Source: Mesorhizobium sp.
GTDB lineage: Bacteria; Pseudomonadota; Alphaproteobacteria; Rhizobiales; Rhizobiaceae
Direction of reading: 5' to 3'
Assembly (NCBI GenBank): GCA_004017535.1
Contig: SAJS01000009.1
Span: 62,001-126,000 of the forward strand
Length of the DNA: 64,000 nucleotides
Both the position numbers and the translations under genes were made by a program. Below are positions 1 through 64,000 of the stretch, piece after piece. Every line of letters starts with the position of its first letter. Positions within the stretch are counted from its first letter, which is position 1. The notes below the pieces were generated by a model. It was given only the letters and a program-made list of their open reading frames with translations. It searched no databases and was not told the DNA's origin.

Positions 1-2919
1 GGCGGCGGCTACGTGCTGGTCGAATTCCAGCCGCAGACCGATCTCGCGACGGCGCTGCAGGACACGCGCAGCAAGGTGCAGGACGCCAAGGCCGACCTGC
101 CGCAAGCGGCCGAGGAGCCGACGGTCAACGAGGTCAATGTCTCGGAATTCCCGGTCCTGGTCGTGACGCTTTCCGGCGATGTGCCGGAGCGCGTGCTGAC
201 AGCCGCCGCGCGCGAGCTGCGCGACCGCATCGAGGAAGTGCCGGGCGTGCTGGAAGGCTCGCTGCAGGGCGCGCGCGACGACCTCGTCGAGGTTGTCATC
301 GACCCGGTCAAGCTTTCCTCCTACGGGCTGCAGCTCGATCAGGTGATCCAGGGCGTCGCTTCCTCGAACAGCCTGGTCGCGGCCGGCAATCTCGAGGGCT
401 CGGAAGGCAAATATGCGGTCAAGGTGCCGTCGCTGATCGAGACGCCGGAAGATGTCGCCAACCTGCCGGTGGTCGCCACGCCGAACGCCGTGGTCCAGGC
501 CAAGGATGTCGCCACCATCCGCTCGACCTTCAAGGATGCCGAGACGGTGACCCGGCTCGACGGCAAGCCGGCCATCGCCATCGAAGTGAAGAAGCGCATC
601 GGCGCCAATCTCATCGACACCCTGGCCCATGTCAGGGAAGTGTCGGACAATTTCATCAAGACGATGCCCGAGGGCATGCATGTCACCTACACGCAGGACA
701 AGTCCGTCTTCGTCAACCAGCTGCTCGGCGACCTGCAGAACCATGTGATGATCGCGGTCATCCTGGTGTTCATCGTCATCCTGTACGCGCTGTCGGGACG
801 CGCGTCGCTGCTCATCGGCCTTGCCATCCCGTCATCCTTCCTGATGGGCATCCTGCTGCTCGCCATGATGGGCTACACGATCAACATGATCGTGCTGTTC
901 AGCCTCATCCTGGCTGTCGGCATGCTGGTGGATGACGCCATCATCGTCACCGAATTCGCCGAACGGCGCATGAGCGAGGGCATGCCGAAGGCGGACGCCT
1001 TCGCGCTGGCCGCCAAGCGCATGGCCGGCCCGGTCATCGCGGCGACGATGACGCGCATCGCCGCCTTCTCGCCGCTCTTGTTCTGGCCCGGCATCATCGG
1101 CGACTTCATGAAATACATGCCGATCACGCTGATCGTGACGCTGTCGGCCTCGATGCTCTACGCGCTGGTCTTCGCGCCGACTTTGGGCGCGATCTTCGCC
1201 AAGGCGCCGGAGCATCACGAGGAAGGCAATCGCGACGGCTGGTACATGGCCGTGGTCAAGCAGGCGGTGCGCTTCCCGATCACCATCATCCTGCTCACCG
1301 TCGGGCTTCTGGTCGGCGTCGGCTTCGCCTATTCGAAATATGGCGCGGGCGTCGAGTTCTTCCCGAGCGTGGAGCCGGATTACGGCCTGCTTTATGTGCA
1401 TGCGCGCGGCAATCTTTCGCTGGCCGAAATGGACGCCGCCACCAAGACGGCGGAAAACCGGCTGCTCGGCTGGCCCGGCGTGAAGTCGGTCTATACGCGC
1501 GTCGGCAAGACCCAGGGCGGCGGCCAGGACATTCCCGAAGACGTGGTCGGGGTCATCCAGTACGAGTTCGTCGACTGGCGCCAGCGCAAATCCGCCAACC
1601 AGATCCTCGATGATCTGCGCGGCGTGATGGCCGGCATTCCCGGCGTCGATGTCGAGGTGCGCGTTCCGGAAGCCGGCCCGCCGACCGGCAAGCCGATCCA
1701 AATCCGGCTGTCGGCCGCCGATCCGGCCGGGCTCGACGACAAGGCGCGCGCGGTGGCGGCGCGCATCGCCACGATCCCCAATGTCATCGATATTTCGGAC
1801 GGCCTGCCGCCGCCTGGCGTCGACTGGGCGCTCGAGGTCGACCGCGCCAAGGCGGCGCAATACGGCATCAGCCCGACCTCGGTTGGCACGGTGGTGCAGT
1901 TGGTGACCAATGGCCTCAAGCTCTCGGAATACCGGCCGGCCGGCGCCGACGACGCGGTCGACATAAGGCTGCGCCTGCCAGAAGACCGGCGCACGCTGTC
2001 GACGCTCGACGAGCTTCGCGTGCAGACCTCGCAAGGGTCGGTGCCGATCTCGAACTTCGTCGTGCGCAAGCCCGAGCCGACTGTCGGCATCCTCAACCGC
2101 ATCGACGGCGCGCGCACCGTGGTCGTGCAGGCCAATGTCAGCGCCGGCGCGCAGGTCGCGGCGGTGCAGGAGCAGGTCACCAAGGCCGTCGCCGACATGG
2201 ATCTCGGCAGCGGCATACGCTGGAAGCTCGCCGGCTCCAACGAGGACAGCGCGGAAGCCAGCGCCTTCCTCGGCAAGGCCTTTGGCGCGGCGATCTTCCT
2301 GATCTTCCTGGTGCTCTTGGCGCAGTTCAACAAGTTCACCAGCGTGTGGCTTGTCTTGTCCTGCGTGGTCATGGCGACGATCGGCGTGTTCCTCGGCTTG
2401 CTTCTGACAGGCGAGGCCTTCGGCATCGTCATGTCTGGCATCGGCGTCATCGCTCTGGCCGGCGTGGTGGTGAACAACAACATCGTGCTCATCGACACCT
2501 ATGACCGGCTGCGCGAGGAAGGCTGGGACAAGATGGACGCGGTGCTGCAGACCTGCCGCGAGCGCGCCCGCCCGGTGGTGCTGACGGCGGTGTCGGCCAT
2601 CCTCGGCGTGCTGCCGATCGCCTTCGGCCTCGGCCTTGAAATCTTCCATCACGAGACGACGATCAACGCGCCGTCGACGCAATGGTGGATATCGCTGTCC
2701 TCGGCGATCGTCTTCGGTCTGTCCTTCGCCACGCTGCTGACGCTGGTGGTGACGCCGTCGATGCTGATGGTTTTCACCCGCGCCAAGGTAAAGCCGGGCG
2801 CAAGGCGCAACTGGTTCGGCCGCCTGTTCCGGCGCGGCAAGGGCAAGGTCTCGACCAACGCGCCCGCTGGCGATGCCGGCGTCGAGCCGACGGAAGCCTT
2901 CCCGAAAGCCGCGGAATAG
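1..2919 (+). CDS. RND-family efflux pump inner-membrane permease, 5' end outside window
   Basis: Inner-membrane subunit of a tripartite RND exporter that drives drug or metal efflux with protons. The frame is open from base 1, giving 972 codons; the family runs to about 1,050-1,080 residues, so roughly the first 100 residues (TM1 and the start of the first pore domain) lie outside the window. Hydrophobic clusters fall in two sets as expected for the duplicated fold. The first TM4-like segment has GMLVDDAII near visible residue 310 (two Asp, proton relay). The equivalent segment of the second half reads VVVNNNIVLID near 820, so the second half lacks acidic residues there, as is normal. The C-terminus is basic (WFGRLFRRGKGK). 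A rho-independent terminator follows directly. The substrate cannot be told from this portion. Confidence 0.93.
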   Translation, partial: GGGYVLVEFQPQTDLATALQDTRSKVQDAKADLPQAAEEPTVNEVNVSEFPVLVVTLSGDVPERVLTAAARELRDRIEEVPGVLEGSLQGARDDLVEVVIDPVKLSSYGLQLDQVIQGVASSNSLVAAGNLEGSEGKYAVKVPSLIETPEDVANLPVVATPNAVVQAKDVATIRSTFKDAETVTRLDGKPAIAIEVKKRIGANLIDTLAHVREVSDNFIKTMPEGMHVTYTQDKSVFVNQLLGDLQNHVMIAVILVFIVILYALSGRASLLIGLAIPSSFLMGILLLAMMGYTINMIVLFSLILAVGMLVDDAIIVTEFAERRMSEGMPKADAFALAAKRMAGPVIAATMTRIAAFSPLLFWPGIIGDFMKYMPITLIVTLSASMLYALVFAPTLGAIFAKAPEHHEEGNRDGWYMAVVKQAVRFPITIILLTVGLLVGVGFAYSKYGAGVEFFPSVEPDYGLLYVHARGNLSLAEMDAATKTAENRLLGWPGVKSVYTRVGKTQGGGQDIPEDVVGVIQYEFVDWRQRKSANQILDDLRGVMAGIPGVDVEVRVPEAGPPTGKPIQIRLSAADPAGLDDKARAVAARIATIPNVIDISDGLPPPGVDWALEVDRAKAAQYGISPTSVGTVVQLVTNGLKLSEYRPAGADDAVDIRLRLPEDRRTLSTLDELRVQTSQGSVPISNFVVRKPEPTVGILNRIDGARTVVVQANVSAGAQVAAVQEQVTKAVADMDLGSGIRWKLAGSNEDSAEASAFLGKAFGAAIFLIFLVLLAQFNKFTSVWLVLSCVVMATIGVFLGLLLTGEAFGIVMSGIGVIALAGVVVNNNIVLIDTYDRLREEGWDKMDAVLQTCRERARPVVLTAVSAILGVLPIAFGLGLEIFHHETTINAPSTQWWISLSSAIVFGLSFATLLTLVVTPSMLMVFTRAKVKPGARRNWFGRLFRRGKGKVSTNAPAGDAGVEPTEAFPKAAE

Positions 2920-2945
2920 AGCTTTTCCAGATAGGCAGTGCAAGA

Positions 2946-2974
2946 AGCCGTCCGGAACAACCGGGCGGCTTTTT
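2946..2974 (+). terminator. Rho-independent terminator of the RND gene
   Basis: AGCCGTCCGG, loop AACAA, CCGGGCGGCT, then five T. The 10-bp stem has one G-T pair and lies 26 bp after the efflux pump stop codon. Confidence 0.85.
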
Positions 2975-3016
2975 GCATTGTTCCCTCGAAGTTCAACCAT
3001 TCGGCGAGGATTTTTC

Positions 3017-3175
3017 ATGACGATCGGCACAATTCTCGTAATAATCCTGATCCTGATCTTGATCGGCGCCGTGCCGGCATGGCCGCATTCGCGCTCCTGG
3101 GGCTACGGCCCTTCTGGCATCGTGGGCGTCATTTTGGTCGTGCTGCTCATCCTGCTGCTGATGGGCAGAATCTGA
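3017..3175 (+). CDS. DUF3309 small hydrophobic membrane peptide
   Basis: A 52-residue protein with two hydrophobic stretches (residues 3-20, rich in Ile/Leu, and 33-50) separated by a short polar loop with WPHSRSWGYGPSG. This Trp/His/Gly-rich loop between two membrane segments is the DUF3309 pattern, a peptide common in soil alphaproteobacteria and of unknown function. The ATG at 3017 is preceded by GGCGAGGA as ribosome-binding site. It stands alone between two terminators, so it is probably its own transcription unit. No function can be inferred from the sequence. Confidence 0.8.
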   Translation: MTIGTILVIILILILIGAVPAWPHSRSWGYGPSGIVGVILVVLLILLLMGRI

Positions 3176-3189
3176 TCTTCAATGAATTG

Positions 3190-3216
3190 CGGCCGGGCTT
3201 TGAAACCCGGCCGTTT
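3190..3216. terminator. Bidirectional terminator between DUF3309 gene and the minus-strand oxidoreductase
   Basis: CGGCCGGG, short loop, CCCGGCCG with T-rich sequence after it on the plus strand. It sits between convergent genes and can serve both. Confidence 0.75.
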
Positions 3217-3236
3217 CATTTCGTTGGAGCTTTGGA

Positions 3237-4193
3237 TCAAGCAGCCAGACGCGATGCCGCAACGGCGATGCCGATATCCTGCAAGGCCTGCTTCACCGCT
3301 TCATCGAGCGGGGTATGCGGGATTTCGCCGATGATCTTTTCCAGCCGAGTCGATACCAGCCGGTGCGCTTCGAAACGCAGATAGGACATCGACACGATCT
3401 CTCGCCACATGGCGACAAACGGGCTGCCAGCGTGCAGCACCCACCAGGGCATGAAGGAGAGCTTCAGCTTGCGGTTTAGCGCCTTCTCGGCTGCCGCCTT
3501 CATATCGAGGTCGGTGATGGCGTGGCCGGGAAAGTTGATGGCTTCGAAGAAGCCCGTTTTGTCGAGGTTCTTCGCCAGGCCGACGAAGGCGACGGCGAAG
3601 TCCGGCAGGTAGGCCCATTCATGCGTCAGGTCGGCCGGGCCGGGCGCGGTGTAGACGCCCTTCTCCATCTTGGCGGCGACGACGAGGTCGAACCAGGAGC
3701 CTGAGCCAGTGCCGCCGAAGAAGTCGCCGGCTCTGAGGACGATGGTGCGCACCCGGCCGGCTTCGGCCTCGCCGCGAAACAGGTCTTCCATGGCGCAGCG
3801 GATACGGCCCTTCTCGGTGGTCGGATGGAACGGCGTCGCCTCCGTGATCACCTGCGGCATCGGCGAGCCGTAATTGTAGACCGTGCCCGGGAAGAGATGC
3901 AGCGCGCCGTTTTCGCGGCAGGCGGCCATGACGTTCTCGGCCATCGGCATGCACTTGCCCCAATCAGTGTAGATCGGGTTCAGGCCGTTGAAGATGATGT
4001 CGACGCCTTGGGTGGCGCGGATCAGGGATTGGCGATCCAGCGCGTCGCCGGTAACCGCGGTGGCGCCCTGCAGTTCGGCCGGCACTTTTCCGGTGCGGGT
4101 GACAGCGCGGACGTCGAAGCCGGCGTCGATGAAGGCCTTGCCGACCACGCGGCCGAGCCGGCCATTGGCGCCGAGGATTGCGATCTTGGTCAT
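3237..4193 (-). CDS. NAD(P)-binding NmrA/epimerase-like protein
   Basis: A 318-residue Rossmann protein. The N-terminus carries the glycine-rich dinucleotide motif GANGRLG at residues 7-13, followed by the alternating strand/helix pattern of atypical short-chain dehydrogenases. It lacks a clear YxxxK pair, which favours the NmrA/NAD-dependent epimerase group over classical SDRs. I start it at the ATG at 4193 because GGAGAG lies just upstream and the Rossmann strand begins at once; the open frame upstream runs into the divergent regulator. It is divergently arranged with the LysR gene at 4290 (96 bp between starts), so that regulator probably controls it. The substrate is unknown. Confidence 0.8.
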   Translation of the reverse strand: MTKIAILGANGRLGRVVGKAFIDAGFDVRAVTRTGKVPAELQGATAVTGDALDRQSLIRATQGVDIIFNGLNPIYTDWGKCMPMAENVMAACRENGALHLFPGTVYNYGSPMPQVITEATPFHPTTEKGRIRCAMEDLFRGEAEAGRVRTIVLRAGDFFGGTGSGSWFDLVVAAKMEKGVYTAPGPADLTHEWAYLPDFAVAFVGLAKNLDKTGFFEAINFPGHAITDLDMKAAAEKALNRKLKLSFMPWWVLHAGSPFVAMWREIVSMSYLRFEAHRLVSTRLEKIIGEIPHTPLDEAVKQALQDIGIAVAASRLAA

Positions 4194-4277
4194 CTGTTCT
4201 CTCCGTTGTGTGCGTTTGCCTCTGCAATCTGGTACCTTCATGGACGAATTGAAATTGACTGAAGTCGGCGTTCTGTT

Positions 4278-4291
4278 ATTCAAAAATGAAT
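4278..4291. promoter_or_regulatory. Candidate LysR operator overlapping the regulator start
   Basis: ATTCA-AAAA-TGAAT, a perfect 5-bp palindrome that overlaps the LysR start codons at 4286/4290 in the divergent intergenic region. Its position suits autorepression, but five base pairs is short enough to arise by chance. Confidence 0.3.
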
Positions 4292-5204
4292 GAAGGAATT
4301 CGACTGGAACCTGATCAAGAGTTTTGTCGCAGTCGCCGAGACCGGCAGTCTGTCGGGCGCCGCGCGCCGGCTCGCGGCCAGCCAACCGACGCTTGGCCGC
4401 CACATTGCAGAGCTGGAGGCGGCACTTGGCGTCACACTGTTCCGGCGCGGACGTCGCGGCTACGAGCTGACGGAAGCGGGCAGCACGCTCTACGAGCGCG
4501 GGCGGGCGGTCAACGAGCAGGCCAATGCGTTCTCGCTGCTGGCGCTGGGGTCGGTCGAGGCGATAGAGGGCACGGTGCGCATCGCCGCCTCGGAAGTGGT
4601 CGCCGCCTTCGTGCTGCCGCAGATGATGGCGCGGCTCGGCGAGGAGGAGCCGGGCATCGAGGTCGAGATCGTCGCCTCCAACCAGGTCGAGAATCTCTTG
4701 CGCCGCGACGCCGACATCGCCATCCGCATGGTCAGGCCGGCGCAGAATGAGCTGGTGGCGCGCAAGGTGACCGACATTCCGCTCTGCCTATGCGCCGCGA
4801 GCGTCTATCTCGACCGGCGCGGCCGGCCGGAAAAATCCGCCGACCTCACCGATCACGCCTTGGTCGGCTTCGACCGCAGCGACGAGATCATTCGCGGCTT
4901 CACATCGTTTGGCATTCCGGTCGGCCGCAGCCATTTCCGCTTTAGGACCGACAATCAGATCGTGCTGTGGGAAGCGGTGCGGACCGGCAACGGCATCGGC
5001 CTCGGCCAGGAGCCGCTGGCCGACCGCGATCCCGACCTGGAAAAGCTGTTGCCGGACGTGCCGCTGCCGGTCCTGCCCGTCTGGCTCGCCATGCATCGCG
5101 ACATACGCACCAGCATGCGCATCCGCCGCGTGGCGGATTTCCTGCACGAGGAGCTGAAGCGCTATTCGGCCGGCACGGGTTCGGGAGCGAATTCGGCGCG
5201 GTGA
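4290..5204 (+). CDS. LysR-family transcriptional regulator
   Basis: A 304-residue DNA-binding regulator. Residues 4-62 form the winged helix-turn-helix (DWNLIKSFVAVAETGSLS, then AARRLAASQPTLGRHI as the recognition region, then LGVTLFRR). The remainder is the effector-binding domain. An ATG four bases upstream is in another frame, so 4290 is the only ATG that gives the family N-terminus. It is divergent from the NmrA-like gene, the usual target arrangement for LysR proteins. Its last 43 bases overlap the end of the convergent MFS gene on the other strand. Confidence 0.9.
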   Translation: MKEFDWNLIKSFVAVAETGSLSGAARRLAASQPTLGRHIAELEAALGVTLFRRGRRGYELTEAGSTLYERGRAVNEQANAFSLLALGSVEAIEGTVRIAASEVVAAFVLPQMMARLGEEEPGIEVEIVASNQVENLLRRDADIAIRMVRPAQNELVARKVTDIPLCLCAASVYLDRRGRPEKSADLTDHALVGFDRSDEIIRGFTSFGIPVGRSHFRFRTDNQIVLWEAVRTGNGIGLGQEPLADRDPDLEKLLPDVPLPVLPVWLAMHRDIRTSMRIRRVADFLHEELKRYSAGTGSGANSAR

Positions 5205-6343
5205 GCAAGGCCCGCCATCAGGAGCACGATGACCAGCAGGCCGGAAAGCGCAATGAAGATCGGCCCGAAGCTCGAATGCTCCGCGACGAAGCCGATTGCC
5301 GACGGCGCCACCAATATGCCCGAATAGCCCATGGTGGTGACCACGCTCATGCCGGTGCCGGAAGACATGCCTTCCTGGTTGCCGCCGGCCGAGAACAGGA
5401 TCGGCACCATGTTGGCGATGCCGAAGCCGCAGAAGGCGAAGGCGGCGATGGCGAGGTAAGGCGAGGACGAGAGGCCGGCGACCAGCATGCCGGCAGCGGC
5501 GACCAGCGCCGAGCCGCGCAGCGTCGACACGGCGCTGAAGCGGTTGCGCACGCCATCGCCCAGGAAGCGCATCAGCGCCATGACGCCGGAAAAGGCGGCA
5601 TAGGCGAGACCGGCGACCGCGAGGTCGGCGCCCAGCTCCTGATGCAGGAAGAGCGCCGCCCAATCGAGCACCGCGCCTTCCGAGATCATGGTGAGCAGCG
5701 CCATCAGCCCGACCAGATAGACGGCGGTGTGTCGGGGCAGCGTGAATTTCTGGTGCTCGACAGGCTGCGGCCGGTCCTCGGCGATGAGATAGCGAATGGC
5801 AAAGGCGATCACGGCAAAGGCGATCACCGTCGTCGCGACGGCGTGGGGAAGATAACCATAATTCTGAATCGAATAGCCGCCGAGCGCGCCGCCGGCGAAG
5901 CCGCCCAGACTCCAGAAGCCATGCGAAGACGACATGATCGCCCGGGAGAGCCTTCTTTCCACCACCACGGCATTCGAGTTCATCGCGACATCCATGCCGC
6001 CGATCGAACCGCCGAAGATGAGCATGGCTATCGCCGCCAGGGGAACGTTGGGCGCGAGCGCCACGACCAGCAGGCCGAAGCTGCCGCAGATGCCGAACCA
6101 GCGCGTCACGCTGCGCGAGCCATGCCTGGAAATGAGGTGGCCGCACCATGTCATGGCAATGACCGCGCCGACGCCGAACAGGAGGATCAGCAGACCGAGC
6201 GTGAACCGGGTGATGTCGAGCCGGGTGAGGAACACCGGGATCTGCGGCGCCCAACTGCCGGTCAGAAAACCATTGGCGAGGAAGATACCGGCGACGGCCC
6301 AGCGGCCGCGCGTCGCGGCCTGCATCGTGGTTTGCAAGGTCAT
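5162..6343 (-). CDS. MFS transporter
   Basis: A 393-residue major-facilitator permease with about twelve hydrophobic segments, close to the family's usual 390-420. The first segment is GRWAVAGIFLANGFLTGSW, followed by an Asp/Arg-containing loop; the 2-3 loop reads WCGHLISRHGSR, a weak version of the MFS GxLaDrxGrk motif. The charged central loop is near residues 190-205. It lies tail to tail with the LysR gene and shares 43 bases with it on opposite strands. The substrate is unknown; proteins of this shape include sugar and drug carriers. Confidence 0.85.
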   Translation of the reverse strand: MTLQTTMQAATRGRWAVAGIFLANGFLTGSWAPQIPVFLTRLDITRFTLGLLILLFGVGAVIAMTWCGHLISRHGSRSVTRWFGICGSFGLLVVALAPNVPLAAIAMLIFGGSIGGMDVAMNSNAVVVERRLSRAIMSSSHGFWSLGGFAGGALGGYSIQNYGYLPHAVATTVIAFAVIAFAIRYLIAEDRPQPVEHQKFTLPRHTAVYLVGLMALLTMISEGAVLDWAALFLHQELGADLAVAGLAYAAFSGVMALMRFLGDGVRNRFSAVSTLRGSALVAAAGMLVAGLSSSPYLAIAAFAFCGFGIANMVPILFSAGGNQEGMSSGTGMSVVTTMGYSGILVAPSAIGFVAEHSSFGPIFIALSGLLVIVLLMAGLAHRAEFAPEPVPAE

Positions 6344-6508
6344 GGTCTGAAATCCGCCATGTAAAATGATTCGCGCGGCAAATTAGATCGATTCAATTTG
6401 CAGTCAAGGACCGTGATGTGGAAGTGCTTGGACCAAGGGGCGGCCGAGGGTCACCGTCGTTCTTGGCAGGCTGCAGCTTCGGAGGTTTGGCAGAAGCGCC
6501 TCTCCGTT

Positions 6509-6718
6509 CGTCATCCACGGGCGGAGCAAGGAGCGAAGCGACGCGCGCAGACCCGAGGATCCATGCCGTTCCCTGGGAGCGCCGCTGCGGCGCAGAATGT
6601 TCTCTGGGGTTGTACCGTTACGATATTCTGGACCGCGGCATTTTTCGACAGCCGTCACGGAATGGATTCCAGGGTCTTCGCGCGTCGCTTCGCTCCTTGC
6701 TTCGCCCTGGAATGACGA
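6509..6718. repeat. Large imperfect inverted repeat (about 60-bp arms)
   Basis: The left arm 6509-6570 and right arm 6656-6718 are imperfect reverse complements over about 60 bp; both contain AAGGAGCGAAGCGACGCGCG or its complement. An 85-bp middle separates them. The arm sequence resembles a dispersed intergenic repeat I know from Mesorhizobium and Bradyrhizobium genomes. The remaining intergenic sequence (6344-6508 and 6719-6740) shows no gene. Confidence 0.75.
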
Positions 6719-6740
6719 CGGCGCGAAGGCGCTCGGCCTA

Positions 6741-7049
6741 TCAGTGATCCTTCGGCCGCTTGGCCTCGAACTCTGCCTTCTTGGCTTCTGAAGCCTCGGT
6801 CTGGTTGAGCGCCTGCCATTCGGCATAGGGCATGCCGTAGATGATCTCGCGCGATGCATCCTTCGACAGCGCCACGCCCTCGGCTTCGGCGGCCTCGCGA
6901 TACCAGTTGGACAGGCAGTTGCGGCAGAAGCCGGCGAGGTTCATCAGGTCGATGTTCTGGACATCGCCGCGTTCGCGCAGATGCGTCACCAACCGGCGGA
7001 AGGCGGCTGCCTCGAAGTCGCGCTTCTGGTCGTCGCTGAGTTCGGTCAT
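6741..7049 (-). CDS. DUF1244 domain protein
   Basis: A 102-residue soluble protein matching the DUF1244 family by its core (DLMNLAGFCRNCLSNWY, residues 35-51) and its length. The conserved cysteine pair FCRNC could bind a metal or iron-sulphur group, but this is untested. Start ATG at 7049 with GGAGTTTTCCGAG upstream. Its stop-to-start distance to the following amidohydrolase gene is 29 bp upstream on the same strand, so the two may be cotranscribed. Function unknown. Confidence 0.85.
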   Translation of the reverse strand: MTELSDDQKRDFEAAAFRRLVTHLRERGDVQNIDLMNLAGFCRNCLSNWYREAAEAEGVALSKDASREIIYGMPYAEWQALNQTEASEAKKAEFEAKRPKDH

Positions 7050-7078
7050 CTCGGAAAACTCCAGGACTGTCAGCCTGC

Positions 7079-7876
7079 TTACACCGGCCCGGTGCGCGAG
7101 CCGAACATTTTCACCTCGTGTATATCGGCACGGCGGTCGATGGCGTCAACGATGGGCGCCAGCCGCTCAGCCCAGGCGAGCGCCCGGGCGCGGTCGGCGA
7201 TCAGGTCCTGGCGGATCTCGATCAACGCATGCGCGTAGCCGTTGACGATGGCATGGCGGAACATGGTGTCGCCGCGCAGCGCGCCGTCATAGGGCTCGTT
7301 GTCGCCGACGACGAGGGACTTGTCCTGCGCCAGCATGTCGATCAGCGGCCGCGCAACGCGGTCGTCGCGGTCCCACAGGACGCCCACATGCCAGGGGCGG
7401 ACAAAGCCCTGCATCGCCGGCGTGAAAGAATGGACGGATAGGATGAACGGCGCCTTGCCCGAGGCGTGGACGACGGAGGCGATCATCGCGCCGACGGCGT
7501 CGTGATAGGGCCGGTAGAAGCGGTCGAGCCGCCGCTCGCGCTCCTCCGGAGCGATCGGATAATTTCCCGGCACCACGGTGCCGTCATAGAGCTGACGGAT
7601 CATGGTCGGGTCGTCCTCGCCCCGGTTGGGGTCGATCAACAGCCGCGAGAAGCCGGCCAGCACCGCCGGCGCGTCGAGCGCGGCCGCGAGCTCGCGCGTC
7701 ACCGTCTCGACGCCGATGTCATAGGCGATGTGACGGTCGAATTCGGCGGCCGGCAAACCGAGACTGCCATACTCCTCCGGCAGGTCGCGGCGGGCGTGGT
7801 CGGCCAGAAGCACGACGCCTTTCTTGCGGTCGCCCTCGACAATGTCGAACGGCGTGAAAACTGTGGATCGGGTCAT
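7079..7876 (-). CDS. N-formylglutamate amidohydrolase family protein
   Basis: A 265-residue protein of the N-formylglutamate amidohydrolase family, zinc-dependent enzymes that hydrolyse formyl-amino acids as at the end of one histidine degradation route. Visible signatures are LLADHARRDLP near the N-terminus, LLIDPNRGEDDP in the middle and FILSVHSFTPAM after it, which together provide the His and acidic residues of the family's metal site. There are no hut genes nearby, so a role in histidine breakdown is not supported by context. The ATG at 7876 is where homology begins; no strong ribosome site is visible. It probably forms a unit with the DUF1244 gene downstream. Confidence 0.85.
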   Translation of the reverse strand: MTRSTVFTPFDIVEGDRKKGVVLLADHARRDLPEEYGSLGLPAAEFDRHIAYDIGVETVTRELAAALDAPAVLAGFSRLLIDPNRGEDDPTMIRQLYDGTVVPGNYPIAPEERERRLDRFYRPYHDAVGAMIASVVHASGKAPFILSVHSFTPAMQGFVRPWHVGVLWDRDDRVARPLIDMLAQDKSLVVGDNEPYDGALRGDTMFRHAIVNGYAHALIEIRQDLIADRARALAWAERLAPIVDAIDRRADIHEVKMFGSRTGPV

Positions 7877-8112
7877 CGGCTGAAAAGGGTGTGGCGGCTT
7901 CGCTGTGGTATCGTCTTTCCACGAAGAGGACGCCGGCGCAATGCCGTTGTTTGGCCAAGGTTTCCGCAAAAAATCCCCGGCGCGGGGAGAATTTGCGCGA
8001 CGGGCCCTTCTAAATCGATTGGAATTGAACAAAACGGCGCGTTGACATGCGACCGGAGTTTGCTGAAAAGGGGCTTCGAGAGATGCAAATGTGGTTCGCA
8101 AGGGGATCTGCG

Positions 8113-8604
8113 ATGGGTTTTGTCGGCCGGCTGCGCAAGCGCCTGGCCCTGCCGTTGCTGATCGTCGGCGCGGGATTTTTCGCGATAGCCGCGACCTCGC
8201 CGGCCCGGGCCGACTTCCGCGTTTGCAACGCAACGCAAAATCTGGTGGGCGTCGGCATCGGCTATCGCGCGAAGGCCGGCTGGATCACCGAGGGCTGGTG
8301 GCACATCGAAGGATCGACCTGCAAGACGCTGATCGAGGGTCCGCTGTCATCAAGGTTTTACTATCTTTACGCAGAAGACGCCGAGCGTGGCGGGCGCTGG
8401 GACGGCCCGATCAACATGTGTGTCGCCGAAAAAGAGTTCAAGATCGCCGGCGTGAATGATTGCGTCGCCCGGGGCTTCCAACGCGCCGGATTTCAGGAAT
8501 ATGACACGGGCGAGCAGGCCAGCTGGATGGTCCAACTGACCGACGAGCCCGCAACGGGAGGCGCGCCAGCAGCGGCCCCCGCTCCGGGAACAAACAGTCA
8601 ATGA
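8113..8604 (+). CDS. DUF1036 secreted/periplasmic protein
   Basis: A 163-residue protein with a signal peptide (basic RLRKR, hydrophobic LALPLLIVGAGFFAIAA, cleavage after ARA) and a DUF1036 domain. The domain begins DFRVCNAT and contains GYRAKAGWITEGWW and the CKTLIEG turn. A Pro/Ala tail follows. Starts at 8083 and 8113 are both possible; I prefer 8113 because AGGGGA stands at the right distance and the signal peptide then has normal length. Its stop overlaps the start of pyruvate kinase by 4 bp (ATGA), so the two are translationally coupled. The function is unknown. Confidence 0.8.
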   Translation: MGFVGRLRKRLALPLLIVGAGFFAIAATSPARADFRVCNATQNLVGVGIGYRAKAGWITEGWWHIEGSTCKTLIEGPLSSRFYYLYAEDAERGGRWDGPINMCVAEKEFKIAGVNDCVARGFQRAGFQEYDTGEQASWMVQLTDEPATGGAPAAAPAPGTNSQ

Positions 8605-10028
8605 GACGCAACCGCAAGGTCAAGATCCTCGCCACCATCGGTCCTGCTTCCTCTTCGGAGGAGATGCTAAGAAAGCTCTTCGAAGCCGGCGCCGATGTCT
8701 TCCGCATCAATATGAGCCATACCGACCACGAGCTGATGCGCACGCTGGTCGGGCGCATCCGCGCGGTCGAGGCCGCCGTCGGCCGGCCGATCGGCATTCT
8801 TGCCGACCTGCAGGGCCCGAAGCTCAGGGTCGGCAAGTTCGTCAACGGCAAGGAAGCGCTGACTGTCGGCCAGACCTTCACGCTCGACGACAATCCGGAA
8901 CCCGGCACGTCGAAGCGTGTGTACCTGCCGCACCCCGAAATCCTGAGCTCGGTCGAGGCCGGTCACAGACTTTTGATCGACGACGGCAAGCTGGAGCTGA
9001 AGGCTCTGAAGGCCGACGGCAAGTCGATCACCTGCACGGTCGTCGCCGGCAGCGGCATCTCCGACAAGAAGGGCGTCAGCCTGCCCGATACCGACCTGCC
9101 GGTCGGCGCGCTGACCGACAAGGACCGCGCCGATCTCGACGCGGTGCTTGCCACCGGCGTCGACTGGGTGGCGCTGTCCTTCGTGCAGCGGCCGGAGGAT
9201 CTGGCGGAAGCCCGCAAGATCGCGCGCGGCCGCGCGCTGATCATGGCCAAGATCGAGAAGCCGCAGGCGGTCGCCAGGCTCCCCGAGATCATCGAGCTCT
9301 CCGACGCGCTGATGGTCGCCCGCGGTGATCTCGGCGTCGAGATGCCGATCGAAGCCGTGCCCGGCATCCAGAAGCAGATCACGCGCGCGGCGCGGCGCGC
9401 CGGCAAGCCGGTGGTGATCGCCACACAGATGCTGGAATCGATGATCACCGCGCCGGTGCCGACCCGAGCCGAGGTCTCCGACGTTTCAATAGCGGTGTTC
9501 GAGGGCGCCGATGCGATCATGCTTTCGGCCGAATCCGCGGCCGGCGCCTATCCGGTCGAGGCGGTTGGCATGATGAACCGCATCGCCACCAAGGTCGAAA
9601 CGGACCCGACCTATGCCGGCATCATCAACGCGCAGCGTTCTGAACCCGAGGCGACCGGTGCGGACGCCATCTCGCTCGCCGCTCGCGAGATCGCCGAGAC
9701 GCTGAAACTATCGGCGATCATTTCCTACACCGCGTCCGGCACCACCGGGCTGCGCGCCGCGCGCGAGCGCCCGCAGGTGCCGATCGTGGCGCTGTCGCCG
9801 ATCCTCAACACCGCGCGCCGCCTGTCGCTGCTGTGGGGCACGCATTGCGTGGTTTCGGAGGACGCTACCGACCTCGACGACATGGTCGACCGGGCCTGCC
9901 GCATCGCGCTGGAAGAAGGTTTCGGCAAGCCTGGCGACCGTGTCATCATCACGGCCGGCGTGCCGCTCAGGACACCCGGATCGACCAATATGCTGCGTAT
10001 TGCGTATATCGGGTCTGAGACGCATTAG
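8601..10028 (+). CDS. pykA: Pyruvate kinase
   Basis: Catalyses phosphoenolpyruvate + ADP to pyruvate + ATP. The 475-residue length fits the family. Motifs in order: KILATIGPASSS (residues 8-19), RINMSH, MAKIEKPQAV (active-site Lys) and VIATQMLESM, followed by the C-terminal domain. It overlaps the DUF1036 gene by 4 bp. A 148-bp repeat element begins 6 bp after its stop codon, so the transcript's 3' end probably lies within that foldback sequence. Confidence 0.97.
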   Translation: MRRNRKVKILATIGPASSSEEMLRKLFEAGADVFRINMSHTDHELMRTLVGRIRAVEAAVGRPIGILADLQGPKLRVGKFVNGKEALTVGQTFTLDDNPEPGTSKRVYLPHPEILSSVEAGHRLLIDDGKLELKALKADGKSITCTVVAGSGISDKKGVSLPDTDLPVGALTDKDRADLDAVLATGVDWVALSFVQRPEDLAEARKIARGRALIMAKIEKPQAVARLPEIIELSDALMVARGDLGVEMPIEAVPGIQKQITRAARRAGKPVVIATQMLESMITAPVPTRAEVSDVSIAVFEGADAIMLSAESAAGAYPVEAVGMMNRIATKVETDPTYAGIINAQRSEPEATGADAISLAAREIAETLKLSAIISYTASGTTGLRAARERPQVPIVALSPILNTARRLSLLWGTHCVVSEDATDLDDMVDRACRIALEEGFGKPGDRVIITAGVPLRTPGSTNMLRIAYIGSETH

Positions 10029-10034
10029 GTATGC

Positions 10035-10182
10035 CGATATTCAGATGAGGCCGGCCTGCAAGTAGCGGCTTCCTGCGCTTCCGGTGTGTACTTTAAGTAC
10101 GCTCCGCTCCGGTTCTCGAAGCCATCCAGTTTGGTCGCTTCGCGCCCGTCTTAGACTCCGGCTCGGCCTAACCTGAATCTCG
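10035..10182 (+). repeat. Foldback repeat element, family A copy 1
   Basis: A 148-bp element bounded by CGATATTCAGATGAGGCCG and CGGCCTAACCTGAATCTCG, which are imperfect 19-bp terminal inverted repeats. The interior has the palindrome GTACTTTAAGTAC. It matches copies at 29988-30113 and 43443-43623 in the same orientation. It starts 6 bp after the pykA stop. No protein is encoded. The next 50 bp up to the minus-strand hydrolase show nothing. Confidence 0.9.
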
Positions 10183-10232
10183 GCACAGCTAGCCGTACCC
10201 GCCCAAGCGTTCAGGAGCTGATTACCGAAGTT

Positions 10233-11294
10233 TCAGGTCGGCGCGAGCTCGGCGTCGGGCACCTTGATGTCGGGGCACTTGCCGTCATTGTAGGCGTCGC
10301 CGGCAATCCGGCCCTCCACGGCCTTGGCTATCGCTTGTAGATCGACATCTTCGCCCGCGACCTTCCGGATCGCGCCGACCACGAGATCGGGTGCGATCCA
10401 GTCCGGCTTATGGCCGAGATTGCGGACCCAAACCAGTTCGGCGCCGGGAATGTCGCGCTCGAGGCCGACGGAGTGGATCGTCGCGTAGACCACCTTGTCG
10501 CGGTCGCCCGAGATGACGACGGTCGGCGCCTTGATCTCCCGGTAAGCGGGCGAGGCGGTCCGGACATAGTCGTGGAGCTGGGCGACATCGCGAGCGTTGG
10601 CGCGGAAGGCGGATGGCCTGAGCACCAGCGGGATCGAGGCGTTTTGGAGATAAAAGTCCGGCAGGGTGTTGGGGGAGAAGACGCAAGCAGTCGCATCGCC
10701 GATCCGCAGCATGCCGGCCGGGCAGGCGAGCGTTTCCGAAAACAGCCAGCCGACCACCGGCGTGGCGGTGAGCTTGTAATACCAGGCGGTCGCGCCGCCT
10801 GGCCATGGGTGCGTGGCGGGGGCGAGGAAGACCAGACCCAGCGTCTTTTCAGGATGCTGGCGAGCGAAGGCCGTGGTGATCGCGCCGCCGAAGGAATGGG
10901 CGACGACAATGGCCTTTGCAATGCCGAGGCGGTCCATCAGCCCGGCGATCGTATCGGCCTGCGCGGCCAGAGTTTCGTTGTTGCCGCGCCGCGACCAGCC
11001 GAGGCCCGGGCGGTCGAGGAACAGCATCTCGGCGCGGCCCTCGAGCAGCGGCTTCAGCGGCAGCATCTGGTCCTTGAGGTTGGCGCTGGCGCCATGGATG
11101 AAGACGAGCGGCGCCAGGTCGGCGTCGGCAGGCGCCGGGATATGGGCATAATGGATGCGCGCGCCGTTGACCTCGGCGAACTCGCCGGCCGGCGGACTGC
11201 GTCGCTCGATCAGCCAGACGCCGGCGCGGGTGATGCCGGCCAGGGCAAAGAGGAGCGCGATGAGGAAGAGGAGCGCGGCGCCGATGAGGTTCAT
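10233..11294 (-). CDS. Membrane-anchored alpha/beta hydrolase
   Basis: A 353-residue protein with an N-terminal membrane segment (residues 2-25, LIGAALLFLIALLFALAGI) and an alpha/beta hydrolase domain. The oxyanion-hole motif is FIHGAS, the nucleophile elbow AHSFGG, and the likely acid and histidine of the triad lie in ISGDRDKVV and RNLGHKPD. The lid region carries two cysteines (ACPAG and TACVF) that could form a disulphide, so the domain probably faces the periplasm. The substrate is unknown. It stands alone, with 135 bp of unassigned sequence before the next gene. Confidence 0.87.
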   Translation of the reverse strand: MNLIGAALLFLIALLFALAGITRAGVWLIERRSPPAGEFAEVNGARIHYAHIPAPADADLAPLVFIHGASANLKDQMLPLKPLLEGRAEMLFLDRPGLGWSRRGNNETLAAQADTIAGLMDRLGIAKAIVVAHSFGGAITTAFARQHPEKTLGLVFLAPATHPWPGGATAWYYKLTATPVVGWLFSETLACPAGMLRIGDATACVFSPNTLPDFYLQNASIPLVLRPSAFRANARDVAQLHDYVRTASPAYREIKAPTVVISGDRDKVVYATIHSVGLERDIPGAELVWVRNLGHKPDWIAPDLVVGAIRKVAGEDVDLQAIAKAVEGRIAGDAYNDGKCPDIKVPDAELAPT

Positions 11295-11429
11295 GCGGTG
11301 AGATACGACGGCAGGTGACGATCTGGTTCAGCAGTCAGCCGATCTTGACAGGTTCAGCCACGTTGGCTGCCGGAATCTATCGCGCTGCCGTGGCCCGCGC
11401 GAGCCGGGAAGTCTCCGCCAATCGCCGGA

Positions 11430-11831
11430 CTAGTTCAGATTGATGTCGCGACTTGCCGAGCGCATCGACACCGAGAAGCCGGCCAGAACGTCGAACAGCG
11501 CGATGATCATCAGTGTGAAGAAGACGGAGTGCGCTGCGCCCTTCACCAGCAGGAACTCGACGAGAAAGGCGATGAAGACCAGCGTCGACAGAAGGTGATC
11601 CAGGATCGAGGCATTGGTCGTGCGCACCGATTTCGAGATTTCGACGAATAGAAAGATCAGCCCGATCAGCACCATCAGGTCGCCCAGCGTCATCGAGAAG
11701 ACGCCGCCCGACATCATGCGGAAGGAGAACATCTCGGTCATCCAGGGATCGTCGCCGCCGCCGAACAATCCGAGCAGGCCCAGATTGTAGAGGACGAAAG
11801 GCACGATCAGCAGCGGGATGGCACCGAACAT
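11430..11831 (-). CDS. Small integral membrane protein, unknown function
   Basis: A 133-residue protein with four hydrophobic segments: about residues 5-25, 50-66, 82-105 and 108-125. There are no residues that identify an enzyme. I use the ATG at 11831, which has GGAG eight bases upstream and puts the first membrane segment at the N-terminus; a longer reading to 11966 would run through a perfect 28-bp palindrome and is unlikely. The family was not recognised. It lies downstream of rpmF on the same strand but is separated from it by a terminator. Confidence 0.7.
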   Translation of the reverse strand: MFGAIPLLIVPFVLYNLGLLGLFGGGDDPWMTEMFSFRMMSGGVFSMTLGDLMVLIGLIFLFVEISKSVRTTNASILDHLLSTLVFIAFLVEFLLVKGAAHSVFFTLMIIALFDVLAGFSVSMRSASRDINLN

Positions 11832-11939
11832 CTGGGCGACTCCAATCAGGGCACCCCCTCTTGTAAAATCCGCGGCAAGCGCGCCGTCAAGGTTTTTCGC
11901 AGGCGGCGATGAACACGCTGTAAGACCTAATGAAATAAC

Positions 11940-11967
11940 GATGTCAGCCGGTTGTCCGGCTGACATC
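11940..11967. promoter_or_regulatory. Perfect 28-bp palindrome upstream of the four-TM protein gene
   Basis: GATGTCAGCCGG, loop TTGT, CCGGCTGACATC: twelve perfect base pairs, about 110 bp upstream of the ATG at 11831. On the minus strand it is followed by GTTATTTCATT, so it could be a weak second terminator after rpmF, or an operator or RNA hairpin. Confidence 0.6.
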
Positions 11968-12052
11968 GCATCCCTCCAGGCGCGGCCTCGACAATGGGAA
12001 CCATCTCATGCCGCCTTCGGGACCAGTCGGCGGACCGGCAGGGCGCCAAAAC

Positions 12053-12080
12053 AAAAAGACCGGCCAAGGGCCGGTCTTTT
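12053..12080 (-). terminator. Terminator of rpmF
   Basis: On the minus strand AAAAGACCGGCC, CTT, GGCCGGTCTTTTTG; stem of 12 bp with an A-run before and T-run after, so it can work both ways. Confidence 0.9.
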
Positions 12081-12105
12081 GAAAGTCGCAAACCTTGGAA
12101 GCGTC

Positions 12106-12288
12106 TCAGCTTTCCTTCGGCTCCAGAACCTGGCGGCCGCGATACATGCCGGTCTTCAGGTCGATGTGGTGCGGGCGGCGCATTTCGCCGGAATTCTTGT
12201 CCTCGACATAGGTCGGGGCCTTGAGGGCGTCGGCCGAGCGGCGCATGCCGCGCTTCGACGGAGAGGTTTTTCTTTTTGGAACGGCCAT
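12106..12288 (-). CDS. rpmF: 50S ribosomal protein L32
   Basis: A 60-residue basic protein that starts [20 protein letters not shown] and has [19 protein letters not shown], the alphaproteobacterial L32 sequence pattern. It is a component of the large ribosomal subunit near the peptidyl-transferase exit. This version lacks the four cysteines that bind zinc in some bacterial L32 proteins. It is monocistronic as far as can be seen, with a terminator 26 bp downstream and mtgA more than 150 bp upstream on the same strand. Confidence 0.97.
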
Positions 12289-12442
12289 GGATATGCTCCA
12301 CTACATGGTCAAAATGCCCCGGCAACCCTCGCGAAAGGGCCGCATCGAGGCCATAATCTGAGAAAGTCGGGTGCCTATACACGCCTTGCGCCGTTTTGGC
12401 CAGCGTTACCCGCGAATTTTTTTGAACCGGCGCCGCTTCGTC

Positions 12443-13150
12443 CTAATCGAGGCATCCGACATACGCGCCGGACCGGCTGGCGCGCCTTTCTATCAGCGAG
12501 GCCAGCCGGCGCAATCCTGGCCCAGGCTTGGCCGGATTGCGCGCGATCGGGTTGGGCAGGCTGACGGCGAGCAGAGCGGCTTGCCTTCGCGACAACTGTT
12601 TGGCCGATACGCCGAAATGATGCCGCGCGGCGGCCTCGATGCCGTAGATGCCCGGGCCCCATTCCGCGATGTTGAGGTAGATCTCCATGATCCGCCGCTT
12701 CGACATCACCGCATCGAAATAGACGGCCAAAGGCAGCTCGACCACCTTGCGCACACTGCCAAGCGGCCGCGACCACAGGAAAAGGTTCTTCACCGTCTGC
12801 ATGGTGATGGTGGAGGCGCCGCGCGTCGCCTCGCCGGCCAGCGCGTCATCGACCACGCCACGCAATTCGCCGAGATCGACGCCGCGATGGAAACAGAACT
12901 GCCCGTCTTCCGACATGATCACCGAATGCGCCAGCACCGGCGCCACGTCATCGATCGACACCCAGCGCCGGTCGTAGCCGGAGAAGGTCGCGAGGTCCTT
13001 CAGCATAAGGGTCGATATCGGATGCACGAAGGACGGAAGGTACAGGAAGGTGAGCACGACCGGAATGGCCGCCAGCACGAGCGCGACAACCAGGCAGCGC
13101 CGGCCGATGCGCCTCAGACTGGCGCGGCTCAGGCGCCGCGACCGCGCCAT
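12443..13150 (-). CDS. mtgA: Monofunctional peptidoglycan glycosyltransferase
   Basis: A GT51 enzyme that polymerises lipid II into glycan strands on the outer face of the inner membrane. It has one N-terminal membrane segment after a basic stretch ([20 protein letters not shown]). The catalytic motif [14 protein letters not shown] carries the essential Glu; [16 protein letters not shown] and [15 protein letters not shown] are the other GT51 motifs. There is no transpeptidase domain, hence monofunctional. The start at 13150 gives 235 residues, the usual size; in-frame ATG 13225 and TTG 13249 upstream lack clear ribosome sites. Divergent from the prenyl synthase gene. Confidence 0.93.
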
Positions 13151-13278
13151 GTCCAGCCCTTCGCTTCCATGTTCGACGATCGGTTCCGTCAAGCCGTCCC
13201 ACCCGTGCCTCGCCCCCTCCGGCATAAAGGCGCGCGCCTGCTTGCGCAATGTCTGAGTGTCGGCTACCGGTCCCGGCC

Positions 13279-14196
13279 ATGAGCAAAGACGACCGGATCG
13301 CCTTCGAAACCGCGCTTTTCCTGCGCGCCGCCGCCGCCGAGACCGAGCTGCGCCGGATTCTTGACGCGCGTCCGCTCACCGGTGAGATCGAGCGGCCCGA
13401 GCGTTTGATGGCGGCGATGCGGCATGGCGTACTCAACGGCGGCAAGCGGCTGCGGCCTTTCCTAGTCATGGAAAGTGCCGCGCTGTTTTCGGCCGACAAT
13501 GACGCGGCGTTACGCGTCGCCGCGGCGCTGGAATGCGTGCATTGCTATTCGCTGATCCATGACGACCTGCCTTCCATGGACGACGACGATCTGCGCCGCG
13601 GCCAGCCGACCGTGCACAAGGCCTTCGACGAGGCGACAGCGATCCTCGCCGGCGACGCGCTGCTGACCTTGGCCTTCGACATCATTGCCGACGAGGCGAC
13701 GGCATTGCCCGCCGACCGTCGAGTGGCGCTCGTGCTGGCGCTCGCGCGCGCGGCCGGCGCCGGCGGCATGGTCGGCGGCCAGATGCTCGATCTGGAAGCC
13801 GAGCGCAACCGGCCGGACGAGGCAGGCATCATCACGTTGCAGGCGATGAAGACCGGCGCGCTGATCCGCTTCGCCTGCGAGGCCGGCGCGATCGTCGCCG
13901 GCGCGCCGTCCGCCGACCGCGAGCGGCTGGCCGAATTCGGCTCGGCGATCGGCCTTGCCTTCCAGCTCGCCGACGACCTGCTCGACCTGACCGCTGACGC
14001 CAAGCAGATGGGCAAGGCGACCAACAAGGACGCCGCCGCCGGCAAGGCGACGCTCGCTTCGCTGCACGGCCCCGACTGGGCGCGCGGCCAGCTCCACGGC
14101 CTGATCGACCAGGCGCACGCGCTGCTCGAGCCCTATGGCGAGCGGGCAGGGTTGCTCAAGGAGGCCGCGACTTTTGTCGCCATCCGCAACAGCTGA
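13279..14196 (+). CDS. ispA: Polyprenyl diphosphate synthase (farnesyl/geranylgeranyl type)
   Basis: A class I trans-prenyltransferase that condenses isopentenyl diphosphate with allylic diphosphates. It has about 305 residues. The first Asp-rich motif is [11 protein letters not shown], with Tyr five residues before it (CYSLIHDD), the arrangement of the bacterial type II farnesyl synthase; the second is [18 protein letters not shown] is the substrate-binding Lys/Arg region. A longer start at 13249 adds ten residues; neither start has a strong ribosome site. The dxs/xseB genes often next to ispA are absent here. Chain length is inferred, so geranylgeranyl diphosphate is possible. No feature is seen in the 155 bp after it. 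Confidence 0.88.
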
Positions 14197-14351
14197 CGAC
14201 AGGCTATCGGACGCCTGAAGATGCTTTCGTGCCATGCCGTCGGCCTGAAGAGGCCGCATACAATCCGCCGGCTCTGACCACCGCCAGCCTCCGTCGCCGT
14301 CCAGCCGCGGAACTGGCGGCGGTATGCGCGCGGCGACGGGTCGGGACATTG

Positions 14352-16043
14352 TCAGTTCTGCACGTTCGCGGCGCGTGGGTCGGGAATGGGCACGGCGGCG
14401 ATCAGTTCGCGCGTGTAATCCTCGCGCGGTGACGACAGCACCGCGCGGCGCGGGCCGGCTTCAACGATGCGGCCGGCGCGCATGACGGCGACGTCGTGGC
14501 TCATGCGCTCGACCACCGCCATGTCGTGCGAGATGAACAGATAGGCTAAGCCCAGCGTCTCTTGCAGCTCCAGCATCAGGTCGAGCACGCGCGCCCTGAC
14601 CGACACGTCGAGCGCGGCGACGCTTTCGTCGGCGACGATCAGCTTCGGTTCCAGGGCCAGGGCGCGTGCGATGCAGATGCGCTGGCGCTGGCCGCCGGAA
14701 AATTCGTGCGGATAGCGCGAGGCGTGATCGGCTTCGAGCCCGACCCGCGCAAGAAGCGAGGCCACGCGCTCGCGCCGATCGTCCTTGCTGCCGATGCCGT
14801 GAATGACGAGCGGCTCGGCGATGGCGGCTCCCACCGTCATGCGCGGGTCGAGCGAGGCGTAGGGATCCTGGAAGATCATCTGCGCGGCGCGGCGCACCGG
14901 CCGCATCGCGCTCGCCGACAGGCCGTGAATGGACGTGCCGCCGATGATCACCGCGCCGGTGAACGGAACGAGGCCGAGCACGGCCTTGCCAGTGGTGGAC
15001 TTGCCGGAGCCGCTTTCACCAACGAGGCCGAGCGTGCGGCCCGGCCTTATCTCGAAGGAGACACCCTGCACAGCCGGCGCCTCCGAGGCGCGGCGGCGGA
15101 ACAGGCTGGCGGAAACGCCGTAGTCGACGACCAGGTTCTTCACCGAAAGCACGGGCGCTTCGCCGTTCGGCGCCGGCGGCCGGGGGGTAGCCGTGACGCG
15201 AGGCGGTGCGTCGGTTCCCGCGAAGGCGCCGAGGCGCGGCACGGCGGCAAGCAGCTCGCGCGTGTAGTCGGCTTGCGGCCGCTCGAAGATGTCGAGCACG
15301 GCGCCCGCCTCGACGATCCGTCCCTCGCGCATGACGGCCACCCGGTCGGCCATCTCGGCGACGACGCCCATATCATGGGTGATGAGGATGATGGCGGTGC
15401 CGAACTCCCGTTTCAGTTCCCGCATGAGCTTGAGGATCTGCGCCTGCACCGTCACGTCGAGCGCCGTCGTCGGCTCGTCGGCCAGAAGCACTTTCGGCCG
15501 GCAGGACAGCGCCATCGCGATCATGACGCGCTGGCGCATGCCGCCGGAGAGCTCGTGCGGATATTGCTTCATGCGCCGCGCCGGGCCGCTGATATGCACG
15601 ACATCCAGCATGTCGCGGGCACGCTGCTCGACGCTTGAACCCTCCGCCCCCTGGTGGATGCGGATCGCCTCGGTCAGCTGCGCGCCGATCGAGTGTACAG
15701 GGTTGAGCGACGTCATCGGCTCCTGGAAGATCATCGCGATCTCGCCGCCGCGCACGTCGCGCATGGCGCGCTCCGGCAGGCGCGGGAGCGACTGGCGTTC
15801 GAGCCTGATGTCGCCGCCGGCGATGCGCAGCGAGGCGCGCGGCAACAGGCGCATGATCGAAAGCGCCGTCACGGACTTGCCCGAGCCGGATTCGCCCGCA
15901 AGGCAGAGCGTCTCGCCCGACGCCAGCGCAAAGCTGATGCCGTCGATGACGCGCCTTGCGCCTTCAGGCGTCAGCGCGTCCACCGACAGGTTCTCGACGG
16001 TCAGGACAGCCTCTCTTCCTCGTCCGGAACCATCCGCCATCAA
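14352..16043 (-). CDS. Oligopeptide-type ABC transporter, tandem ATP-binding protein
   Basis: A 563-residue protein made of two ABC ATPases in one chain, equivalent to fused DppD and DppF. The first half has GESGSGKSVTALS (Walker A) near residue 55, signature LSGGMRQRVMIAMAL and VLLADEPTTALDVT (Walker B). The second half repeats these (GESGSGKSTTGKA, FSGGQRQRICIARAL, LIVADESVAALDVS) from about residue 300. It energises the two permeases at 18745-20516. It is last in the amide operon and overlaps the formamidase stop by 4 bp. Either of two adjacent ATGs (16043, 16040) may be the start. Confidence 0.93.
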   Translation of the reverse strand: MMADGSGRGREAVLTVENLSVDALTPEGARRVIDGISFALASGETLCLAGESGSGKSVTALSIMRLLPRASLRIAGGDIRLERQSLPRLPERAMRDVRGGEIAMIFQEPMTSLNPVHSIGAQLTEAIRIHQGAEGSSVEQRARDMLDVVHISGPARRMKQYPHELSGGMRQRVMIAMALSCRPKVLLADEPTTALDVTVQAQILKLMRELKREFGTAIILITHDMGVVAEMADRVAVMREGRIVEAGAVLDIFERPQADYTRELLAAVPRLGAFAGTDAPPRVTATPRPPAPNGEAPVLSVKNLVVDYGVSASLFRRRASEAPAVQGVSFEIRPGRTLGLVGESGSGKSTTGKAVLGLVPFTGAVIIGGTSIHGLSASAMRPVRRAAQMIFQDPYASLDPRMTVGAAIAEPLVIHGIGSKDDRRERVASLLARVGLEADHASRYPHEFSGGQRQRICIARALALEPKLIVADESVAALDVSVRARVLDLMLELQETLGLAYLFISHDMAVVERMSHDVAVMRAGRIVEAGPRRAVLSSPREDYTRELIAAVPIPDPRAANVQN

Positions 16044-16984
16044 TTGAAGACGATCCTCGGAAAATAGAACGAGACGACCCAGTTCGGCATGTCGACGATC
16101 TCGCTGATGCGCAAATCGCCGCAGACCGAGCAGAGCATGTAGGCGTCGACCGGCTTCAGCCCATGGTCGGCGGCGAGCAGGTCGACCATGCGCATCACGC
16201 TCTCGCGCGCCGCGGTCATCAGGTCCGGCCCGACGCCGGTGGTGACCTCATAGCCTTTCTCGTCGAGATGGCGGGTCACCGGCCCCGGCGTGGTGAAGCG
16301 CGGACTTTCCAGCCGCGCGTCCTTGACCAGCTCGATCGTCGCCTCGACGTCCATGCGGCTCTCGATCGCCGTGCCGCAAACCTCGCCATCGCCTTGAGCG
16401 GCGTGGGTGTCGCCGATCGAGAACAGCGCGCCCTCGACCTCGACCGGGAGGTAGAGCGTGGTTCCGGCTGCAAGGTCGCGGATGTCGAGATTGCCGCCGA
16501 CGCGGCGCGGCGGCACCACAGAATGCAGGCCGGGTTCGGCCGGTGCCACGCCGATGGTGCCGGCGAAGGGTTTCAGCGGCACGCGCCCGCCCGGACCATA
16601 GAGCGCCGGCGCCATCGAGGCGGCATCATATTTCCAGATGTGCAGCGCCGGCTCCTGGAACTGGTCGGCGAGCAGGCCGAAGCCCGGAATGTTGGCGGTC
16701 CAGCCGAGGCCCGACGGTTCGAAATGGCGCAGCGTGATCTTCAGTGCATCGCCCGGCATAGCGCCCTCGACATAGACGGGTCCGGTCACAGGATTGACCT
16801 TGCCGAAATCCATAGTCGAGACATCCGCCACGGTGGAGTTCGCGTCGAACTGGCCGCCGGAGGAATCGAGGCATTCGAAATGGATCGTCGAACCCGGGCT
16901 GGCGGTCAGCGCCGGCTCGAAATCGCGGTTCCAGCCGAAATGATGGCTGGCGCGATGGATTGTGTAGTCGCACTTCACGCACAT
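16040..16984 (-). CDS. Formamidase/acetamidase (FmdA/AmdA family)
   Basis: A 314-residue amidase of the FmdA_AmdA family that hydrolyses short-chain amides such as formamide or acetamide to ammonia and the acid, thus a nitrogen-scavenging enzyme of the cytosol. Recognisable family patterns are HHFGWNRDFEPAL near the N-terminus, HFECLDSSGGQ, the NPVTGPVYVEGAMPGD segment and SIGDTHAAQGDGEVCGTAIE, which holds His/Asp/Glu residues of the metal site. Location after an amide-type sensor (AmiC), ANTAR regulator and an ABC importer strongly supports its role. Substrate preference cannot be read from sequence. Confidence 0.92.
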   Translation of the reverse strand: MCVKCDYTIHRASHHFGWNRDFEPALTASPGSTIHFECLDSSGGQFDANSTVADVSTMDFGKVNPVTGPVYVEGAMPGDALKITLRHFEPSGLGWTANIPGFGLLADQFQEPALHIWKYDAASMAPALYGPGGRVPLKPFAGTIGVAPAEPGLHSVVPPRRVGGNLDIRDLAAGTTLYLPVEVEGALFSIGDTHAAQGDGEVCGTAIESRMDVEATIELVKDARLESPRFTTPGPVTRHLDEKGYEVTTGVGPDLMTAARESVMRMVDLLAADHGLKPVDAYMLCSVCGDLRISEIVDMPNWVVSFYFPRIVFN

Positions 16985-17055
16985 GATGGTTGCTTCTCGT
17001 TGGTTTTGGCAAGCCGCCCTCCCGTTTAGGCGGCATCATTCAAAAGGCGGCCGAC

Positions 17056-17074
17056 GGCGGGACGAACGCCCGCC
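17056..17074 (-). other. Intercistronic hairpin after the substrate-binding protein gene
   Basis: GGCGGG, seven-base loop, CCCGCC, lying 18 bp downstream of the binding-protein stop (minus strand) and without a T-run. Hairpins at this place often stabilise the abundant binding-protein mRNA relative to downstream genes; that role is inferred. Confidence 0.4.
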
Positions 17075-17092
17075 ACCGGGAAATGAAACGAC

Positions 17093-18715
17093 CTATTTGT
17101 TCACATAGATCGCTTCGTAATCGATGACGCGGGTCGGATCGATGTAGATCTCGTCCGGTCCGCCCATGCGCTTGGACTTGGCCACCACCCGGCGTTCGTT
17201 GAAGACCGGGATCCAGGGCGCGTCATTGGTCTGGATGTCGGTGAAGATCTGAGCCCAGGCCTTGTTGCGCTCCTCGGCCTTGGCCGGCACCGGCATGGCG
17301 TCCGCCGCCTGGGCGCGGGCATCGATGTCCTTGTTGCAGTACCACGACCAGTTCCAGCCGCCGGCCACCGCGCTGCCGCAGCCGAGGATCGGCCCGTAGA
17401 AGTCGGACGGATCCGGGAAGTCGGCGATCCAGCCAAGCCCGCCGGACCATACCATGGGCGCCTGGCCCTGCGTGCCGCCGGCCGCAATCACGTTCGGATT
17501 GGCCACCGCCTTGATCTCGGCCTTGACGCCGATCGCCGCCAGATCCTGCTGGATCGCTTGCGTGATGCGCGGCTGCGGATCGGTATTGGACGTATAAATC
17601 TGGGTCGAAAAGCCGTCCTTCAACCCGGTCTCGGCAAGCAGCGCCTTGGCCTTTTCGGGATCGTAGGCATAGCCCTTGTAATTCTGGTCGTAGCCCGGCA
17701 TCAGCGGCGGCAGCACCTGGCTTGCGGGCGTGGCGCGGCCGTTGATGATGCGAACGATGCGGTCCTTGTTGATGGCCATGTTGACGGCCTGCCGCACCTT
17801 GGCGTTGTCGAAGGGCTTCACTTGGGTGTTCAAGGTAACATAGCTCGTCTCGAGCTGTTGGCGGTCGACGATCATGCCCTCGAACTCAGGCGATTTCTTC
17901 ATCTCCAGAAATTTCGCCGGCGGGATGCCGTCGCCGGCGATGTCGACCTCGCCCTTCTGCAGGCGCAAAAGTGCCACAAGCGGCTCCTGCCCGACCTCAA
18001 TAGTGAAAGAGTCGACATGCGGCCGATCCTTGATGAAATAGTCAGGGTTCTTCACGAAGACGAGGCGCTGGCCGATCGTCCACTCCTTCAGCGTGAAGGC
18101 GCCGGAGCCCACCGGATGCTTGCCGAAGTCGCCGCCGGCGGCTTCCACGGCCTCCTTCGGCACGACGGAAGCGAAGTTGAGCGCCAGCACGTTGAGGAAG
18201 GTGGCGTCGGGCTGCGAGAGCGTGAACTTCACCGTATGGTCATCGACGGCGGTGATGCCGTCCATCGTGTCGGCGGTGCCGGCGGTCATCTTGTCGGCGC
18301 CGACGATCGAGTGGAAGAAGCCAGCGCCCGGGCCTTGCGTCTTCGGGTTGACGGCGCGCTCGATCGACCATTTCACGTCCGCCGCCGTCACCGCGCGGCC
18401 GTTGGTGAACTTGACGCCGGGATGAAGCTTGAACGTATAGACCTTACCGTCGTCGGAAACGTCGTAACTGTCGGCGAGCGACGGTCCGAGCTCCGTCGTG
18501 CCCGGCTTGTAGTCGACCAGGCGCGAGAACAGTGAATTGATCATCGACCAGTTCTGCCAATCATAGCCGATGGCCGGGTCGAGCGTGGCGATGTCGTCCT
18601 TGTAGGTGACGATGATGTCGCCGCCATTGGTCGGCGTGTCGGCGAAGGCGGCGGGTACCAGGGCCGAGGTGGCGAGCAGCGCCGCCAGGCTGATCTGTTT
18701 GGCGAATTTGTTCAT
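17093..18715 (-). CDS. ABC transporter periplasmic substrate-binding protein (family 5, Dpp/Nik type)
   Basis: A 540-residue periplasmic receptor of the peptide/nickel class. Signal peptide: MNKFAKQISLAALLATSALVPAAFA. The mature protein begins DTPTNGGDIIVTYKDD, then has the family block SRLVDYKPGTTELGPSLADSYDVSDDGK. I start at the ATG at 18715, which has GGAG nine bases before it; a GTG three codons upstream is too close to that site. It is followed by the formamidase and ATPase genes and preceded by two permeases, so it delivers a ligand to that importer. The ligand is perhaps an amide or short amide-containing compound, judged only from context. Confidence 0.93.
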   Translation of the reverse strand: MNKFAKQISLAALLATSALVPAAFADTPTNGGDIIVTYKDDIATLDPAIGYDWQNWSMINSLFSRLVDYKPGTTELGPSLADSYDVSDDGKVYTFKLHPGVKFTNGRAVTAADVKWSIERAVNPKTQGPGAGFFHSIVGADKMTAGTADTMDGITAVDDHTVKFTLSQPDATFLNVLALNFASVVPKEAVEAAGGDFGKHPVGSGAFTLKEWTIGQRLVFVKNPDYFIKDRPHVDSFTIEVGQEPLVALLRLQKGEVDIAGDGIPPAKFLEMKKSPEFEGMIVDRQQLETSYVTLNTQVKPFDNAKVRQAVNMAINKDRIVRIINGRATPASQVLPPLMPGYDQNYKGYAYDPEKAKALLAETGLKDGFSTQIYTSNTDPQPRITQAIQQDLAAIGVKAEIKAVANPNVIAAGGTQGQAPMVWSGGLGWIADFPDPSDFYGPILGCGSAVAGGWNWSWYCNKDIDARAQAADAMPVPAKAEERNKAWAQIFTDIQTNDAPWIPVFNERRVVAKSKRMGGPDEIYIDPTRVIDYEAIYVNK

Positions 18716-18744
18716 TGAGTTCACTCCTCTGTTGGTCTTGTTGG

Positions 18745-19665
18745 TTATTGGCTGCGGATGCGGGGATCGACGAACGGGGCGACGAAGTCGGCGAGCAAAT
18801 TGCCGAGCACGATGGCCAGCGCCGAGACCAATGTGACGCCCATGATGATCGGCACGTCGACCTGCTGGATGGCCTGCCAGGCCAGCTGGCCGATGCCGGG
18901 CCAGCCGTAGACGGCCTCGACCACGACCACGCCGCTCATGAACTGGCCGATGTCGATGCCGACCATGGCGATGATCGGCAAAAGCGCGTTGGGCAGCGCG
19001 TGGCCGAGCACAACGCGGCGGCCGCTGAGACCCTTGGCATGGGCGGTGCGCACATAGTCCTGGCGCAGCACCTCGATCATGGCGGAACGCACCATGCGCG
19101 CATACCAGCCGGCGCCGAGCACGCCGAGCGTGAGTGCCGGCAGCACGACATGCCGCGCCGTGCCGAAGCCGGACATCGGGAACCAGCCAAGCGTGGCGGC
19201 AAAGACATAGAGAAGCAGCAATGCAACGACGAATTGCGGCGACGAGACGCCGACGAAGGACAGCATCATGACCGAGCGGTCGACGAAGCCGCCGCGCCGA
19301 ACCGCCGCGATGATGCCGAAGGTCAGACCGAGCGCGACCTCGACGACGATGCCGGCGGCCATGAGGATAAGCGTCGCCGGCAGCCGCGCCAGGATCAGCG
19401 GCAGCACCTCGGTCTTCTGCGTGTAGGAGCGGCCGAGATCGCCATGCAGCAGGTTGCCGACATAATGCAGGAACTGCATGACCAGAGGCTGGTCGAGGCC
19501 AAGCTCATGCCGAATGGCTGCCACCATTTGCGGCGTCGCGGAGCGCCCGGCGATCAGCACGGCGGGATCCGCCGGCAGGAAATAGAGCAGAAGGAAGGTG
19601 ATGGCGGCGACGCCGAGCAGGATCAGCACGGCCTGGACGAGACGGCGGGCGAGGAAGAAGGCCAT
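18745..19665 (-). CDS. ABC transporter permease (DppB type)
   Basis: A 306-residue inner-membrane permease. It starts MAFFLARRLVQAVLILLGVA, the typical first helix of DppB proteins; the large periplasmic loop follows (GLDQPLVMQFLHYVGNLLHGDLG). The EAA motif that docks on the ATPase is DYVRTAHAKGLSGRRVVLGHALPNALLP near residue 210. Six membrane helices are expected. The start ATG is two bases after the stop of the DppC-type gene, so the genes are tightly coupled. Confidence 0.93.
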   Translation of the reverse strand: MAFFLARRLVQAVLILLGVAAITFLLLYFLPADPAVLIAGRSATPQMVAAIRHELGLDQPLVMQFLHYVGNLLHGDLGRSYTQKTEVLPLILARLPATLILMAAGIVVEVALGLTFGIIAAVRRGGFVDRSVMMLSFVGVSSPQFVVALLLLYVFAATLGWFPMSGFGTARHVVLPALTLGVLGAGWYARMVRSAMIEVLRQDYVRTAHAKGLSGRRVVLGHALPNALLPIIAMVGIDIGQFMSGVVVVEAVYGWPGIGQLAWQAIQQVDVPIIMGVTLVSALAIVLGNLLADFVAPFVDPRIRSQ

Positions 19666-19667
19666 CG

Positions 19668-20516
19668 TCACAGCCTCCCGCGCTGGGTCGGGTCGAGGAT
19701 GTCGCGCAGCGCGTCGCCGATCAGGTTGAAGGACAAGGCCGTCGCGAGGATGATCGCGCCGGGGATGAACACCAGCCAGGGCGCATCCTGGAAATAGCTC
19801 TGGCTCTCGAAGATGATGTTGCCCCAGGAAGGCTGCGGCGGCTGCACGCCGATGCCGAGGAAGGACAGCGTCGCCTCGAGCAGCACGGTGGTGGCGATGC
19901 CGAGCGTGCCCCAGACAATCGCAGTCGGCATCAGGTGGGGAAGAATGTGCAGAAGGATGATGCGGCCGTTGCCGGCGCCCAGCGAACGCTCGGCAACGAT
20001 GAAATCGCGTTCCACCAGGCCGCGCGTCTCGGTGTAGACGATGCGGGCGACCTGCACCCAGTTCACCAGGGCGATCACCATGGCGACGATCCACAGGCTG
20101 GGTTTCAGGAGCGCCGCGAGCGCGATGGCGAGCAGCAGCGCCGGAAAGGCCATCATCAGGTCGGTGAAGCGCATCAGCAGGTTGCCGGCGGCGCCGCGCA
20201 GATAGCCGGCGAGCAGCCCGACAAGCAATCCGATCGCGACGGCGACGCCGTTGGCGACGAGACCGATGATCAGCGACGTGCGGGCGCCGAACAGCACGCG
20301 GGCGAAGAGGTCGCGGCCGAGCGTGTCGGTGCCGAACAGATGGTCGCTGCCAGGCGGCAGCGGCGCGCCTTCGAGCGACAGGCCGTCGGCAAGCTGGTCG
20401 TCCGGCGAGAAATGCGCGATCCATGGCGCGAAGATCGCCGCCAGCAGGACGAGCACGACCACGATCAGCCCGAAAAGGGCGGAAGGCCGTCTTGTCAATT
20501 CGCGCAGAACCCGCAT
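19668..20516 (-). CDS. ABC transporter permease (DppC type)
   Basis: A 282-residue inner-membrane permease, partner of the DppB-type protein. It has the N-terminal helix GLIVVVLVLLAAIFAPWIA and the DppC hallmark HLFGTDTLGRDLFARVLFGART at about residues 59-80. The EAA-like loop is ERDFIVAERSLGAGNGRIILLHILPHLMP near 170-200. Its start is 8 bp downstream of the ANTAR gene stop, so it belongs to the same operon as the amide sensor and antiterminator. Confidence 0.93.
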   Translation of the reverse strand: MRVLRELTRRPSALFGLIVVVLVLLAAIFAPWIAHFSPDDQLADGLSLEGAPLPPGSDHLFGTDTLGRDLFARVLFGARTSLIIGLVANGVAVAIGLLVGLLAGYLRGAAGNLLMRFTDLMMAFPALLLAIALAALLKPSLWIVAMVIALVNWVQVARIVYTETRGLVERDFIVAERSLGAGNGRIILLHILPHLMPTAIVWGTLGIATTVLLEATLSFLGIGVQPPQPSWGNIIFESQSYFQDAPWLVFIPGAIILATALSFNLIGDALRDILDPTQRGRL

Positions 20517-20524
20517 GCGGGGGC

Positions 20525-21037
20525 CTATATCGCGCGCGGCACGGGCTCGTGCCCGGCGACTATGGAAGCGGCGACGTGCTCGACGGTGAGCCGGCGCTGC
20601 ATGGCGAAGCGGCAGAGCGTGCGATAGGCGCCGGCCTCATCGCCGCCTTGCGCGGCCATGATCGAGCGCATCGCATCGTAGACAATCGGTCTCAGCCGCA
20701 GACGCTCCTCCAGGCCGGCGATGCGCGCTTTGACGGCGGTTCGCTCACGGTGGGCGTGCGTGGCAAGCACCAGCGCCGGATAGATCGAGGAGGCGGTGAC
20801 CGGCTTGGCGATGAGCGCGCCGGCGCCCTTGCCCAGCGCCCAGGCGATGCGGCCCGGCGCTTCGGAACCGAGCAGCGCGACCACCGGAACGGGCGCCTCG
20901 TCCCCGTCCCATGGCAAGAGATCGTCCCACCCCTGGTCGGCGTCGACCAGGACGATGTCGGCTGGCGTTTCGGTGAGATCGAGCGGTTTCCACTGCACTA
21001 GGACGGTCACGCCGAGACGTTCGAGCTGACGCTTCAC
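20525..21037 (-). CDS. AmiR-type ANTAR-domain transcription antiterminator
   Basis: A 170-residue reading with a degenerate receiver domain (residues 1-105; IVLVDADQGWDDLL and the LIAKPV segment) and a C-terminal ANTAR helical bundle (AGLEERLRLRPIVYDAM, then AYRTLCRFAMQRRLTVEHVA). In the AmiC/AmiR pair, the sensor releases AmiR on amide binding and AmiR then binds nascent mRNA to prevent termination. The GTG at 21037 is the first canonical start in frame, yet homologous-looking sequence continues upstream in frame to 21106 (NFISWRAAILHRDDDNIER), the first strand of the receiver. An ATG at 21108 overlapping the amiC-like stop is in a different frame. See findings: a one-base indel is likely. 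Confidence 0.82.
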   Translation of the reverse strand: MKRQLERLGVTVLVQWKPLDLTETPADIVLVDADQGWDDLLPWDGDEAPVPVVALLGSEAPGRIAWALGKGAGALIAKPVTASSIYPALVLATHAHRERTAVKARIAGLEERLRLRPIVYDAMRSIMAAQGGDEAGAYRTLCRFAMQRRLTVEHVAASIVAGHEPVPRAI

Positions 21038-21104
21038 TCGCTCGATGTTGTCGTCGTCGCGATGCAGGATCGCGGCGCGCCAGGAAATGAAATTCGCGTC
21101 CGCG

Positions 21105-22244
21105 TCATTGCACGACCCTCAGATGCGGGACGGGCTGGCTGGCCAGCGTGCCGACAAGATAGGGATCGGCGACAATCGCGCCATGCGAGGCGATGACGTC
21201 GAAGCCGGACTGCTCGTTAATGCGACCGAGATGGAAAGGCAGGGCCGCATGATTGGTGCGCGGGTCGATTGCGAGGGGTCCGAGCACAGTCTGTCGCGGC
21301 CTGGCGTGCAGGAAGCCCCGCACGCTGGCGGGGTCGTCGCGATTGGCCTCGGTGACCGCCTCGGCGCAGAGCTTCACCGCCGCATACGCGCCGGCAAAGA
21401 AGCTGGAGACGCGGCGTCCGGCGCCGAAACGGGCGGCGACGCGCTGTTTGAAAATCCGGTTTTCGAGCGACGCCAGGCTTTCGAAGTAAGAGGCTGTCGA
21501 GAGCTGGCCGACGGCCGTGCCCGGCTCGATCTCCCCCAGCTCGCATTCCGTCAGGTCGCAGCTCAGCACCGGGCAGCGTTCCGGCGCGAAGGCAGGATCG
21601 CGATCCGCCAACCGGCACACAGCGGCCAGGAAGGCGTAGCTCGAAGGGCCGATCATGTTGTTCAAGATGAAGTCGGGCCGGTGGCGCTCCAGGTCGGCGA
21701 TCAGCAAGCCGACATCGGTCTCCTCGATCGGCAAATAGCGCTCGCCGAGCACCTCGCCGCCGGCGCGCGTGAGAAGCTCGCGCGCCAGCCGGTTCATCTC
21801 CCAGCCCCAGACATAATTGGCGCCGGCGAGATAGACGCGCTTGCCGTAGTGGGGCAGCATGTAGTCGAACAGCGGTATCAGATGCTGGTTGGGACAGGCG
21901 CCGGTGTAGATGACGTTCTCGTTGGCCTCGAAGCCTTCGTAGGGACAGATGTACCAGAGCAGCCCGTCATATTTCTCCACTAGCGGGATGGCATCCTTGC
22001 GCGACAGGGAGGTGATGGTGCCGATCACATTGCGGCATTGATCGTCGCGCAGCATGGCGCGGATCAGGTCGAGGTAACGCTCCGGCTGGCCGCCGGGATC
22101 GCCGAAGACCGGCTCGATGCGGACGGCGCCGCCGGCCTTCTCCAGTTCCTCGATGGCGAGCTCAGCGCCGGCGCGACAGTCGCGGCCGATCGCCCCGTAG
22201 GGACCGGTGGTCGAATAGAGGATGCCGACCCTGAACGTCTTCAC
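21105..22244 (-). CDS. AmiC-type amide-binding sensor (periplasmic-binding fold, cytosolic)
   Basis: A 379-residue receptor of the AmiC / urea-short-amide binding group. It starts GTG (VKTFRVGILYSTTGPYGAIG) with GAGG five bases upstream, and has no signal peptide, which fits a cytosolic ligand sensor and not a transport receptor. Typical segments are WYICPYEGFEANENVIYTGACPNQ in pieces near residue 110, and LAGANYVWGWEMNR near 150, lining the amide pocket in AmiC. It is first in the operon and directly followed by the ANTAR protein, its expected partner. In Pseudomonas the pair regulates aliphatic amidase; here the target would be the formamidase operon itself. Confidence 0.9.
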   Translation of the reverse strand: MKTFRVGILYSTTGPYGAIGRDCRAGAELAIEELEKAGGAVRIEPVFGDPGGQPERYLDLIRAMLRDDQCRNVIGTITSLSRKDAIPLVEKYDGLLWYICPYEGFEANENVIYTGACPNQHLIPLFDYMLPHYGKRVYLAGANYVWGWEMNRLARELLTRAGGEVLGERYLPIEETDVGLLIADLERHRPDFILNNMIGPSSYAFLAAVCRLADRDPAFAPERCPVLSCDLTECELGEIEPGTAVGQLSTASYFESLASLENRIFKQRVAARFGAGRRVSSFFAGAYAAVKLCAEAVTEANRDDPASVRGFLHARPRQTVLGPLAIDPRTNHAALPFHLGRINEQSGFDVIASHGAIVADPYLVGTLASQPVPHLRVVQ

Positions 22245-22253
22245 CCGGACCTC

Positions 22254-22306
22254 AAAAAACAAAGGCCCCACACGCACCCCATGCTTTCATGAGACGCGGC
22301 GAGGCC
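22254..22306 (-). promoter_or_regulatory. Possible leader terminator before the AmiC-type gene
   Basis: On the minus strand GGCCTC (22306-22301) can pair with GGGGCC (22269-22264), and the second arm is followed by TTTGTTTTTT just before the ribosome site. The stem is only six pairs with a loop of about 31 bases, so support is weak, but a conditional terminator here is what an AmiR antiterminator would need. Confidence 0.3.
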
Positions 22307-22368
22307 ATGCTGCCCTTGCCCGGCCATGCCGGACGCGATGTGTTACGCGGGAAATTGTGCGCTTGCGA

Positions 22369-22399
22369 AATAGAACACGAGCAGAGGCACGCTTGTCAA
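22369..22399 (-). promoter_or_regulatory. Putative sigma70 promoter of the amide operon
   Basis: On the minus strand a perfect TTGACA (22399-22394), a 19-bp spacer, then TCTATT (22374-22369). The spacer is longer than the ideal 17. It leaves a leader of roughly 115 bases ahead of the AmiC-type start. Confidence 0.4.
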
Positions 22400-22500
22400 C
22401 GGCCCCACGCGCGAATGGCTGCGATGGCTTGGAGGTTTGCCCATCAAGCGACCGGCTCGCTCAAAGCCGCCACGGTTTTCAGCGGTGACGCCGCCGATGT

Positions 22501-23394
22501 TTACAGTCTTGCCTCGGCAAAGATGCGGGATGCCCATTCCAGGAAGACGCGCAGCCGCGGAGCGAGCTGGCGGTTCTGCGGATAAAGTGCGAACAACGGC
22601 GTCGGCGTCGGCGGGAAATCGCTGAGAACCTCGATCAGTGTCCCGTCAGCCAGGTCTTTTTCGAGCCGGTAGCGTGGCGCCTGCAGAAGCCCGAAGCCCA
22701 GGCGCGCCAGCTCGGCCGCGGTGTCCGAATTGTTGACGCGCACCCGGCCCGGCAACATTACCTGGCGCAGGCCGGCGCCCATTCTGAATTCCAACGGCAG
22801 GATATCGCCGGTCCGGGAGGAAACGAAGCAGACGGCCTGGTGGCCCTCCAGCGCCTCGGGCGATGCCGGCGTTCCGTGGCGCTTCAGATAGGCTGGGCTG
22901 GCGCAGGTGATCTCGGCGATCATCGCCAGCCGCCGCATGATCATGCCGCTGTCCTGCGGTTCACCGGCGCGAATGACACAGTCGACGCCTTCGCGCACCA
23001 GGTCGACCAGCCGGTCGCCCTGACCGATATGCAGGTTGATGCCGGGATAGCGTTCGAGGAAGGCCGGGAGTTGCGGCAGCAGGAAGCGCTGCGTGAGCAG
23101 CGGATGCGCATCGACGCGCAACAGGCCGCGCGGCTCGGCGCTGCGGAACCCGGCCTCGGCATCCTCCACCTCGCCAAGGATCGACAGGCAGCGCTCGTAA
23201 TAAGCCTGCCCGTCGAGCGTCGTGGCGACATGGCGCGTGGTGCGGTCCAGCAGCCTTGTCCCCAGATGCTCCTCCAGTTGCTGGATCGCTTCGGTCGCGG
23301 TCGAGCGCGGCAGGCCGAGATCGGCCGCGGCCGCGGTGAAATTGCGCCGCTCCACCACGCGCACGAACAGCCGCATCCTGTCCAATCGATCCAT
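22501..23394 (-). CDS. LysR-family transcriptional regulator
   Basis: A 297-residue LysR protein. It starts MDRLDRMRLFVRVVERRNFT, followed by the recognition region LGLPRSTATEAIQQLEEHLG and the effector domain. It belongs by pattern to the CrgA/AaeR-like subgroup (MDRLxxMxxFVRVVExxSF). The longer open frame upstream would run through the divergent promoter, so I use the ATG at 23394. It is divergent from the SDR gene at 23504, with 109 bp between starts, and most likely controls that SDR-tautomerase pair. Confidence 0.9.
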   Translation of the reverse strand: MDRLDRMRLFVRVVERRNFTAAAADLGLPRSTATEAIQQLEEHLGTRLLDRTTRHVATTLDGQAYYERCLSILGEVEDAEAGFRSAEPRGLLRVDAHPLLTQRFLLPQLPAFLERYPGINLHIGQGDRLVDLVREGVDCVIRAGEPQDSGMIMRRLAMIAEITCASPAYLKRHGTPASPEALEGHQAVCFVSSRTGDILPLEFRMGAGLRQVMLPGRVRVNNSDTAAELARLGFGLLQAPRYRLEKDLADGTLIEVLSDFPPTPTPLFALYPQNRQLAPRLRVFLEWASRIFAEARL

Positions 23395-23503
23395 GGCCGA
23401 TTGTTCGCTCCTGCCGAATACTGCTGTCAATAGCCAACCGATTATCCGGAAGACAGGACGATCTATATCCGCTTCACACCAAACAACCGAACGGAGACCG
23501 ATC

Positions 23504-24238
23504 ATGCAGAAGACAAGAACCGCGATCGTGACAGGCGCATCGAGAGGCATTGGCGAGGCTATTGCCAAGCGGCTCGCCCGGGACGAAATCGCCGTCATCG
23601 TCAACTACGCGCGCGGCAAGGACGCGGCCGGCGAGGTCGTGTCGGCCATCGAAGCCGCCGGCGGCACCGCTCTCGCGGTCCAGGCCGACATCGGCGAACC
23701 GACCGGCATGGCCGCCTTGTTCGACGCGGCTGAAAAGGCCTTTGGCAAGGCCGACATCCTCATCAACAATGCCGGCATGATGCGGCTGTCGCCGATCGCC
23801 GACACCGACGACGCTGCATTCGAACGGCAGTTCGCCATCAATCTCGGCGGCACGTTCCGCGGCATGCGCGAAGCTGCAACGCGCTTGAACGATGGCGGAC
23901 GCATCATCAACTTCTCTTCAAGCGTCGTCGGCTTCTACCAGCCTGCCTATGGCGTCTATGCCGCGACCAAGGCCGGCATCGAAGCCATGACACATATCCT
24001 TGCCAAGGAGCTGGGCCCGCGCCGCATCACGGTCAACGCCGTCGCGCCCGGCCCGGTCGACACCGAACTCTTCACCGACGGCAAGAGCGCCGCGCAGATC
24101 GAGGCGATCACCAGACTCATTCCGCTCGGCCGCCTCGGCCAGCCCGACGACATCGCTGGGCTCGTCGCCTTCCTTGCCGGCCCCGACAGCCAATGGGTCA
24201 ACGGCCAGATCATCCGCGCCAATGGCGGCGCCATCTGA
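23504..24238 (+). CDS. Short-chain dehydrogenase/reductase
   Basis: A 244-residue classical SDR. NAD(P)-binding motif TGASRGIG at residues 10-17, NNAGMM near 88, catalytic Ser in NFSSSVVG, and the YxxxK pair in YGVYAATKAG. The C-terminal WVNGQIIRANGG is the usual SDR end. The NYARG after the second strand suggests NADPH preference (weak inference). The start ATG has CGGAG ten bases upstream. Downstream by 54 bp is a tautomerase gene, probably cotranscribed. The substrate is unknown. Confidence 0.92.
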   Translation: MQKTRTAIVTGASRGIGEAIAKRLARDEIAVIVNYARGKDAAGEVVSAIEAAGGTALAVQADIGEPTGMAALFDAAEKAFGKADILINNAGMMRLSPIADTDDAAFERQFAINLGGTFRGMREAATRLNDGGRIINFSSSVVGFYQPAYGVYAATKAGIEAMTHILAKELGPRRITVNAVAPGPVDTELFTDGKSAAQIEAITRLIPLGRLGQPDDIAGLVAFLAGPDSQWVNGQIIRANGGAI

Positions 24239-24292
24239 AGCAATCCCGCATAATTGCACGGCGATAGAACAACCAGCCCTAAAGGAAGAAAA

Positions 24293-24505
24293 ATGCCCTT
24301 TGCCAACTTCAAGACGCCTGAGGCCGCCCTGACCAAAGCGCAGAAGGAAGACCTCGTCCACAGGACCACGCAGATGCTGGTCGACTATTTCGGCGAGGCC
24401 GCGCGCCCCCATACGATGGTCCTGATCGAGGAAGTTCCCGACGGCGGCTACGGCCGCGCCGACGAAGTCTTAATTCTCCCCGACGCCTACCGGGCGAAGG
24501 AATAG
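24293..24505 (+). CDS. 4-oxalocrotonate-tautomerase-like small protein
   Basis: A 70-residue protein of tautomerase-superfamily size. After the initiator Met comes Pro (MPFANFKTPEAALTKAQK), the catalytic N-terminal proline of the superfamily once Met is removed. MLVDYFGEAARPHTMVLIEEVPDGGYG matches, in pieces, the second half of the beta-alpha-beta unit. RBS AAGGAAG. It follows the SDR gene and is probably part of its operon. A GC-rich hairpin lies downstream. The substrate is unknown. Confidence 0.8.
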   Translation: MPFANFKTPEAALTKAQKEDLVHRTTQMLVDYFGEAARPHTMVLIEEVPDGGYGRADEVLILPDAYRAKE

Positions 24506-24522
24506 GGTCTGAATTGAGCCAA

Positions 24523-24547
24523 GCGGGCCGCTCGCAGAGCGACCCGC
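24523..24547 (+). terminator. Hairpin after the SDR-tautomerase unit
   Basis: GCGGGCCGCTC, loop GCA, GAGCGACCCGC: ten pairs and one mismatch, 18 bp after the tautomerase stop. It lacks a T-run, so it may be a processing or stabilising hairpin and not a true terminator. Confidence 0.45.
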
Positions 24548-24654
24548 CCGACTTGATCCGTCAGCGCAGGGGGATCTCGCCCACCAACGAAATCTTAATG
24601 TAAATCAAGCGTAATCCCGGCCATTAAAATTGTGCGTATGTGTTGGGGTTGCGC

Positions 24655-26988
<2,334 letters not shown>

Positions 26989-27849
26989 CTACCGATTGCG
27001 CATCACCACGCAGGCGCCGCCGACGCTTTGCAGCTTGTCGCAGATGCGGTTGGCATCGCCGCGCGAGTCCGCTCCGATCCTGACCGCATAGATGCCGCGC
27101 CGGCCGATCGGCGTGCGCACCCGGCTCACCACCGGATCATGGCCGGCAAGCAGCGCCGGGAACCGGCTCTTGACCCTCAGCCATTGGCCGATCGCCGCCG
27201 AGCGGCGGAAATTGCCTGCCACCTGCACGCCCCACGGCTTGACGTTGATCGAGGCCATGGCGACGGTCCGCGACATGATCACGGGCAGCCGGCGGCAGGC
27301 GACCGCGAAACTCATCTTGGGGTCGAGCGGCTCGACGGTGCCGGCATAGGATTTGTCGGAAAACTTGTCGACGGGTTCGCCCATGATGTCGAATACATAG
27401 CTTTCCGTCTCCATCGGCAGGAAGCCGCCGGAATCCAGCCACCGCGACACGCGGTTCTCGCCGGCATTGTAGGCGGCCGCCGCGAGGCCGAGATTGCCAT
27501 AGCCCGCCTTCATCTCGGCGAGATATTTCGCCGAAGCCGGGATGGCCTGCTCGATGTCGAAGGAATTGGCCAGGCCGCGCAGCTTGGCGGTGCCGGGCAT
27601 GAATTGCGCGATGCCTTCGGCGCCGACCGGGCTCACCGCGTTCGGGTCGAAGCGGCTTTCCTTCCAGATCAGCCGGGCGAAGAAATCCTTGGGCAGCCCA
27701 TTCTGCTGGGCTTGGGCTTCGATCAGATCGCAGACACGGTTGATCAGCCTTTTGCCGGCCGATTTCGACTGCGGCGGGTCGGCGGACGCGCCTGCCACCC
27801 AGCTCAAGCTGCACAGCAAGGCCAGGGCCAGCGCGAGGAAACGGTGCAT
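26989..27849 (-). CDS. Lytic murein transglycosylase with C-terminal SPOR-like domain
   Basis: A 286-residue secreted enzyme: signal peptide (FLALALALLCSLSWVAGASA), then an SLT domain with the catalytic Glu in LIWKESRFDPNAVSP, and GAEGIAQFMPGTA and AAAYNAGENRVSRWL downstream. Residues from about 205 to the end (WGVQVAGNFRRSAAIGQW ... VCVVMRNR-like tail) look like a SPOR peptidoglycan-binding domain. It cleaves the MurNAc-GlcNAc bond to anhydro ends. The start lies 4 bp downstream of the ispG stop, so both form one transcript. The last base of the stop is next to the end of the convergent kinase gene, without a gap. Confidence 0.88.
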   Translation of the reverse strand: MHRFLALALALLCSLSWVAGASADPPQSKSAGKRLINRVCDLIEAQAQQNGLPKDFFARLIWKESRFDPNAVSPVGAEGIAQFMPGTAKLRGLANSFDIEQAIPASAKYLAEMKAGYGNLGLAAAAYNAGENRVSRWLDSGGFLPMETESYVFDIMGEPVDKFSDKSYAGTVEPLDPKMSFAVACRRLPVIMSRTVAMASINVKPWGVQVAGNFRRSAAIGQWLRVKSRFPALLAGHDPVVSRVRTPIGRRGIYAVRIGADSRGDANRICDKLQSVGGACVVMRNR

Positions 27850-27853
27850 CGGC

Positions 27854-29119
27854 CTACTCGGCCGCGGCTTTGCCGTGTCCGTAGCGCTGCTCGATATAGT
27901 CGCCGACCATCTTCTCGAAATCCTGCGCGATGGACGGGCCGCGCAGCGTCGCCGCCTTCCTGCCGTCGATGAAGACAGGCGCCGTCGGCGTCTCGCCGGT
28001 GCCGGGCAGGGATATGCCGATGTCGGCATGCTTGGATTCGCCGGGACCATTGACGATGCAGCCCATGACCGCGACCTTGAGGTTCTCGACGCCCGGATAT
28101 TTCTCGCGCCACACCGGCATGTTCTTGCGGATATCGGCCTGGATGCTCTGGGCGAGTTCCTGGAACACGGTGGACGTCGTGCGCCCGCAGCCGGGGCAGG
28201 CGGCGACGATCGGCACGAACTGCCGGAAGCCCATGGTCTGCAGCAGTTCCTGCGACACCTGCACCTCGCGCGTGCGGTCGCCATTCGGCTCCGGCGTCAG
28301 CGAGATGCGGATCGTGTCGCCGATGCCCTGCTGCAGCAGGATACCCATCGCGGCGGAAGAGGCGACGATGCCCTTGGTGCCCATGCCGGCTTCGGTGAGA
28401 CCCAGATGCAGCGCGTGGTCGGAGCGGGTGGCAAGCTCGGTATAGACGGCGATCAGGTCCTGCACGCCGCTGACCTTGGCCGACAGGATGATCTTGTCGC
28501 GGCCAAGCCCGATCTCTTCCGCCATCTCGGCCGACAGTATGGCCGACTGCACGATCGCCTCGCGCGTGACCTCCTGCGCGGTGAGCGGCGAGCCCTGGGC
28601 CTGGTTCTGGTCCATCAACCGGGTCAACAGTTCTTGGTCGAGCGAACCCCAGTTGACGCCGATGCGCACCGGCTTGTCGTGCTTGATCGCCATTTCGACG
28701 ATCGCCGCGAACTGCCGGTCCTTCTTGTCCTTGAAGCCGACATTGCCGGGATTGATGCGATATTTCGCCAGCGCCTCGGCGCAGGCCGGATGATCGGCCA
28801 AGAGCTTATGGCCGATATAGTGGAAGTCGCCGACCAGCGGCACATCGATGCCGAGCCTGAGCAGCCTCTCGTGGATGCGCGGAACTGCCGCCGCGCTCTC
28901 GTCGCGGTCGACGGTGATGCGCACGATTTCAGAGCCGGCACGATGCAGCGCCGCGACCTGGGCGACCGTCTGGTCGACATCAGCGGTGTCGGTGTTGGTC
29001 ATCGACTGCACGACGACGGGTGCGCCGCCGCCGACAATCACGCCGCCGACCGAAACGCCGACCGACCTGCGCCGCGGGAAGGGAGAAGAGAAATATCCGG
29101 TCATGCCGGTCGCCTTCAT
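27854..29119 (-). CDS. ispG: 4-hydroxy-3-methylbut-2-enyl diphosphate synthase (flavodoxin)
   Basis: The penultimate step of the MEP isoprenoid pathway: reductive ring opening of ME-cPP by a [4Fe-4S] enzyme. 421 residues. The family blocks are visible: [20 protein letters not shown] near residue 37, [14 protein letters not shown], and [16 protein letters not shown]. The cluster ligands are the cysteines of ACPGCGR and [11 protein letters not shown] in the C-terminal domain, and NGPGE supplies the fourth, Glu, ligand. The start ATG at 29119 is the first of two; MTGYF five codons on is possible. It feeds precursors to the prenyl synthase at 13279, though the genes are far apart. Confidence 0.96.
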
Positions 29120-29347
29120 CTGAAAGTTCCGGGCATGAGGTGGCGGAGCAAAGATGGCTTGTCAATGGCAAGCGCCAGGCGAGGTTGGCAAATCGGCAGC
29201 CGCCATGCGAAAACGCCAGCTCTGCCGATCGCGAGATCCGCGACCGAACTTTCCATCGATTTCAGTCAAAAAGCACCATACCGGTGGCATTTCTTGCCAC
29301 CGGAAGTTTCACCGCGGCGGGTTGCGGCGATGGTGCCTGGAGGAGCT

Positions 29348-29527
29348 TCAGTGTGTCGTCGGGCTAGCCTTCAGCTTTTCAATCTCGTCCTTGATTGCCA
29401 GCTTGCGTCGCTTGAGATTCACGATTTCGAGGTCGTCCACCGAAGGATGGTTCATCGCGTCGGTGAGCTCGCGCTCGATGTCACCGTGTTTCCGCTGCAA
29501 CTCATCAAGATGGGATGCAAGAGACAT
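29348..29527 (-). CDS. DUF465 (YdcH-like) small protein
   Basis: A 59-residue, mostly helical, highly charged protein: MSLASHLDELQRKHGDIERE, then LTDAMNHPSVDDLEIVNLKR and a Lys-rich end. The middle DDLEIVNLKRRKLAIKDEIEKL is the DUF465 signature. RBS GGGAGAA five bases upstream of the ATG at 29527. The function is unknown; the family forms short coiled coils. It is paired with a second DUF465 gene, divergent, 249 bp away. No feature other than weak promoters is visible in that gap (29528-29776). Confidence 0.85.
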   Translation of the reverse strand: MSLASHLDELQRKHGDIERELTDAMNHPSVDDLEIVNLKRRKLAIKDEIEKLKASPTTH

Positions 29528-29776
29528 GATTGGTTCTCCCTTTCATGGTTTCCTCGATTGCAGCCGTCGCAGGCACGTCCACCGCAGGTTGAGACTGTGA
29601 CGGCACCATGACAGTTTGCCACCAACCGATCTCGATGTCGAATGACACGTGGTAGCATTCCACGACAAAGTGAAATGTGATAAGGGCTGCGCGCCGGTCT
29701 CAGACGAACAAGTCGCAAACCCAACCGGTCCCGCCCAAACAGCCCGATTGGGCGATGCATACGCAGACGGTAGATA

Positions 29777-29980
29777 ATGTCCGAACAGGAACAGGCTGAA
29801 ATACGCCTCGAATATTCCCGGCTCAAACAAGAACACGCCGATTTCGACGCCGCCATCAACGCGATGATCGCCACGGGCTGCGACCCGCTTCAGATTCAGC
29901 GCATGAAGAAGAAGAAGCTGATGCTGAAAGACCGGCTGTCGGCGCTGGAAGACCGCATCATTCCCGACATCATCGCCTAA
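29777..29980 (+). CDS. DUF465 (YdcH-like) small protein
   Basis: A 67-residue charged helical protein: IRLEYSRLKQEHADFDAAIN, then DPLQIQRMKKKKLMLKDRL. This is the other common DUF465 subtype in Rhizobiales (QEHADFDAAINAM). The ATG at 29777 lacks a strong ribosome site. It is divergent from the DUF465 gene at 29527. A 126-bp repeat element begins 7 bp after its stop. The function is unknown. Confidence 0.87.
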   Translation: MSEQEQAEIRLEYSRLKQEHADFDAAINAMIATGCDPLQIQRMKKKKLMLKDRLSALEDRIIPDIIA

Positions 29981-29987
29981 GGCGTGT

Positions 29988-30113
29988 CGATATTCAGGTG
30001 AGGCCGGCCTGCAAACAGCGATTTCCTGCGCTTCCGGTGCTCACGTACTTTAAGTACGCTCCGCTCCGGTTCTCGGAATCCACCATTTTCGTCTCGGCCT
30101 GACCTGAATCTCG
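29988..30113 (+). repeat. Foldback repeat element, family A copy 2
   Basis: A 126-bp element, the shortest copy and probably closest to the ancestral form. Ends CGATATTCAGGTGAGGCCG and CGGCCTGACCTGAATCTCG form a 19-bp terminal inverted repeat with two mismatches. The centre holds ACGTACTTTAAGTACG. It begins 7 bp after the stop of the DUF465 gene, in the same orientation as copies at 10035 and 43443. Confidence 0.92.
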
Positions 30114-30145
30114 GCGCGCCTTGGATAGATAACCGCTCAACGCCG

Positions 30146-30946
30146 TTACGAGATCGAAAGCCGGGCGGCGCGCTCGCGCAGCAACGCGACCAATTCGCCT
30201 GTCCGCGCCTCCGACGTGTCGATCGGCACCACCAGGCACATCGTCGCCTCGACCTTGCCAGGCGCCGAGAACACGGGCGCCGCCAGACATTTGGTGTAGG
30301 CGTCGACAAGGCCTGACGTGACGCAATAGGCGGTGACGCGCGCCTGGGCGATGTCAGCGATGAAGTCATCGATCTCTATCTTGCGGCCGTCCGGCAGCAC
30401 GAGATCGTCTTCCGTGACCATCGCCTCGATCCGGCTGCGATCAAGACCGGCCAGCAGCAACCGGCCCGAAGCAGTCCATGGCAGCGGAATCTGCAGCCCG
30501 GTGGCCGAGCTGATGCGGAACGGCCTGGTCCCCGGGCTTGAATGGATGATGGTGTAGCGACCGCTCTGCAGCATGCAGAGCTCGGACGTCTCCCCGGTCT
30601 CGCGCGACAGCGTATCGACCTCCTGGCGGCCGCGCCTCAGCAGGTCGTTGCCGCGCATATAGGCCATCCCGTAGAGATAGAGCTTCTTGCCGAAATAGAC
30701 GCGATTGCCGTCGCCGGCCAATTCCAGGAGACCGGCTTCCACCAGCTCGCGCACCAGCGTGTAGGTGGTCGAGCGCGGCGCGTTCAGCCCCTTTGCCAGC
30801 TCGCCGATGCCGATCGCCCGCTGGTTGGCGTGCAGGAACTCCAGGATGTTCAGGACCCTGTTGAGACCTTTCTCGCGCGAGCCAGCCGGCCGCTCTTCGC
30901 CCGTGCCTTCGCCCGGCCACCCGGTCAGCATTTCACTCTCTTGCAT
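30146..30946 (-). CDS. IclR-family transcriptional regulator
   Basis: A 266-residue regulator: an N-terminal winged helix (LNRVLNILEFLHANQRAIGI, GELAKGLNAPRSTTYTLVRE) at about residues 28-90 and an IclR effector domain from about 100 to the end. It is divergent from the amino-acid ABC operon beginning at 31069, with two palindromes between the genes. IclR proteins commonly repress or activate the adjacent catabolic operon according to its substrate. The ATG at 30946 is the first Met; ATG at 30931 (MLTGW) is also possible. Confidence 0.93.
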   Translation of the reverse strand: MQESEMLTGWPGEGTGEERPAGSREKGLNRVLNILEFLHANQRAIGIGELAKGLNAPRSTTYTLVRELVEAGLLELAGDGNRVYFGKKLYLYGMAYMRGNDLLRRGRQEVDTLSRETGETSELCMLQSGRYTIIHSSPGTRPFRISSATGLQIPLPWTASGRLLLAGLDRSRIEAMVTEDDLVLPDGRKIEIDDFIADIAQARVTAYCVTSGLVDAYTKCLAAPVFSAPGKVEATMCLVVPIDTSEARTGELVALLRERAARLSIS

Positions 30947-30968
30947 TGTCGATTCCTGGTGCTAGTAT

Positions 30969-31006
30969 CTGTCTTGTACAGGATACACACGTCTCTTGTA
31001 AGAGAC
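30969..31006. promoter_or_regulatory. Two tandem operator-like palindromes between iclR-type gene and ABC operon
   Basis: TCTGTCTTGTACAGGA (30969-30984, imperfect) and GTCTCTTGTAAGAGAC (30991-31006, perfect 7-bp arms) share the centre CTTGTA. The centres are 22 bp apart, two helical turns, so a dimer pair would bind one face. They are in the divergent promoter region of the IclR-type regulator, its likely binding sites. Confidence 0.6.
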
Positions 31007-31068
31007 AATCGCTGAGCGCGGCGTGTATTTCTGCTGCATTGGGGAACACACCAACAAAGGAGGTCGCT

Positions 31069-31941
31069 GTGAACGACACATCCGGCAGACGTGATTTTCT
31101 GAAACTGGGAATGGCGGGGCTGGCCACCGCCGGCGCGCTCACCGCCATCAGCGCCGAGAAGGCAGCCGCGCAGGCCGCGTCCGACAGCGTGCTGCGCACC
31201 GCGCTTGATCGCGGCAAGCTGATCGTCGGCACCGGCAGCACGAATGCGCCATGGCATTTCGAGAACGACGCCGGCGAATTGGTCGGCATGGACATCACCA
31301 TGGGCCGCATCCTCGCCAAGGGCCTCTTCGACGATCCGACCAAGGTCGAGTTTGTCACCCAGGACCCGGCGCAGCGCATTCCGAACGTGACGACCAACAA
31401 AGTCGACATCACCATCCAGTTCATGACCATGACCGCGCAGCGCTCGCAGCTGATCCATTTCTCGCGGCCCTATTATGTCGAGGGCGTGGCGCTGCTGACG
31501 CTGCCCGGCTCCGAAAACAAGACCTTCGACAAGCTCCTGGCCAACGGCGCCAACACGCGCATCTCGATCCTGCAGAATGTCGACGCCGAAAGCTCGGTGC
31601 ATTTCGCCTTGCCGCAGGCGCAGGTGCTGCAGATCGACACCCAGGCGAACGTGTTGCAGGCGCTGGAATCCAAGCGAGCCGACGCCGCCGCCGTCGATCT
31701 GTCGACCGTGCGCTGGCTTGCCTCGCGCAACCCGGACAAATATTTCGACGCCGGCAAGAGCTGGTACTCGATGCTTTACGGCGCCGCCGTCCGGCAAGGC
31801 GACCTTGATTGGCTGACCTTCGTCAACCAGACCTTCACCATCGCCATGTTCGGCCATGAGACGGCGCTCTACGATGCCGCCTTCAAGGAATATTTCGGCC
31901 AGGAGCCGCCGCCGCGCCATCCTGGTTTCCCGGTCATCTGA
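31069..31941 (+). CDS. ABC transporter substrate-binding protein (polar amino-acid type), Tat signal
   Basis: A 290-residue periplasmic receptor of family 3. The N-terminus has a twin-arginine signal (SGRRDFLKLGMAGLATAGAL) with cleavage near AAAQA, unusual for this family, whose members normally use Sec. The body starts LDRGKLIVGTGSTNAPWHFEN and GELVGMDITMGRILAKGLF, the classic amino-acid binding pattern. The start is GTG at 31069 with AAGGAGG six bases upstream. It opens the operon of two permeases, ATPase, RidA and a PLP enzyme. The ligand is probably an amino acid or amine; not identifiable. Confidence 0.92.
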   Translation: MNDTSGRRDFLKLGMAGLATAGALTAISAEKAAAQAASDSVLRTALDRGKLIVGTGSTNAPWHFENDAGELVGMDITMGRILAKGLFDDPTKVEFVTQDPAQRIPNVTTNKVDITIQFMTMTAQRSQLIHFSRPYYVEGVALLTLPGSENKTFDKLLANGANTRISILQNVDAESSVHFALPQAQVLQIDTQANVLQALESKRADAAAVDLSTVRWLASRNPDKYFDAGKSWYSMLYGAAVRQGDLDWLTFVNQTFTIAMFGHETALYDAAFKEYFGQEPPPRHPGFPVI

Positions 31942-31959
31942 CCAAGCCTACGCCAAGCC

Positions 31960-31990
31960 GGCGGAGGAGCGCGAAAGGCGCTCTTCCGCC
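31960..31990 (+). other. Strong intercistronic hairpin after the binding-protein gene
   Basis: GGCGGAGGAGCGC pairs with GCGCTCTTCCGCC (13 pairs including one G-T), 18 bp after the stop, followed by TGTTTC. It is likely a partial terminator or mRNA stabiliser that sets binding protein above permease expression. Confidence 0.6.
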
Positions 31991-32032
31991 TGTTTCTCCT
32001 CGACACGGGCCGTGCGGGTGACGAATCCTTGA

Positions 32033-32076
32033 GCAATTTCGGGAAAAGTGTGAAGCGGTTTTCCGTTCGAAATTGC
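32033..32076. repeat. Short hairpin repeat, family B (divergent member)
   Basis: Arms GCAATTTCG and CGAAATTGC are perfect complements; the core reads AAAAGTGTGAAGCGGTTTT, the same core as in repeats at 38426 and 40383. It lies in the 182-bp gap between the binding-protein and permease genes. Confidence 0.7.
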
Positions 32077-32123
32077 GCCAAAACAAGAGATTGTTTGTCA
32101 CCGCGAGCCATTGAGACGGACGC

Positions 32124-32789
32124 ATGGGCTACACGCTCAATTTCAACCTGATCTGGCGGCATTTCGACAAGCTGTGGGGCGGCCTGCTGCTCAGCCTCGA
32201 GCTCGCCGTGATCTCGATCGCCATCGGCATCGTCATCGGGCTGGTGCTGGCGGTCTGGTATGTCTCGGCCGGGCGCGTCGTGCGCACGATCATCGCGGGC
32301 TATGTCGAATTCATCCGCAACGTGCCGCTGATCCTGCTCGTCTATCTCGTCTTTTACGGTGTGCCGACCGTCATAGACCTCGCCTACAGCGCGCCCACCT
32401 CTTTTGTCGTGACGCTGTCGGTCTATAGCGGCGCCTATCTGGTCGAGGTGTTCCGCTCCGGCCTGGAAGCGGTGCCACGCGGCCAGCTCGACGCCGGCAA
32501 GGCTATCGGCCTCACCCCATGGCAGCGCCTGATCCATGTGCGCCTGCCGACGATGCTTCGCATCACGCTGCCGGCGCTGTCCAACACCTTCATCTCGCTG
32601 TTCAAGGATACCTCGATCGCTTCGGTCATCTCGGTGCCCGAGCTGACCTATGGCGCCCAGTGGATCAACTTCAACACCTTCCGCATCGTCGAGGTCTACC
32701 TGGTGACAACGGCGATGTATCTGGTGACCGGTTACGCGCTGCTGTTCGCGCTCAGGCTGGTCGAACGCCGTTTCAGGGCGGCGCGCTGA
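32124..32789 (+). CDS. ABC transporter permease (polar amino-acid type)
   Basis: A 221-residue His/Glu/Gln-type permease. It begins with a helix GGLLLSLELAVISIAIGI and has FIRNVPLILLVYLVFYGVP, the hallmark of this family, at about residues 71-89. The EAA loop is GAYLVEVFRSGLEAVPRGQ ... AGKAIGLTPWQRLIHVRLP near 110-145. Five membrane helices are expected. It pairs with the next permease, one base after its stop. ATG at 32124. Confidence 0.92.
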   Translation: MGYTLNFNLIWRHFDKLWGGLLLSLELAVISIAIGIVIGLVLAVWYVSAGRVVRTIIAGYVEFIRNVPLILLVYLVFYGVPTVIDLAYSAPTSFVVTLSVYSGAYLVEVFRSGLEAVPRGQLDAGKAIGLTPWQRLIHVRLPTMLRITLPALSNTFISLFKDTSIASVISVPELTYGAQWINFNTFRIVEVYLVTTAMYLVTGYALLFALRLVERRFRAAR

Positions 32790-32790
32790 G

Positions 32791-33441
32791 ATGCTGAGCC
32801 AGATCCTCTACGCCCTGCCGTTCCTTGCCGAAGGCTTCGCCGTGACCTTGTGGGTCTCGCTGCTGGTCGTGGTCCTGTCCTTGATTGCGGGCGTCCTGCT
32901 GGGTGTCGGCCTCGTCTATGGGCCGGCGCCGCTGCGTTGGGCGGTGCGCATCTTCTCGGACACCATCCGCGGCATCCCGATCCTGGTGCTGATGTTCTTC
33001 GTCTATTACGGCCTGCCCGCGGTCGGACTGCATCTGCAGTCCTTCTGGGCGGCGGTGCTGGCGCTCACGCTGTTCAAGACGGCGCAGGTCGTCGAATATG
33101 TGCGCGGCGCCGTGGCCTCGATACCGAAGGGCCAGTCAGAAGCGGCGATGGCGATCGGCCTGACCTTCCGGCAGCGCCTCAGCTCGGTCATCTTCCCGCA
33201 GGCCTTCCGCCGCTTCCTGCCGCCCTGGATCAACGGCGTCACCGATGCCGTGAAGGGCAGCGCCCTGATTTCGCTGCTCGGCATCACCGACCTGATGCAG
33301 GCGATCAACCAGGTCATCGGCCGCACCTATGAGGCGATGCCGCTCTATATCCTCGGCGCCCTGATCTATTTCGCCGTCAACTACGCGCTATCCTACGCCA
33401 GCCGCAGGCTGGAGCGGCGCTTCGCCTTCATCTGGGACTAA
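32791..33441 (+). CDS. ABC transporter permease (polar amino-acid type)
   Basis: A 216-residue second permease of the same importer. It contains ISDTIRGIP-like (FSDTIRGIPILVLMFFVYYG) near residue 52 and an EAA loop around VRGAVASIPKGQSEAAMAIG near 105-125. The gene begins one base after the upstream permease stop and ends 4 bp before the ATPase start, so the three genes are tightly coupled. Together the permeases form the heterodimeric channel. Confidence 0.92.
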   Translation: MLSQILYALPFLAEGFAVTLWVSLLVVVLSLIAGVLLGVGLVYGPAPLRWAVRIFSDTIRGIPILVLMFFVYYGLPAVGLHLQSFWAAVLALTLFKTAQVVEYVRGAVASIPKGQSEAAMAIGLTFRQRLSSVIFPQAFRRFLPPWINGVTDAVKGSALISLLGITDLMQAINQVIGRTYEAMPLYILGALIYFAVNYALSYASRRLERRFAFIWD

Positions 33442-33445
33442 CGCC

Positions 33446-34240
33446 ATGGCCACCAGCTCCAACAACAGCCCAGCGCTTCTCGCCATCGCCGAGGTCTCGA
33501 AATCCTTCGGCCCGGTCGCGGTGCTGCGCTCGGTCAGCCTTCAAGTCGCCAAGGGCGAGGTGGTGACCATCATCGGCCCGTCCGGCAGCGGCAAGACCAC
33601 GCTTTTGCGCTGCGTGAACTTCCTAGAGAGCTATGACTCGGGCTCGATCCGCATCGACGGCAAGGAAGTCGGATACCGTGATTCCGAGACGCGGCAGCGC
33701 CGCAGCGAACGCGATTTGGCCGCCATGCGCGCCGAAACCGGCATGGTGTTTCAGAGCTTCAACCTCTTCCCGCATCTGACCGCGGCCGGCAACATCATGC
33801 TCGGCCTCACCAAGGTGCGCGGCAAGAGCAATGCCGAAGCCCGCTCGATCGCCGAGCATTGGCTCGGCCGAGTCGGCCTCGCTCACAAGGCCGACAGCCT
33901 GCCGGCGGAGCTTTCAGGCGGCCAGCAGCAGCGGGTCGGGATTGCCCGGGCCGTCGCCATGGAGCCGAAGATCCTGCTGCTCGACGAGATCACCTCGGCG
34001 CTCGACCCCGAACTCGTCGGCGAGGTGCTGGCCGTGGTGAAAAGCCTCGCCGAGGACGGGATGACCATGGTGATGGTGACACATGAAATGGCCTTCGCCC
34101 GCGACGCCTCCAGCCGCATCGTCTTCATGGCCGATGGCGGCATCTCGGCCGTTGGGCCGCCGAAGGAGGTTCTCGCCGCCGAGACCACTAATGAGCGGCT
34201 GCGCACCTTCCTGGCGCGTTTCCGTGCCTCGCATTTCTGA
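33446..34240 (+). CDS. ABC transporter ATP-binding protein (GlnQ/HisP type)
   Basis: A 264-residue ATPase. Walker A GPSGSGKTTLLRC near residue 47, Q-loop MVFQSFNLFPHLT, signature LSGGQQQRVGIARAV, Walker B ILLLDEITSALDPE, and H-loop VTHEMAFAR. All catalytic residues are present. ATG at 33446, 4 bp after the permease stop. It powers the permeases at 32124-33441. A small hairpin (34245-34262, GGATGGC/GCCATCC) follows before the RidA gene. Confidence 0.94.
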   Translation: MATSSNNSPALLAIAEVSKSFGPVAVLRSVSLQVAKGEVVTIIGPSGSGKTTLLRCVNFLESYDSGSIRIDGKEVGYRDSETRQRRSERDLAAMRAETGMVFQSFNLFPHLTAAGNIMLGLTKVRGKSNAEARSIAEHWLGRVGLAHKADSLPAELSGGQQQRVGIARAVAMEPKILLLDEITSALDPELVGEVLAVVKSLAEDGMTMVMVTHEMAFARDASSRIVFMADGGISAVGPPKEVLAAETTNERLRTFLARFRASHF

Positions 34241-34277
34241 AAGCGGATGGCTTTCGCCATCCAAGGAGTAGCCTTGC

Positions 34278-34739
34278 ATGTCGCCTTACGAACGGCTCGC
34301 TGAACTCGGCCTGACCCTGCCCGAGCCGCCGATACCCATCGCCAATTTCGTAACTCATGCCGAGAGCGGCCGTCTGATCTTCCTTTCGGGCCAGGGGCCG
34401 CTGCGCGCCGACGGCACGCTGTGCACCGGCAAGGTCGGCGACAACGTCACCGTCGAGCAGGCGTATGAGCATGCCCGCCTCACCGGCCTCAACCTGCTTG
34501 CCGTCATGCATGCGGCGGCGGGCGACCTCGGCCGCATCGTGCGCGTGGTAAAACTGCTCGGCTTCGTCAACGCAACCCCGACCTTCAGCGACCACCCCAA
34601 AGTGGTCAACGGCTGCTCGGACCTTTTCGCCGATGTCTTCGACAAGATCGGCGGCCATGCCCGCTCGGCTATCGGCGTCGGCTCGTTGCCTGGCAACATC
34701 ACCGTCGAGATCGAAGCGGTCGTCGAGATCACCGCCTGA
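34278..34739 (+). CDS. RidA (YjgF/YER057c/UK114) family protein
   Basis: A 153-residue protein of the RidA superfamily, enamine/imine deaminases that clear reactive intermediates made by PLP lyases. Pattern: LIFLSGQGPLRADG near residue 33, then HAAAGDLGRIVRVVKLLGFV and VGSLPGNITVEIEAVVEI at the end. It belongs to the longer subgroup with a DLFADVFDKIGGHARSAIGV segment. RBS AAGGAG upstream of ATG 34278. It sits between the ABC importer and a PLP enzyme, which suggests an imine or enamine product in this pathway. Confidence 0.9.
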   Translation: MSPYERLAELGLTLPEPPIPIANFVTHAESGRLIFLSGQGPLRADGTLCTGKVGDNVTVEQAYEHARLTGLNLLAVMHAAAGDLGRIVRVVKLLGFVNATPTFSDHPKVVNGCSDLFADVFDKIGGHARSAIGVGSLPGNITVEIEAVVEITA

Positions 34740-34757
34740 TTTTAGGAGTTCGCCCTC

Positions 34758-35963
34758 ATGAAAACCTATTCCGACGCCGGCTCCAACACCACAATCCGCG
34801 AGCGCCTGGGGCTGAGACCCATCATCAACGTCTCCGGCACGATGACGACGCTTGGCGCCTCGATCATCGTACCCGAGGCGATCAGCGCCATGGCCGAGAT
34901 CGCCTCGCAATGGGTGGAGATGGACGATCTGCAGCGCGCCGCGAGCGCAGTCGTCGCCCGGCTCACCGGCGGCGAGGCCGGCTTCATCACCGCCTGCTGC
35001 GCCTCAGGCATCACCATGGCGGTCGCCGGCGCGATGACAAGCACCAACCTTCTGGCGATCGAGCGGCTGCCGGACGACACCGAAGGGCTGAAGTCCGAAG
35101 TCGTCATTCAGCTCGGCCATATCGTCAATTACGGCGCGCCGATCGACCAGTCGATCCGGGTGGCCGGCGCCAAAGTCATTCCCGCAGGCACCGTCAGCGT
35201 CACCCAGGACTACCATGTGCGCGAGGCAATCAATGAGCACACCGCGGCGGCTCTCTACGTCGTCGCCCACCACACCGTGCAATACGGCATGCTTTCGCTG
35301 GAGGAGTTTTGCGAGATCTGCCACGCCAAGGGCGTTCCGGTGATCGTCGACGCCGCCTCGGAATACGACCTTCGCAGCTTCCTGGCGCGCGGCGCCGACA
35401 TCGTCGTCTACAGCGGCCACAAATTCCTTTCAGGGCCAACCAGCGGCATCGTCACCGGCCGCAAGGACCCGGTCCGCGCCGCCTATCTGCAGAACCGCGG
35501 TGTGGCGCGCGCCATGAAGGTCGGCAAGGAAAGCATCGCCGGCACCATGGCGGCGCTCGAGGCGTGGGAAAAGCGCGACCATGCCGGCATCCGCCGGCGC
35601 GAGGAGGCGGCGCTCAATCTGTGGAAGGACGCGCTGCAGGGCATTCCGGGTATCAATGCGCAGATCATTCCCGACCCGACCAACAACCCTCTCGATCGCC
35701 TGCAGGTCTATGTGCGCCCGGAGAGCCGCTTCACGGCTGCCGGACTGGCCTCCGCGCTCGCCGCTGGCTCGCCGCCGATCATCGTGCGCAACCACGAGGT
35801 CGAGCGAGGCCATTTCTTCCTCGACCCTTGCAATCTGCATCCTGGCGAGGCGGAGATCGTGGCCGAGCAACTGCGCGCCCTGCTGACGGCAAAGGACCGG
35901 CCGGCTGACGCGATGAAAGTGGCCCGCAAGGATTCGGCCGGATCGTTGCGCTGGCCGGACTAG
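34758..35963 (+). CDS. SelA-fold PLP-dependent enzyme
   Basis: A 401-residue fold-type I PLP enzyme of the L-seryl-tRNA selenium transferase-like / D-glucosaminate-6-phosphate ammonia-lyase-like group. The N-terminus [18 protein letters not shown] is typical of this group. The PLP aspartate is in [16 protein letters not shown] and the Schiff-base Lys in [14 protein letters not shown] near residue 222. It is not a true SelA: there are no tRNA-binding extensions and no selenocysteine genes nearby. With the RidA protein and amino-acid importer, an ammonia lyase or racemase role on an imported amino compound is likely. Last gene of the operon. Confidence 0.87.
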
Positions 35964-36040
35964 CTGGCTACCATCGCGACAATCCTTGCGGCCCCTGGCG
36001 AATTCCGCTAAGGCGCGCCTTTGCCGCCGGGAGCGAAACC

Positions 36041-36538
36041 TTGACCGATCAGCGTGCCGACGTCGCCATCATCATGGGGAGCCAGTCCGACTGGGCGACG
36101 ATGCGCCAGGCGGCCGAAACCCTGGATGCGCTGGGCGTTCCGCACAAAAGGCTGATCGTGTCGGCTCATCGCACCCCCGACCGCCTCTATGAATTCGCCA
36201 AGGGGGCCAAGGCCGCCGGTTACAAGGTGATCATCGCCGGCGCCGGTGGCGCCGCGCACCTGCCCGGCATGACGGCGGCGATGACGCCGCTGCCCGTCTT
36301 CGGCGTCCCCGTTGAATCCAAGGCGCTGTCCGGCCAGGATTCGCTGCTCTCCATCGTGCAGATGCCGGCCGGCATTCCGGTCGGCACGCTGGCGATCGGC
36401 AAGGCCGGCGCCGCCAATGCCGCACTTCTCGCCGCGGCGGTGCTTGCGCTCAACGACGACAAGCTCGCCGCGCGGCTCGACGCCTGGCGCGCGGCGCAGA
36501 CCGCCAAGGTCGCCGCCGAGCCGACGGACGCGCCGTGA
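36041..36538 (+). CDS. purE: 5-(carboxyamino)imidazole ribonucleotide mutase
   Basis: Class I PurE: converts N5-CAIR to CAIR in purine synthesis. 165 residues. Motifs: [12 protein letters not shown] near residue 10, [13 protein letters not shown] (active-site His), [12 protein letters not shown] and [15 protein letters not shown]. The start is TTG at 36041 with GGGAG seven bases before; the Met at MGSQSD would remove the first strand. Overlaps purK by 4 bp. The pair acts in consecutive steps. Confidence 0.96.
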
Positions 36539-37611
36539 GCCTGGCGCCCGGATCGACCATCGGCATCATCGGCGGCGGCCAGCTCGGCCGCATGCTGGCG
36601 ATGGCCGCCGCCCGCCTCGGCTACCGCATCGTGGTCATGGAGCCGCAGGCCGACTGCCCGGCGGCTCAGGTCGCCAACCGGCAGATCGTCGCCGCCTATG
36701 ACGATCGGGCGGCGCTCGCCGAGCTCGCCGTCGCCAGCGCCGTCGTCACCTACGAATTCGAGAATGTTCCGGTCGCCGCGGCGCGAATGCTGGCGGCAAC
36801 GGTCCCTGTCTACCCGCCGGCCCGCGCGCTCGAAGTCGCGCAAGATCGCGTCACGGAGAAAAGCTTCCTCAACGGCATCGGCATCCCGACGGCCGAGTTC
36901 CGTCCGGTCGACAATGACGACCAGTTGACCGAGGCTCTGAGGACGTTCAACGGCAGCGGCGTGCTGAAAACCCGACGCATGGGCTATGACGGCAAGGGCC
37001 AGCGCGTCTTCCGCAACATGGAAGCAGGCGGCTTTGCCGGCACCTGCGAGGCGATGGGCAATGTGCCGCTGATCCTGGAATCGCTCATCGCTTTCGAGCG
37101 TGAGATTTCGGTGATCGCCGCGCGCGGTCTCGACGGGACGATCGCCGCTTACGATCCGGCCGAAAATGTCCATCGCGAAGGCATATTGCGCAGCTCGACC
37201 TTGCCGGCCGCTATCGGTCCGCAGACGGCGGCCGCCGCCAAGGATGCGGCCGCGAAAATCCTTTCCGCGCTCGATTATGTCGGCGTCATCGGCGTCGAGT
37301 TCTTCGTGCTTGCCGACGGCTCGCTGCTGGCCAACGAGCTGGCGCCGCGCGTGCACAATTCCGGCCATTGGACGGAGGCCGCCTGCGTCATCTCGCAGTT
37401 CGAGCAGCATATACGCGCCGTCGCCGGCCTGCCGCTGGGCTCGCCCGCCCGGCATGCCGATTGCGTGATGGAAAACCTGATCGGCGACGACATGCTGAAA
37501 GTGCCGGCGCTGCTCACCGAGCCCGACCTGATGCTGCATCTCTACGGCAAGGCCGAGTCGCGCCCCGGCCGCAAGATGGGCCATTTCACGCGCCTCATCG
37601 GGCCCAAATAA
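36535..37611 (+). CDS. purK: N5-carboxyaminoimidazole ribonucleotide synthase
   Basis: The ATP-grasp enzyme that makes N5-CAIR from AIR, bicarbonate and ATP. 358 residues. Pattern: [22 protein letters not shown] near residue 8, [21 protein letters not shown] (ATP-binding Lys loop), and [26 protein letters not shown] in pieces near 262-288. The start is GTG overlapping the purE stop by four bases, giving translational coupling. Ends 4 bp before a convergent gene. Confidence 0.96.
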
Positions 37612-37615
37612 CGAC

Positions 37616-38041
37616 CTATTGCATCTCCTGGTCGTCGCCGCCGGCGTCGGAGCCGGCGCAGCTCGGATCGCTCAGCTTGCAGTTGGCGTCGGAGGAGAGC
37701 TGCTTCACGCGCTCGTTGGTGAGCTTGGTCAGGCACTGCGACACCTCCATCGGATGGATGGAGCCGCCCTCGCTGTCGGCGGTCGAATAGGCGCATTCGG
37801 CGTCACGAAAGGCGATCCAGGCGCGCTGCGCCGTCTGCAGCAGCTTGTTCGAGGCCTGATCGTTGTGGCCGACAAGGTCCTTGTAGGCGGCGTTGAGCCT
37901 GGCATCGGCCGCCTGGTAATCGGCATCGGCGCAGATGTTCAGCATCGACTGGCTGTCGTCGCTGCGATCGCAGTCCTCGGCAAAGGCTGCCGGGGCGGTC
38001 GCCAGGAGAACAAGACAGGCGGGCAAAAACAGACGGCGCAT
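37616..38041 (-). CDS. LprI/DUF1311-family secreted protein
   Basis: A 141-residue periplasmic protein: signal peptide (RRLFLPACLVLLATAPAAFA) then the DUF1311 (lysozyme-inhibitor LprI-like) domain with DCDRSDDSQSMLNICADADYQAADARLN in pieces, LLQTAQRAWIAFRDAECAY and QCLTKLTNERVKQL. The conserved cysteines probably pair. RBS GGAG six bases upstream of ATG 38041. Some family members inhibit lysozyme; function here is unproven. Convergent with purK. Confidence 0.86.
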   Translation of the reverse strand: MRRLFLPACLVLLATAPAAFAEDCDRSDDSQSMLNICADADYQAADARLNAAYKDLVGHNDQASNKLLQTAQRAWIAFRDAECAYSTADSEGGSIHPMEVSQCLTKLTNERVKQLSSDANCKLSDPSCAGSDAGGDDQEMQ

Positions 38042-38171
38042 GGGAATCTCCAGTCGCTGGGGTGTGGACACCATTCCAGTCGACCTCGAGTCGCGCAATG
38101 CCGTGGCTGGTGGGGATGGCGAATATTTGACGGATCGCGCCAATTGCCCTTATTCGAGCATCGTCACGTGG

Positions 38172-38200
38172 TTGACACGGACGACACTCCTCGTTTATGA
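38172..38200 (+). promoter_or_regulatory. Sigma70 promoter of rpmJ
   Basis: TTGACA, 17-bp spacer, TTATGA: the best promoter match in the window. Transcription would start near 38207, leaving a leader of about 80 bases before rpmJ. Confidence 0.75.
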
Positions 38201-38214
38201 GCCACGCCAAGTTC

Positions 38215-38244
38215 AAAGGCGCGCTTTTTTCGGGCGCGCCTTTT
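38215..38244 (+). promoter_or_regulatory. Terminator-like hairpin in the rpmJ leader
   Basis: AAAGGCGCGC, loop TTTTTTCGG, GCGCGCCTTTT: ten perfect pairs ending in T, located between the promoter at 38172 and the rpmJ ATG at 38287. Its place suggests an attenuator. Confidence 0.65.
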
Positions 38245-38286
38245 AAAATTCGGCCCGGGACGGGCCCAGACCGAACAGGCAAGACC

Positions 38287-38412
38287 ATGAAGATCAAGAA
38301 TTCGCTCAAGGCGCTCAAGGCGCGTCACCGCGACAACCGGCTGGTTCGCCGCAAGGGACGCATCTACATCATCAACAAGACCGCTCCGCGCTACAAGGCG
38401 CGCCAGGGCTGA
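38287..38412 (+). CDS. rpmJ: 50S ribosomal protein L36, zinc-independent (C-minus) form
   Basis: A 41-residue very basic protein: [20 protein letters not shown], then [20 protein letters not shown]. It lacks the four zinc ligands of standard L36, which is the type normal for alphaproteobacteria and equals the alternative form YkgO of enterobacteria. Part of the large ribosomal subunit. Longer readings upstream run through the promoter and leader hairpin, so the ATG at 38287 is certain. A family B hairpin repeat follows. Confidence 0.96.
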
Positions 38413-38425
38413 GTTTTGCGCGCGG

Positions 38426-38490
38426 CGTAGTGCATGTCGCCCAAAAGTGCCAAGCGGTTTTGGGGCAACGACATGCACAAAGAGACTACG
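38426..38490. repeat. Hairpin repeat, family B
   Basis: Nested arms CGTAGT/ACTACG and GCATGTCG/CGACATGC around the core CCCAAAAGTGCCAAGCGGTTTTGGGG. The core is shared with repeats at 40383 and 43512. It directly follows rpmJ and may end its transcript. Confidence 0.8.
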
Positions 38491-38580
38491 CCGGGCCCTT
38501 TTGTTGTTGATTGCCGGTTCGCCGGCTATCTCACGCTAAAATCATTTGGACGATCCGCCGTCCGGGATTAGATTCCGGCG

Positions 38581-39201
38581 ATGCGGATCCGTTTTGCATT
38601 TTTCGCCGCCTTTTTTCTTTCCGGCGCAGCTTTGCCTGCAGGAGCAGAAACGGTGCCGGGCGCGCTGCCTCCAGACGCCGCGCCGCCCGCCGCGACACCG
38701 CCGCCGGCCGCTCCAACCAGGCAGGGCCGCCTCGACCAGCTCTTCACGGAGTTGAAGCGCGAGCGCAATGAAAAGGCGGCCGAGCGCATCGCCGGCCGCA
38801 TCTGGAACGAATGGAACCAGTCGGGCAGCGCCTCGATCGACCTGATGATGCAATGGGCGCAAAAGGCGACGGAAGACCAGAAATTCGACGTCGCGCTCGA
38901 TTTCCTTGACCAGGTCGTGACCTTGCAGCCCGATTATGCCGAAGGCTGGAACCGGCGCGCCACCGTGCATTTCCTGATGAAGAATTACGGAAAGTCGATG
39001 GCCGACATCGACCGCACCCTGCAGCTCGAGCCGCGCCATTTCGGCGCGCTCTCGGGCCTCGCCCAGATCATGACCGAGACCGGCCACAAGCAGTCGGCGC
39101 TGGAGGCCTGGCAAAAGGTGCTGGCGATCTATCCGATGATGCGCAGCGCCCAGGATCAGGTTTCAACGCTTTCGGAAGAGCTCGCCGGCGAGGGCATCTG
39201 A
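38581..39201 (+). CDS. Secreted tetratricopeptide-repeat protein
   Basis: A 206-residue protein with a signal peptide (RIRFAFFAAFFLSGAALPAGA), a Pro/Ala linker (PPDAAPPAATPPPAAP) and about three TPR units from residue 50 to 190; DQVVTLQPDYAEGWNRRA and RTLQLEPRHFGALSGLAQI show the TPR spacing. TPR domains bind proteins, so a periplasmic scaffold is likely. No catalytic residues are visible. It is alone, with rpmJ upstream and an HxlR regulator convergent downstream. Confidence 0.85.
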   Translation: MRIRFAFFAAFFLSGAALPAGAETVPGALPPDAAPPAATPPPAAPTRQGRLDQLFTELKRERNEKAAERIAGRIWNEWNQSGSASIDLMMQWAQKATEDQKFDVALDFLDQVVTLQPDYAEGWNRRATVHFLMKNYGKSMADIDRTLQLEPRHFGALSGLAQIMTETGHKQSALEAWQKVLAIYPMMRSAQDQVSTLSEELAGEGI

Positions 39202-39264
39202 CGCGCTTAGTGCTCCGCCTTATCCCAAAGCGCGGCGCGCTGAATCGGATCCGCGCAACGCGCT

Positions 39265-39798
39265 TCAAGCCTCTGTCTTGATGTGGCGAAGTTCCTCGGC
39301 CTTGCGCTCGACGACGGCCTCATAAGCGGCCCGCAACTGCTGGCGCACGGTGGGCGCGCCGGGCGGCGTCCTCGAAGGCGCGCCTAGATGCTCGTGGCGC
39401 AACTCGTCCATGAATTGCTCCCAAAGCGGCGGGCCGCCCTTTTCGAGCAGCTCGGCGCGGATCGACAATTCTTCCGTGACCGGCAGCCAGACCCGCCCCC
39501 AGGCGCCGAGCTGCGCCATGATGGGCACCAGCGTGATCGCCATCTCGGTCAGGCTGTAGATCGCCTTCTGCTTGTGGCTGGGGTCGTCGGCCTTGGTCAG
39601 CAAGCCGAGCGCCATCAGCCGCTTCAGCCGGTCGGCCAGGATGTTGGATGCGATGCCCTCCAGCGAGAAGTTGAGCAACTCGCGAAAATGGCGCCGGCCG
39701 CCAAAGATCATGTCGCGCAGGATGATCAGGCTCCAGCGGTCGCCGAACACTTCGAGCGACAGATTGATCGGGCAACCGGACCGGCGGTCGATGTTCAT
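39265..39798 (-). CDS. HxlR-family transcriptional regulator
   Basis: A 177-residue winged-helix regulator: MNIDRRSGCPINLSLEVFGD, then RWSLIILRDMIFGGRRHFRELL (HxlR signature, in pieces) and the recognition region GIASNILADRLKRLMALGLL. GCPI holds the conserved Cys often used for redox sensing in the family. The start at 39798 has GGAG upstream. It is divergent from a decayed hydrolase gene; two palindromes lie between. Confidence 0.92.
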   Translation of the reverse strand: MNIDRRSGCPINLSLEVFGDRWSLIILRDMIFGGRRHFRELLNFSLEGIASNILADRLKRLMALGLLTKADDPSHKQKAIYSLTEMAITLVPIMAQLGAWGRVWLPVTEELSIRAELLEKGGPPLWEQFMDELRHEHLGAPSRTPPGAPTVRQQLRAAYEAVVERKAEELRHIKTEA

Positions 39799-39816
39799 GG
39801 CAGTCTCCGGAAAAAC

Positions 39817-39870
39817 CAGTTGCATTATGATATCGGTTTCGTTATCGTGCAACTGATTGCAAAATGCAAT
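39817..39870. promoter_or_regulatory. Palindromes in the HxlR/hydrolase divergent region
   Basis: CAGTTGCA (39817-39824) with TGCAACTG (39848-39855), and directly after it ATTGC-AAAAT-GCAAT (39856-39870). They share TTGCA/TGCAA and are the likely HxlR binding sites. Confidence 0.55.
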
Positions 39871-39886
39871 TGGATTGGAGGAGCAG

Positions 39887-40231
39887 ATGACCTACGCGGC
39901 GCAGCGCCCCGACATCGTTTCGGAAAGCTTCGGCAGCCCGAAAGATCCGCCGATCCTTCTGATCATGGGCGCCATGGCCTCGATGCTGTGGTGGCCGGAA
40001 GCCTTCTGCCGGCAACTCGCCAGGCGCGGCCGCTTCGTCATCCGCTACGACAACCGCGACACTGGACTGTCGACGAAATACCCGCCTGGCACGCCGCCCT
40101 ACAATTTCGGGGATATGGTGGACGATGCCATCCGCGTGCTCGACGACCACGGCGCCACGTTCTGCGCGAGCATGCCGCCCATCGGCCGACTGCTCGGCCT
40201 CCCCCGCCTTGTTCTATGCCAACAAAGTTGA
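39887..40231 (+). pseudogene. Alpha/beta hydrolase, truncated
   Basis: The N-terminal third of an alpha/beta hydrolase (aclacinomycin methylesterase-like): ILLIMGAMASMLWWPEAFCR near residue 25, IRYDNRDTGLST near 55 and DMVDDAIRVLDDHG near 80. Intact proteins continue with a strand and the GxSxG nucleophile; here sequence after residue 90 is unrelated and stops at 40231. The RBS GGAGGAG and divergent HxlR arrangement remain, so the loss is probably recent. It abuts a GST gene fragment on the other strand. Confidence 0.75.
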
Positions 40232-40365
40232 ACCGTTCGGCGACAGATTTCCGACGGTTGTAGGGGAAGAACTTGAAATAGGGCTGCGCTTCCTCGACCA
40301 CGCGGGCAAAGGATGGCCGCGCAAGCAGACGGTCGTGATAGCGTTTCAGCGCCGTCGGCAAGGCG
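40230..40365 (-). pseudogene. Glutathione S-transferase, C-terminal fragment
   Basis: In the minus-strand frame: LPTALKRYHDRLLARPSFAR then VVEEAQPYFKFFPYNRRKS, the last helices of a GST (typical ...RPSVxxAxxEAxPYFxxFP). There is no N-terminal thioredoxin half: upstream on this strand the sequence goes at once into a family B repeat (40379-40481). It is the remnant of a deletion or repeat insertion. Confidence 0.6.
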
Positions 40366-40378
40366 CATGTCGAACGGC

Positions 40379-40481
40379 TAAAGCATGTCTCCCGAAAGTG
40401 GGAACCGGTTTCGGGACAAAGACATGCGTGAAATCAAACCTTAAAGCGTGGAGCGAATCTGAAAGGTCGCGACGCGCTTTA
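40379..40481. repeat. Repeat of family B with extension, overlapping a gene's 3' end
   Basis: Hairpin GCATGTCT ... AGACATGC (40383-40427) with core CCGAAAGTGGGAACCGGTTT, followed by an extension ending in AAAGCG ... CGCTTT (40443-40480). The pattern resembles a dispersed Rhizobiales repeat. Its last 39 bases code for the end of the ArsR-type regulator. Confidence 0.85.
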
Positions 40482-40758
40482 GATCATTCCCCCGGCGCGC
40501 TGTTTCCCAGAACTGATCGAGCCAGATGTTCAGTCTAAGGAAGCCGGCGCTGCTGACAGTATAGACGCGTCGCGTGCCTGCGGCTTTGGCATTGACCAGG
40601 CCGGCATCGAGCAGAACCTTCAGATGTTGGGAAACAGCCGGGCGTGAGACGGGCAGTCCGGCCGCTAGTTCGTTCACCGTCTTCGGGCCGCGCCGGAGTT
40701 CTTCCAAGAGATAGCGTCGGTTGGGATCGGCAATCGCCACAAAAGCGTCAGAAAACAT
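40441..40758 (-). CDS. ArsR-family HTH regulator with repeat-derived C-terminus
   Basis: A 105-residue winged-helix protein: MFSDAFVAIADPNRRYLLEE, LRRGPKTVNELAAGLPVSRP and AVSQHLKVLLDAGLVNAKAA. The pattern with IADPNRRYLLEEL puts it in the SdpR-like subgroup. There are no obvious metal-binding cysteines. The last 13 residues (LKRVATFQIRSTL) come from a dispersed repeat, so the original C-terminus has been replaced. ATG at 40758 or 40761. It sits downstream of the MFS carrier gene on the same strand, within 36 bp, and may be cotranscribed. Confidence 0.85.
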   Translation of the reverse strand: MFSDAFVAIADPNRRYLLEELRRGPKTVNELAAGLPVSRPAVSQHLKVLLDAGLVNAKAAGTRRVYTVSSAGFLRLNIWLDQFWETARRGNDLKRVATFQIRSTL

Positions 40759-40793
40759 CATGCCTTTATTTGTGGGGCAAAGTTTTCGAAATC

Positions 40794-42041
40794 TCAACTA
40801 TTGGTTTCAATCTTTCTGCGCGGATCGAGCCGGGTTGCCTCAGGCGTGACCGCGCGGTCGGCGGGCTGCGTTTTGAAGGCATCGCGGCTTTCGATCGGCA
40901 CGGGCGCACGGGCGCGGATACGCAGCAGCGTGTAGCCGGCGAGGCTGAGATGGGCGAGCGCGGTTGCTAGGAAAAGCCCCTCCGGACGCACCGAAGCCAT
41001 CAAGGCCGCGGCCAAAAGCGGACCGATCATCGTGCCGAAGCCGTAGAGCAGCAACAACCCGCCTGAAACTTTGACGAAGTCTTCGGCGCGGGCATGGTCG
41101 TTGGCATGCGCGACGGCGATCGAATAGAGCGTATAAGCGAAAGCGCCGTAGGCAGCGGTCAGCACGATGACGAAGACGCCCGATCTCGGCGCGAACAGGA
41201 AGATCAGCACCGCGACCAGGGCCGCGCCGAAGGCAGCACCCGCCAGCACGAAGCGGCGGTCGGTTGTATCGGAAAGGCGCCCGGCCGGAAGCTGCATGGC
41301 GGCGCCGGAAACGACGACAAGGCTCATCATCAGCGCGATCTCGGCGGTGGAGATGCCGATGCGCGCGCCATAGACGGCGCCGAGCGTGCCCCAGGCTCCG
41401 TTCGCGATGCCGATCAAGAGGCAGGCCACCGCCGACACCGGCGAATTGGCGTACAGGCCTTTGACGTCGAGCTTGACGTCCTGCAGCGGTTTGGGATGCG
41501 ACTGGGTCGAGACCGCCGTCGGAATGAGCGACAGGCAAAACAGGATGCCGGTGATCATGAACAGCGAGGCCGAGCGCACATCGCCGCCGGCGACGATCAT
41601 CTGGCCGCCCATGATCGAGGCATAGGTGACCATCATGTAGAGACCGAAGACGGTGCCGCGATTCTCGTTTGTGGCCTTCTCGTTCAGCCAGCTCTCGATC
41701 ACCATGAAGGCGCCGGCCATGGTGAAGCCGGTGAAGGCGCGCAGGAGGATCCAGAAATACTCGTCGATGATGAGGCCGGTGAGCAGCGCGATGATCGCAC
41801 CGGAAGCGGCGAAGGCGCCGAAGGCCCTGACATGACCGGCGCGGCGCACGAGGCGCGGCGCAAAGAAACAGCCGGTGACGAAGCCGCCTGCCCAGGCCGT
41901 GCCCATCAGGCCGAGCGATGCGGTCGAAAAGCCTTCCACCTGGCCGCGCAGCGGCAGGAGCAGCCCGTGCAGGCCGGATGCGGCGAGCAGGAACGCCGTG
42001 CCGCGCAGCAGCGAAAGGATCGGTCTGTAGGTTGCAAACAT
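40794..42041 (-). CDS. MFS transporter (YcaD-like)
   Basis: A 415-residue permease with about twelve hydrophobic helices. First helix LSLLRGTAFLLAASGLHGLL; the 2-3 loop FFAPRLVRRAGHVRAF resembles the MFS motif; VIESWLNEKATNENRGTVFG, after helix four or five, is a signature of the YcaD/UMF-like subgroup. The C-terminus from residue 385 is hydrophilic (ESRDAFKTQPADRAVTPEAT). The substrate is unknown. Start ATG at 42041. Confidence 0.88.
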   Translation of the reverse strand: MFATYRPILSLLRGTAFLLAASGLHGLLLPLRGQVEGFSTASLGLMGTAWAGGFVTGCFFAPRLVRRAGHVRAFGAFAASGAIIALLTGLIIDEYFWILLRAFTGFTMAGAFMVIESWLNEKATNENRGTVFGLYMMVTYASIMGGQMIVAGGDVRSASLFMITGILFCLSLIPTAVSTQSHPKPLQDVKLDVKGLYANSPVSAVACLLIGIANGAWGTLGAVYGARIGISTAEIALMMSLVVVSGAAMQLPAGRLSDTTDRRFVLAGAAFGAALVAVLIFLFAPRSGVFVIVLTAAYGAFAYTLYSIAVAHANDHARAEDFVKVSGGLLLLYGFGTMIGPLLAAALMASVRPEGLFLATALAHLSLAGYTLLRIRARAPVPIESRDAFKTQPADRAVTPEATRLDPRRKIETNS

Positions 42042-42122
42042 CGCTTGGTCCGGTTTCGGGCGCAGGGGTCTGAAGACAGACGTATTGGGGCTTTTCGGCG
42101 GCGGTCGCTCGCGCCGGCAAAA

Positions 42123-42317
42123 TTATCCGCGTCGAAACAACGCGTCGGCGGCGGACTTGGTGGCGCTCTTGGCGGCCCGCTCTGCCTCGAGCCTGGCGAT
42201 CTCGTCGCGCAGCAGGGCGATTCGCTCCGACAATTCGTCGACGGACAGCAGCGACAGGTCCTGGCCGATCTCGTGCGGGCGCGGCTTCTTCCTGGGTTCG
42301 TCGTCGAAGATCGCCAT
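42123..42317 (-). CDS. DUF1192 small protein
   Basis: A 64-residue charged protein: MAIFDDEPRKKPRPHEIGQD then LSLLSVDELSERIALLRDEI, a perfect DUF1192 pattern, with a coiled-coil helix to residue 50. RBS GGGAGGAG six bases upstream. Its function is not known; the family is restricted to alphaproteobacteria. Divergent from the quinone oxidoreductase gene, which in many Rhizobiales is also its neighbour. Confidence 0.9.
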   Translation of the reverse strand: MAIFDDEPRKKPRPHEIGQDLSLLSVDELSERIALLRDEIARLEAERAAKSATKSAADALFRRG

Positions 42318-42427
42318 CGTCGCTCCTCCCGTTTTGGCCATTTGCCTGATTTGGCATTGAGCATACATAGGGCAGGGGCATTGATGCAAACGGCCGACAA
42401 CAGATCGACATAAGGAGACGGCAAGCC

Positions 42428-43435
42428 ATGGCAAGTCAGAAGATTCCGGCGAAGATGACGGCCATCGCGATCTCGCAGCCCGGTGGCCCCCGGGTGCTCA
42501 AGCCGGAGACCCGCGACGTGCCTGTCCCCGGCCCCGGCGAAGTGCTGATCCGCGTGCACGCAGCCGGCGTCAACCGGCCGGACGTGCAGCAGCGCAAGGG
42601 CGCCTATCCGCCGCCGCCCGGCGCTTCGGACTTGCCCGGCCTCGAGGTGGCCGGCGAGATCGCGGCGCTTGGCGACGAGATATCGCGCTGGCGGATCGGC
42701 GACCGGGTCTGCGCACTCACGCCGGGCGGCGGCTATGCCGAATATGTCAAGGTCCATGCCGGCAGCGTGCTGGCGATCCCGGCTGGCTTCACCTATTCGG
42801 AAGCCGCGGCCGTGCCGGAGAACTACTTCACCGTCTGGCACAATGTGTTCGAGCGCGGCGGGCTCAAGAAGGGCGAGACGCTGCTTGTCCATGGCGGCTC
42901 CTCCGGCATCGGCACCACCGCCATCCAGCTCGCCTCGGCCTTCGGCGCCACTGTTTTCACCACCGCCGGCAGCAGGGAGAAATGCGACGCCTGCCTGAAG
43001 CTCGGCGCCGACCGGGCGATCAACTATCGCGAGGACGATTTCGTCGCGGCGGTCAAGGATGCGACCGACGGCAAGGGCGCCGACGTCATCCTCGACATGG
43101 TCGGAGGCGACTATGTCGCGCGCAACTACGAGGCCGCGGCCGTCGAGGGACGGATCGTCCAGATCGCCGTGCAGGCCGGCGCTGTCGCAAGCACCAATTT
43201 CGCAACGCTCATGGTCAAGCGCCTGACCCATACCGGCTCGACGCTTCGTCCGCGCACCCTCGAGTTCAAGGCGGCGATCGCCGCCGCGCTGGAGGCCCAG
43301 GTGTGGCCACTGCTCGGTACGCGAAAGGTGGCTCCGGTCATGGACATGATCTTTCCGCTGACCGAAGCCTGGCGGGCGCATGAGCGAATGGAAGAGGGCG
43401 AGCATATAGGCAAGATCGTCCTCGACGTCGGGTAG
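42428..43435 (+). CDS. NAD(P)H quinone oxidoreductase (zeta-crystallin/PIG3 family)
   Basis: A 335-residue medium-chain dehydrogenase without zinc ligands. Pattern: VHAAGVNRPDVQQRKGAYPP near residue 40, LPGLEVAGEIAALG, LVHGGSSGIGTTAIQLASAF (cofactor loop) near 155 and YREDDFVAAVKDATDGKGAD. It reduces quinones or enones with NADPH. ATG at 42428 with AAGGAGA upstream. A family A repeat begins 7 bp after the stop. Confidence 0.93.
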   Translation: MASQKIPAKMTAIAISQPGGPRVLKPETRDVPVPGPGEVLIRVHAAGVNRPDVQQRKGAYPPPPGASDLPGLEVAGEIAALGDEISRWRIGDRVCALTPGGGYAEYVKVHAGSVLAIPAGFTYSEAAAVPENYFTVWHNVFERGGLKKGETLLVHGGSSGIGTTAIQLASAFGATVFTTAGSREKCDACLKLGADRAINYREDDFVAAVKDATDGKGADVILDMVGGDYVARNYEAAAVEGRIVQIAVQAGAVASTNFATLMVKRLTHTGSTLRPRTLEFKAAIAAALEAQVWPLLGTRKVAPVMDMIFPLTEAWRAHERMEEGEHIGKIVLDVG

Positions 43436-43442
43436 GGTGAGC

Positions 43443-43623
43443 CGATATTCAGGTGAGGCCGGTCTGCAAATGCCGGCCTCTGCGCTTCCGGTGCTCACGT
43501 CGTTCCAGCTGCCGCATGTCCTTATCGGAAAACCGGAGGACCACTTTTCCGGGACATGCGGAAGTACGTTCCGCTCCGGTTCTCGAAGTCCACCATTTTC
43601 GACTCGGCCTGACCTGAATCTCG
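43443..43623 (+). repeat. Foldback repeat element, family A copy 3, with internal insertion
   Basis: Same terminal inverted repeats as the other copies (CGATATTCAGGTGAGGCCG ... CGGCCTGACCTGAATCTCG). The central ACTTTAAGT of copy 2 is replaced by about 60 bp holding a family B hairpin, so this copy is 181 bp long. It begins 7 bp after the quinone oxidoreductase stop. Confidence 0.92.
43512..43561. repeat. Hairpin repeat of family B inside family A copy 3
   Basis: CCGCATGTCC and GGACATGCGG are perfect 10-bp arms around CGGAAAACCGGAGGACCACT; in reverse complement the core matches that of the repeats at 38426 and 40383. Confidence 0.8.
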
Positions 43624-43678
43624 ACCCATCCTGGGTCCGCGCTTGTCCCTGTTCCAAGCTGAACGCATCGTTAATGGT

Positions 43679-43699
43679 GCAATGCACAAAACGCATTGC
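43679..43699. promoter_or_regulatory. Inverted repeat upstream of the DUF1127 gene
   Basis: GCAATGC, ACAAAAC, GCATTGC: perfect 7-bp arms, 90 bp before the DUF1127 ATG at 43790. Possible operator. Nothing else is seen in 43624-43789. Confidence 0.4.
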
Positions 43700-43789
43700 G
43701 GCCATGCAAAAGCGTCCGTTCATTTCTTGGGCAGGCATGCCTATTTACGCGGCATCAAACGATTTCATCTAACGACTGGAGAAACTGAA

Positions 43790-43930
43790 ATGAACCCGAT
43801 CCGTGCTTTCCGTAGGTGGCGCATGTACAACGAAACCGTGCGCGAATTGAACAAGCTCAATGCCCGTCAGCTGAGCGACCTCGGCATCAACCGCGCCGAC
43901 ATCGAGCGCATCGCCCGTCAGGCGGTGTAA
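43790..43930 (+). CDS. DUF1127 (YjiS-like) small protein
   Basis: A 46-residue protein: MNPIRAFRRWRMYNETVREL then NKLNARQLSDLGINRADIER. This is the short DUF1127 motif (L..L..R.L.DLGI.R.DI). RBS GGAG eight bases before the ATG. Related short DUF1127 proteins in Agrobacterium and Rhodobacter affect phosphate, RNA or stress responses, but the role here is not known. A terminator follows at 44011. Confidence 0.9.
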   Translation: MNPIRAFRRWRMYNETVRELNKLNARQLSDLGINRADIERIARQAV

Positions 43931-44010
43931 TCGAAACCAGCCCGGCCGCAGGGCCAGGCTGGACAGGCAAGCCAGAGCCGTCGAGACGCTTGCTCGTTTC
44001 CGGTTCCAAG

Positions 44011-44044
44011 CCCGCTGGACCTCGTCCAGCGGGTTTTGTTTTTT
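44011..44044 (+). terminator. Rho-independent terminator
   Basis: CCCGCTGGAC, loop CTC, GTCCAGCGGG, then TTTTGTTTTTT. Terminates the DUF1127 transcript 80 bp after its stop. Confidence 0.93.
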
Positions 44045-44182
44045 AATGCCGGTGAATCAGTCCTTTCCAAAAACATTGCGAAAATTCGAGGGAGCGTTTA
44101 TACAGGCCGCGAATTTCCCATTTTGGTGGCTCTAAAACCACCGCCCGCGCGGGAACGCGGGCGAACGAGAAGGATTTTTGAC

Positions 44183-44881
44183 ATGGCCAATACGCTGCTG
44201 ATGCCCAAGGCGACCGCCGTCTGGCTGGTCGACAACACCGCGCTCTCTTTCGAGCAGATCGCGCAGTTCTGCGGGTTGCATCCGCTCGAGGTCAAAGCGA
44301 TCGCGGACGGCGAGTCGGCGCAGGGCATCAAGGGCATGGACCCGATCATCACCGGCCAGCTGACGCGCGACGAGATCGCGCGCGGCGAGAAGGACATCAA
44401 CTACCGGCTGAAGCTGTCGGAGCCGAAGGTTCGGGTGCCGGAATCGAAGCGGAAGGGCCCGCGCTACACGCCGCTGTCGAAGCGCCAGGACCGGCCGAAC
44501 GCCATCCTTTGGCTGGTGCGCAACCACCCCGAGCTCAAGGATGCGCAGATTGCCCGTCTCGTAGGCACTACCAAGTCGACCATCGAGCAGATCCGCGAAC
44601 GCAAGCACTGGAACTCGGCCAATCTGCAGCCGATGGATCCGGTGACGCTCGGCCTCACCTCGCAGATCGACCTCGACCTTGAGGTCAACCGCGCCTCGCG
44701 CGGCCGCGAGCAGCCGCAGCCCGTCGGCGACACGCTGTTGCCCGCCGCCCTCACCGAACGGCTGGTGCCGGCGCCGGAGAAGCCGAAGGACGAAGACCAG
44801 GAGCTCGACGCCAACGCCGTATTCGCCAAGCTCTCGGCGCTCAAGTCGAAGGACAAGGGCGAAGACGACGAGCAGGAGTAA
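44183..44881 (+). CDS. trcR: Cell cycle transcriptional regulator TrcR (DUF1013)
   Basis: A 232-residue protein: MANTLLMPKATAVWLVDNTA, then LSFEQIAQFCGLHPLEVKAI and IGDGE-like DGESAQGIKGMDPIITGQL. This is the DUF1013 family named TrcR in alphaproteobacteria. Two helix-turn-helix like segments are visible (SFEQIAQFCGLHPLEVK near 23 and DAQIARLVGTTKSTIEQIRE near 122). The C-terminal 50 residues are acidic and probably disordered. RBS AGAAGGA upstream of ATG 44183. A strong terminator follows. 252 bp separate it from the DUF1127 gene, mostly terminator and leader. Confidence 0.93.
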   Translation: MANTLLMPKATAVWLVDNTALSFEQIAQFCGLHPLEVKAIADGESAQGIKGMDPIITGQLTRDEIARGEKDINYRLKLSEPKVRVPESKRKGPRYTPLSKRQDRPNAILWLVRNHPELKDAQIARLVGTTKSTIEQIRERKHWNSANLQPMDPVTLGLTSQIDLDLEVNRASRGREQPQPVGDTLLPAALTERLVPAPEKPKDEDQELDANAVFAKLSALKSKDKGEDDEQE

Positions 44882-44900
44882 GCCTTCCGAGGCTATCAAC

Positions 44901-44930
44901 AAAAAAGCCCGCTTCGAGCGGGCCTTTTTG
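44901..44930. terminator. Bidirectional terminator between trcR and the WYL gene
   Basis: AAAAAAGCCCGCT, loop TCG, AGCGGGCCTTTTTG: seven G/C-rich pairs with A-run and T-run, between convergent genes. Confidence 0.9.
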
Positions 44931-44953
44931 TTGGACAATGGCTCGGGAGGAAG

Positions 44954-45673
44954 TCACGTCCGCGCGGCGCGGTCGGGCGCCATGCCGTAATCCTCCGAGC
45001 GCTCGACGGCGCGGTAGAAATCGGCGAGCTGCTTGCCGCGCTCCGGCTTGAAGGTGCGACCGGCGATCACAACCGAGGCGATGCGATCGATGCGGAAGGC
45101 GCGGAAATCATCGCGCATCTCGCACCAGGCGACCAGAGTCCAGACCTTGCCCCAGAACCACAGGCCGAGCGGTCTGATGTCGCGTGCGGTGCCGCGCCCG
45201 GCCTCGTCGGAATAGTCGATGGTCAGCACCTGGCGCTTCTCGACGGCGCGCTCGATCAGGTCGATCGCCTCGCGCGCGGCGTCGCTCACCACCCACATCG
45301 GCGTGTGGATCTCGGTGCGGGCGATGCGGTCCTTCTCGGTCTCGGGAAGCACCGCGCCGATCTTGACCAGCGCCTCGTCGGCGGCCCTCGCCATCGCGGC
45401 GCCGCCAAAGGCCCGAACCATGCGGGCGCCGGCAACCAGCGCCACGATCTCGTCACGTGTGAACATAAGCGGCGGAAGGTCGAAACCTTCCCTCATCATG
45501 TAGCCGACGCCTGCTTCGCCGTCGATCGGCACGCCGGTCGACTGCAGGTCGGCTATGTCGCGGTAAATCGTGCGTTCGGAAACCTCGAGCCACGTGCCGA
45601 GCTTCTGCGCGGTGACCAGCCGGCCACCCCGCAAATGCTGCACGATCTGGAAAAGCCTGTCGGCGCGGCGCAT
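44954..45673 (-). CDS. HTH-11/WYL-domain transcriptional regulator (YafY type)
   Basis: A 239-residue regulator. N-terminal winged helix: MRRADRLFQIVQHLRGGRLV and QKLGTWLEVSERTIYRDIAD, followed by the WYL domain from about 130 (VLTIDYSDEAGRGTARDIRP, LGLWFWGKVWTLVAWCEMRD). The WYL core is present as LWFWGKVWTLVAW. Regulators of this type bind small ligands or nucleic acid and commonly repress a neighbouring gene. Two perfect 26-bp palindromes lie upstream (45904 and 46246), its likely operators. Confidence 0.92.
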   Translation of the reverse strand: MRRADRLFQIVQHLRGGRLVTAQKLGTWLEVSERTIYRDIADLQSTGVPIDGEAGVGYMMREGFDLPPLMFTRDEIVALVAGARMVRAFGGAAMARAADEALVKIGAVLPETEKDRIARTEIHTPMWVVSDAAREAIDLIERAVEKRQVLTIDYSDEAGRGTARDIRPLGLWFWGKVWTLVAWCEMRDDFRAFRIDRIASVVIAGRTFKPERGKQLADFYRAVERSEDYGMAPDRAART

Positions 45674-45691
45674 CGGTTTCTCCCCCTGGGG

Positions 45692-45832
45692 TTATGGCTG
45701 CAGCCCTTCGCGCTTGCGCGCGGCCGGCACCAGCATCGACTGGCCTTCGACGACATTGCCGACCGTGCGCGGCGACGGCTTGATGCCGCTGATGCCTTGC
45801 GTGTTCAGCCTGTCGTTCCAGCTTTTCACCAT
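45692..45832 (-). CDS. Small hypothetical protein
   Basis: A 46-residue reading, MVKSWNDRLNTQGISGIKPS followed by PRTVGNVVEGQSMLVPAARK. It is not recognised. It starts 72 bp downstream of the palindrome at 45904 and ends 18 bp before the WYL gene start on the same strand, so it would be the first gene of that operon. A longer in-frame reading to 45949 would cross the palindrome. Translation is not certain. Confidence 0.45.
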   Translation of the reverse strand: MVKSWNDRLNTQGISGIKPSPRTVGNVVEGQSMLVPAARKREGLQP

Positions 45833-45903
45833 ACGCGGATCACTCCGGATCGTCGGATCATGTTCGTTGTTGTCAGGATCGAAGCCGCTCCAAATACCGC
45901 ATT

Positions 45904-45929
45904 CCTCCTGACAACATACTGTCAGGAGG
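45904..45929. promoter_or_regulatory. Perfect 26-bp operator-like palindrome, copy 1
   Basis: CCTCCTGACA, ACATAC, TGTCAGGAGG: perfect 10-bp arms. Arms identical to those at 46246. A half-site TGTCAGGA stands at 45871-45878. Confidence 0.8.
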
Positions 45930-46038
45930 CTGCGGTAAGCTATCGGCAAACAAAGGCTTCTTCCCTGTACCCAACATCACTGGCCGCCAATACATCTGGG
46001 CGCGGTGTCGCCACAATCCAAGTCGCGGCGGCAAAATT

Positions 46039-46203
46039 TCAGTTTTCGCGCACGCGGCCGGTGTAAAGGTCCGGCCAGCCAATGTCCTTGCGGATGTCCG
46101 CCGGCAAGGTGTTCAGAAAACGCTGGGTGCGGATGTCGTTGCGCACGGTGCGGATCCGGCCGACATAGTGCTGCACGCTGCGCAGGATGGTAAAACCGTT
46201 CAT
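46039..46203 (-). CDS. DUF1127 (YjiS-like) small protein
   Basis: A 54-residue protein: MNGFTILRSVQHYVGRIRTV, RNDIRTQRFLNTLPADIRKD and GWPDLYTGRVREN. The middle matches the DUF1127 motif (R.L..LPADIRKDIGWPD). RBS GAGGAG nine bases before the ATG. The palindrome at 46246-46271 is directly upstream, overlapping the expected promoter, so it should be under control of the protein that binds it. A paralogous small gene is at 43790. Confidence 0.87.
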   Translation of the reverse strand: MNGFTILRSVQHYVGRIRTVRNDIRTQRFLNTLPADIRKDIGWPDLYTGRVREN

Positions 46204-46245
46204 GACCTCACTCCTCTCTTTTCGATGAGAAGAGTATCTCACACC

Positions 46246-46271
46246 CCTCCTGACAGCAGTCTGTCAGGAGG
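46246..46271. promoter_or_regulatory. Perfect 26-bp operator-like palindrome, copy 2
   Basis: CCTCCTGACA, GCAGTC, TGTCAGGAGG. Arms are identical to copy 1; the spacer differs. It lies 43 bp upstream of the DUF1127 ATG at 46203. A half-site TGTCAGGA occurs at 46334-46341. Confidence 0.8.
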
Positions 46272-46407
46272 TTGGCAGGGTGCGGAAGAAGGCGGCACGG
46301 TGCCTTCCGCAGGGCCTGGATGAAGCCGATTCCTGTCAGGAGTGCTTGGCGCGGTGGGGTCTCAAGAACACCTTTGACAGCCGCCACCGTTGCTGGTCAA
46401 AGGCGGC

Positions 46408-46569
46408 ATGACGAAACTGCTCGCCCTAGTCATCTGCGGCACCATGCTGATCCAGGTCATCAAGCCGCTGGGCTGGCCGGGGCTGAAGCGGCGCGGCGAT
46501 TTCTGGAAGCTGGCACTGCTTGCGATGGCGGCGATCTCGCTTGCCGCTGTCTTGGGTCATTGGGCTTAA
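46408..46569 (+). CDS. Small two-helix membrane protein, hypothetical
   Basis: A 53-residue reading: MTKLLALVICGTMLIQVIKP, LGWPGLKRRGDFWKLALLAM and AAISLAAVLGHWA. Two hydrophobic helices enclose a basic loop (LKRRGDFWK), a common plan for small membrane proteins in Rhizobiales. RBS AAAGGCGG close to the ATG. Convergent with the SGNH hydrolase gene. I recognise no named family; translation is plausible. Confidence 0.65.
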   Translation: MTKLLALVICGTMLIQVIKPLGWPGLKRRGDFWKLALLAMAAISLAAVLGHWA

Positions 46570-46584
46570 ACGCGGCCGACCCGT

Positions 46585-47310
46585 TCAAGCCGCCTCGTCG
46601 CCCAGCGCGAAATCCAGCAGATGCTCCGCCCAGGCGCGATAACCTGCCTCGGAGGCGTGGAAGCCGTCGGACGCGAAGCCGGCCTCGGGGTTGGTGATCG
46701 GCAGGCGCGAAGCGGGCACGGCGCCGCGCTCATTGCAGAGCCGCACGCCCATGCGGTTCATTTCCGTGGCGCGGATCTCGAGGATCCGGCCCAGCAATGG
46801 CGGCATTGCCGGCGCGCGGGTGAATTCCAGCACCGGCGACCAGACCACGCGCGCTTCTGGCCATTTGGCGCGCAACGCGTAGAGCAGGCCACCGAACTCC
46901 TTCTTGAAGCGCGGCACGGAATGGAAGTTCTTGGCGTCGTTGGTGCCAATGGCGAGCACGATATGCGTCCATGGGTCGGCCGATAAATTGGGCAGGACAT
47001 GGTCGCGGATCTGGCCGGAGGTCGCCGAATTGAAACCGGCGGCGCGCCAGCGCACGGCTCGGCCGGTTCGCTCGGCGATCAGGCCGGCAAGCCGCGCCGC
47101 AAGCCCGTGTTCGGATTGCTCGATGCCGACCGATGCCGCCGAGGAATCACCCAGCACCAGCAAAGCCACCGCCGGCGCCTTGCCTTGCATTTCGTGCAGG
47201 ACCGGACCGCGCGCGGGCAGCATGCGCGAAGTTCGGCGGCGCACGCCGAGGCCCTGCCAGACATAGATCGGGAAAGCGAGCCAGGTGAGGAGGGCAAGCA
47301 GGCGCTGCAT
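46585..47310 (-). CDS. SGNH/GDSL hydrolase
   Basis: A 241-residue esterase-type protein. N-terminal hydrophobic stretch (LLALLTWLAFPIYVWQGLGV) as anchor or signal. The SGNH blocks are present: LVLGDSSAASVGIE (Ser nucleophile), GFNSATSG (Gly block), LAIGTNDAKN (Asn block) and DGFHASEAGYRAW (Asp/His pair). The domain is likely periplasmic. Substrate unknown. TTG or ATG near 47310; MQRLL is the natural start. Confidence 0.9.
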   Translation of the reverse strand: MQRLLALLTWLAFPIYVWQGLGVRRRTSRMLPARGPVLHEMQGKAPAVALLVLGDSSAASVGIEQSEHGLAARLAGLIAERTGRAVRWRAAGFNSATSGQIRDHVLPNLSADPWTHIVLAIGTNDAKNFHSVPRFKKEFGGLLYALRAKWPEARVVWSPVLEFTRAPAMPPLLGRILEIRATEMNRMGVRLCNERGAVPASRLPITNPEAGFASDGFHASEAGYRAWAEHLLDFALGDEAA

Positions 47311-47373
47311 GGCGGTTCCGTTGAAGATAGCGGGAAGCCTTAGCGCATCTTCAGGCCCAGGTGAACGAGACGA

Positions 47374-48114
47374 TCACGCGCAGCAGTCCGGCCGGTCCTC
47401 GTCCTTGTCCTGGTATTCGTCGTGGAGGCGCACCCAGTCCATCAGGTTGTGATAGGGGCCGGTCTCGCCGCGGCCTTTTGGCGTCATGTCAAGGTAATGA
47501 TAGGCTCCGATCAGCGCGTCGCCGCCGCGGCCTCGCGACATGAAGGTGAGGAAGATGTCGCCATTGCCATCGCGGTAGAAGATGCTGGCGCCGGGCAGGT
47601 CTTTCGACCGTAGCGGTCGCTTCTCGAAATTGTAGGTGGTGTCGCCGGCCGCGATCTGCTTGTCGGTGAAGGAGACCTGCAGGTCGAAGTTGAAGTCCGA
47701 CGCATAGGACGATACCCAGTCGAACTTCCAGCCCATGCGCTGCTTGTAAGGCAGGATCTCGGCCAGCGGCGCGCGCGAGACGACGACCAGGGATACGTCG
47801 TGGTGCTTGAGATGCTGGTTGGCGCCGTCGATATGGTCGGCGAGGAACGAGCAGCCCTGGCAACGGTGATCGCAGCCCGGCGTCATCATGAAGTGATAGA
47901 CGATGAGCTGGCTCTTGCCGGCGAACAGATCGCCAAGACGCTTCGGTCCCGCTTCGCTCTCGAAGACATAATCCTTGCGCAGCTTGAACCAGGGCAGTTG
48001 CCGCCGCTCGGCGGCGACAAGGTCGCGGAAGCGTGTCAGCTCCTTCTCGCGTTCCAGATGATTGCGATGCGCCTCGAACCAGTCCTCGCGTGAAACCACG
48101 GCGTTGCGTTGCAT
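47374..48114 (-). CDS. DUF899 thioredoxin-like protein
   Basis: A 246-residue protein of the DUF899 group (thioredoxin fold). Pattern: VVSREDWFEAHRNHLEREKE, ELTRFRDLVAAERRQLPW, then LIVYHFMMTPGCDHRCQGCS with a cysteine pair at the place of the thioredoxin motif, and FNFDLQVSF. The last residues CCA are unusual. RBS GGAG eight bases upstream of ATG 48114; MSNVL at 48153 is the alternative. Possible redox role; unproven. Confidence 0.9.
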   Translation of the reverse strand: MQRNAVVSREDWFEAHRNHLEREKELTRFRDLVAAERRQLPWFKLRKDYVFESEAGPKRLGDLFAGKSQLIVYHFMMTPGCDHRCQGCSFLADHIDGANQHLKHHDVSLVVVSRAPLAEILPYKQRMGWKFDWVSSYASDFNFDLQVSFTDKQIAAGDTTYNFEKRPLRSKDLPGASIFYRDGNGDIFLTFMSRGRGGDALIGAYHYLDMTPKGRGETGPYHNLMDWVRLHDEYQDKDEDRPDCCA

Positions 48115-48210
48115 GACCATCTCCTGTCCTCTCCTGCCAAGGACGTTCGACATCGGCTCAACCCGACACAGTCGCCGTTGTTTCGCTGCTCAGGTAGGCA
48201 CGCGGCCTGC

Positions 48211-48240
48211 AAAAAACAAAACCCGGGCCGTCGGCCCGGG
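48211..48240 (-). terminator. Rho-independent terminator of the aldolase gene
   Basis: On the minus strand CCCGGGCC, GAC, GGCCCGGG, then TTTTGTTTTTT, 27 bp after the aldolase stop. Confidence 0.93.
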
Positions 48241-48267
48241 CTTCTGTTGGAAATGGAAGAGATGGCG

Positions 48268-49293
48268 TCAGGCGGCTTTCTCAAGCGTCGGCTGCCATTT
48301 CCCGAGCGCCGCCAGATGGTTCATATGGGCGCGGTGGGTGAAGGCGGCCTGGCCGGCCGCGACGTTCGAGGCCTTGCCGCTCCATGCCTTCTGCGGCGCG
48401 GCCTGCAGCGCGCGCCCATAGGAGAAGGTCAGCTTCCACGGATGCGGACCGATGGCGTTGATGGCGTTGAGGTTGGCGGTCGCCTCCTCGTCCTCCTGGC
48501 CGCCGGATAGGAAGGCGATGCCCGGCACCGCCGCCGGCACCACTTCGCGGAACAGTTTTATCGTCTTTTCGGCGATTTCCTCGGGGCTGTCGGTCCTGCC
48601 CGACTTCTTGCCGGAGATGACCATGTTGGGCTTCAGGATCGAGCCTTCCAGCACGACGCGCGCCGCGTAAAGCTCGTCATAGAGCTTGACCAGCGTCGCC
48701 TTGGTGACGTCGTAGCAAGTGTCGATCGAATGCGCGCCGTCCATCAGCACTTCCGGTTCGACGATCGGCACGATGCCGGCCTCCTGGCAGAGCGCGGCAT
48801 AGCGGGCCAGCGCATGGGTGTTCGAGGCGATCGAGTTGGCCGAGGGAACGCCCTTGCCGGTGTCGATATCGATCACCGCGCGCCATTTGGCGAATCGGGC
48901 GCCAAGCTTGTAATAGTCGGCAAGCCGCTCGCGCAGGCCGTCGAGGCCCTCGGTGATGGTGTCGCCGGGAAAGCCCGCCAGGGGCTTGGCGCCGAGATCG
49001 ACCTTGATGCCCGGAATGGAACCGGCCGCCTTGATGATGTCGACCAGCGGCGTGCCGTCGGCGGCCTTCTGGCGGATGGTCTCGTCATAGAGAATGACGC
49101 CGGAGATGTATTTGGACATTGCTTCCTTGGCGCGGAACATCATCTCGCGATAGTCGCGCCGGTTGTCGGCGGTCGACTCGACGCCGATGACGTCGAAACG
49201 TTTCTTGATGGTGCCGGAGCTCTCATCGGCGGCCAAAAGGCCCTTGCCGCCGCTCACCATCGCGGTGGCGATATCTTCGAGACGTTCGCTCAT
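48268..49293 (-). CDS. fba: Class I fructose-bisphosphate aldolase
   Basis: Cleaves or forms fructose 1,6-bisphosphate by a Schiff-base mechanism. 341 residues, typical of the class I family also found in animals and plants. GKGLLAADESSGTIKKRF near residue 17, the Schiff-base Lys221 in EGSILKPNMVISG and IAFLSGGQEDEEAT near 275. Last gene of the tkt-gap-pgk-fba block, 117 bp after pgk. Many rhizobia use class II enzymes instead, or both. Confidence 0.95.
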   Translation of the reverse strand: MSERLEDIATAMVSGGKGLLAADESSGTIKKRFDVIGVESTADNRRDYREMMFRAKEAMSKYISGVILYDETIRQKAADGTPLVDIIKAAGSIPGIKVDLGAKPLAGFPGDTITEGLDGLRERLADYYKLGARFAKWRAVIDIDTGKGVPSANSIASNTHALARYAALCQEAGIVPIVEPEVLMDGAHSIDTCYDVTKATLVKLYDELYAARVVLEGSILKPNMVISGKKSGRTDSPEEIAEKTIKLFREVVPAAVPGIAFLSGGQEDEEATANLNAINAIGPHPWKLTFSYGRALQAAPQKAWSGKASNVAAGQAAFTHRAHMNHLAALGKWQPTLEKAA

Positions 49294-49410
49294 GGGTGCT
49301 CTCCTACGCTGCGTTTGTTCCGCGCTAGCAGAACATTATCGCCAAAGGAATGACCCCGGAAAGCGCGAATCGCTTGAAAGCCGCGCTGGCTTTGCCTTGT
49401 CTCGGACTGT

Positions 49411-50607
49411 TTACCGCTTCAGCACTTCGACGCCGGGCAGCGGCTTGCCTTCCATCCATTCGAGGAAGGCACCGCCGGCGGTCGAGACATAGGTGAAGTC
49501 GTCGGCGACGCCGGCATGATTGAGCGCGGCGACCGTGTCGCCGCCGCCGGCGACCGAGACCAGCTTGCCCGCCTTGGTGCGGGCCGCCGCGTGCTTTGCC
49601 GCCGCCACCGTGGCGCGATCGAAGGGCTCTATCTCGAAAGCGCCGAGCGGGCCATTCCACACCAAGGTCGCGGCGCGGTCGATCCAGTCGGTAACGCTCT
49701 GCACGGTCTTTGCGCCGACATCGAGGATCATGCCGTCCGCCGGCACGGCATCGATGGCAACGGTCTCGCTCGCGGCACCCGCCTTGAATTCCTTGGCCAC
49801 CACGCCGTCGGCGGGGAGGATGATGGCGCAGCCAGCTTCCGCTGCCTCGATCATGATCTGCTTGGCGGTGCCGGCGAGATCATGCTCGCAAAGCGACTTG
49901 CCGACATCGGTGCCACGCGCGGCCAGGAAGGTGTTGGCCATGCCGCCGCCGATCACCAGCGCGTCGACCTTCTTCACCAGATTCATCAAAAGGTCGATCT
50001 TGGTCGAGACCTTGGCGCCGCCGACAATGGCGACCACCGGCCGTACCGGATTGCCGAGACCCTTTTCGAGCGCGTCGAGCTCGGCCTGCATGGTGCGGCC
50101 GGCATAGGCCGGCAGCCGGTGCGCCAGACCTTCGGTCGACGCATGCGCGCGGTGCGCGGCGGAGAAGGCGTCGTTGACATAGATGTCGCCATTGGCGGCG
50201 AGCTTTTCCGTGAACGCCGGGTCATTCTTCTCCTCGGCCTTGTAGAAGCGGGTGTTTTCAAAGAGCAGCACGTCGCCGTCCTTCATGGCGGCAACTGCCT
50301 CGGCGGCTTTGTCGCCGATACAGTCGGCGGCGAAGCCGACGGGGCGGCCGAGAACCTCGGCCGTGGCCCTGGCGATCGGCTCGAGCGAGAATTCGGCCGA
50401 CGGACCGTCCTTCGGACGGCCGAAATGCGCAAGCAGGATGACCTTGGCGCCTTTCTTCGAGAGCTCGGCGATGGTCGGCGCGATGCGCTCGATGCGAGTG
50501 GCGTCGGTCACCTTGCCGTCGGCGACGGGAACGTTGAGGTCGACGCGCACCAGGACGCGCTTGCCGCTGACGGCGCCGATGTCATCGAGTGTCTTGAAGC
50601 CGGCCAT
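49411..50607 (-). CDS. pgk: Phosphoglycerate kinase
   Basis: Transfers phosphate between 1,3-bisphosphoglycerate and ADP. 398 residues. [20 protein letters not shown] near residue 18, [28 protein letters not shown] and the C-terminal [16 protein letters not shown] at 50607 with AGGAAGGA upstream. Between gap (53828-52818) and pgk lies an antiporter gene. Confidence 0.97.
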
Positions 50608-50768
50608 GATCGTTCCTTCCTGGTGCGTTGAGGCAATTCCGGACGGAAAGCCGCCCACGCTTTTCATGGAATTGCTCTAGCGAAAACGCGGGGGACCTTA
50701 CCCGGCAACGGCGGCGATGCAAGAGCCGCGTTAAAGCGCGCGCGCAAAAATGATGTCGCCATGAGACA

Positions 50769-52658
50769 TCAGCCTTCGCCGGTTGTCTTTTGCTCGCCCG
50801 GTGCCGGCGCCACGGGATCGATAGGCACGTCCTCGACCGGCTGCTTTTCCACCGGCCTGCGCCAGTTGCGGATCAGCGCCGCTATGCGATCGCCGATCTC
50901 GCCGGCGCTCATGAACACCGGCACGCGCGCCACCGGCGCGGTCGGCTCGAAGGACAGGCCGAGCCCGGTGATCCGGCCTTTCTCGTCGACGTCGCGCACG
51001 ATCAGCTCGATCGGCCCGATCATCACGCGGTCGGCATATTCGGCATGGCCGCCGAGCCGCTCGGTAACGAGCGCCGCGACGGTGAGCTTTTGTTCGGCCT
51101 CGGTAAGGCCGGGCCCATAGGCCGTCTCCAGCTCCGCGGCGGAGCGGGCCGGATCGACGGCGAAGGCGCCGAAGAAGTCGGCGTCCTCGGGGTCGACCAC
51201 GGCGCGGCTGGCGAAAAGCTTGTCGAGCAGGCGCGGATAGCGATCCGGCACGAAGATATAGACCTGGTCGCCAGCGGTGAGACGGCCCATGTCCTGGAAG
51301 CGCATGGAGCGTCCGTCGCGCAGCACCAGCGAGGGCCTTGCCCAGCGCGGGATGCGCTCGCCGCGCGCCACCGGGCTGCCGGGTGCGACGCGATAGGCAA
51401 GCAGTTCGTGATGGGCTGAGCCCGGCAGTTCGAGCTCGACCTTGTCCAGCGGCCCGAGACGCGCCGGCACGATCAGGCCGAGGCGGCGCGCCAGCGGCCC
51501 GACCGTCCAGCCCTGCACCACCAGCGACACGAGCACAATGATGAAGGCGGCGTTGAAGATCAGGCGGCCATGCTCGAGGCCGCCGAGCAGCGGCGTGATG
51601 GCAAGCAGGATCGAGACCGCGCCGCGCAGGCCGACCCAGGACACGAAGGCGACCTCGGGACGTGGCAGACGGAAGGGGATCAGGCAGAGCCAGACGGCCA
51701 AAGGCCGCGCGACGAAGATCAGGAACAGGCCGAGCAGCACCGCCGGCACCAGGATCGCCGGGAACTGCGAGGGTGTGGCGAACAGGCCGAGGATCAGGAA
51801 CATGATGATCTGCGCCAGCCACGACATGCCGTCCTGGAAACGCCTCAGGATGGTGACGGCGCGGATGTCGGAATTGCCGGCGATCAGCCCGGCAAGGTAG
51901 ACGGCGAGGAAGCCTGAGCCGCCGACCGCGCCGGCGGCGGCAAACACCATCAGCGACAGCGTCAGCACGAAGATCGGCAGCAGGCCGTGATCCAGGTTGA
52001 GCCGCTCGACCAGACGCACGATGCCGAAGCCGCCGAGGACTCCGATCACGGCGCCGAGCCCCATATTGGCAAGGAAGCCGAGCAAGAGGTTGGTGGCCAG
52101 CACATTGGCCTCGGGGTTTGCATGCGCGGCGATGATCTCGACCAGGGTGATGGTGAGGAAGATGGCGATCGGGTCGTTGGTGCCGGATTCCACTTCGAGC
52201 GTCGAGCGCACGCGTTCGCGCAGATGGATCTCGCCGGCGCGGAGCAGGAAGAACACGGCGGCCGCGTCGGTCGAGGCGACGGCGGCGCCGAGCAGCGAGG
52301 ATTCCAGCCAGCTGAGCTTGAGAAAATAGGAAGCGGCGACGGCAAAGATGCCGGTGGTCAGGATGACGCCTACCGTGGCCAGCGACAGTGCCGGCCCGGC
52401 CGCTTGCTTCAGCGCGTTGAGCGGGGTGCCGAAACCGGAGTCGAAGAGGATGATGGCCAAAGCCAGTGAGCCGGCAAAATAAGCCAGTCGCGCATTGTCG
52501 AATTCGATACCGAGGCCGTCGACGCCGGTGGCAAGCCCAATGCAGAGGAAGAGGAGCAGCAAAGGAGCGCCGAAGCGGAAGGCGATCAGGCTCGAAAACG
52601 CGGCGGCAACAATGAGCGCGGTGCCGACCAGCGTCACAAGATAGATCGCATGCTCCAT
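50769..52658 (-). CDS. K+(or Na+)/H+ antiporter of the CPA1 family with TrkA_C
   Basis: A 629-residue inner-membrane antiporter. The first about 390 residues hold twelve or so helices with the motifs ASTDAAAVFFLL and ESGTNDPIAIFL (ion-binding ND). After it a cytosolic TrkA_C domain (LPGSAHHELLAYRVAPGSPV; near 405-480) and a transporter-associated CorC_HlyC-like domain up to about 600. This order is that of CvrA/NhaP2 K+/H+ antiporters. It lies between gap and pgk on the same strand, a foreign function inside the glycolytic block. The Pro-rich end is disordered. Confidence 0.93.
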   Translation of the reverse strand: MEHAIYLVTLVGTALIVAAAFSSLIAFRFGAPLLLLFLCIGLATGVDGLGIEFDNARLAYFAGSLALAIILFDSGFGTPLNALKQAAGPALSLATVGVILTTGIFAVAASYFLKLSWLESSLLGAAVASTDAAAVFFLLRAGEIHLRERVRSTLEVESGTNDPIAIFLTITLVEIIAAHANPEANVLATNLLLGFLANMGLGAVIGVLGGFGIVRLVERLNLDHGLLPIFVLTLSLMVFAAAGAVGGSGFLAVYLAGLIAGNSDIRAVTILRRFQDGMSWLAQIIMFLILGLFATPSQFPAILVPAVLLGLFLIFVARPLAVWLCLIPFRLPRPEVAFVSWVGLRGAVSILLAITPLLGGLEHGRLIFNAAFIIVLVSLVVQGWTVGPLARRLGLIVPARLGPLDKVELELPGSAHHELLAYRVAPGSPVARGERIPRWARPSLVLRDGRSMRFQDMGRLTAGDQVYIFVPDRYPRLLDKLFASRAVVDPEDADFFGAFAVDPARSAAELETAYGPGLTEAEQKLTVAALVTERLGGHAEYADRVMIGPIELIVRDVDEKGRITGLGLSFEPTAPVARVPVFMSAGEIGDRIAALIRNWRRPVEKQPVEDVPIDPVAPAPGEQKTTGEG

Positions 52659-52762
52659 CCGCCAGTGCCCCTCAAGTCCCTCTCATTTGTCGACTTACGG
52701 GAGAGTGGGGCGAAGACATGACCAGTGCAAGGCAACAGCGTGGTTTTTGGCTCAGCCGGCCA

Positions 52763-52793
52763 ATAAAAAACGCCCGGCCGAAGCCGGGCGTTT
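52763..52793 (-). terminator. Rho-independent terminator of gap
   Basis: On the minus strand AACGCCCGGC, loop TTCG, GCCGGGCGTT, then TTTTATT, 25 bp after the gap stop; ten perfect pairs with a UUCG tetraloop. It separates gap from the antiporter gene. Confidence 0.94.
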
Positions 52794-52817
52794 CAAAACG
52801 CTGAAGTGAGCCTTGAA

Positions 52818-53828
52818 TCAGGCGATGGTCTTGCCGAAGGCGACGGCGGTGTCGCCCATGCGGTTCGAGAAGCCCCATTCATTGTCGTACCAGGACAGCA
52901 CCGAAACGAAGTTGCCGTCCATGACCTTGGTCTGGTCGAGGGCCACGATCGAGGAATGCGGATCGTGGTTGAAGTCGATCGAGACGTTCGGGTGATGGGT
53001 GACCGAGAGCACGCCCTTCAGCTTGCCCTTGGAGGCGGCGATCAGCGCTTCGTTGATCTCCTGCGGCGTGGTCGAACGCTTGGCGATGAACTTCAAGTCG
53101 ACCACCGAGACGTTCGGGGTCGGCACGCGGATCGAGATGCCGTCGAGCTTGCCCTTGAGGTCGGGCAGGACTAGGCCGATCGCCTTGGCGGCGCCCGTCG
53201 AGGTCGGGATCTGCGACAGCGCCGCGGCGCGGGCGCGATAGAGGTCCTTGTGCATGGTGTCCAGCGTCGGCTGGTCGCCGGTGTAGGAGTGGATCGTCGT
53301 CATCATGCCCTTCTCGATGCCGACGGTCTCATGCAGCACGGCCGCCAGCGGCGCCAGGCAGTTGGTGGTGCAGGACGCGTTCGAGATGACGATGTGGTCC
53401 TTGCTCAGCTTGTCGTGGTTGATGCCGTAGACGACGGTGAGGTCGGCGCCGTCGGACGGAGCCGAGACGATGACGCGCTTGGCGCCGGCGGCGAGGTGCG
53501 CGGCGGCCTTGTCGCGGGCGGTGAAGATGCCCGTGCATTCAAGCGCGATGTCGACGCCGAGCTCCTTCCACGGCAACTGGGTCGGATCCTTGATCGCGGT
53601 GACCTTGAACTTTTCCTTGCCGACCGAGATCTGGTCGCCGTCGACGGTCACCTCATGCGGGAAGCGGCCATGCACGCTGTCGTAACGCAGCAGATGCGCA
53701 TTGGTCTCGACCGGGCCAAGATCGTTGACGGCGACGACGTCGATGTCCTTGCGGCCGGATTCATGGATGGCGCGCAGGATGTTGCGGCCGATGCGGCCAA
53801 ATCCGTTGATGGCAACTCTGACGGTCAT
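52818..53828 (-). CDS. gap: Glyceraldehyde-3-phosphate dehydrogenase
   Basis: 336 residues. N-terminus [20 protein letters not shown] (NAD loop), active site [13 protein letters not shown] with Cys153, and the C-terminal [16 protein letters not shown] specificity is suggested by [17 protein letters not shown], but the dual-cofactor plant type cannot be ruled out. ATG at 53828. 155 bp downstream of tkt, with its own terminator. Confidence 0.97.
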
Positions 53829-53983
53829 TGTTTTCTCCCTAGGGACTGGGGGCGATTGGGTCCGCTGCTTCATAGCGGCCATGAGCCAAAGAATCCAGCC
53901 GCAGAAGGTCGAACTTAAATCGATTAGGTTGGTCCAGCATGGCGGAGCCGCCTATTTGCGGCCCCGCGAATTGACGCAGCCGG

Positions 53984-55972
53984 TCAGCCGTGCAGACGAG
54001 TCTCGACTGCTTTCGCCGCGGCCTCGGCGGTGATGCCGAAATGCGGATAGAGCTGCTCGATCGAGCCGGAGGCGCCAAAACCGTGCATGCCGACGAAGAT
54101 GCCGTCGGTGCCGATCAGGTGGTCCCAGCCCTGGCGGATGCCGGCCTCGATCGCGACCTTCACCTTGGCGTTGCCGATGGTCTTCTTGCGGTAGTCATCG
54201 CTCTGCTGGTCGAACAGCTCGAAGCAGGGCACCGAAACGACGCGGGTCGGATGGCCGTGTTTTTCGAGCAGGTCGCGCGCGCCGAGCGCGATCTCGACCT
54301 CGGAACCGGTGGCGAAGATCGTCACCACCGCCTCGCCGTTTGCCGCGGCGAGCTCATAGGCGCCCTGACTGGAGAGGTTCTTCGCCGAATGCTCCGTGCG
54401 CACGGTCGGCAGGTTCTGGCGGGTCAGCGCCAGCGTCGAGGGCGTCTTTTCGGATTCGAGCGCGATCTGCCAGCATTCGGCGGTCTCGACCGCATCGGCC
54501 GGGCGGAAGACATTGTGGTTCGGAATGGCACGCAATGCCGCCAGGTGCTCGACCGGCTGGTGGGTCGGGCCGTCCTCGCCGAGGCCGATCGAGTCATGCG
54601 TCATGACGAAGATCGAGCGGATCCCCATCAGCGAGGCAAGCCGCATCGACGGCCGGGCATAGTCGGAGAAGCACATGAACGTGCCGCCATAGGCGATCAA
54701 GCCGCCATGCAGCGTGAGGCCGTTGATCGCCGCCGCCATGCCGTGCTCGCGGATGCCGTAATGGACATAGCGCTGGCCATAATCGTCGGACGTGATGTTC
54801 TTGGTCTGGCTGGTCTTGGTGTTGTTGGAGCCGGTGAGGTCGGCCGAGCCGCCGATGGTCTCCGGCACCGCGCCGTTGATGATTTCCAGCGCCATCTCGG
54901 AAGACTTGCGGGTGGCGACCTTCGGCTTGTCGGCCGAGAGCTTCTTCTTGTAGTCGGCGATGACGGCGTCGAAGTTGGAGGGCAGCTTGCCGGCAATGCG
55001 GCGCTCGAACTCGGCTTTCAGCGCTGGCTCGGCCTTGGCGAGGCGGCCTTCCCAGTCTGCGCGCGCCTTGGCGCCGCCGGCGCCGACGGCGCGCCAGGCG
55101 TCGAGGATGTCGGCGGGAATCTCGAAGGGCGGCGATTCCCAGTTGAAGAATTTGCGCGCGCCGGCGATTTCCTCGGCGCCCAGCGGCGAGCCATGCGCCT
55201 TGTTGGTGCCGGCCTTGGTCGGAGCGCCGAAGCCGATGGTGGTCTTGCAGGCAATCATCGTTGGCTTGTCGGAATGGCGCGCCGCCTCGATGGCATAGGC
55301 GATCGCTTCCGGATCGGTACCGTCGATATGGCTGGCGTTCCAGCCCGAGGCCTGGAAGCGGGCGACCTGGTCGGTGTTGTCGGCCAGCGAGACCGGGCCG
55401 TCGATCGAAATGTTGTTGTTGTCCCAGAAGACGATCAGCTTGTTGAGCTTCAGATGCCCGGCCAGCGCGATGGCTTCCTGGGAGACGCCTTCCATCAGGC
55501 AGCCGTCGCCGGCCAGCACATAGGTGTAATGGTTGACGAGGTCATTGCCGAAGGCGGCGTTCATGATGCGCTCGCCGAGCGCGAAGCCGACGGAATTGGC
55601 AAGGCCCTGTCCGAGCGGACCGGTGGTGGTCTCGATGCCGGCGGCATGGCCGTATTCGGGATGGCCGGCGGTCTTAGAGCCGAGCTGGCGGAAATTCTTG
55701 ATCTGGTCGATCGTCATGTCCTCATAGCCGGTGAGGTAGAGGAGCGAATAGAGCAGCATCGAGCCGTGGCCGGCCGACAGGATGAAGCGGTCGCGGTCGG
55801 CCCAGTGCGGGGCCTTGGCGTCGAATTTCAGGAAACGGCTGAACAGAACCGTGGCGATGTCGGCGCAGCCCATCGGCAGGCCGGGGTGACCGGAATTCGC
55901 CTTCTCGACGGCGTCCATGGAAAGGAAACGGATCGCGTTGGCCATCCGATCATGTTGTTCACGCGACGTCAT
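53984..55972 (-). CDS. tkt: Transketolase
   Basis: A thiamine-diphosphate enzyme of the pentose phosphate and Calvin pathways. 662 residues. [20 protein letters not shown] near residue 22, [18 protein letters not shown], the ThDP motif [14 protein letters not shown] and the second-half [19 protein letters not shown] (transketolase family signature) near 466. ATG at 55972 with CGGAGGA upstream. First gene of the tkt-gap-pgk-fba group and divergent from the DUF4164-zapA pair. The 261 bp to that pair show no other gene. Confidence 0.97.
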
Positions 55973-56233
55973 GCTTCCTCCGGAAGTGGGTTGGAGCCTG
56001 GGGAGAGCCCTTGAAAAGGATGCCGCGACACATAGCAGGCGCGGCCTTTTAGTCAACAAATCGGGACCGATTTTGCCGGGCTTGTGATGGCATCGAGCGC
56101 CTTACATTAGCGATAGCGGGGGACAGTCGCGAGAGCTTTGTTGACGCGCCCTTCACCCGGCGCCTAATCTTTCCGAGGTAACGCGTTCTGAACGCGTGCG
56201 ATTCGGTGATGGGCAGGGCATAGGACGAAGGCC

Positions 56234-56506
56234 ATGACCGGGGAAACGACCCTCAAGGAAGTCATCGCCAGGCTGGGCAAGGCCATGGAAGGGCTGGAAA
56301 ACGCCGTGGCGGCGAAGCTCGAGCACGAGCGTGATTATTCGGAAGCCGAGGCAGAGGTGCAGCGCATGAACGCCGACCGTTCGCGCCTGGCGCAGGAGCT
56401 CGACAATTCCGAAGCGCGCGCCGAGCGGCTTGAAGACGCCAACAAGGAAGTGTCGCGGCGGCTGGTGACCGCCATGGAAACCATCCGCGCGGTTCTGGAC
56501 AGGTAG
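56234..56506 (+). CDS. DUF4164 coiled-coil protein
   Basis: A 90-residue protein, almost wholly coiled coil: LKEVIARLGKAMEGLENAVA, then EVQRMNADRSRLAQELDNSE and RAERLEDANKEVSRRLVTAM. It matches DUF4164, always next to zapA in Rhizobiales. By position, a partner of ZapA or of the divisome is a reasonable guess, as ZapB is coiled-coil also, but no homology is claimed. Starts ATG 56234, ends 4 bp before zapA. Confidence 0.9.
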   Translation: MTGETTLKEVIARLGKAMEGLENAVAAKLEHERDYSEAEAEVQRMNADRSRLAQELDNSEARAERLEDANKEVSRRLVTAMETIRAVLDR

Positions 56507-56510
56507 GGCA

Positions 56511-56876
56511 ATGGCACAGGTCACGGTTTCCATCGACGGCAAGCAGTATCGCATGGCTTGCGACGAGGGCCAGGAAGAGCACCTGATCGACCTTGCCGAG
56601 CGCTTCGACCGCTATGTCTCGCACCTGAAGGATTCCTTCGGCGAGATCGGCGACCAGAGGCTCACCGTCATGGCCGGCATCATGGTGATGGACGAGCTGT
56701 CCGAGCTCACCAAGCGCGTCAAGGGCATGGAGAGCGAAGTGCTGACGCTGCGCAAGACGCGCGACGAGGCGCTGACCAAGGCCGACAAGAGCGACAGCGT
56801 GCTCACAACAGCGCTCGGCGCGCTTGCGCAGCGCATGGAAGATCTTGCGGTGACGCTCGCGGTGAAGAAGGCTTAA
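56511..56876 (+). CDS. zapA: Cell division protein ZapA
   Basis: A 121-residue FtsZ-associated protein that bundles FtsZ filaments. MAQVTVSIDGKQYRMACDEG, DLAERFDRYVSHLKDSFGEI and TVMAGIMVMDELSELTKRV: the globular head, then a coiled coil to the end. ATG at 56511, 4 bp after the DUF4164 stop. 200 bp without a gene follow (56877-57076), a place where other alphaproteobacteria carry the 6S RNA; I could not confirm one. Confidence 0.95.
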   Translation: MAQVTVSIDGKQYRMACDEGQEEHLIDLAERFDRYVSHLKDSFGEIGDQRLTVMAGIMVMDELSELTKRVKGMESEVLTLRKTRDEALTKADKSDSVLTTALGALAQRMEDLAVTLAVKKA

Positions 56877-57076
56877 GCCGCGTCATCCGGCCCCCCGGCC
56901 CGCCGTCGTGGAAATTCCGCCTGTCTTTTCCAGGAAAAGACGAAATTTTTCCGCTCTCTCGCTCACGCTTGCAGGCACAAGCCTTTTGAACCGGACCATG
57001 CGGCGGTATAGAAGGCTGAGCCACGCCGACGGGGTTGGCCCATGCCGGCGTATGTCACAAGGGTAGGGAGCACGTC

Positions 57077-57736
57077 ATGAGCCTTCGAATCAACGATATC
57101 GCGCCGGACTTCACGGCCGAGACCACGCAAGGAACGATCAATTTCCACCAATGGATCGGCGACGGCTGGGCGGTGCTGTTCAGCCACCCGAAGAACTTCA
57201 CGCCGGTCTGCACGACCGAGCTCGGCACCATGGCCGGTCTCGAGGGCGAGTTCAAAAAGCGCAACGTCAAGATCATCGGCATCTCGGTCGATCCGGTGTC
57301 GAGCCACGAGAAGTGGCAGGCCGACATCAAGACCGCCACGGGTCACACAGTGCACTATCCGCTGATCGGCGACAAAGACCTTCACGTCGCCAAGCTCTAT
57401 GAAATGCTGCCGGCGGGCGCCGGCGAGAGCTCGGAAGGCCGCACGCCGGCCGACAACGCCACCGTGCGTTCGGTCTATGTCATCGGCCCGGACAAGAAGA
57501 TCAAGCTGGTGCTGACCTATCCGATGACAACGGGCCGCAACTTCGACGAGATCCTGCGCGTCATCGATTCTATCCAGCTGACCGCCAAGCACCAGGTGGC
57601 GACGCCGGCCAACTGGAAGCAGGGCGACGACGTCATCATCACCGCCGCGGTCTCCAACGAGGATGCAATCAAGCGCTTTGGCGCGTACGAAACGGTGCTG
57701 CCTTATCTCAGGAAGACCAAGCAGCCAACGGCATGA
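57077..57736 (+). CDS. 1-Cys peroxiredoxin (Prx6 type)
   Basis: A 219-residue peroxidase that reduces hydrogen peroxide and organic peroxides. MSLRINDIAPDFTAETTQGT; FSHPKNFTPVCTTELGTMAG holds the peroxidatic Cys47, the only cysteine in the protein, hence 1-Cys; PADNATVRSVYVIGPDKKIK and LTYPMTTGRNFDEILRVIDS typify the Prx6 branch. ATG at 57077 with GGGAG. Followed by a strong bidirectional terminator shared with rpoH. Confidence 0.95.
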   Translation: MSLRINDIAPDFTAETTQGTINFHQWIGDGWAVLFSHPKNFTPVCTTELGTMAGLEGEFKKRNVKIIGISVDPVSSHEKWQADIKTATGHTVHYPLIGDKDLHVAKLYEMLPAGAGESSEGRTPADNATVRSVYVIGPDKKIKLVLTYPMTTGRNFDEILRVIDSIQLTAKHQVATPANWKQGDDVIITAAVSNEDAIKRFGAYETVLPYLRKTKQPTA

Positions 57737-57789
57737 TTTTTCCTTCTCCCCGTGAACGGGGAGAAGGGCTGTTTCGCCGCTTTCGCCAA

Positions 57790-57832
57790 TAAAAAAACGG
57801 CGGCGCCAGATCATGGCGCCGCCGTTTTTTTG
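57790..57832. terminator. Strong bidirectional terminator between peroxiredoxin gene and rpoH
   Basis: AAAAAAACGGCGGCGCCA, GATCA, TGGCGCCGCCGTTTTTTT: 11 to 13 pairs with A-run and T-run on both sides between convergent genes. Confidence 0.96.
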
Positions 57833-57852
57833 TTGCTCTATGTGCGGTGGCG

Positions 57853-58764
57853 TTAAGCCGCCGGCTGCGCTTCGATGGTGCGCAGCGCCTGCATCTGGCG
57901 CTTGGCGGCGGCCTTGACCGCGTCCTGCACCTTCTCGAAGGCGCGCACCTCGATTTGACGCACGCGCTCGCGGCTGATGTCGAACTCGGCCGAGAGCTCT
58001 TCCAGCGTCAGCGGCTCTTCGGCGAGGCGGCGCGCCTCGAAGATGCGCCGCTCGCGGTCATTGAGCACCGACAGAGCGCCCGACAGCATGGCGCGCCGGC
58101 TTTCCAGCTCGTCCTGCTCGATCAGCATCTCTTCCTGGCTCTCGTGGTCATCGACCAGCCAGTCCTGCCATTCGCCGGACTCGCCCTCGCTCGCCCGGAT
58201 CGGGGCGTTGAGCGAAGCGTCGCCCGACAGGCGGCGGTTCATCGATACAACTTCCGCCTCGGAAACGTTGAGACGGGTGGCGATCTCGGCGATCTGGTCG
58301 GGCTTCAGGTCGCCATCATCGAGCGCCTGGATCTTGCCCTTCACCTTGCGCAGGTTGAAGAACAGACGCTTCTGGTTGGCGGTGGTGCCCATCTTGACCA
58401 GGCTCCACGAGCGCAGGATGTATTCCTGGATCGAGGCCTTGATCCACCACATGGCATAGGTGGCGAGCCGGAAACCACGCTCCGGTTCGAATTTCTTCAC
58501 GGCCTGCATGAGGCCGACATTGCCTTCCGAGATCACCTCGCCGATCGGCAGGCCGTAGCCGCGATAGCCCATGGCAATCTTGGCGACGAGCCGCAAATGG
58601 CTGGTGACGAGCTTGTGCGCAGCCGTGGTGTCCTGATGCTCGGCGTAGCGTTTCGCGAGCATGTACTCTTCCTGCGGCTGAAGCATCGGAAAGCGGCGGA
58701 TTTCTTCCAGGTAACGGGCGAGACCGCCTTCACCGGAAACAATACTGGGTAATGATTGGGCCAT
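57853..58764 (-). CDS. rpoH: RNA polymerase heat-shock sigma factor RpoH (sigma32)
   Basis: A 303-residue sigma factor. Regions in order: MLQPQEEYMLAKRYAEHQD (1.2), LVTSHLRLVAKIAMGYRGYG and GNVGLMQAVKKFEPERGFRL (2), ATYAMWWIKASIQEYILRSW (2.4), the RpoH box KRLFFNLRK, and region 4 ending EEPLTLEELSAEFDISRERV. Rhizobiales often have two or three rpoH copies. ATG at 58764; a TATATATAG box lies about 90 bp upstream as a possible promoter element, with no good -35. Divergence of the intergenic part gives no further clue. Confidence 0.95.
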   Translation of the reverse strand: MAQSLPSIVSGEGGLARYLEEIRRFPMLQPQEEYMLAKRYAEHQDTTAAHKLVTSHLRLVAKIAMGYRGYGLPIGEVISEGNVGLMQAVKKFEPERGFRLATYAMWWIKASIQEYILRSWSLVKMGTTANQKRLFFNLRKVKGKIQALDDGDLKPDQIAEIATRLNVSEAEVVSMNRRLSGDASLNAPIRASEGESGEWQDWLVDDHESQEEMLIEQDELESRRAMLSGALSVLNDRERRIFEARRLAEEPLTLEELSAEFDISRERVRQIEVRAFEKVQDAVKAAAKRQMQALRTIEAQPAA

Positions 58765-58980
58765 GATAGCGCCCCTCTCTCTTTGGAGTGGATGCCCCCG
58801 AAAACGCGGCGGGCACACGCCACGGATGCCAAAGGCTCATCCGCGACAACTTCTATATATAGGAACAAAACCAGAAAAGACAGGCATTTGTTCAACGCTA
58901 AACAGTCTGTCACGCTGAAGTGAACAACGCCGGTCAGGTTTTTTGATGGCTGGTTTGCAGCTTGTTGGTGGCGGGTCGGT

Positions 58981-60045
58981 TCAAAGTTTTCGAAAGTCGC
59001 CGACGAGTTCCTCCATGTCTCCCGGTATCGGCGCTTCGAACCTCATCGTTAAATGGGTGGTCGGGTGCTCGAATTCAAGGAGCCAGGCATGCAGGGCCTG
59101 CCGTGGAAAGGCTTTGACCTTGGTTTTCAAGGGTTCCGGCAGCCGGTTGGCCTTGGTGCGGAAGGCCTGGCCGTAATCCGGATCGCCGACAACCGGATGG
59201 CCGATATGGGCCATGTGGACGCGGATCTGGTGGGTGCGGCCGGTCTCCAGCCGGCATTCCACGAGGCTTGCGGTGGCGAAAGCCGGCTGATCCTCGCCGA
59301 AGCGCTCGACGACGCTGAAATGGGTGACGGCATGGCGGGCATCGTCGCGGCCCTCGGGAACGACCGCGCGGCGCACGCGGTCGGCGGCTCGGCCGAGATG
59401 GGTGTCGATCGTACCGGTCGGCCGCTGCGGTATGCCCCAGACCAGCGCCAGATAGGCGCGTTCGAGATCGCCGGTGCGGCCGTGGTCGGCGAAGGCTTCC
59501 GACAGGGCCTTATGCGCCCGGTCGGTCTTGGCCACCACCATGACGCCGCTGGTTTCCTTGTCCAACCGGTGCACGATGCCAGGCCGCTTGACGCCGCCGA
59601 TGCCGGACAGGCTATCGCCGCAACGATGGATCAGCGCATTGACCAGCGTGCCGGTCCAGTTGCCGGCGCCGGGATGCACGACCAGCCCCGCCGGCTTGTT
59701 GACGACGATCAGTTCGTCGTCCTCGTAGAGGACGTCGAGGGGAATGTCCTCGCCTTGCGGCTCGGCCGGCTCGGGCGCGGGCATCAGAATCTCGATCCGT
59801 TCACCGGCGATCAGCTTGCGCTTGGTTTCCAGCACCGGCTTGCCGGCGATGGAGACGGCGCCCTGTTTGATCAGCCCCTGCACGCGGCTGCGCGAAAGCT
59901 CCGGCCCGAGCCTGGCAGCCAGCCACTGATCGAGGCGCTGCCCGGCGGCATCGGGGCCGGCTTCCAGCGCGACGGCTTCGCCGGATTCCTCGTCCGCCAA
60001 TTCGTCCTCTATCAATATAGGGGTCTCTTCGTTATGAGCGCTCAT
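58981..60045 (-). CDS. rluD: RluA-family 23S rRNA pseudouridine synthase (RluD type)
   Basis: A 354-residue enzyme. N-terminal acidic tail, S4 RNA-binding domain at about 30-95 (AAGQRLDQWLAARLGPELSR, SRVQGLIKQGAVSIAGKPVL), then the catalytic domain with GIVHRLDKETSGVMVVAKT carrying the catalytic Asp. LVECRLETGRTHQIRVHMAH is the second RluA motif. It probably makes pseudouridines in helix 69. The acidic start MSAHNEETPILIEDELADEE is unusual and probably disordered. Divergent from the gene at 60072, start-to-start 26 bp. Confidence 0.93.
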   Translation of the reverse strand: MSAHNEETPILIEDELADEESGEAVALEAGPDAAGQRLDQWLAARLGPELSRSRVQGLIKQGAVSIAGKPVLETKRKLIAGERIEILMPAPEPAEPQGEDIPLDVLYEDDELIVVNKPAGLVVHPGAGNWTGTLVNALIHRCGDSLSGIGGVKRPGIVHRLDKETSGVMVVAKTDRAHKALSEAFADHGRTGDLERAYLALVWGIPQRPTGTIDTHLGRAADRVRRAVVPEGRDDARHAVTHFSVVERFGEDQPAFATASLVECRLETGRTHQIRVHMAHIGHPVVGDPDYGQAFRTKANRLPEPLKTKVKAFPRQALHAWLLEFEHPTTHLTMRFEAPIPGDMEELVGDFRKL

Positions 60046-60071
60046 CGAAACCCGTTGCGGATTGTTTAGCC

Positions 60072-60455
60072 ATGGCCCGGCCGATCGCCGAAGAAGACGA
60101 GGAAAAGCCGCTCGACCCCGCGGCCGAAAATGTGCGCCGCAAGCTCGTTCGCTTCATGGTCGTCAATCTCGGCCTTCTGTTCCTCGCCCTTATGGTGGTG
60201 ATCGGCGCGCTTGTCTACAAAGCCCGCAACGCGCCGGTGGCCGGATCAGCGCCTGCCGGCGATGTCCAGGTTCCGGCCGGTGCGTCGCTCTCCGGCGACA
60301 TCGTGCTGCCTGTCGGCGCCAAGATGATCAGCCAGTCGCTCTCCGGCAACCGCCTGTCGATCGACGCCGAGCTTGCCGACGGCAGCCGGTCGATCTTCGT
60401 CTACGACATCGCCGAGCGCCGCATCATCGGCCAATTCGCGATTCGGAACAAATGA
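60072..60455 (+). CDS. Single-pass membrane protein, DUF6476-like
   Basis: A 127-residue protein: a charged N-tail (ARPIAEEDEEKPLDPAAENV), a membrane helix at about 28-50 (RFMVVNLGLLFLALMVVIGA), and a small C-terminal domain (LPVGAKMISQSLSGNRLSID) facing the periplasm. Its position between rluD and the VOC gene is conserved in Rhizobiales as far as I recall. No known function. Overlaps the VOC gene by 4 bp. Confidence 0.75.
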   Translation: MARPIAEEDEEKPLDPAAENVRRKLVRFMVVNLGLLFLALMVVIGALVYKARNAPVAGSAPAGDVQVPAGASLSGDIVLPVGAKMISQSLSGNRLSIDAELADGSRSIFVYDIAERRIIGQFAIRNK

Positions 60456-60865
60456 GCGGCTTTGCCGAACGCCGCAGCGTTGCGACCGTCGCGCTCGTCG
60501 TCGTCAACTACGACGAAGCGGTTCGCTGGTATGTCGAGCGGCTCGACTTCGTGCTCATGGAGGATGTCGACCTTGGCGGCGGCAAGCGCTGGGTCACCGT
60601 TGCGCCGGCCAAGGGCCAGGGCGCGCGGCTGCTCCTGGCGGAAGCTTCCGGCGAGGAGCAGGCCAGCCGCATCGGCAACCAGACGGGCGGCCGGGTCTTT
60701 CTTTTTCTCGAAACCGACGATTTCTCCCGCGACCACCAGACGATGCTGGCGAAGGGCGTCGAGTTCCGCGAGGCGCCGCGCCACGAAGCCTATGGCACGG
60801 TGGCGGTCTTTTCCGATCTCTATGGCAATCTCTGGGACCTGATCGAGCCGAAACGGCAGGACTGA
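60452..60865 (+). CDS. VOC-superfamily (glyoxalase-like) protein
   Basis: A 137-residue protein with the VOC pattern VATVALVVVNYDEAVRWYVE, RLDFVLMEDVDLGGGKRWVT and AVFSDLYGNLWDLIEPK at the end. His and Glu residues expected for a metal site are not all clear. Start ATG at 60452 overlaps the preceding stop (ATGA), giving translational coupling. Function unknown, perhaps a bleomycin-resistance or dioxygenase-like binding fold. Confidence 0.88.
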   Translation: MSGFAERRSVATVALVVVNYDEAVRWYVERLDFVLMEDVDLGGGKRWVTVAPAKGQGARLLLAEASGEEQASRIGNQTGGRVFLFLETDDFSRDHQTMLAKGVEFREAPRHEAYGTVAVFSDLYGNLWDLIEPKRQD

Positions 60866-60950
60866 CACTGCCAATCCGTAAAGTGGTTCAGGCGTCAGAA
60901 ACCCCAGTTGCTTTTTTGCGGCCGCCAGCCTATGTAGCCGGTTCTTGAGC

Positions 60951-61025
60951 GCGCCCATCGTCTAGCGGTCAGGACACCGCCCTCTCACGGCGGGAACAGG
61001 GGTTCGATTCCCCTTGGGCGTACCA
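60951..61025 (+). tRNA. tRNA-Glu (anticodon CTC)
   Basis: Acceptor GCGCCCA with TGGGCGT (one G-T pair), D arm TCTAGCGGTCAGGA, anticodon stem CCGCC/GGCGG with loop CTCTCAC, so anticodon CTC for the GAG codon; T arm AGGGG TTCGATT CCCCT, encoded CCA end (61023-61025). All parts pair properly. Sequence character changes right after it. Confidence 0.96.
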
Positions 61026-61152
61026 AAGAAATCAATTACTTAGGACGCATTCCCGCAAACTCGTCTAATATCCGTCAAATATCGGCTACGTGGAAAACGT
61101 TGGACCGGGATGGAGATTGATGGAATCGCGAACGTCCATATGATGGCCTGCG

Positions 61153-61725
61153 ATGATGATTAACGGTTCCTCGCTGCCGCCGGGCTACGTTCAGCACGAA
61201 GATGGAAACGGGTATGCGTACATGTCCGAAAGCGGCCGCATCGCTGTCCGGGGGTCCGCAGTCGGCGACCACCTATTCCAAAGCTCCAAGTTCGGGACGC
61301 TCAACATCTCGGCGGTGTCCAGGGAGTTGAAGCGTATGAAAGCAAAGCCCCTACGGGCAAAGTTGGACGCGGCCTTAAAGGATCATATCCGGCTTGTGGA
61401 AATCGATGAGAGCCAGGTTACCCAGATGACCAGAAAGCGGCGCGATGAGCCCGTGATTTCGATAATGGCATCCGATGGCGTCAACATTATCGACGGTCAT
61501 CATCGCCTCGCTAGGAGATTCGCGGACGGTCTCGGCTTCTTCAACATGTACATGGTGCCTGGTCAGCTAGCTCTACATGCGCAAGTTCAGACTTACATGC
61601 AAACATCCCAAGGGGGATGGGTCCGGGTGCAAACGGGGCCAACAGATGACGAAATCCAAGCCGCTGTCAGCGATAGCCTTAGAATGATGATCGCAACCAT
61701 GAGGGCCAATGGGGTGGCGCTATGA
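61153..61725 (+). CDS. ParB/Srx-fold protein
   Basis: A 190-residue protein with the ParB-like box: VISIMASDGVNIIDGHHRLA (residues 99-118; DGHHRLARR matches the DGxHR signature of the ParB/sulfiredoxin nuclease-like fold). There is no HTH of a partition ParB, so it is a stand-alone domain, the sort found in phage and mobile elements. The rest is unrecognised. 127 bp after the tRNA-Glu. Codon use is less GC-biased than in the preceding genes. No function can be claimed. Confidence 0.7.
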   Translation: MMINGSSLPPGYVQHEDGNGYAYMSESGRIAVRGSAVGDHLFQSSKFGTLNISAVSRELKRMKAKPLRAKLDAALKDHIRLVEIDESQVTQMTRKRRDEPVISIMASDGVNIIDGHHRLARRFADGLGFFNMYMVPGQLALHAQVQTYMQTSQGGWVRVQTGPTDDEIQAAVSDSLRMMIATMRANGVAL

Positions 61726-61814
61726 CTGATGGAGGGAGTGAACTCATCCGCCGGTACCGTCATTTTGCGGTTGCGATCAGGGAAAGTAATCTCGCCGAGA
61801 TAGATTATTTGTGA
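61722..61814 (+). CDS. Possible 30-residue overlapping small protein
   Basis: Starts at an ATG that overlaps the ParB-fold gene's stop (ATGA) and reads MTDGGSELIRRYRHFAVAIR then ESNLAEIDYL before TGA at 61814. The 4-bp overlap is the sort used by coupled genes, but 30 residues is small enough to be chance. Confidence 0.35.
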   Translation: MTDGGSELIRRYRHFAVAIRESNLAEIDYL

Positions 61815-61849
61815 TCTTCTCTACCCCGTTTGCGAATCGGGGAAGCTAG

Positions 61850-62902
61850 ATGTCAAGCAAGAGGTGTAAAATCCACTACAGGAAATTGCGTCGTGACAAC
61901 GACCAGTTTCCGGCGGAAAGTTTGAGTGCCAAGATACGGCAGGCTCTCAATACAAAGAAGGGGACGTCGCGTATTGGTGAAAGCGTCCAGCACCGGATCG
62001 CCGAAGTGCCTAAGCAGGAGGGCTATCGGCGGTTCCTGAATGATTTTTACGAAACCGACGAATACGTCTTCGGGGACATCTGCCTCTTCTCCCCCGGCCA
62101 AATGCAGGCACTCCTTCAGCTATCTGCTGATCCGGCTCACCCGACGCTTGATGAGGTTATGAAAGCATGGGCTATCGCAGAATCGAGGGCGCCTGCTGGG
62201 CATGAATACCTTCATGGGATCGCCTACTGGTTGGCGATTGGCGATCATTTCTACCAGATTCAGCATGTGACGCTCCAGGCGAAGGCAATGGAAGAGTATC
62301 TGACTTGGCTACTCCGCGACCAAGGCGGTGTCGTCTCTCCCAACCACTATGTCGAATTGCAAGCCGAATTTGACCGCGACCAGGTCGGCAGCGACCTTGG
62401 AGATGTGAGATCAATTGAGATTGGCGGACTTGTGCCGGAAACGGTGCGGCCGGCGCCGCCGCCGGTCCCGATGACTCCTGGCAGAGTTGTTGAGGTCGAA
62501 ACGCACGAAAGCCTCGGCGACAAAATTGCGGCGGGGTGGGGCAAGGCACGTAAGATCGTTGAAGATCTGCTGGGGCCGGTAGAGGCTGAAAAGCTGATCG
62601 AGTCGATGCCCCCGGATGCTGCGTTGGAGGTGACCGTGAACATCGGTTATCGTGCGACCCGGAGAAAATTCGGTAAGGAATTTATGGGCAATATTGCAGC
62701 CGGATTGCGAAATGCACCCGATGGCGAACTGAAAGTTCGTGGCCGCGATGGTGAGATAAAAGGCGACGACGCCCGCCTCTCTGCTGACATGACGGTGCGC
62801 AAGATGTCTGATACGAGCAGCCTGCTGGACCTTGAGAGCGCCCTTGGGCAAATGCTCGAAGTCCATCGCCGCTTCCTTCACGATGGAAAGATCGTCGCGT
62901 AG
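61850..62902 (+). CDS. 350-residue cytosolic protein, possibly RexA-like
   Basis: Not a family I can name with confidence. ATG at 61850 with GGGGAAG upstream. The N-terminal half is basic (KRCKIHYRKLRRDNDQFPAE). The middle has a WLAIGDHFYQIQHVTLQAKA segment, a Pro-rich linker (PETVRPAPPPVPMTPG) follows near residue 205, and the C-terminal about 120 residues read LEVTVNIGYRATRRKFGKEF then GELKVRGRDGEIKGDDARLS. From memory, lambda RexA has a similar order: a GD...-type segment, a linker, a beta-strand/basic helix and a strand pair with a [RK]xxD/E turn. It is followed after 19 bp by a membrane protein, just as RexA is by RexB. No nuclease motif is visible. Confidence 0.55.
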   Translation: MSSKRCKIHYRKLRRDNDQFPAESLSAKIRQALNTKKGTSRIGESVQHRIAEVPKQEGYRRFLNDFYETDEYVFGDICLFSPGQMQALLQLSADPAHPTLDEVMKAWAIAESRAPAGHEYLHGIAYWLAIGDHFYQIQHVTLQAKAMEEYLTWLLRDQGGVVSPNHYVELQAEFDRDQVGSDLGDVRSIEIGGLVPETVRPAPPPVPMTPGRVVEVETHESLGDKIAAGWGKARKIVEDLLGPVEAEKLIESMPPDAALEVTVNIGYRATRRKFGKEFMGNIAAGLRNAPDGELKVRGRDGEIKGDDARLSADMTVRKMSDTSSLLDLESALGQMLEVHRRFLHDGKIVA

Positions 62903-62921
62903 TCGCCATATTAACGAGACA

Positions 62922-63494
62922 ATGAAGATCAATTGGAGCCATCTTGCCATACCTGTTGCCGGCGCCGCTGCGGCGTGGGAATTGGCGTCCGTGGCTTTTT
63001 GGGAAGCGGCGAAGCCGTCGCTTCTGACAGCAATGTCGGTAATCGCGGCGGGTGTGCTTGTGCGGCTCGCTAGAGGGTTGCCGTTCAACAATCCAGATCA
63101 GTTCGCGCTTGACGAGGTCCGCCAAATCGCAGGCGCCATCAAGCGGTCCATCCGCGCTCTTCGGGCACTCATTGCCGTTGTCTTCCTGGCGATGGGCTCT
63201 CTGGTGTTTGCGAAGGCAATCAATACCGCCCTGCTCGCGGCCACTTACATTCCCGTGAAGGTGGCGCCTTACGTTGAGCCGGGCATTTCGGCCGTCGTGG
63301 GGTTCCTGCTTACGTATGTCTTCGTTCGGATCTTCGCCGTCATAAAAGGCGACGTCAGTCTGGCAGACCTGCAGTCCGACCTGCTGGTGAAGGCGGTGGA
63401 GCGAAAGCAGGCGGACCGCTTTGATAAGACGCTCGCTAAATCAGATGCCCCAACCATGAAAAACCCCGAAGGCTACGGGAAGATTATTCAGTAG
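62922..63494 (+). CDS. 190-residue multi-pass membrane protein, possibly RexB-like
   Basis: Hydrophobic segments at about residues 7-28 (LAIPVAGAAAAWELASVAFW), 34-52, 81-105 (LRALIAVVFLAMGSLVFAKA) and 118-140 (GISAVVGFLLTYVFVRIFAV), so three or four passes, followed by a hydrophilic tail rich in Lys and Asp (VERKQADRFDKTLAKSDAPT). The start is 19 bp after the preceding stop, so the two genes are one operon. The size and passes suit a membrane effector (lambda RexB is 144 residues, four passes). No sequence-level match could be shown by eye. Confidence 0.6.
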   Translation: MKINWSHLAIPVAGAAAAWELASVAFWEAAKPSLLTAMSVIAAGVLVRLARGLPFNNPDQFALDEVRQIAGAIKRSIRALRALIAVVFLAMGSLVFAKAINTALLAATYIPVKVAPYVEPGISAVVGFLLTYVFVRIFAVIKGDVSLADLQSDLLVKAVERKQADRFDKTLAKSDAPTMKNPEGYGKIIQ

Positions 63495-63679
63495 CACTTG
63501 GCGCCTTGGCTTGCCGGGCGCATTCGGCGGGCCTGTTATCGTTTCGCGGCTTGGCGGCGCCGGCCGGCACTTCTTTCTGAGACGCCAGGCATGCCGGTGC
63601 GGAGCGCGTAAGCTCAAGACGCGACAAGTGCCTAAGTCCCTCGTATATTAAGCTGGGCAGAATCCGCAGGGAGGGAAAA

Positions 63680-64000
63680 GTGGCTGACTGGATTTACGTT
63701 GACAATTCTAATGTGTTCATTGAAGGCAAGCGCGTGAGCGCCGTTAAAATTGGTATGGCGCCGAATATTTGGGATGCATTTGAACACCGGATTTTAGATC
63801 CCAATTATCGAATGAGTTTTGGCAAACTGTATCAGTTTGTAGCTGGCAATAATAAGGCAGAAACTGCGCGTGCTATGCTATTCGGATCGCGCCCGCCTCA
63901 GAACGATGCGATCTGGAAAATAGCAAAGCAAGCAGGCTTTGAAGTAATTGTCCATGATCGAAACTTCGCCAACAAAGAGAAGAAGATCGACACGGGAATC
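63680..64000 (+). CDS. NYN-domain (PIN-like) ribonuclease, 3' end outside window
   Basis: The first 107 residues of an open frame that runs off the window. GTG start at 63680 with GGGAGG upstream. ADWIYVDNSNVFIEGKRVSA has the first acidic residue of the NYN fold (DNSN), and KEKKIDTGI at the edge is the KxxD motif of the same fold. In the middle, KLYQFVAGNNKAETARAMLF. NYN proteins are metal-dependent RNases; many sit in toxin and phage-defence sets. This stretch is AT-rich. 63495-63679 before it shows a weak TATATT box (63644) and no gene. Confidence 0.75.
   Translation, partial: MADWIYVDNSNVFIEGKRVSAVKIGMAPNIWDAFEHRILDPNYRMSFGKLYQFVAGNNKAETARAMLFGSRPPQNDAIWKIAKQAGFEVIVHDRNFANKEKKIDTGI

What the first reader, a model, noticed from the sequence alone, without database searches (positions are those of the whole stretch)
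61850..63494. RexA/RexB-like operon: cytosolic 350-residue protein directly followed by a multi-pass membrane protein
Two genes 19 bp apart: a basic-headed soluble protein with a C-terminal beta/basic-helix region, then a 190-residue protein with three or four membrane passes and a charged tail. The order (soluble sensor first, membrane partner second) and the C-terminal layout recall lambda RexA-RexB, an abortive-infection pair. Neither belongs to a family I can name. They stand downstream of a tRNA among a ParB-fold and a NYN-nuclease gene, in AT-shifted DNA. The resemblance to RexA rests on my memory of its sequence and is an architectural claim only. If correct it would be a chromosomal, enlarged Rex-type defence system in Rhizobiales.
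Basis: partly seen in the sequence, partly recalled or inferred. Interest (0 to 1): 0.8.

Follow-up and report, generated by a model that had tools for sequence, protein, structure and literature searches.

The report
RexA-fold sensor with membrane partner
A soil bacterium carries, on a small mobile island, a pair of genes whose first protein is predicted to fold like the phage-lambda exclusion protein RexA and whose second is a four-helix membrane protein; the same pair, unnamed so far, turns up in phages and bacteria of several proteobacterial groups and probably stops infecting phages by arresting the cell.

Summary
In detail: a 350-residue soluble protein (61850-62902) and, 19 bp later, a 190-residue membrane protein (62922-63494). 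The RexA idea, a guess from memory, holds at fold level: the model of the first protein hits lambda RexA as the best of 350,542 PDB chains, then RdgC; two kinetochore CCAN chains rank 4-5, the fold group published for RexA. Sequence does not reach RexA or RexB: Pfam and PADLOC models and profile comparisons fail. The pair is a tight unit: 60 of 60 non-redundant relatives have a membrane-protein gene directly downstream (control 1 of 302 genes). In lambdoid phage Perceval the homologous pair sits right after the CI repressor, the rex position; other relatives lie behind S24-type repressors, beside lysis genes, on a plasmid, or between chromosomal genes. Here it is cargo of a 14.1-kb integrase/primase island in tRNA-Glu, with an empty site in a same-genus genome. 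Best reading: a Rex-type exclusion module, the RexA-fold protein sensing infection and activating the membrane effector. Function was not tested. A 2026 paper shows such a mechanism for RexAB of Pseudomonas putida; whether that pair is the same sequence family could not be settled.

The parts
61850..62902 (+). P1: 350-residue soluble protein with a predicted RexA/RdgC-type fold, proposed phage sensor / DNA clamp (RexA-like)
   Evidence: ORF; phrog_3482 E 1.7e-68 over residues 2-349, function unknown; AF2 model with Foldseek rank 1 = lambda RexA
62922..63494 (+). P2: 190-residue four-helix membrane protein, proposed effector (RexB-like); C-terminal tail NPEGYGKIIQ
   Evidence: ORF (start at the ATG shared by close homologues); AF2 model pLDDT 93.2, four helices; a membrane-protein gene follows P1 directly in 60 of 60 relatives
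63508..63533 (+). terminator-like hairpin (11 pairs) just after P2, possible end of the two-gene transcript
   Evidence: pattern match only, (9 such sites found in the stretch, 2.9 expected)
60951..61025 (+). tRNA-Glu(CTC), insertion site of the island that carries the pair
60982..61026 (+). left copy of a 45-bp direct repeat (att); right copy lies beyond the window at the equivalent of 75096-75140
   Evidence: empty site in same-genus genome G1576
61153..61725 (+). 190-residue cargo gene between att and the pair; ParB/sulfiredoxin-like motif by eye only
   Evidence: no significant family match; no relative among the ORFs of 197 other loci held
63680..64000 (+). NYN-domain gene (cut by the window end; 179 aa in full), next cargo gene of the island
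   Evidence: PF01936 E 2.5e-18 on the full gene L004:3680-4216

Best explanation
The pair is a Rex-type phage-exclusion (abortive-infection) module carried as cargo on an integrative island. P1 is a dimeric, RexA/RdgC-fold protein that binds DNA without sequence preference and recognises phage replication or recombination intermediates, or a protein of the infecting phage; once triggered it activates P2, a four-helix inner-membrane protein that assembles into a pore-like oligomer and compromises the membrane, so the infected cell stops growing before phage are made. Shown here: the two genes, their strict linkage across relatives, the RexA-like fold of the P1 model, the four-helix P2 model, the rex position behind CI in some phage relatives, and the mobile island. 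Inferred from lambda RexAB and P. putida RexABpp: dimerisation, DNA binding, activation of P2 by P1, oligomerisation, membrane damage, growth arrest.
For: Fold: lambda RexA is rank 1 (E 1.5e-3, prob 0.94), RdgC rank 2 (E 7.8e-3, prob 0.87) and two CCAN chain-N entries ranks 4-5 of 350,542 PDB chains; RexA's published structural relatives include RdgC and the IML3/CHL4 kinetochore subunits. In viral models recombination-associated (RdgC-named) phage proteins are ranks 4-6. Linkage: 60 of 60, control 1 of 302, distance correlation r 0.93 over 51 pairs, best of 1000 shuffles 0.12. Position: Perceval CI - P1 - P2 - kil - gam - bet, same in an E. coli LF82 prophage; Acinetobacter phages CI - 1 small gene - P1 - membrane gene; 7 of 48 upstream ORFs have an S24 repressor domain. 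Mobility. Mechanistic precedent: P. putida RexAB, a RexA-fold DNA-binding protein plus four-pass membrane effector, both needed for defence.
Against: No sequence similarity to RexA or RexB at any level: BLASTP, HMMER, profile-profile prob 0.1-0.3, and in a shuffle test of the C-terminal domain 129 of 500 shuffles reached lambda RexA's score. No PDB match reached E 0.001, TM-scores with RexA are low (0.28-0.33) and the P1 model is moderate (pLDDT 71.7, pTM 0.65). P2's model had no match at E 0.001 in viral models and no RexB among the rows shown. PADLOC recognised none of the four window proteins scanned. Some relatives sit among chromosomal genes, and 41 of 48 upstream ORFs have no S24 domain. 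Phage exclusion has not been measured for any member identified here. In lambda, RexA mutants of very different DNA affinity all lost exclusion, so DNA binding need not be the trigger.
Confidence: 0.7

Rival explanations
1. The pair is mainly a regulator of the mobile element itself: P1 is an RdgC/RexA-like DNA binder that tunes the lysogeny/excision switch or recombination of the element, and P2 is a membrane antagonist that holds it back; phage exclusion would be a by-product.
For: RexA biases the lambda switch independently of RexB and RexB antagonises that (discussion of PMC11077077); the P1 model also matches RdgC; some relatives sit next to CI-type repressors.
Against: Other relatives are not beside a repressor: next to lysis genes, in a Mu-like head region by eye, on a plasmid, here behind att and one cargo gene. 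In P. putida the pair did not influence the repressor promoter.
Confidence: 0.13
2. Reversed roles as in mycobacteriophage Butters: P1 is the toxic or antiviral agent and P2 sequesters it at the membrane until infection frees it.
For: Described for Butters gp30/gp31 in the discussion of PMC12894663; strict linkage is expected of a toxin and its keeper.
Against: P1 has no nuclease or other enzymatic family match. P2 of two relatives is whole while P1 is broken (L040, L042), which is odd if P2 only restrains P1; weak, since sequencing errors are possible.
Confidence: 0.1
3. A membrane-tethering or segregation pair of the island: P1 binds DNA, P2 anchors it to the membrane.
For: P1's model resembles DNA-encircling proteins; a ParB-like motif by eye next door.
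Against: Found in integrated phages and chromosomes where segregation is not needed; the ParB-like neighbour has no relative at E <= 1 among the ORFs of 197 other loci held (most flanks are only 1.5-6 kb).
Confidence: 0.05

Closest known systems
RexA/RexB of phage lambda (PF15969/PF15968, PDB 8twq)
   Same: soluble gene first, small membrane gene second; same predicted fold for the first protein; relatives in the identical place behind CI
   Different: no sequence match; first protein 350 vs 279 aa with a long low-confidence linker (193-230), second 190 vs 144 aa with long helices beyond the membrane; here on an integrase/primase island, not behind CI
RexABpp (PP_5643-PP_5644) of Pseudomonas putida prophage P1
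   Same: RexA-fold DNA-binding protein plus four-pass membrane effector, downstream of a CI-like repressor. P2-type proteins of two genomes taken to be Pseudomonadaceae (L190, L191) match 3 of the 7 residues reported mutated in RexBpp, W25, F35 and Y181, at one offset
   Different: its sequence was not among the loci held. The 3-of-7 fit is weak: 14 of 213 unrelated ORFs reach 3 or more of 7 when the offset is free. Common sequence family is a lead, not a result
RdgC
   Same: second-best structural match
   Different: no RdgC family hit in Pfam or NCBIfam; RdgC has no membrane partner (recalled)
PHROG family 3482
   Same: P1 is a member over its whole length, E 1.7e-68
   Different: the family has no assigned function
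Kiwa (KwaA/KwaB)
   Same: membrane protein plus soluble protein (recalled)
   Different: no PADLOC match for either gene; gene order reversed (recalled)

Membership tests
Lambda RexA family (PF15969, PADLOC RexA, phrog_12654) | sequence match to the family model | tested here: not met
   no RexA hit for P1 or for the relatives scanned, while lambda RexA scores 1e-97 (Pfam), 9e-110 (PADLOC) and 6.4e-163 (PHROG); hhalign prob 0.1
RexA-type fold group (RexA/RdgC/CHL4) | structural similarity to 8twq and 2owl | tested here: met
   Foldseek ranks 1 and 2, prob 0.94 and 0.87, E 1.5e-3 and 7.8e-3, on one model of moderate confidence
RexAB-type exclusion systems | RexA-like gene followed directly by a membrane-protein gene | tested here: met
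   19 bp apart here; 60 of 60 relatives
RexAB-type exclusion systems | four-pass membrane partner | tested here: met
   four-helix AF2 model, pLDDT 93.2
RexAB-type exclusion systems | location downstream of a CI-type repressor | tested here: inconclusive
   true for Perceval, an E. coli prophage, two Acinetobacter phages and L191 by eye; 7 of 48 upstream ORFs have S24; not for the window pair, which follows att and one cargo gene
RexAB-type exclusion systems | non-specific DNA binding, dimer, phage exclusion needing both genes, growth arrest | not testable with these tools
   needs bench work
Lambda RexB family (PF15968) | sequence match | tested here: not met
   hhalign prob 0.3
Kiwa | KwaA/KwaB model match | tested here: not met
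   no PADLOC hit at E <= 1 for P1 or P2; that the library holds Kiwa models is recalled
RdgC | RdgC family model match | tested here: not met
   no Pfam hit at E <= 1 and no NCBIfam hit at E <= 0.01

The most novel reading that the evidence does not exclude
PHROG 3482 and its linked membrane family are a second, much wider branch of Rex systems: a RexA-fold DNA clamp coupled to a four-helix membrane effector, spread by lambdoid and other phages, plasmids and capsid-less integrase/primase islands through Alpha- and Gammaproteobacteria, invisible to present defence catalogues. In this genome a satellite-like island uses it to shut down cells attacked by competing phages.
Probability: 0.45. Interest if true: 0.72.

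Novelty: new variant of a known kind. Interest (0 to 1): 0.58.

Why it matters
Rex is called the first Abi system linked to anti-phage defence, yet only five Rex-like systems had been described by January 2026, and how lambda RexAB is activated is still unknown (statements of PMC12894663). A family of at least 60 distinct two-gene pairs gives the sequence variation needed to map the sensor surface, the DNA-binding cavity and the sensor-effector contact, and offers pairs in hosts with easy genetics. PADLOC-DB of 2023 has no Rex model that sees the five pairs scanned (one membrane partner had a weak 2TM-TIR hit, E 0.014), so such systems are probably under-counted.

Tried and rejected
Direct BLASTP of P1 vs RexA and P2 vs RexB: nothing. 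Sequence search of PDB chains with both profiles: nothing relevant. Profile-profile P1 vs a 5-row RexA alignment and P2 vs a 3-row RexB alignment: nothing; a 59-row P1 profile, also with a permissive setting: nothing significant. The RexA and RexB alignments are shallow, so this is a weak negative. A by-eye alignment of the RexA dimerisation domain with P1 residues 228-320 looked good but failed a shuffle test (129, 352, 360 and 28 of 500 shuffles at or above the four RexA sequences), so it is not used. Fold search of P2 in viral models: 0 matches at E <= 0.001. The slower structural aligner was not available. Search for P. putida RexABpp among held sequences by its seven reported mutated residues: the best P2-type proteins match 3 of 7, unrelated ORFs reach 3 or 4, and 14 of 213 unrelated ORFs reach 3 or more, so no identification. 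A family of genomes was taken to be Pseudomonadaceae because 6 of 8 matches of a 16S primer pattern among 249 genomes fall in it; 4 of 398 of its genomes have P1. Literature: nine searches; none listed a rhizobial or PHROG-3482 Rex pair, by titles and abstract starts shown. Read: PMC12894663 outline, sections 7, 8, 10, 11, 12, 18 and a find; PMC11077077 outline, sections 7, 18, 19, 24; all others listing only.

Rows dropped before counts: for the lambda and RexA loci (L002, L074-L086) and window duplicates (L004-L006, L051, L087) were left out; of 160 loci 157 had a P1 hit, 150 of at least 290 residues, 60 after 90% clustering; loci fetched later (L180 on) are not in it. The membrane test there accepted two hydrophobic windows or a match to the P2 profile (52 of 60 match the profile, which was built from part of the same loci); the control used hydrophobic windows only and naive gene calls. 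Loci were found with P1 alone except L050, found with the DNA of the Perceval pair, which clusters with L003. For one search, 59 non-redundant loci (without L059) were reduced to the 51 with a P2-profile match, taking the best match in the locus.

Full report
What is there. Window 61850-62902 encodes a 350-residue protein (P1) and 62922-63494 a 190-residue protein (P2), 19 bp apart on the + strand. P1 has no Pfam, NCBIfam or PADLOC match but belongs over its whole length to PHROG 3482, a phage family without function (E 1.7e-68). P2 has no match in these four libraries. A terminator-like hairpin follows P2 (pattern only).

Where it lies. The window is C73:62001-126000 of a 6.86-Mb genome. The tRNA-Glu(CTC) at 60951-61025 carries the left copy of a perfect 45-bp direct repeat (60982-61026); the right copy lies 14.1 kb further, outside the window. 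Between the copies are a tyrosine integrase next to the right repeat (PF00589 E 7.1e-10; phrog_1 E 4.6e-25), a phage-type primase (phrog_2249 E 2.9e-85), a CII-like regulator (phrog_4836 E 2.7e-4), NYN, DUF6650 and GIY-YIG/MUG113 genes, and the P1-P2 pair near the left end. Of ten island proteins scanned against PHROGs none matched a structural family; not every island ORF was scanned. In same-genus genome G1576 both flanks are contiguous at an intact tRNA-Glu: an empty site. So the pair is cargo of an integrated, satellite-like element. The genus is unnamed; the closest P1 relative found (88%) is in a Mesorhizobium MAG, so Mesorhizobium is my guess.

What P1 is. An AlphaFold2 model from 31 sequences (pLDDT 71.7, pTM 0.65) was compared with 350,542 PDB chains. 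Rank 1 is lambda RexA (E 1.5e-3, prob 0.94), rank 2 E. coli RdgC (E 7.8e-3, prob 0.87), ranks 4 and 5 chain N of CCAN complexes (prob 0.75 and 0.60); no match reached E 0.001 and TM-scores with RexA and RdgC are low (0.28-0.36). Rank 3, a structural-genomics protein, has probability 0.08. The RexA paper reports that RexA resembles RdgC and the kinetochore subunits IML3 and CHL4 (section read), so the leading hits form one published fold group (that CCAN chain N is CHL4 is recalled). Among viral models, recombination-associated (RdgC-named) phage proteins are ranks 4-6, behind three uncharacterised phage proteins that match at E below 1e-5. By sequence no method links P1 to RexA, although the Pfam and PADLOC RexA and RexB models find the lambda proteins easily.

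What P2 is. Its model is confident (pLDDT 93.2, pTM 0.81): four helices, the last two (44 and 60 residues) long enough to extend well out of the membrane. No RexB match was found by sequence or in the fold search of viral models. Sixteen of 51 P2 relatives keep a YG or FG motif within the last 16 residues.

The pair as a unit. Relatives were sought with P1 (one E. coli locus, L050, with the pair's DNA; it clusters with L003). Of 160 loci, 150 carry a P1 of at least 290 residues; 60 remain after clustering at 90% identity, the window's own included, and in 60 of 60 a membrane-protein gene of 100-260 residues follows on the same strand. Among 302 other naively called genes of the same loci 1 is followed by such a gene. 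Pairwise distances of P1 and P2 correlate with r 0.93 over 51 pairs, against at most 0.12 in 1000 shuffles. The most divergent P1s (L054, L055 partial, L056, L058) have a membrane gene next to them too.

Where relatives live. In lambdoid phage Perceval the order is CI - P1 - P2 - kil - gam - bet, the place of rexA-rexB in lambda; the same stands in an E. coli LF82 prophage. The Perceval type occurs in 42 of 5426 complete E. coli genomes, 41 of them over at least 80% of the pair, all at 99% identity or more. Two Acinetobacter phages have CI, one small gene, P1, membrane gene, and one record names its P1 'DefenseFinder protein' (what that label rests on is not stated there). Shigella phage SfIV has it beside the lysis genes, a Rhizobium prophage between an antirepressor-like gene and lysis genes (by eye), a Mu-like element among head genes (by eye). 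Of 48 upstream ORFs scanned, 7 have an S24 repressor domain and 6 an HTH_3 (one or two ORFs per locus). Some alphaproteobacterial copies stand between ordinary chromosomal genes. Occurrence is sparse: 8 of 297 genomes of the family, 7 of 397 of the order, 7 of 398 of the phylum, each with the own genome counted; 4 of 398 of a family taken to be Pseudomonadaceae; in the families of two hits chosen as centres only the centre itself, 1 of 144 and 1 of 1. None of the 8 same-genus genomes listed has it.

What stays open. Defence activity was not tested. Whether RexABpp belongs to this sequence family could not be settled: its sequence was not held; two P2-type proteins (L190, L191) match 3 of its 7 reported residues, but 14 of 213 unrelated ORFs do as well or better with a free offset. 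The fold match rests on one moderate model and one search.

Noticed in passing
window 60982-64000 and beyond to the equivalent of 75140 (L004 982-15140): A 14.1-kb integrase/primase island in tRNA-Glu(CTC) with 45-bp repeats and an empty site in a same-genus genome; no structural phage gene among ten proteins scanned.
   Followed up: yes
L203 1233-1280: Another same-genus genome has a 48-base copy of the tRNA-Glu repeat region with integrase-like DNA nearby (69% over 183 bp), hinting at different elements using the same site.
   Followed up: no
window 61153-61725: 190-residue cargo protein with a DGHHR motif that recalls ParB/sulfiredoxin nucleases; library hits are all below threshold and no relative lies in 197 other loci held.
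   Followed up: partly
window 63462-63491 and P2 relatives: C-terminal YG/FG tail in 16 of 51 P2 proteins; in P. putida RexB a change at tyrosine 181, probably also near the C-terminus, relieved toxicity.
   Followed up: partly
L040 4431-5513; L042 5274-5901; NZ_CP128255.1 near 3009235: P1 is split into pieces while P2 is whole in two viral contigs, and an IS3 element lies in the pair of one E. coli genome.
   Followed up: no
L004 5048-5599, 5596-6333: Island genes with DUF6650 and HNH-repeat plus GIY-YIG (MUG113/T5orf172) domains, possible further defence or homing cargo.
   Followed up: no
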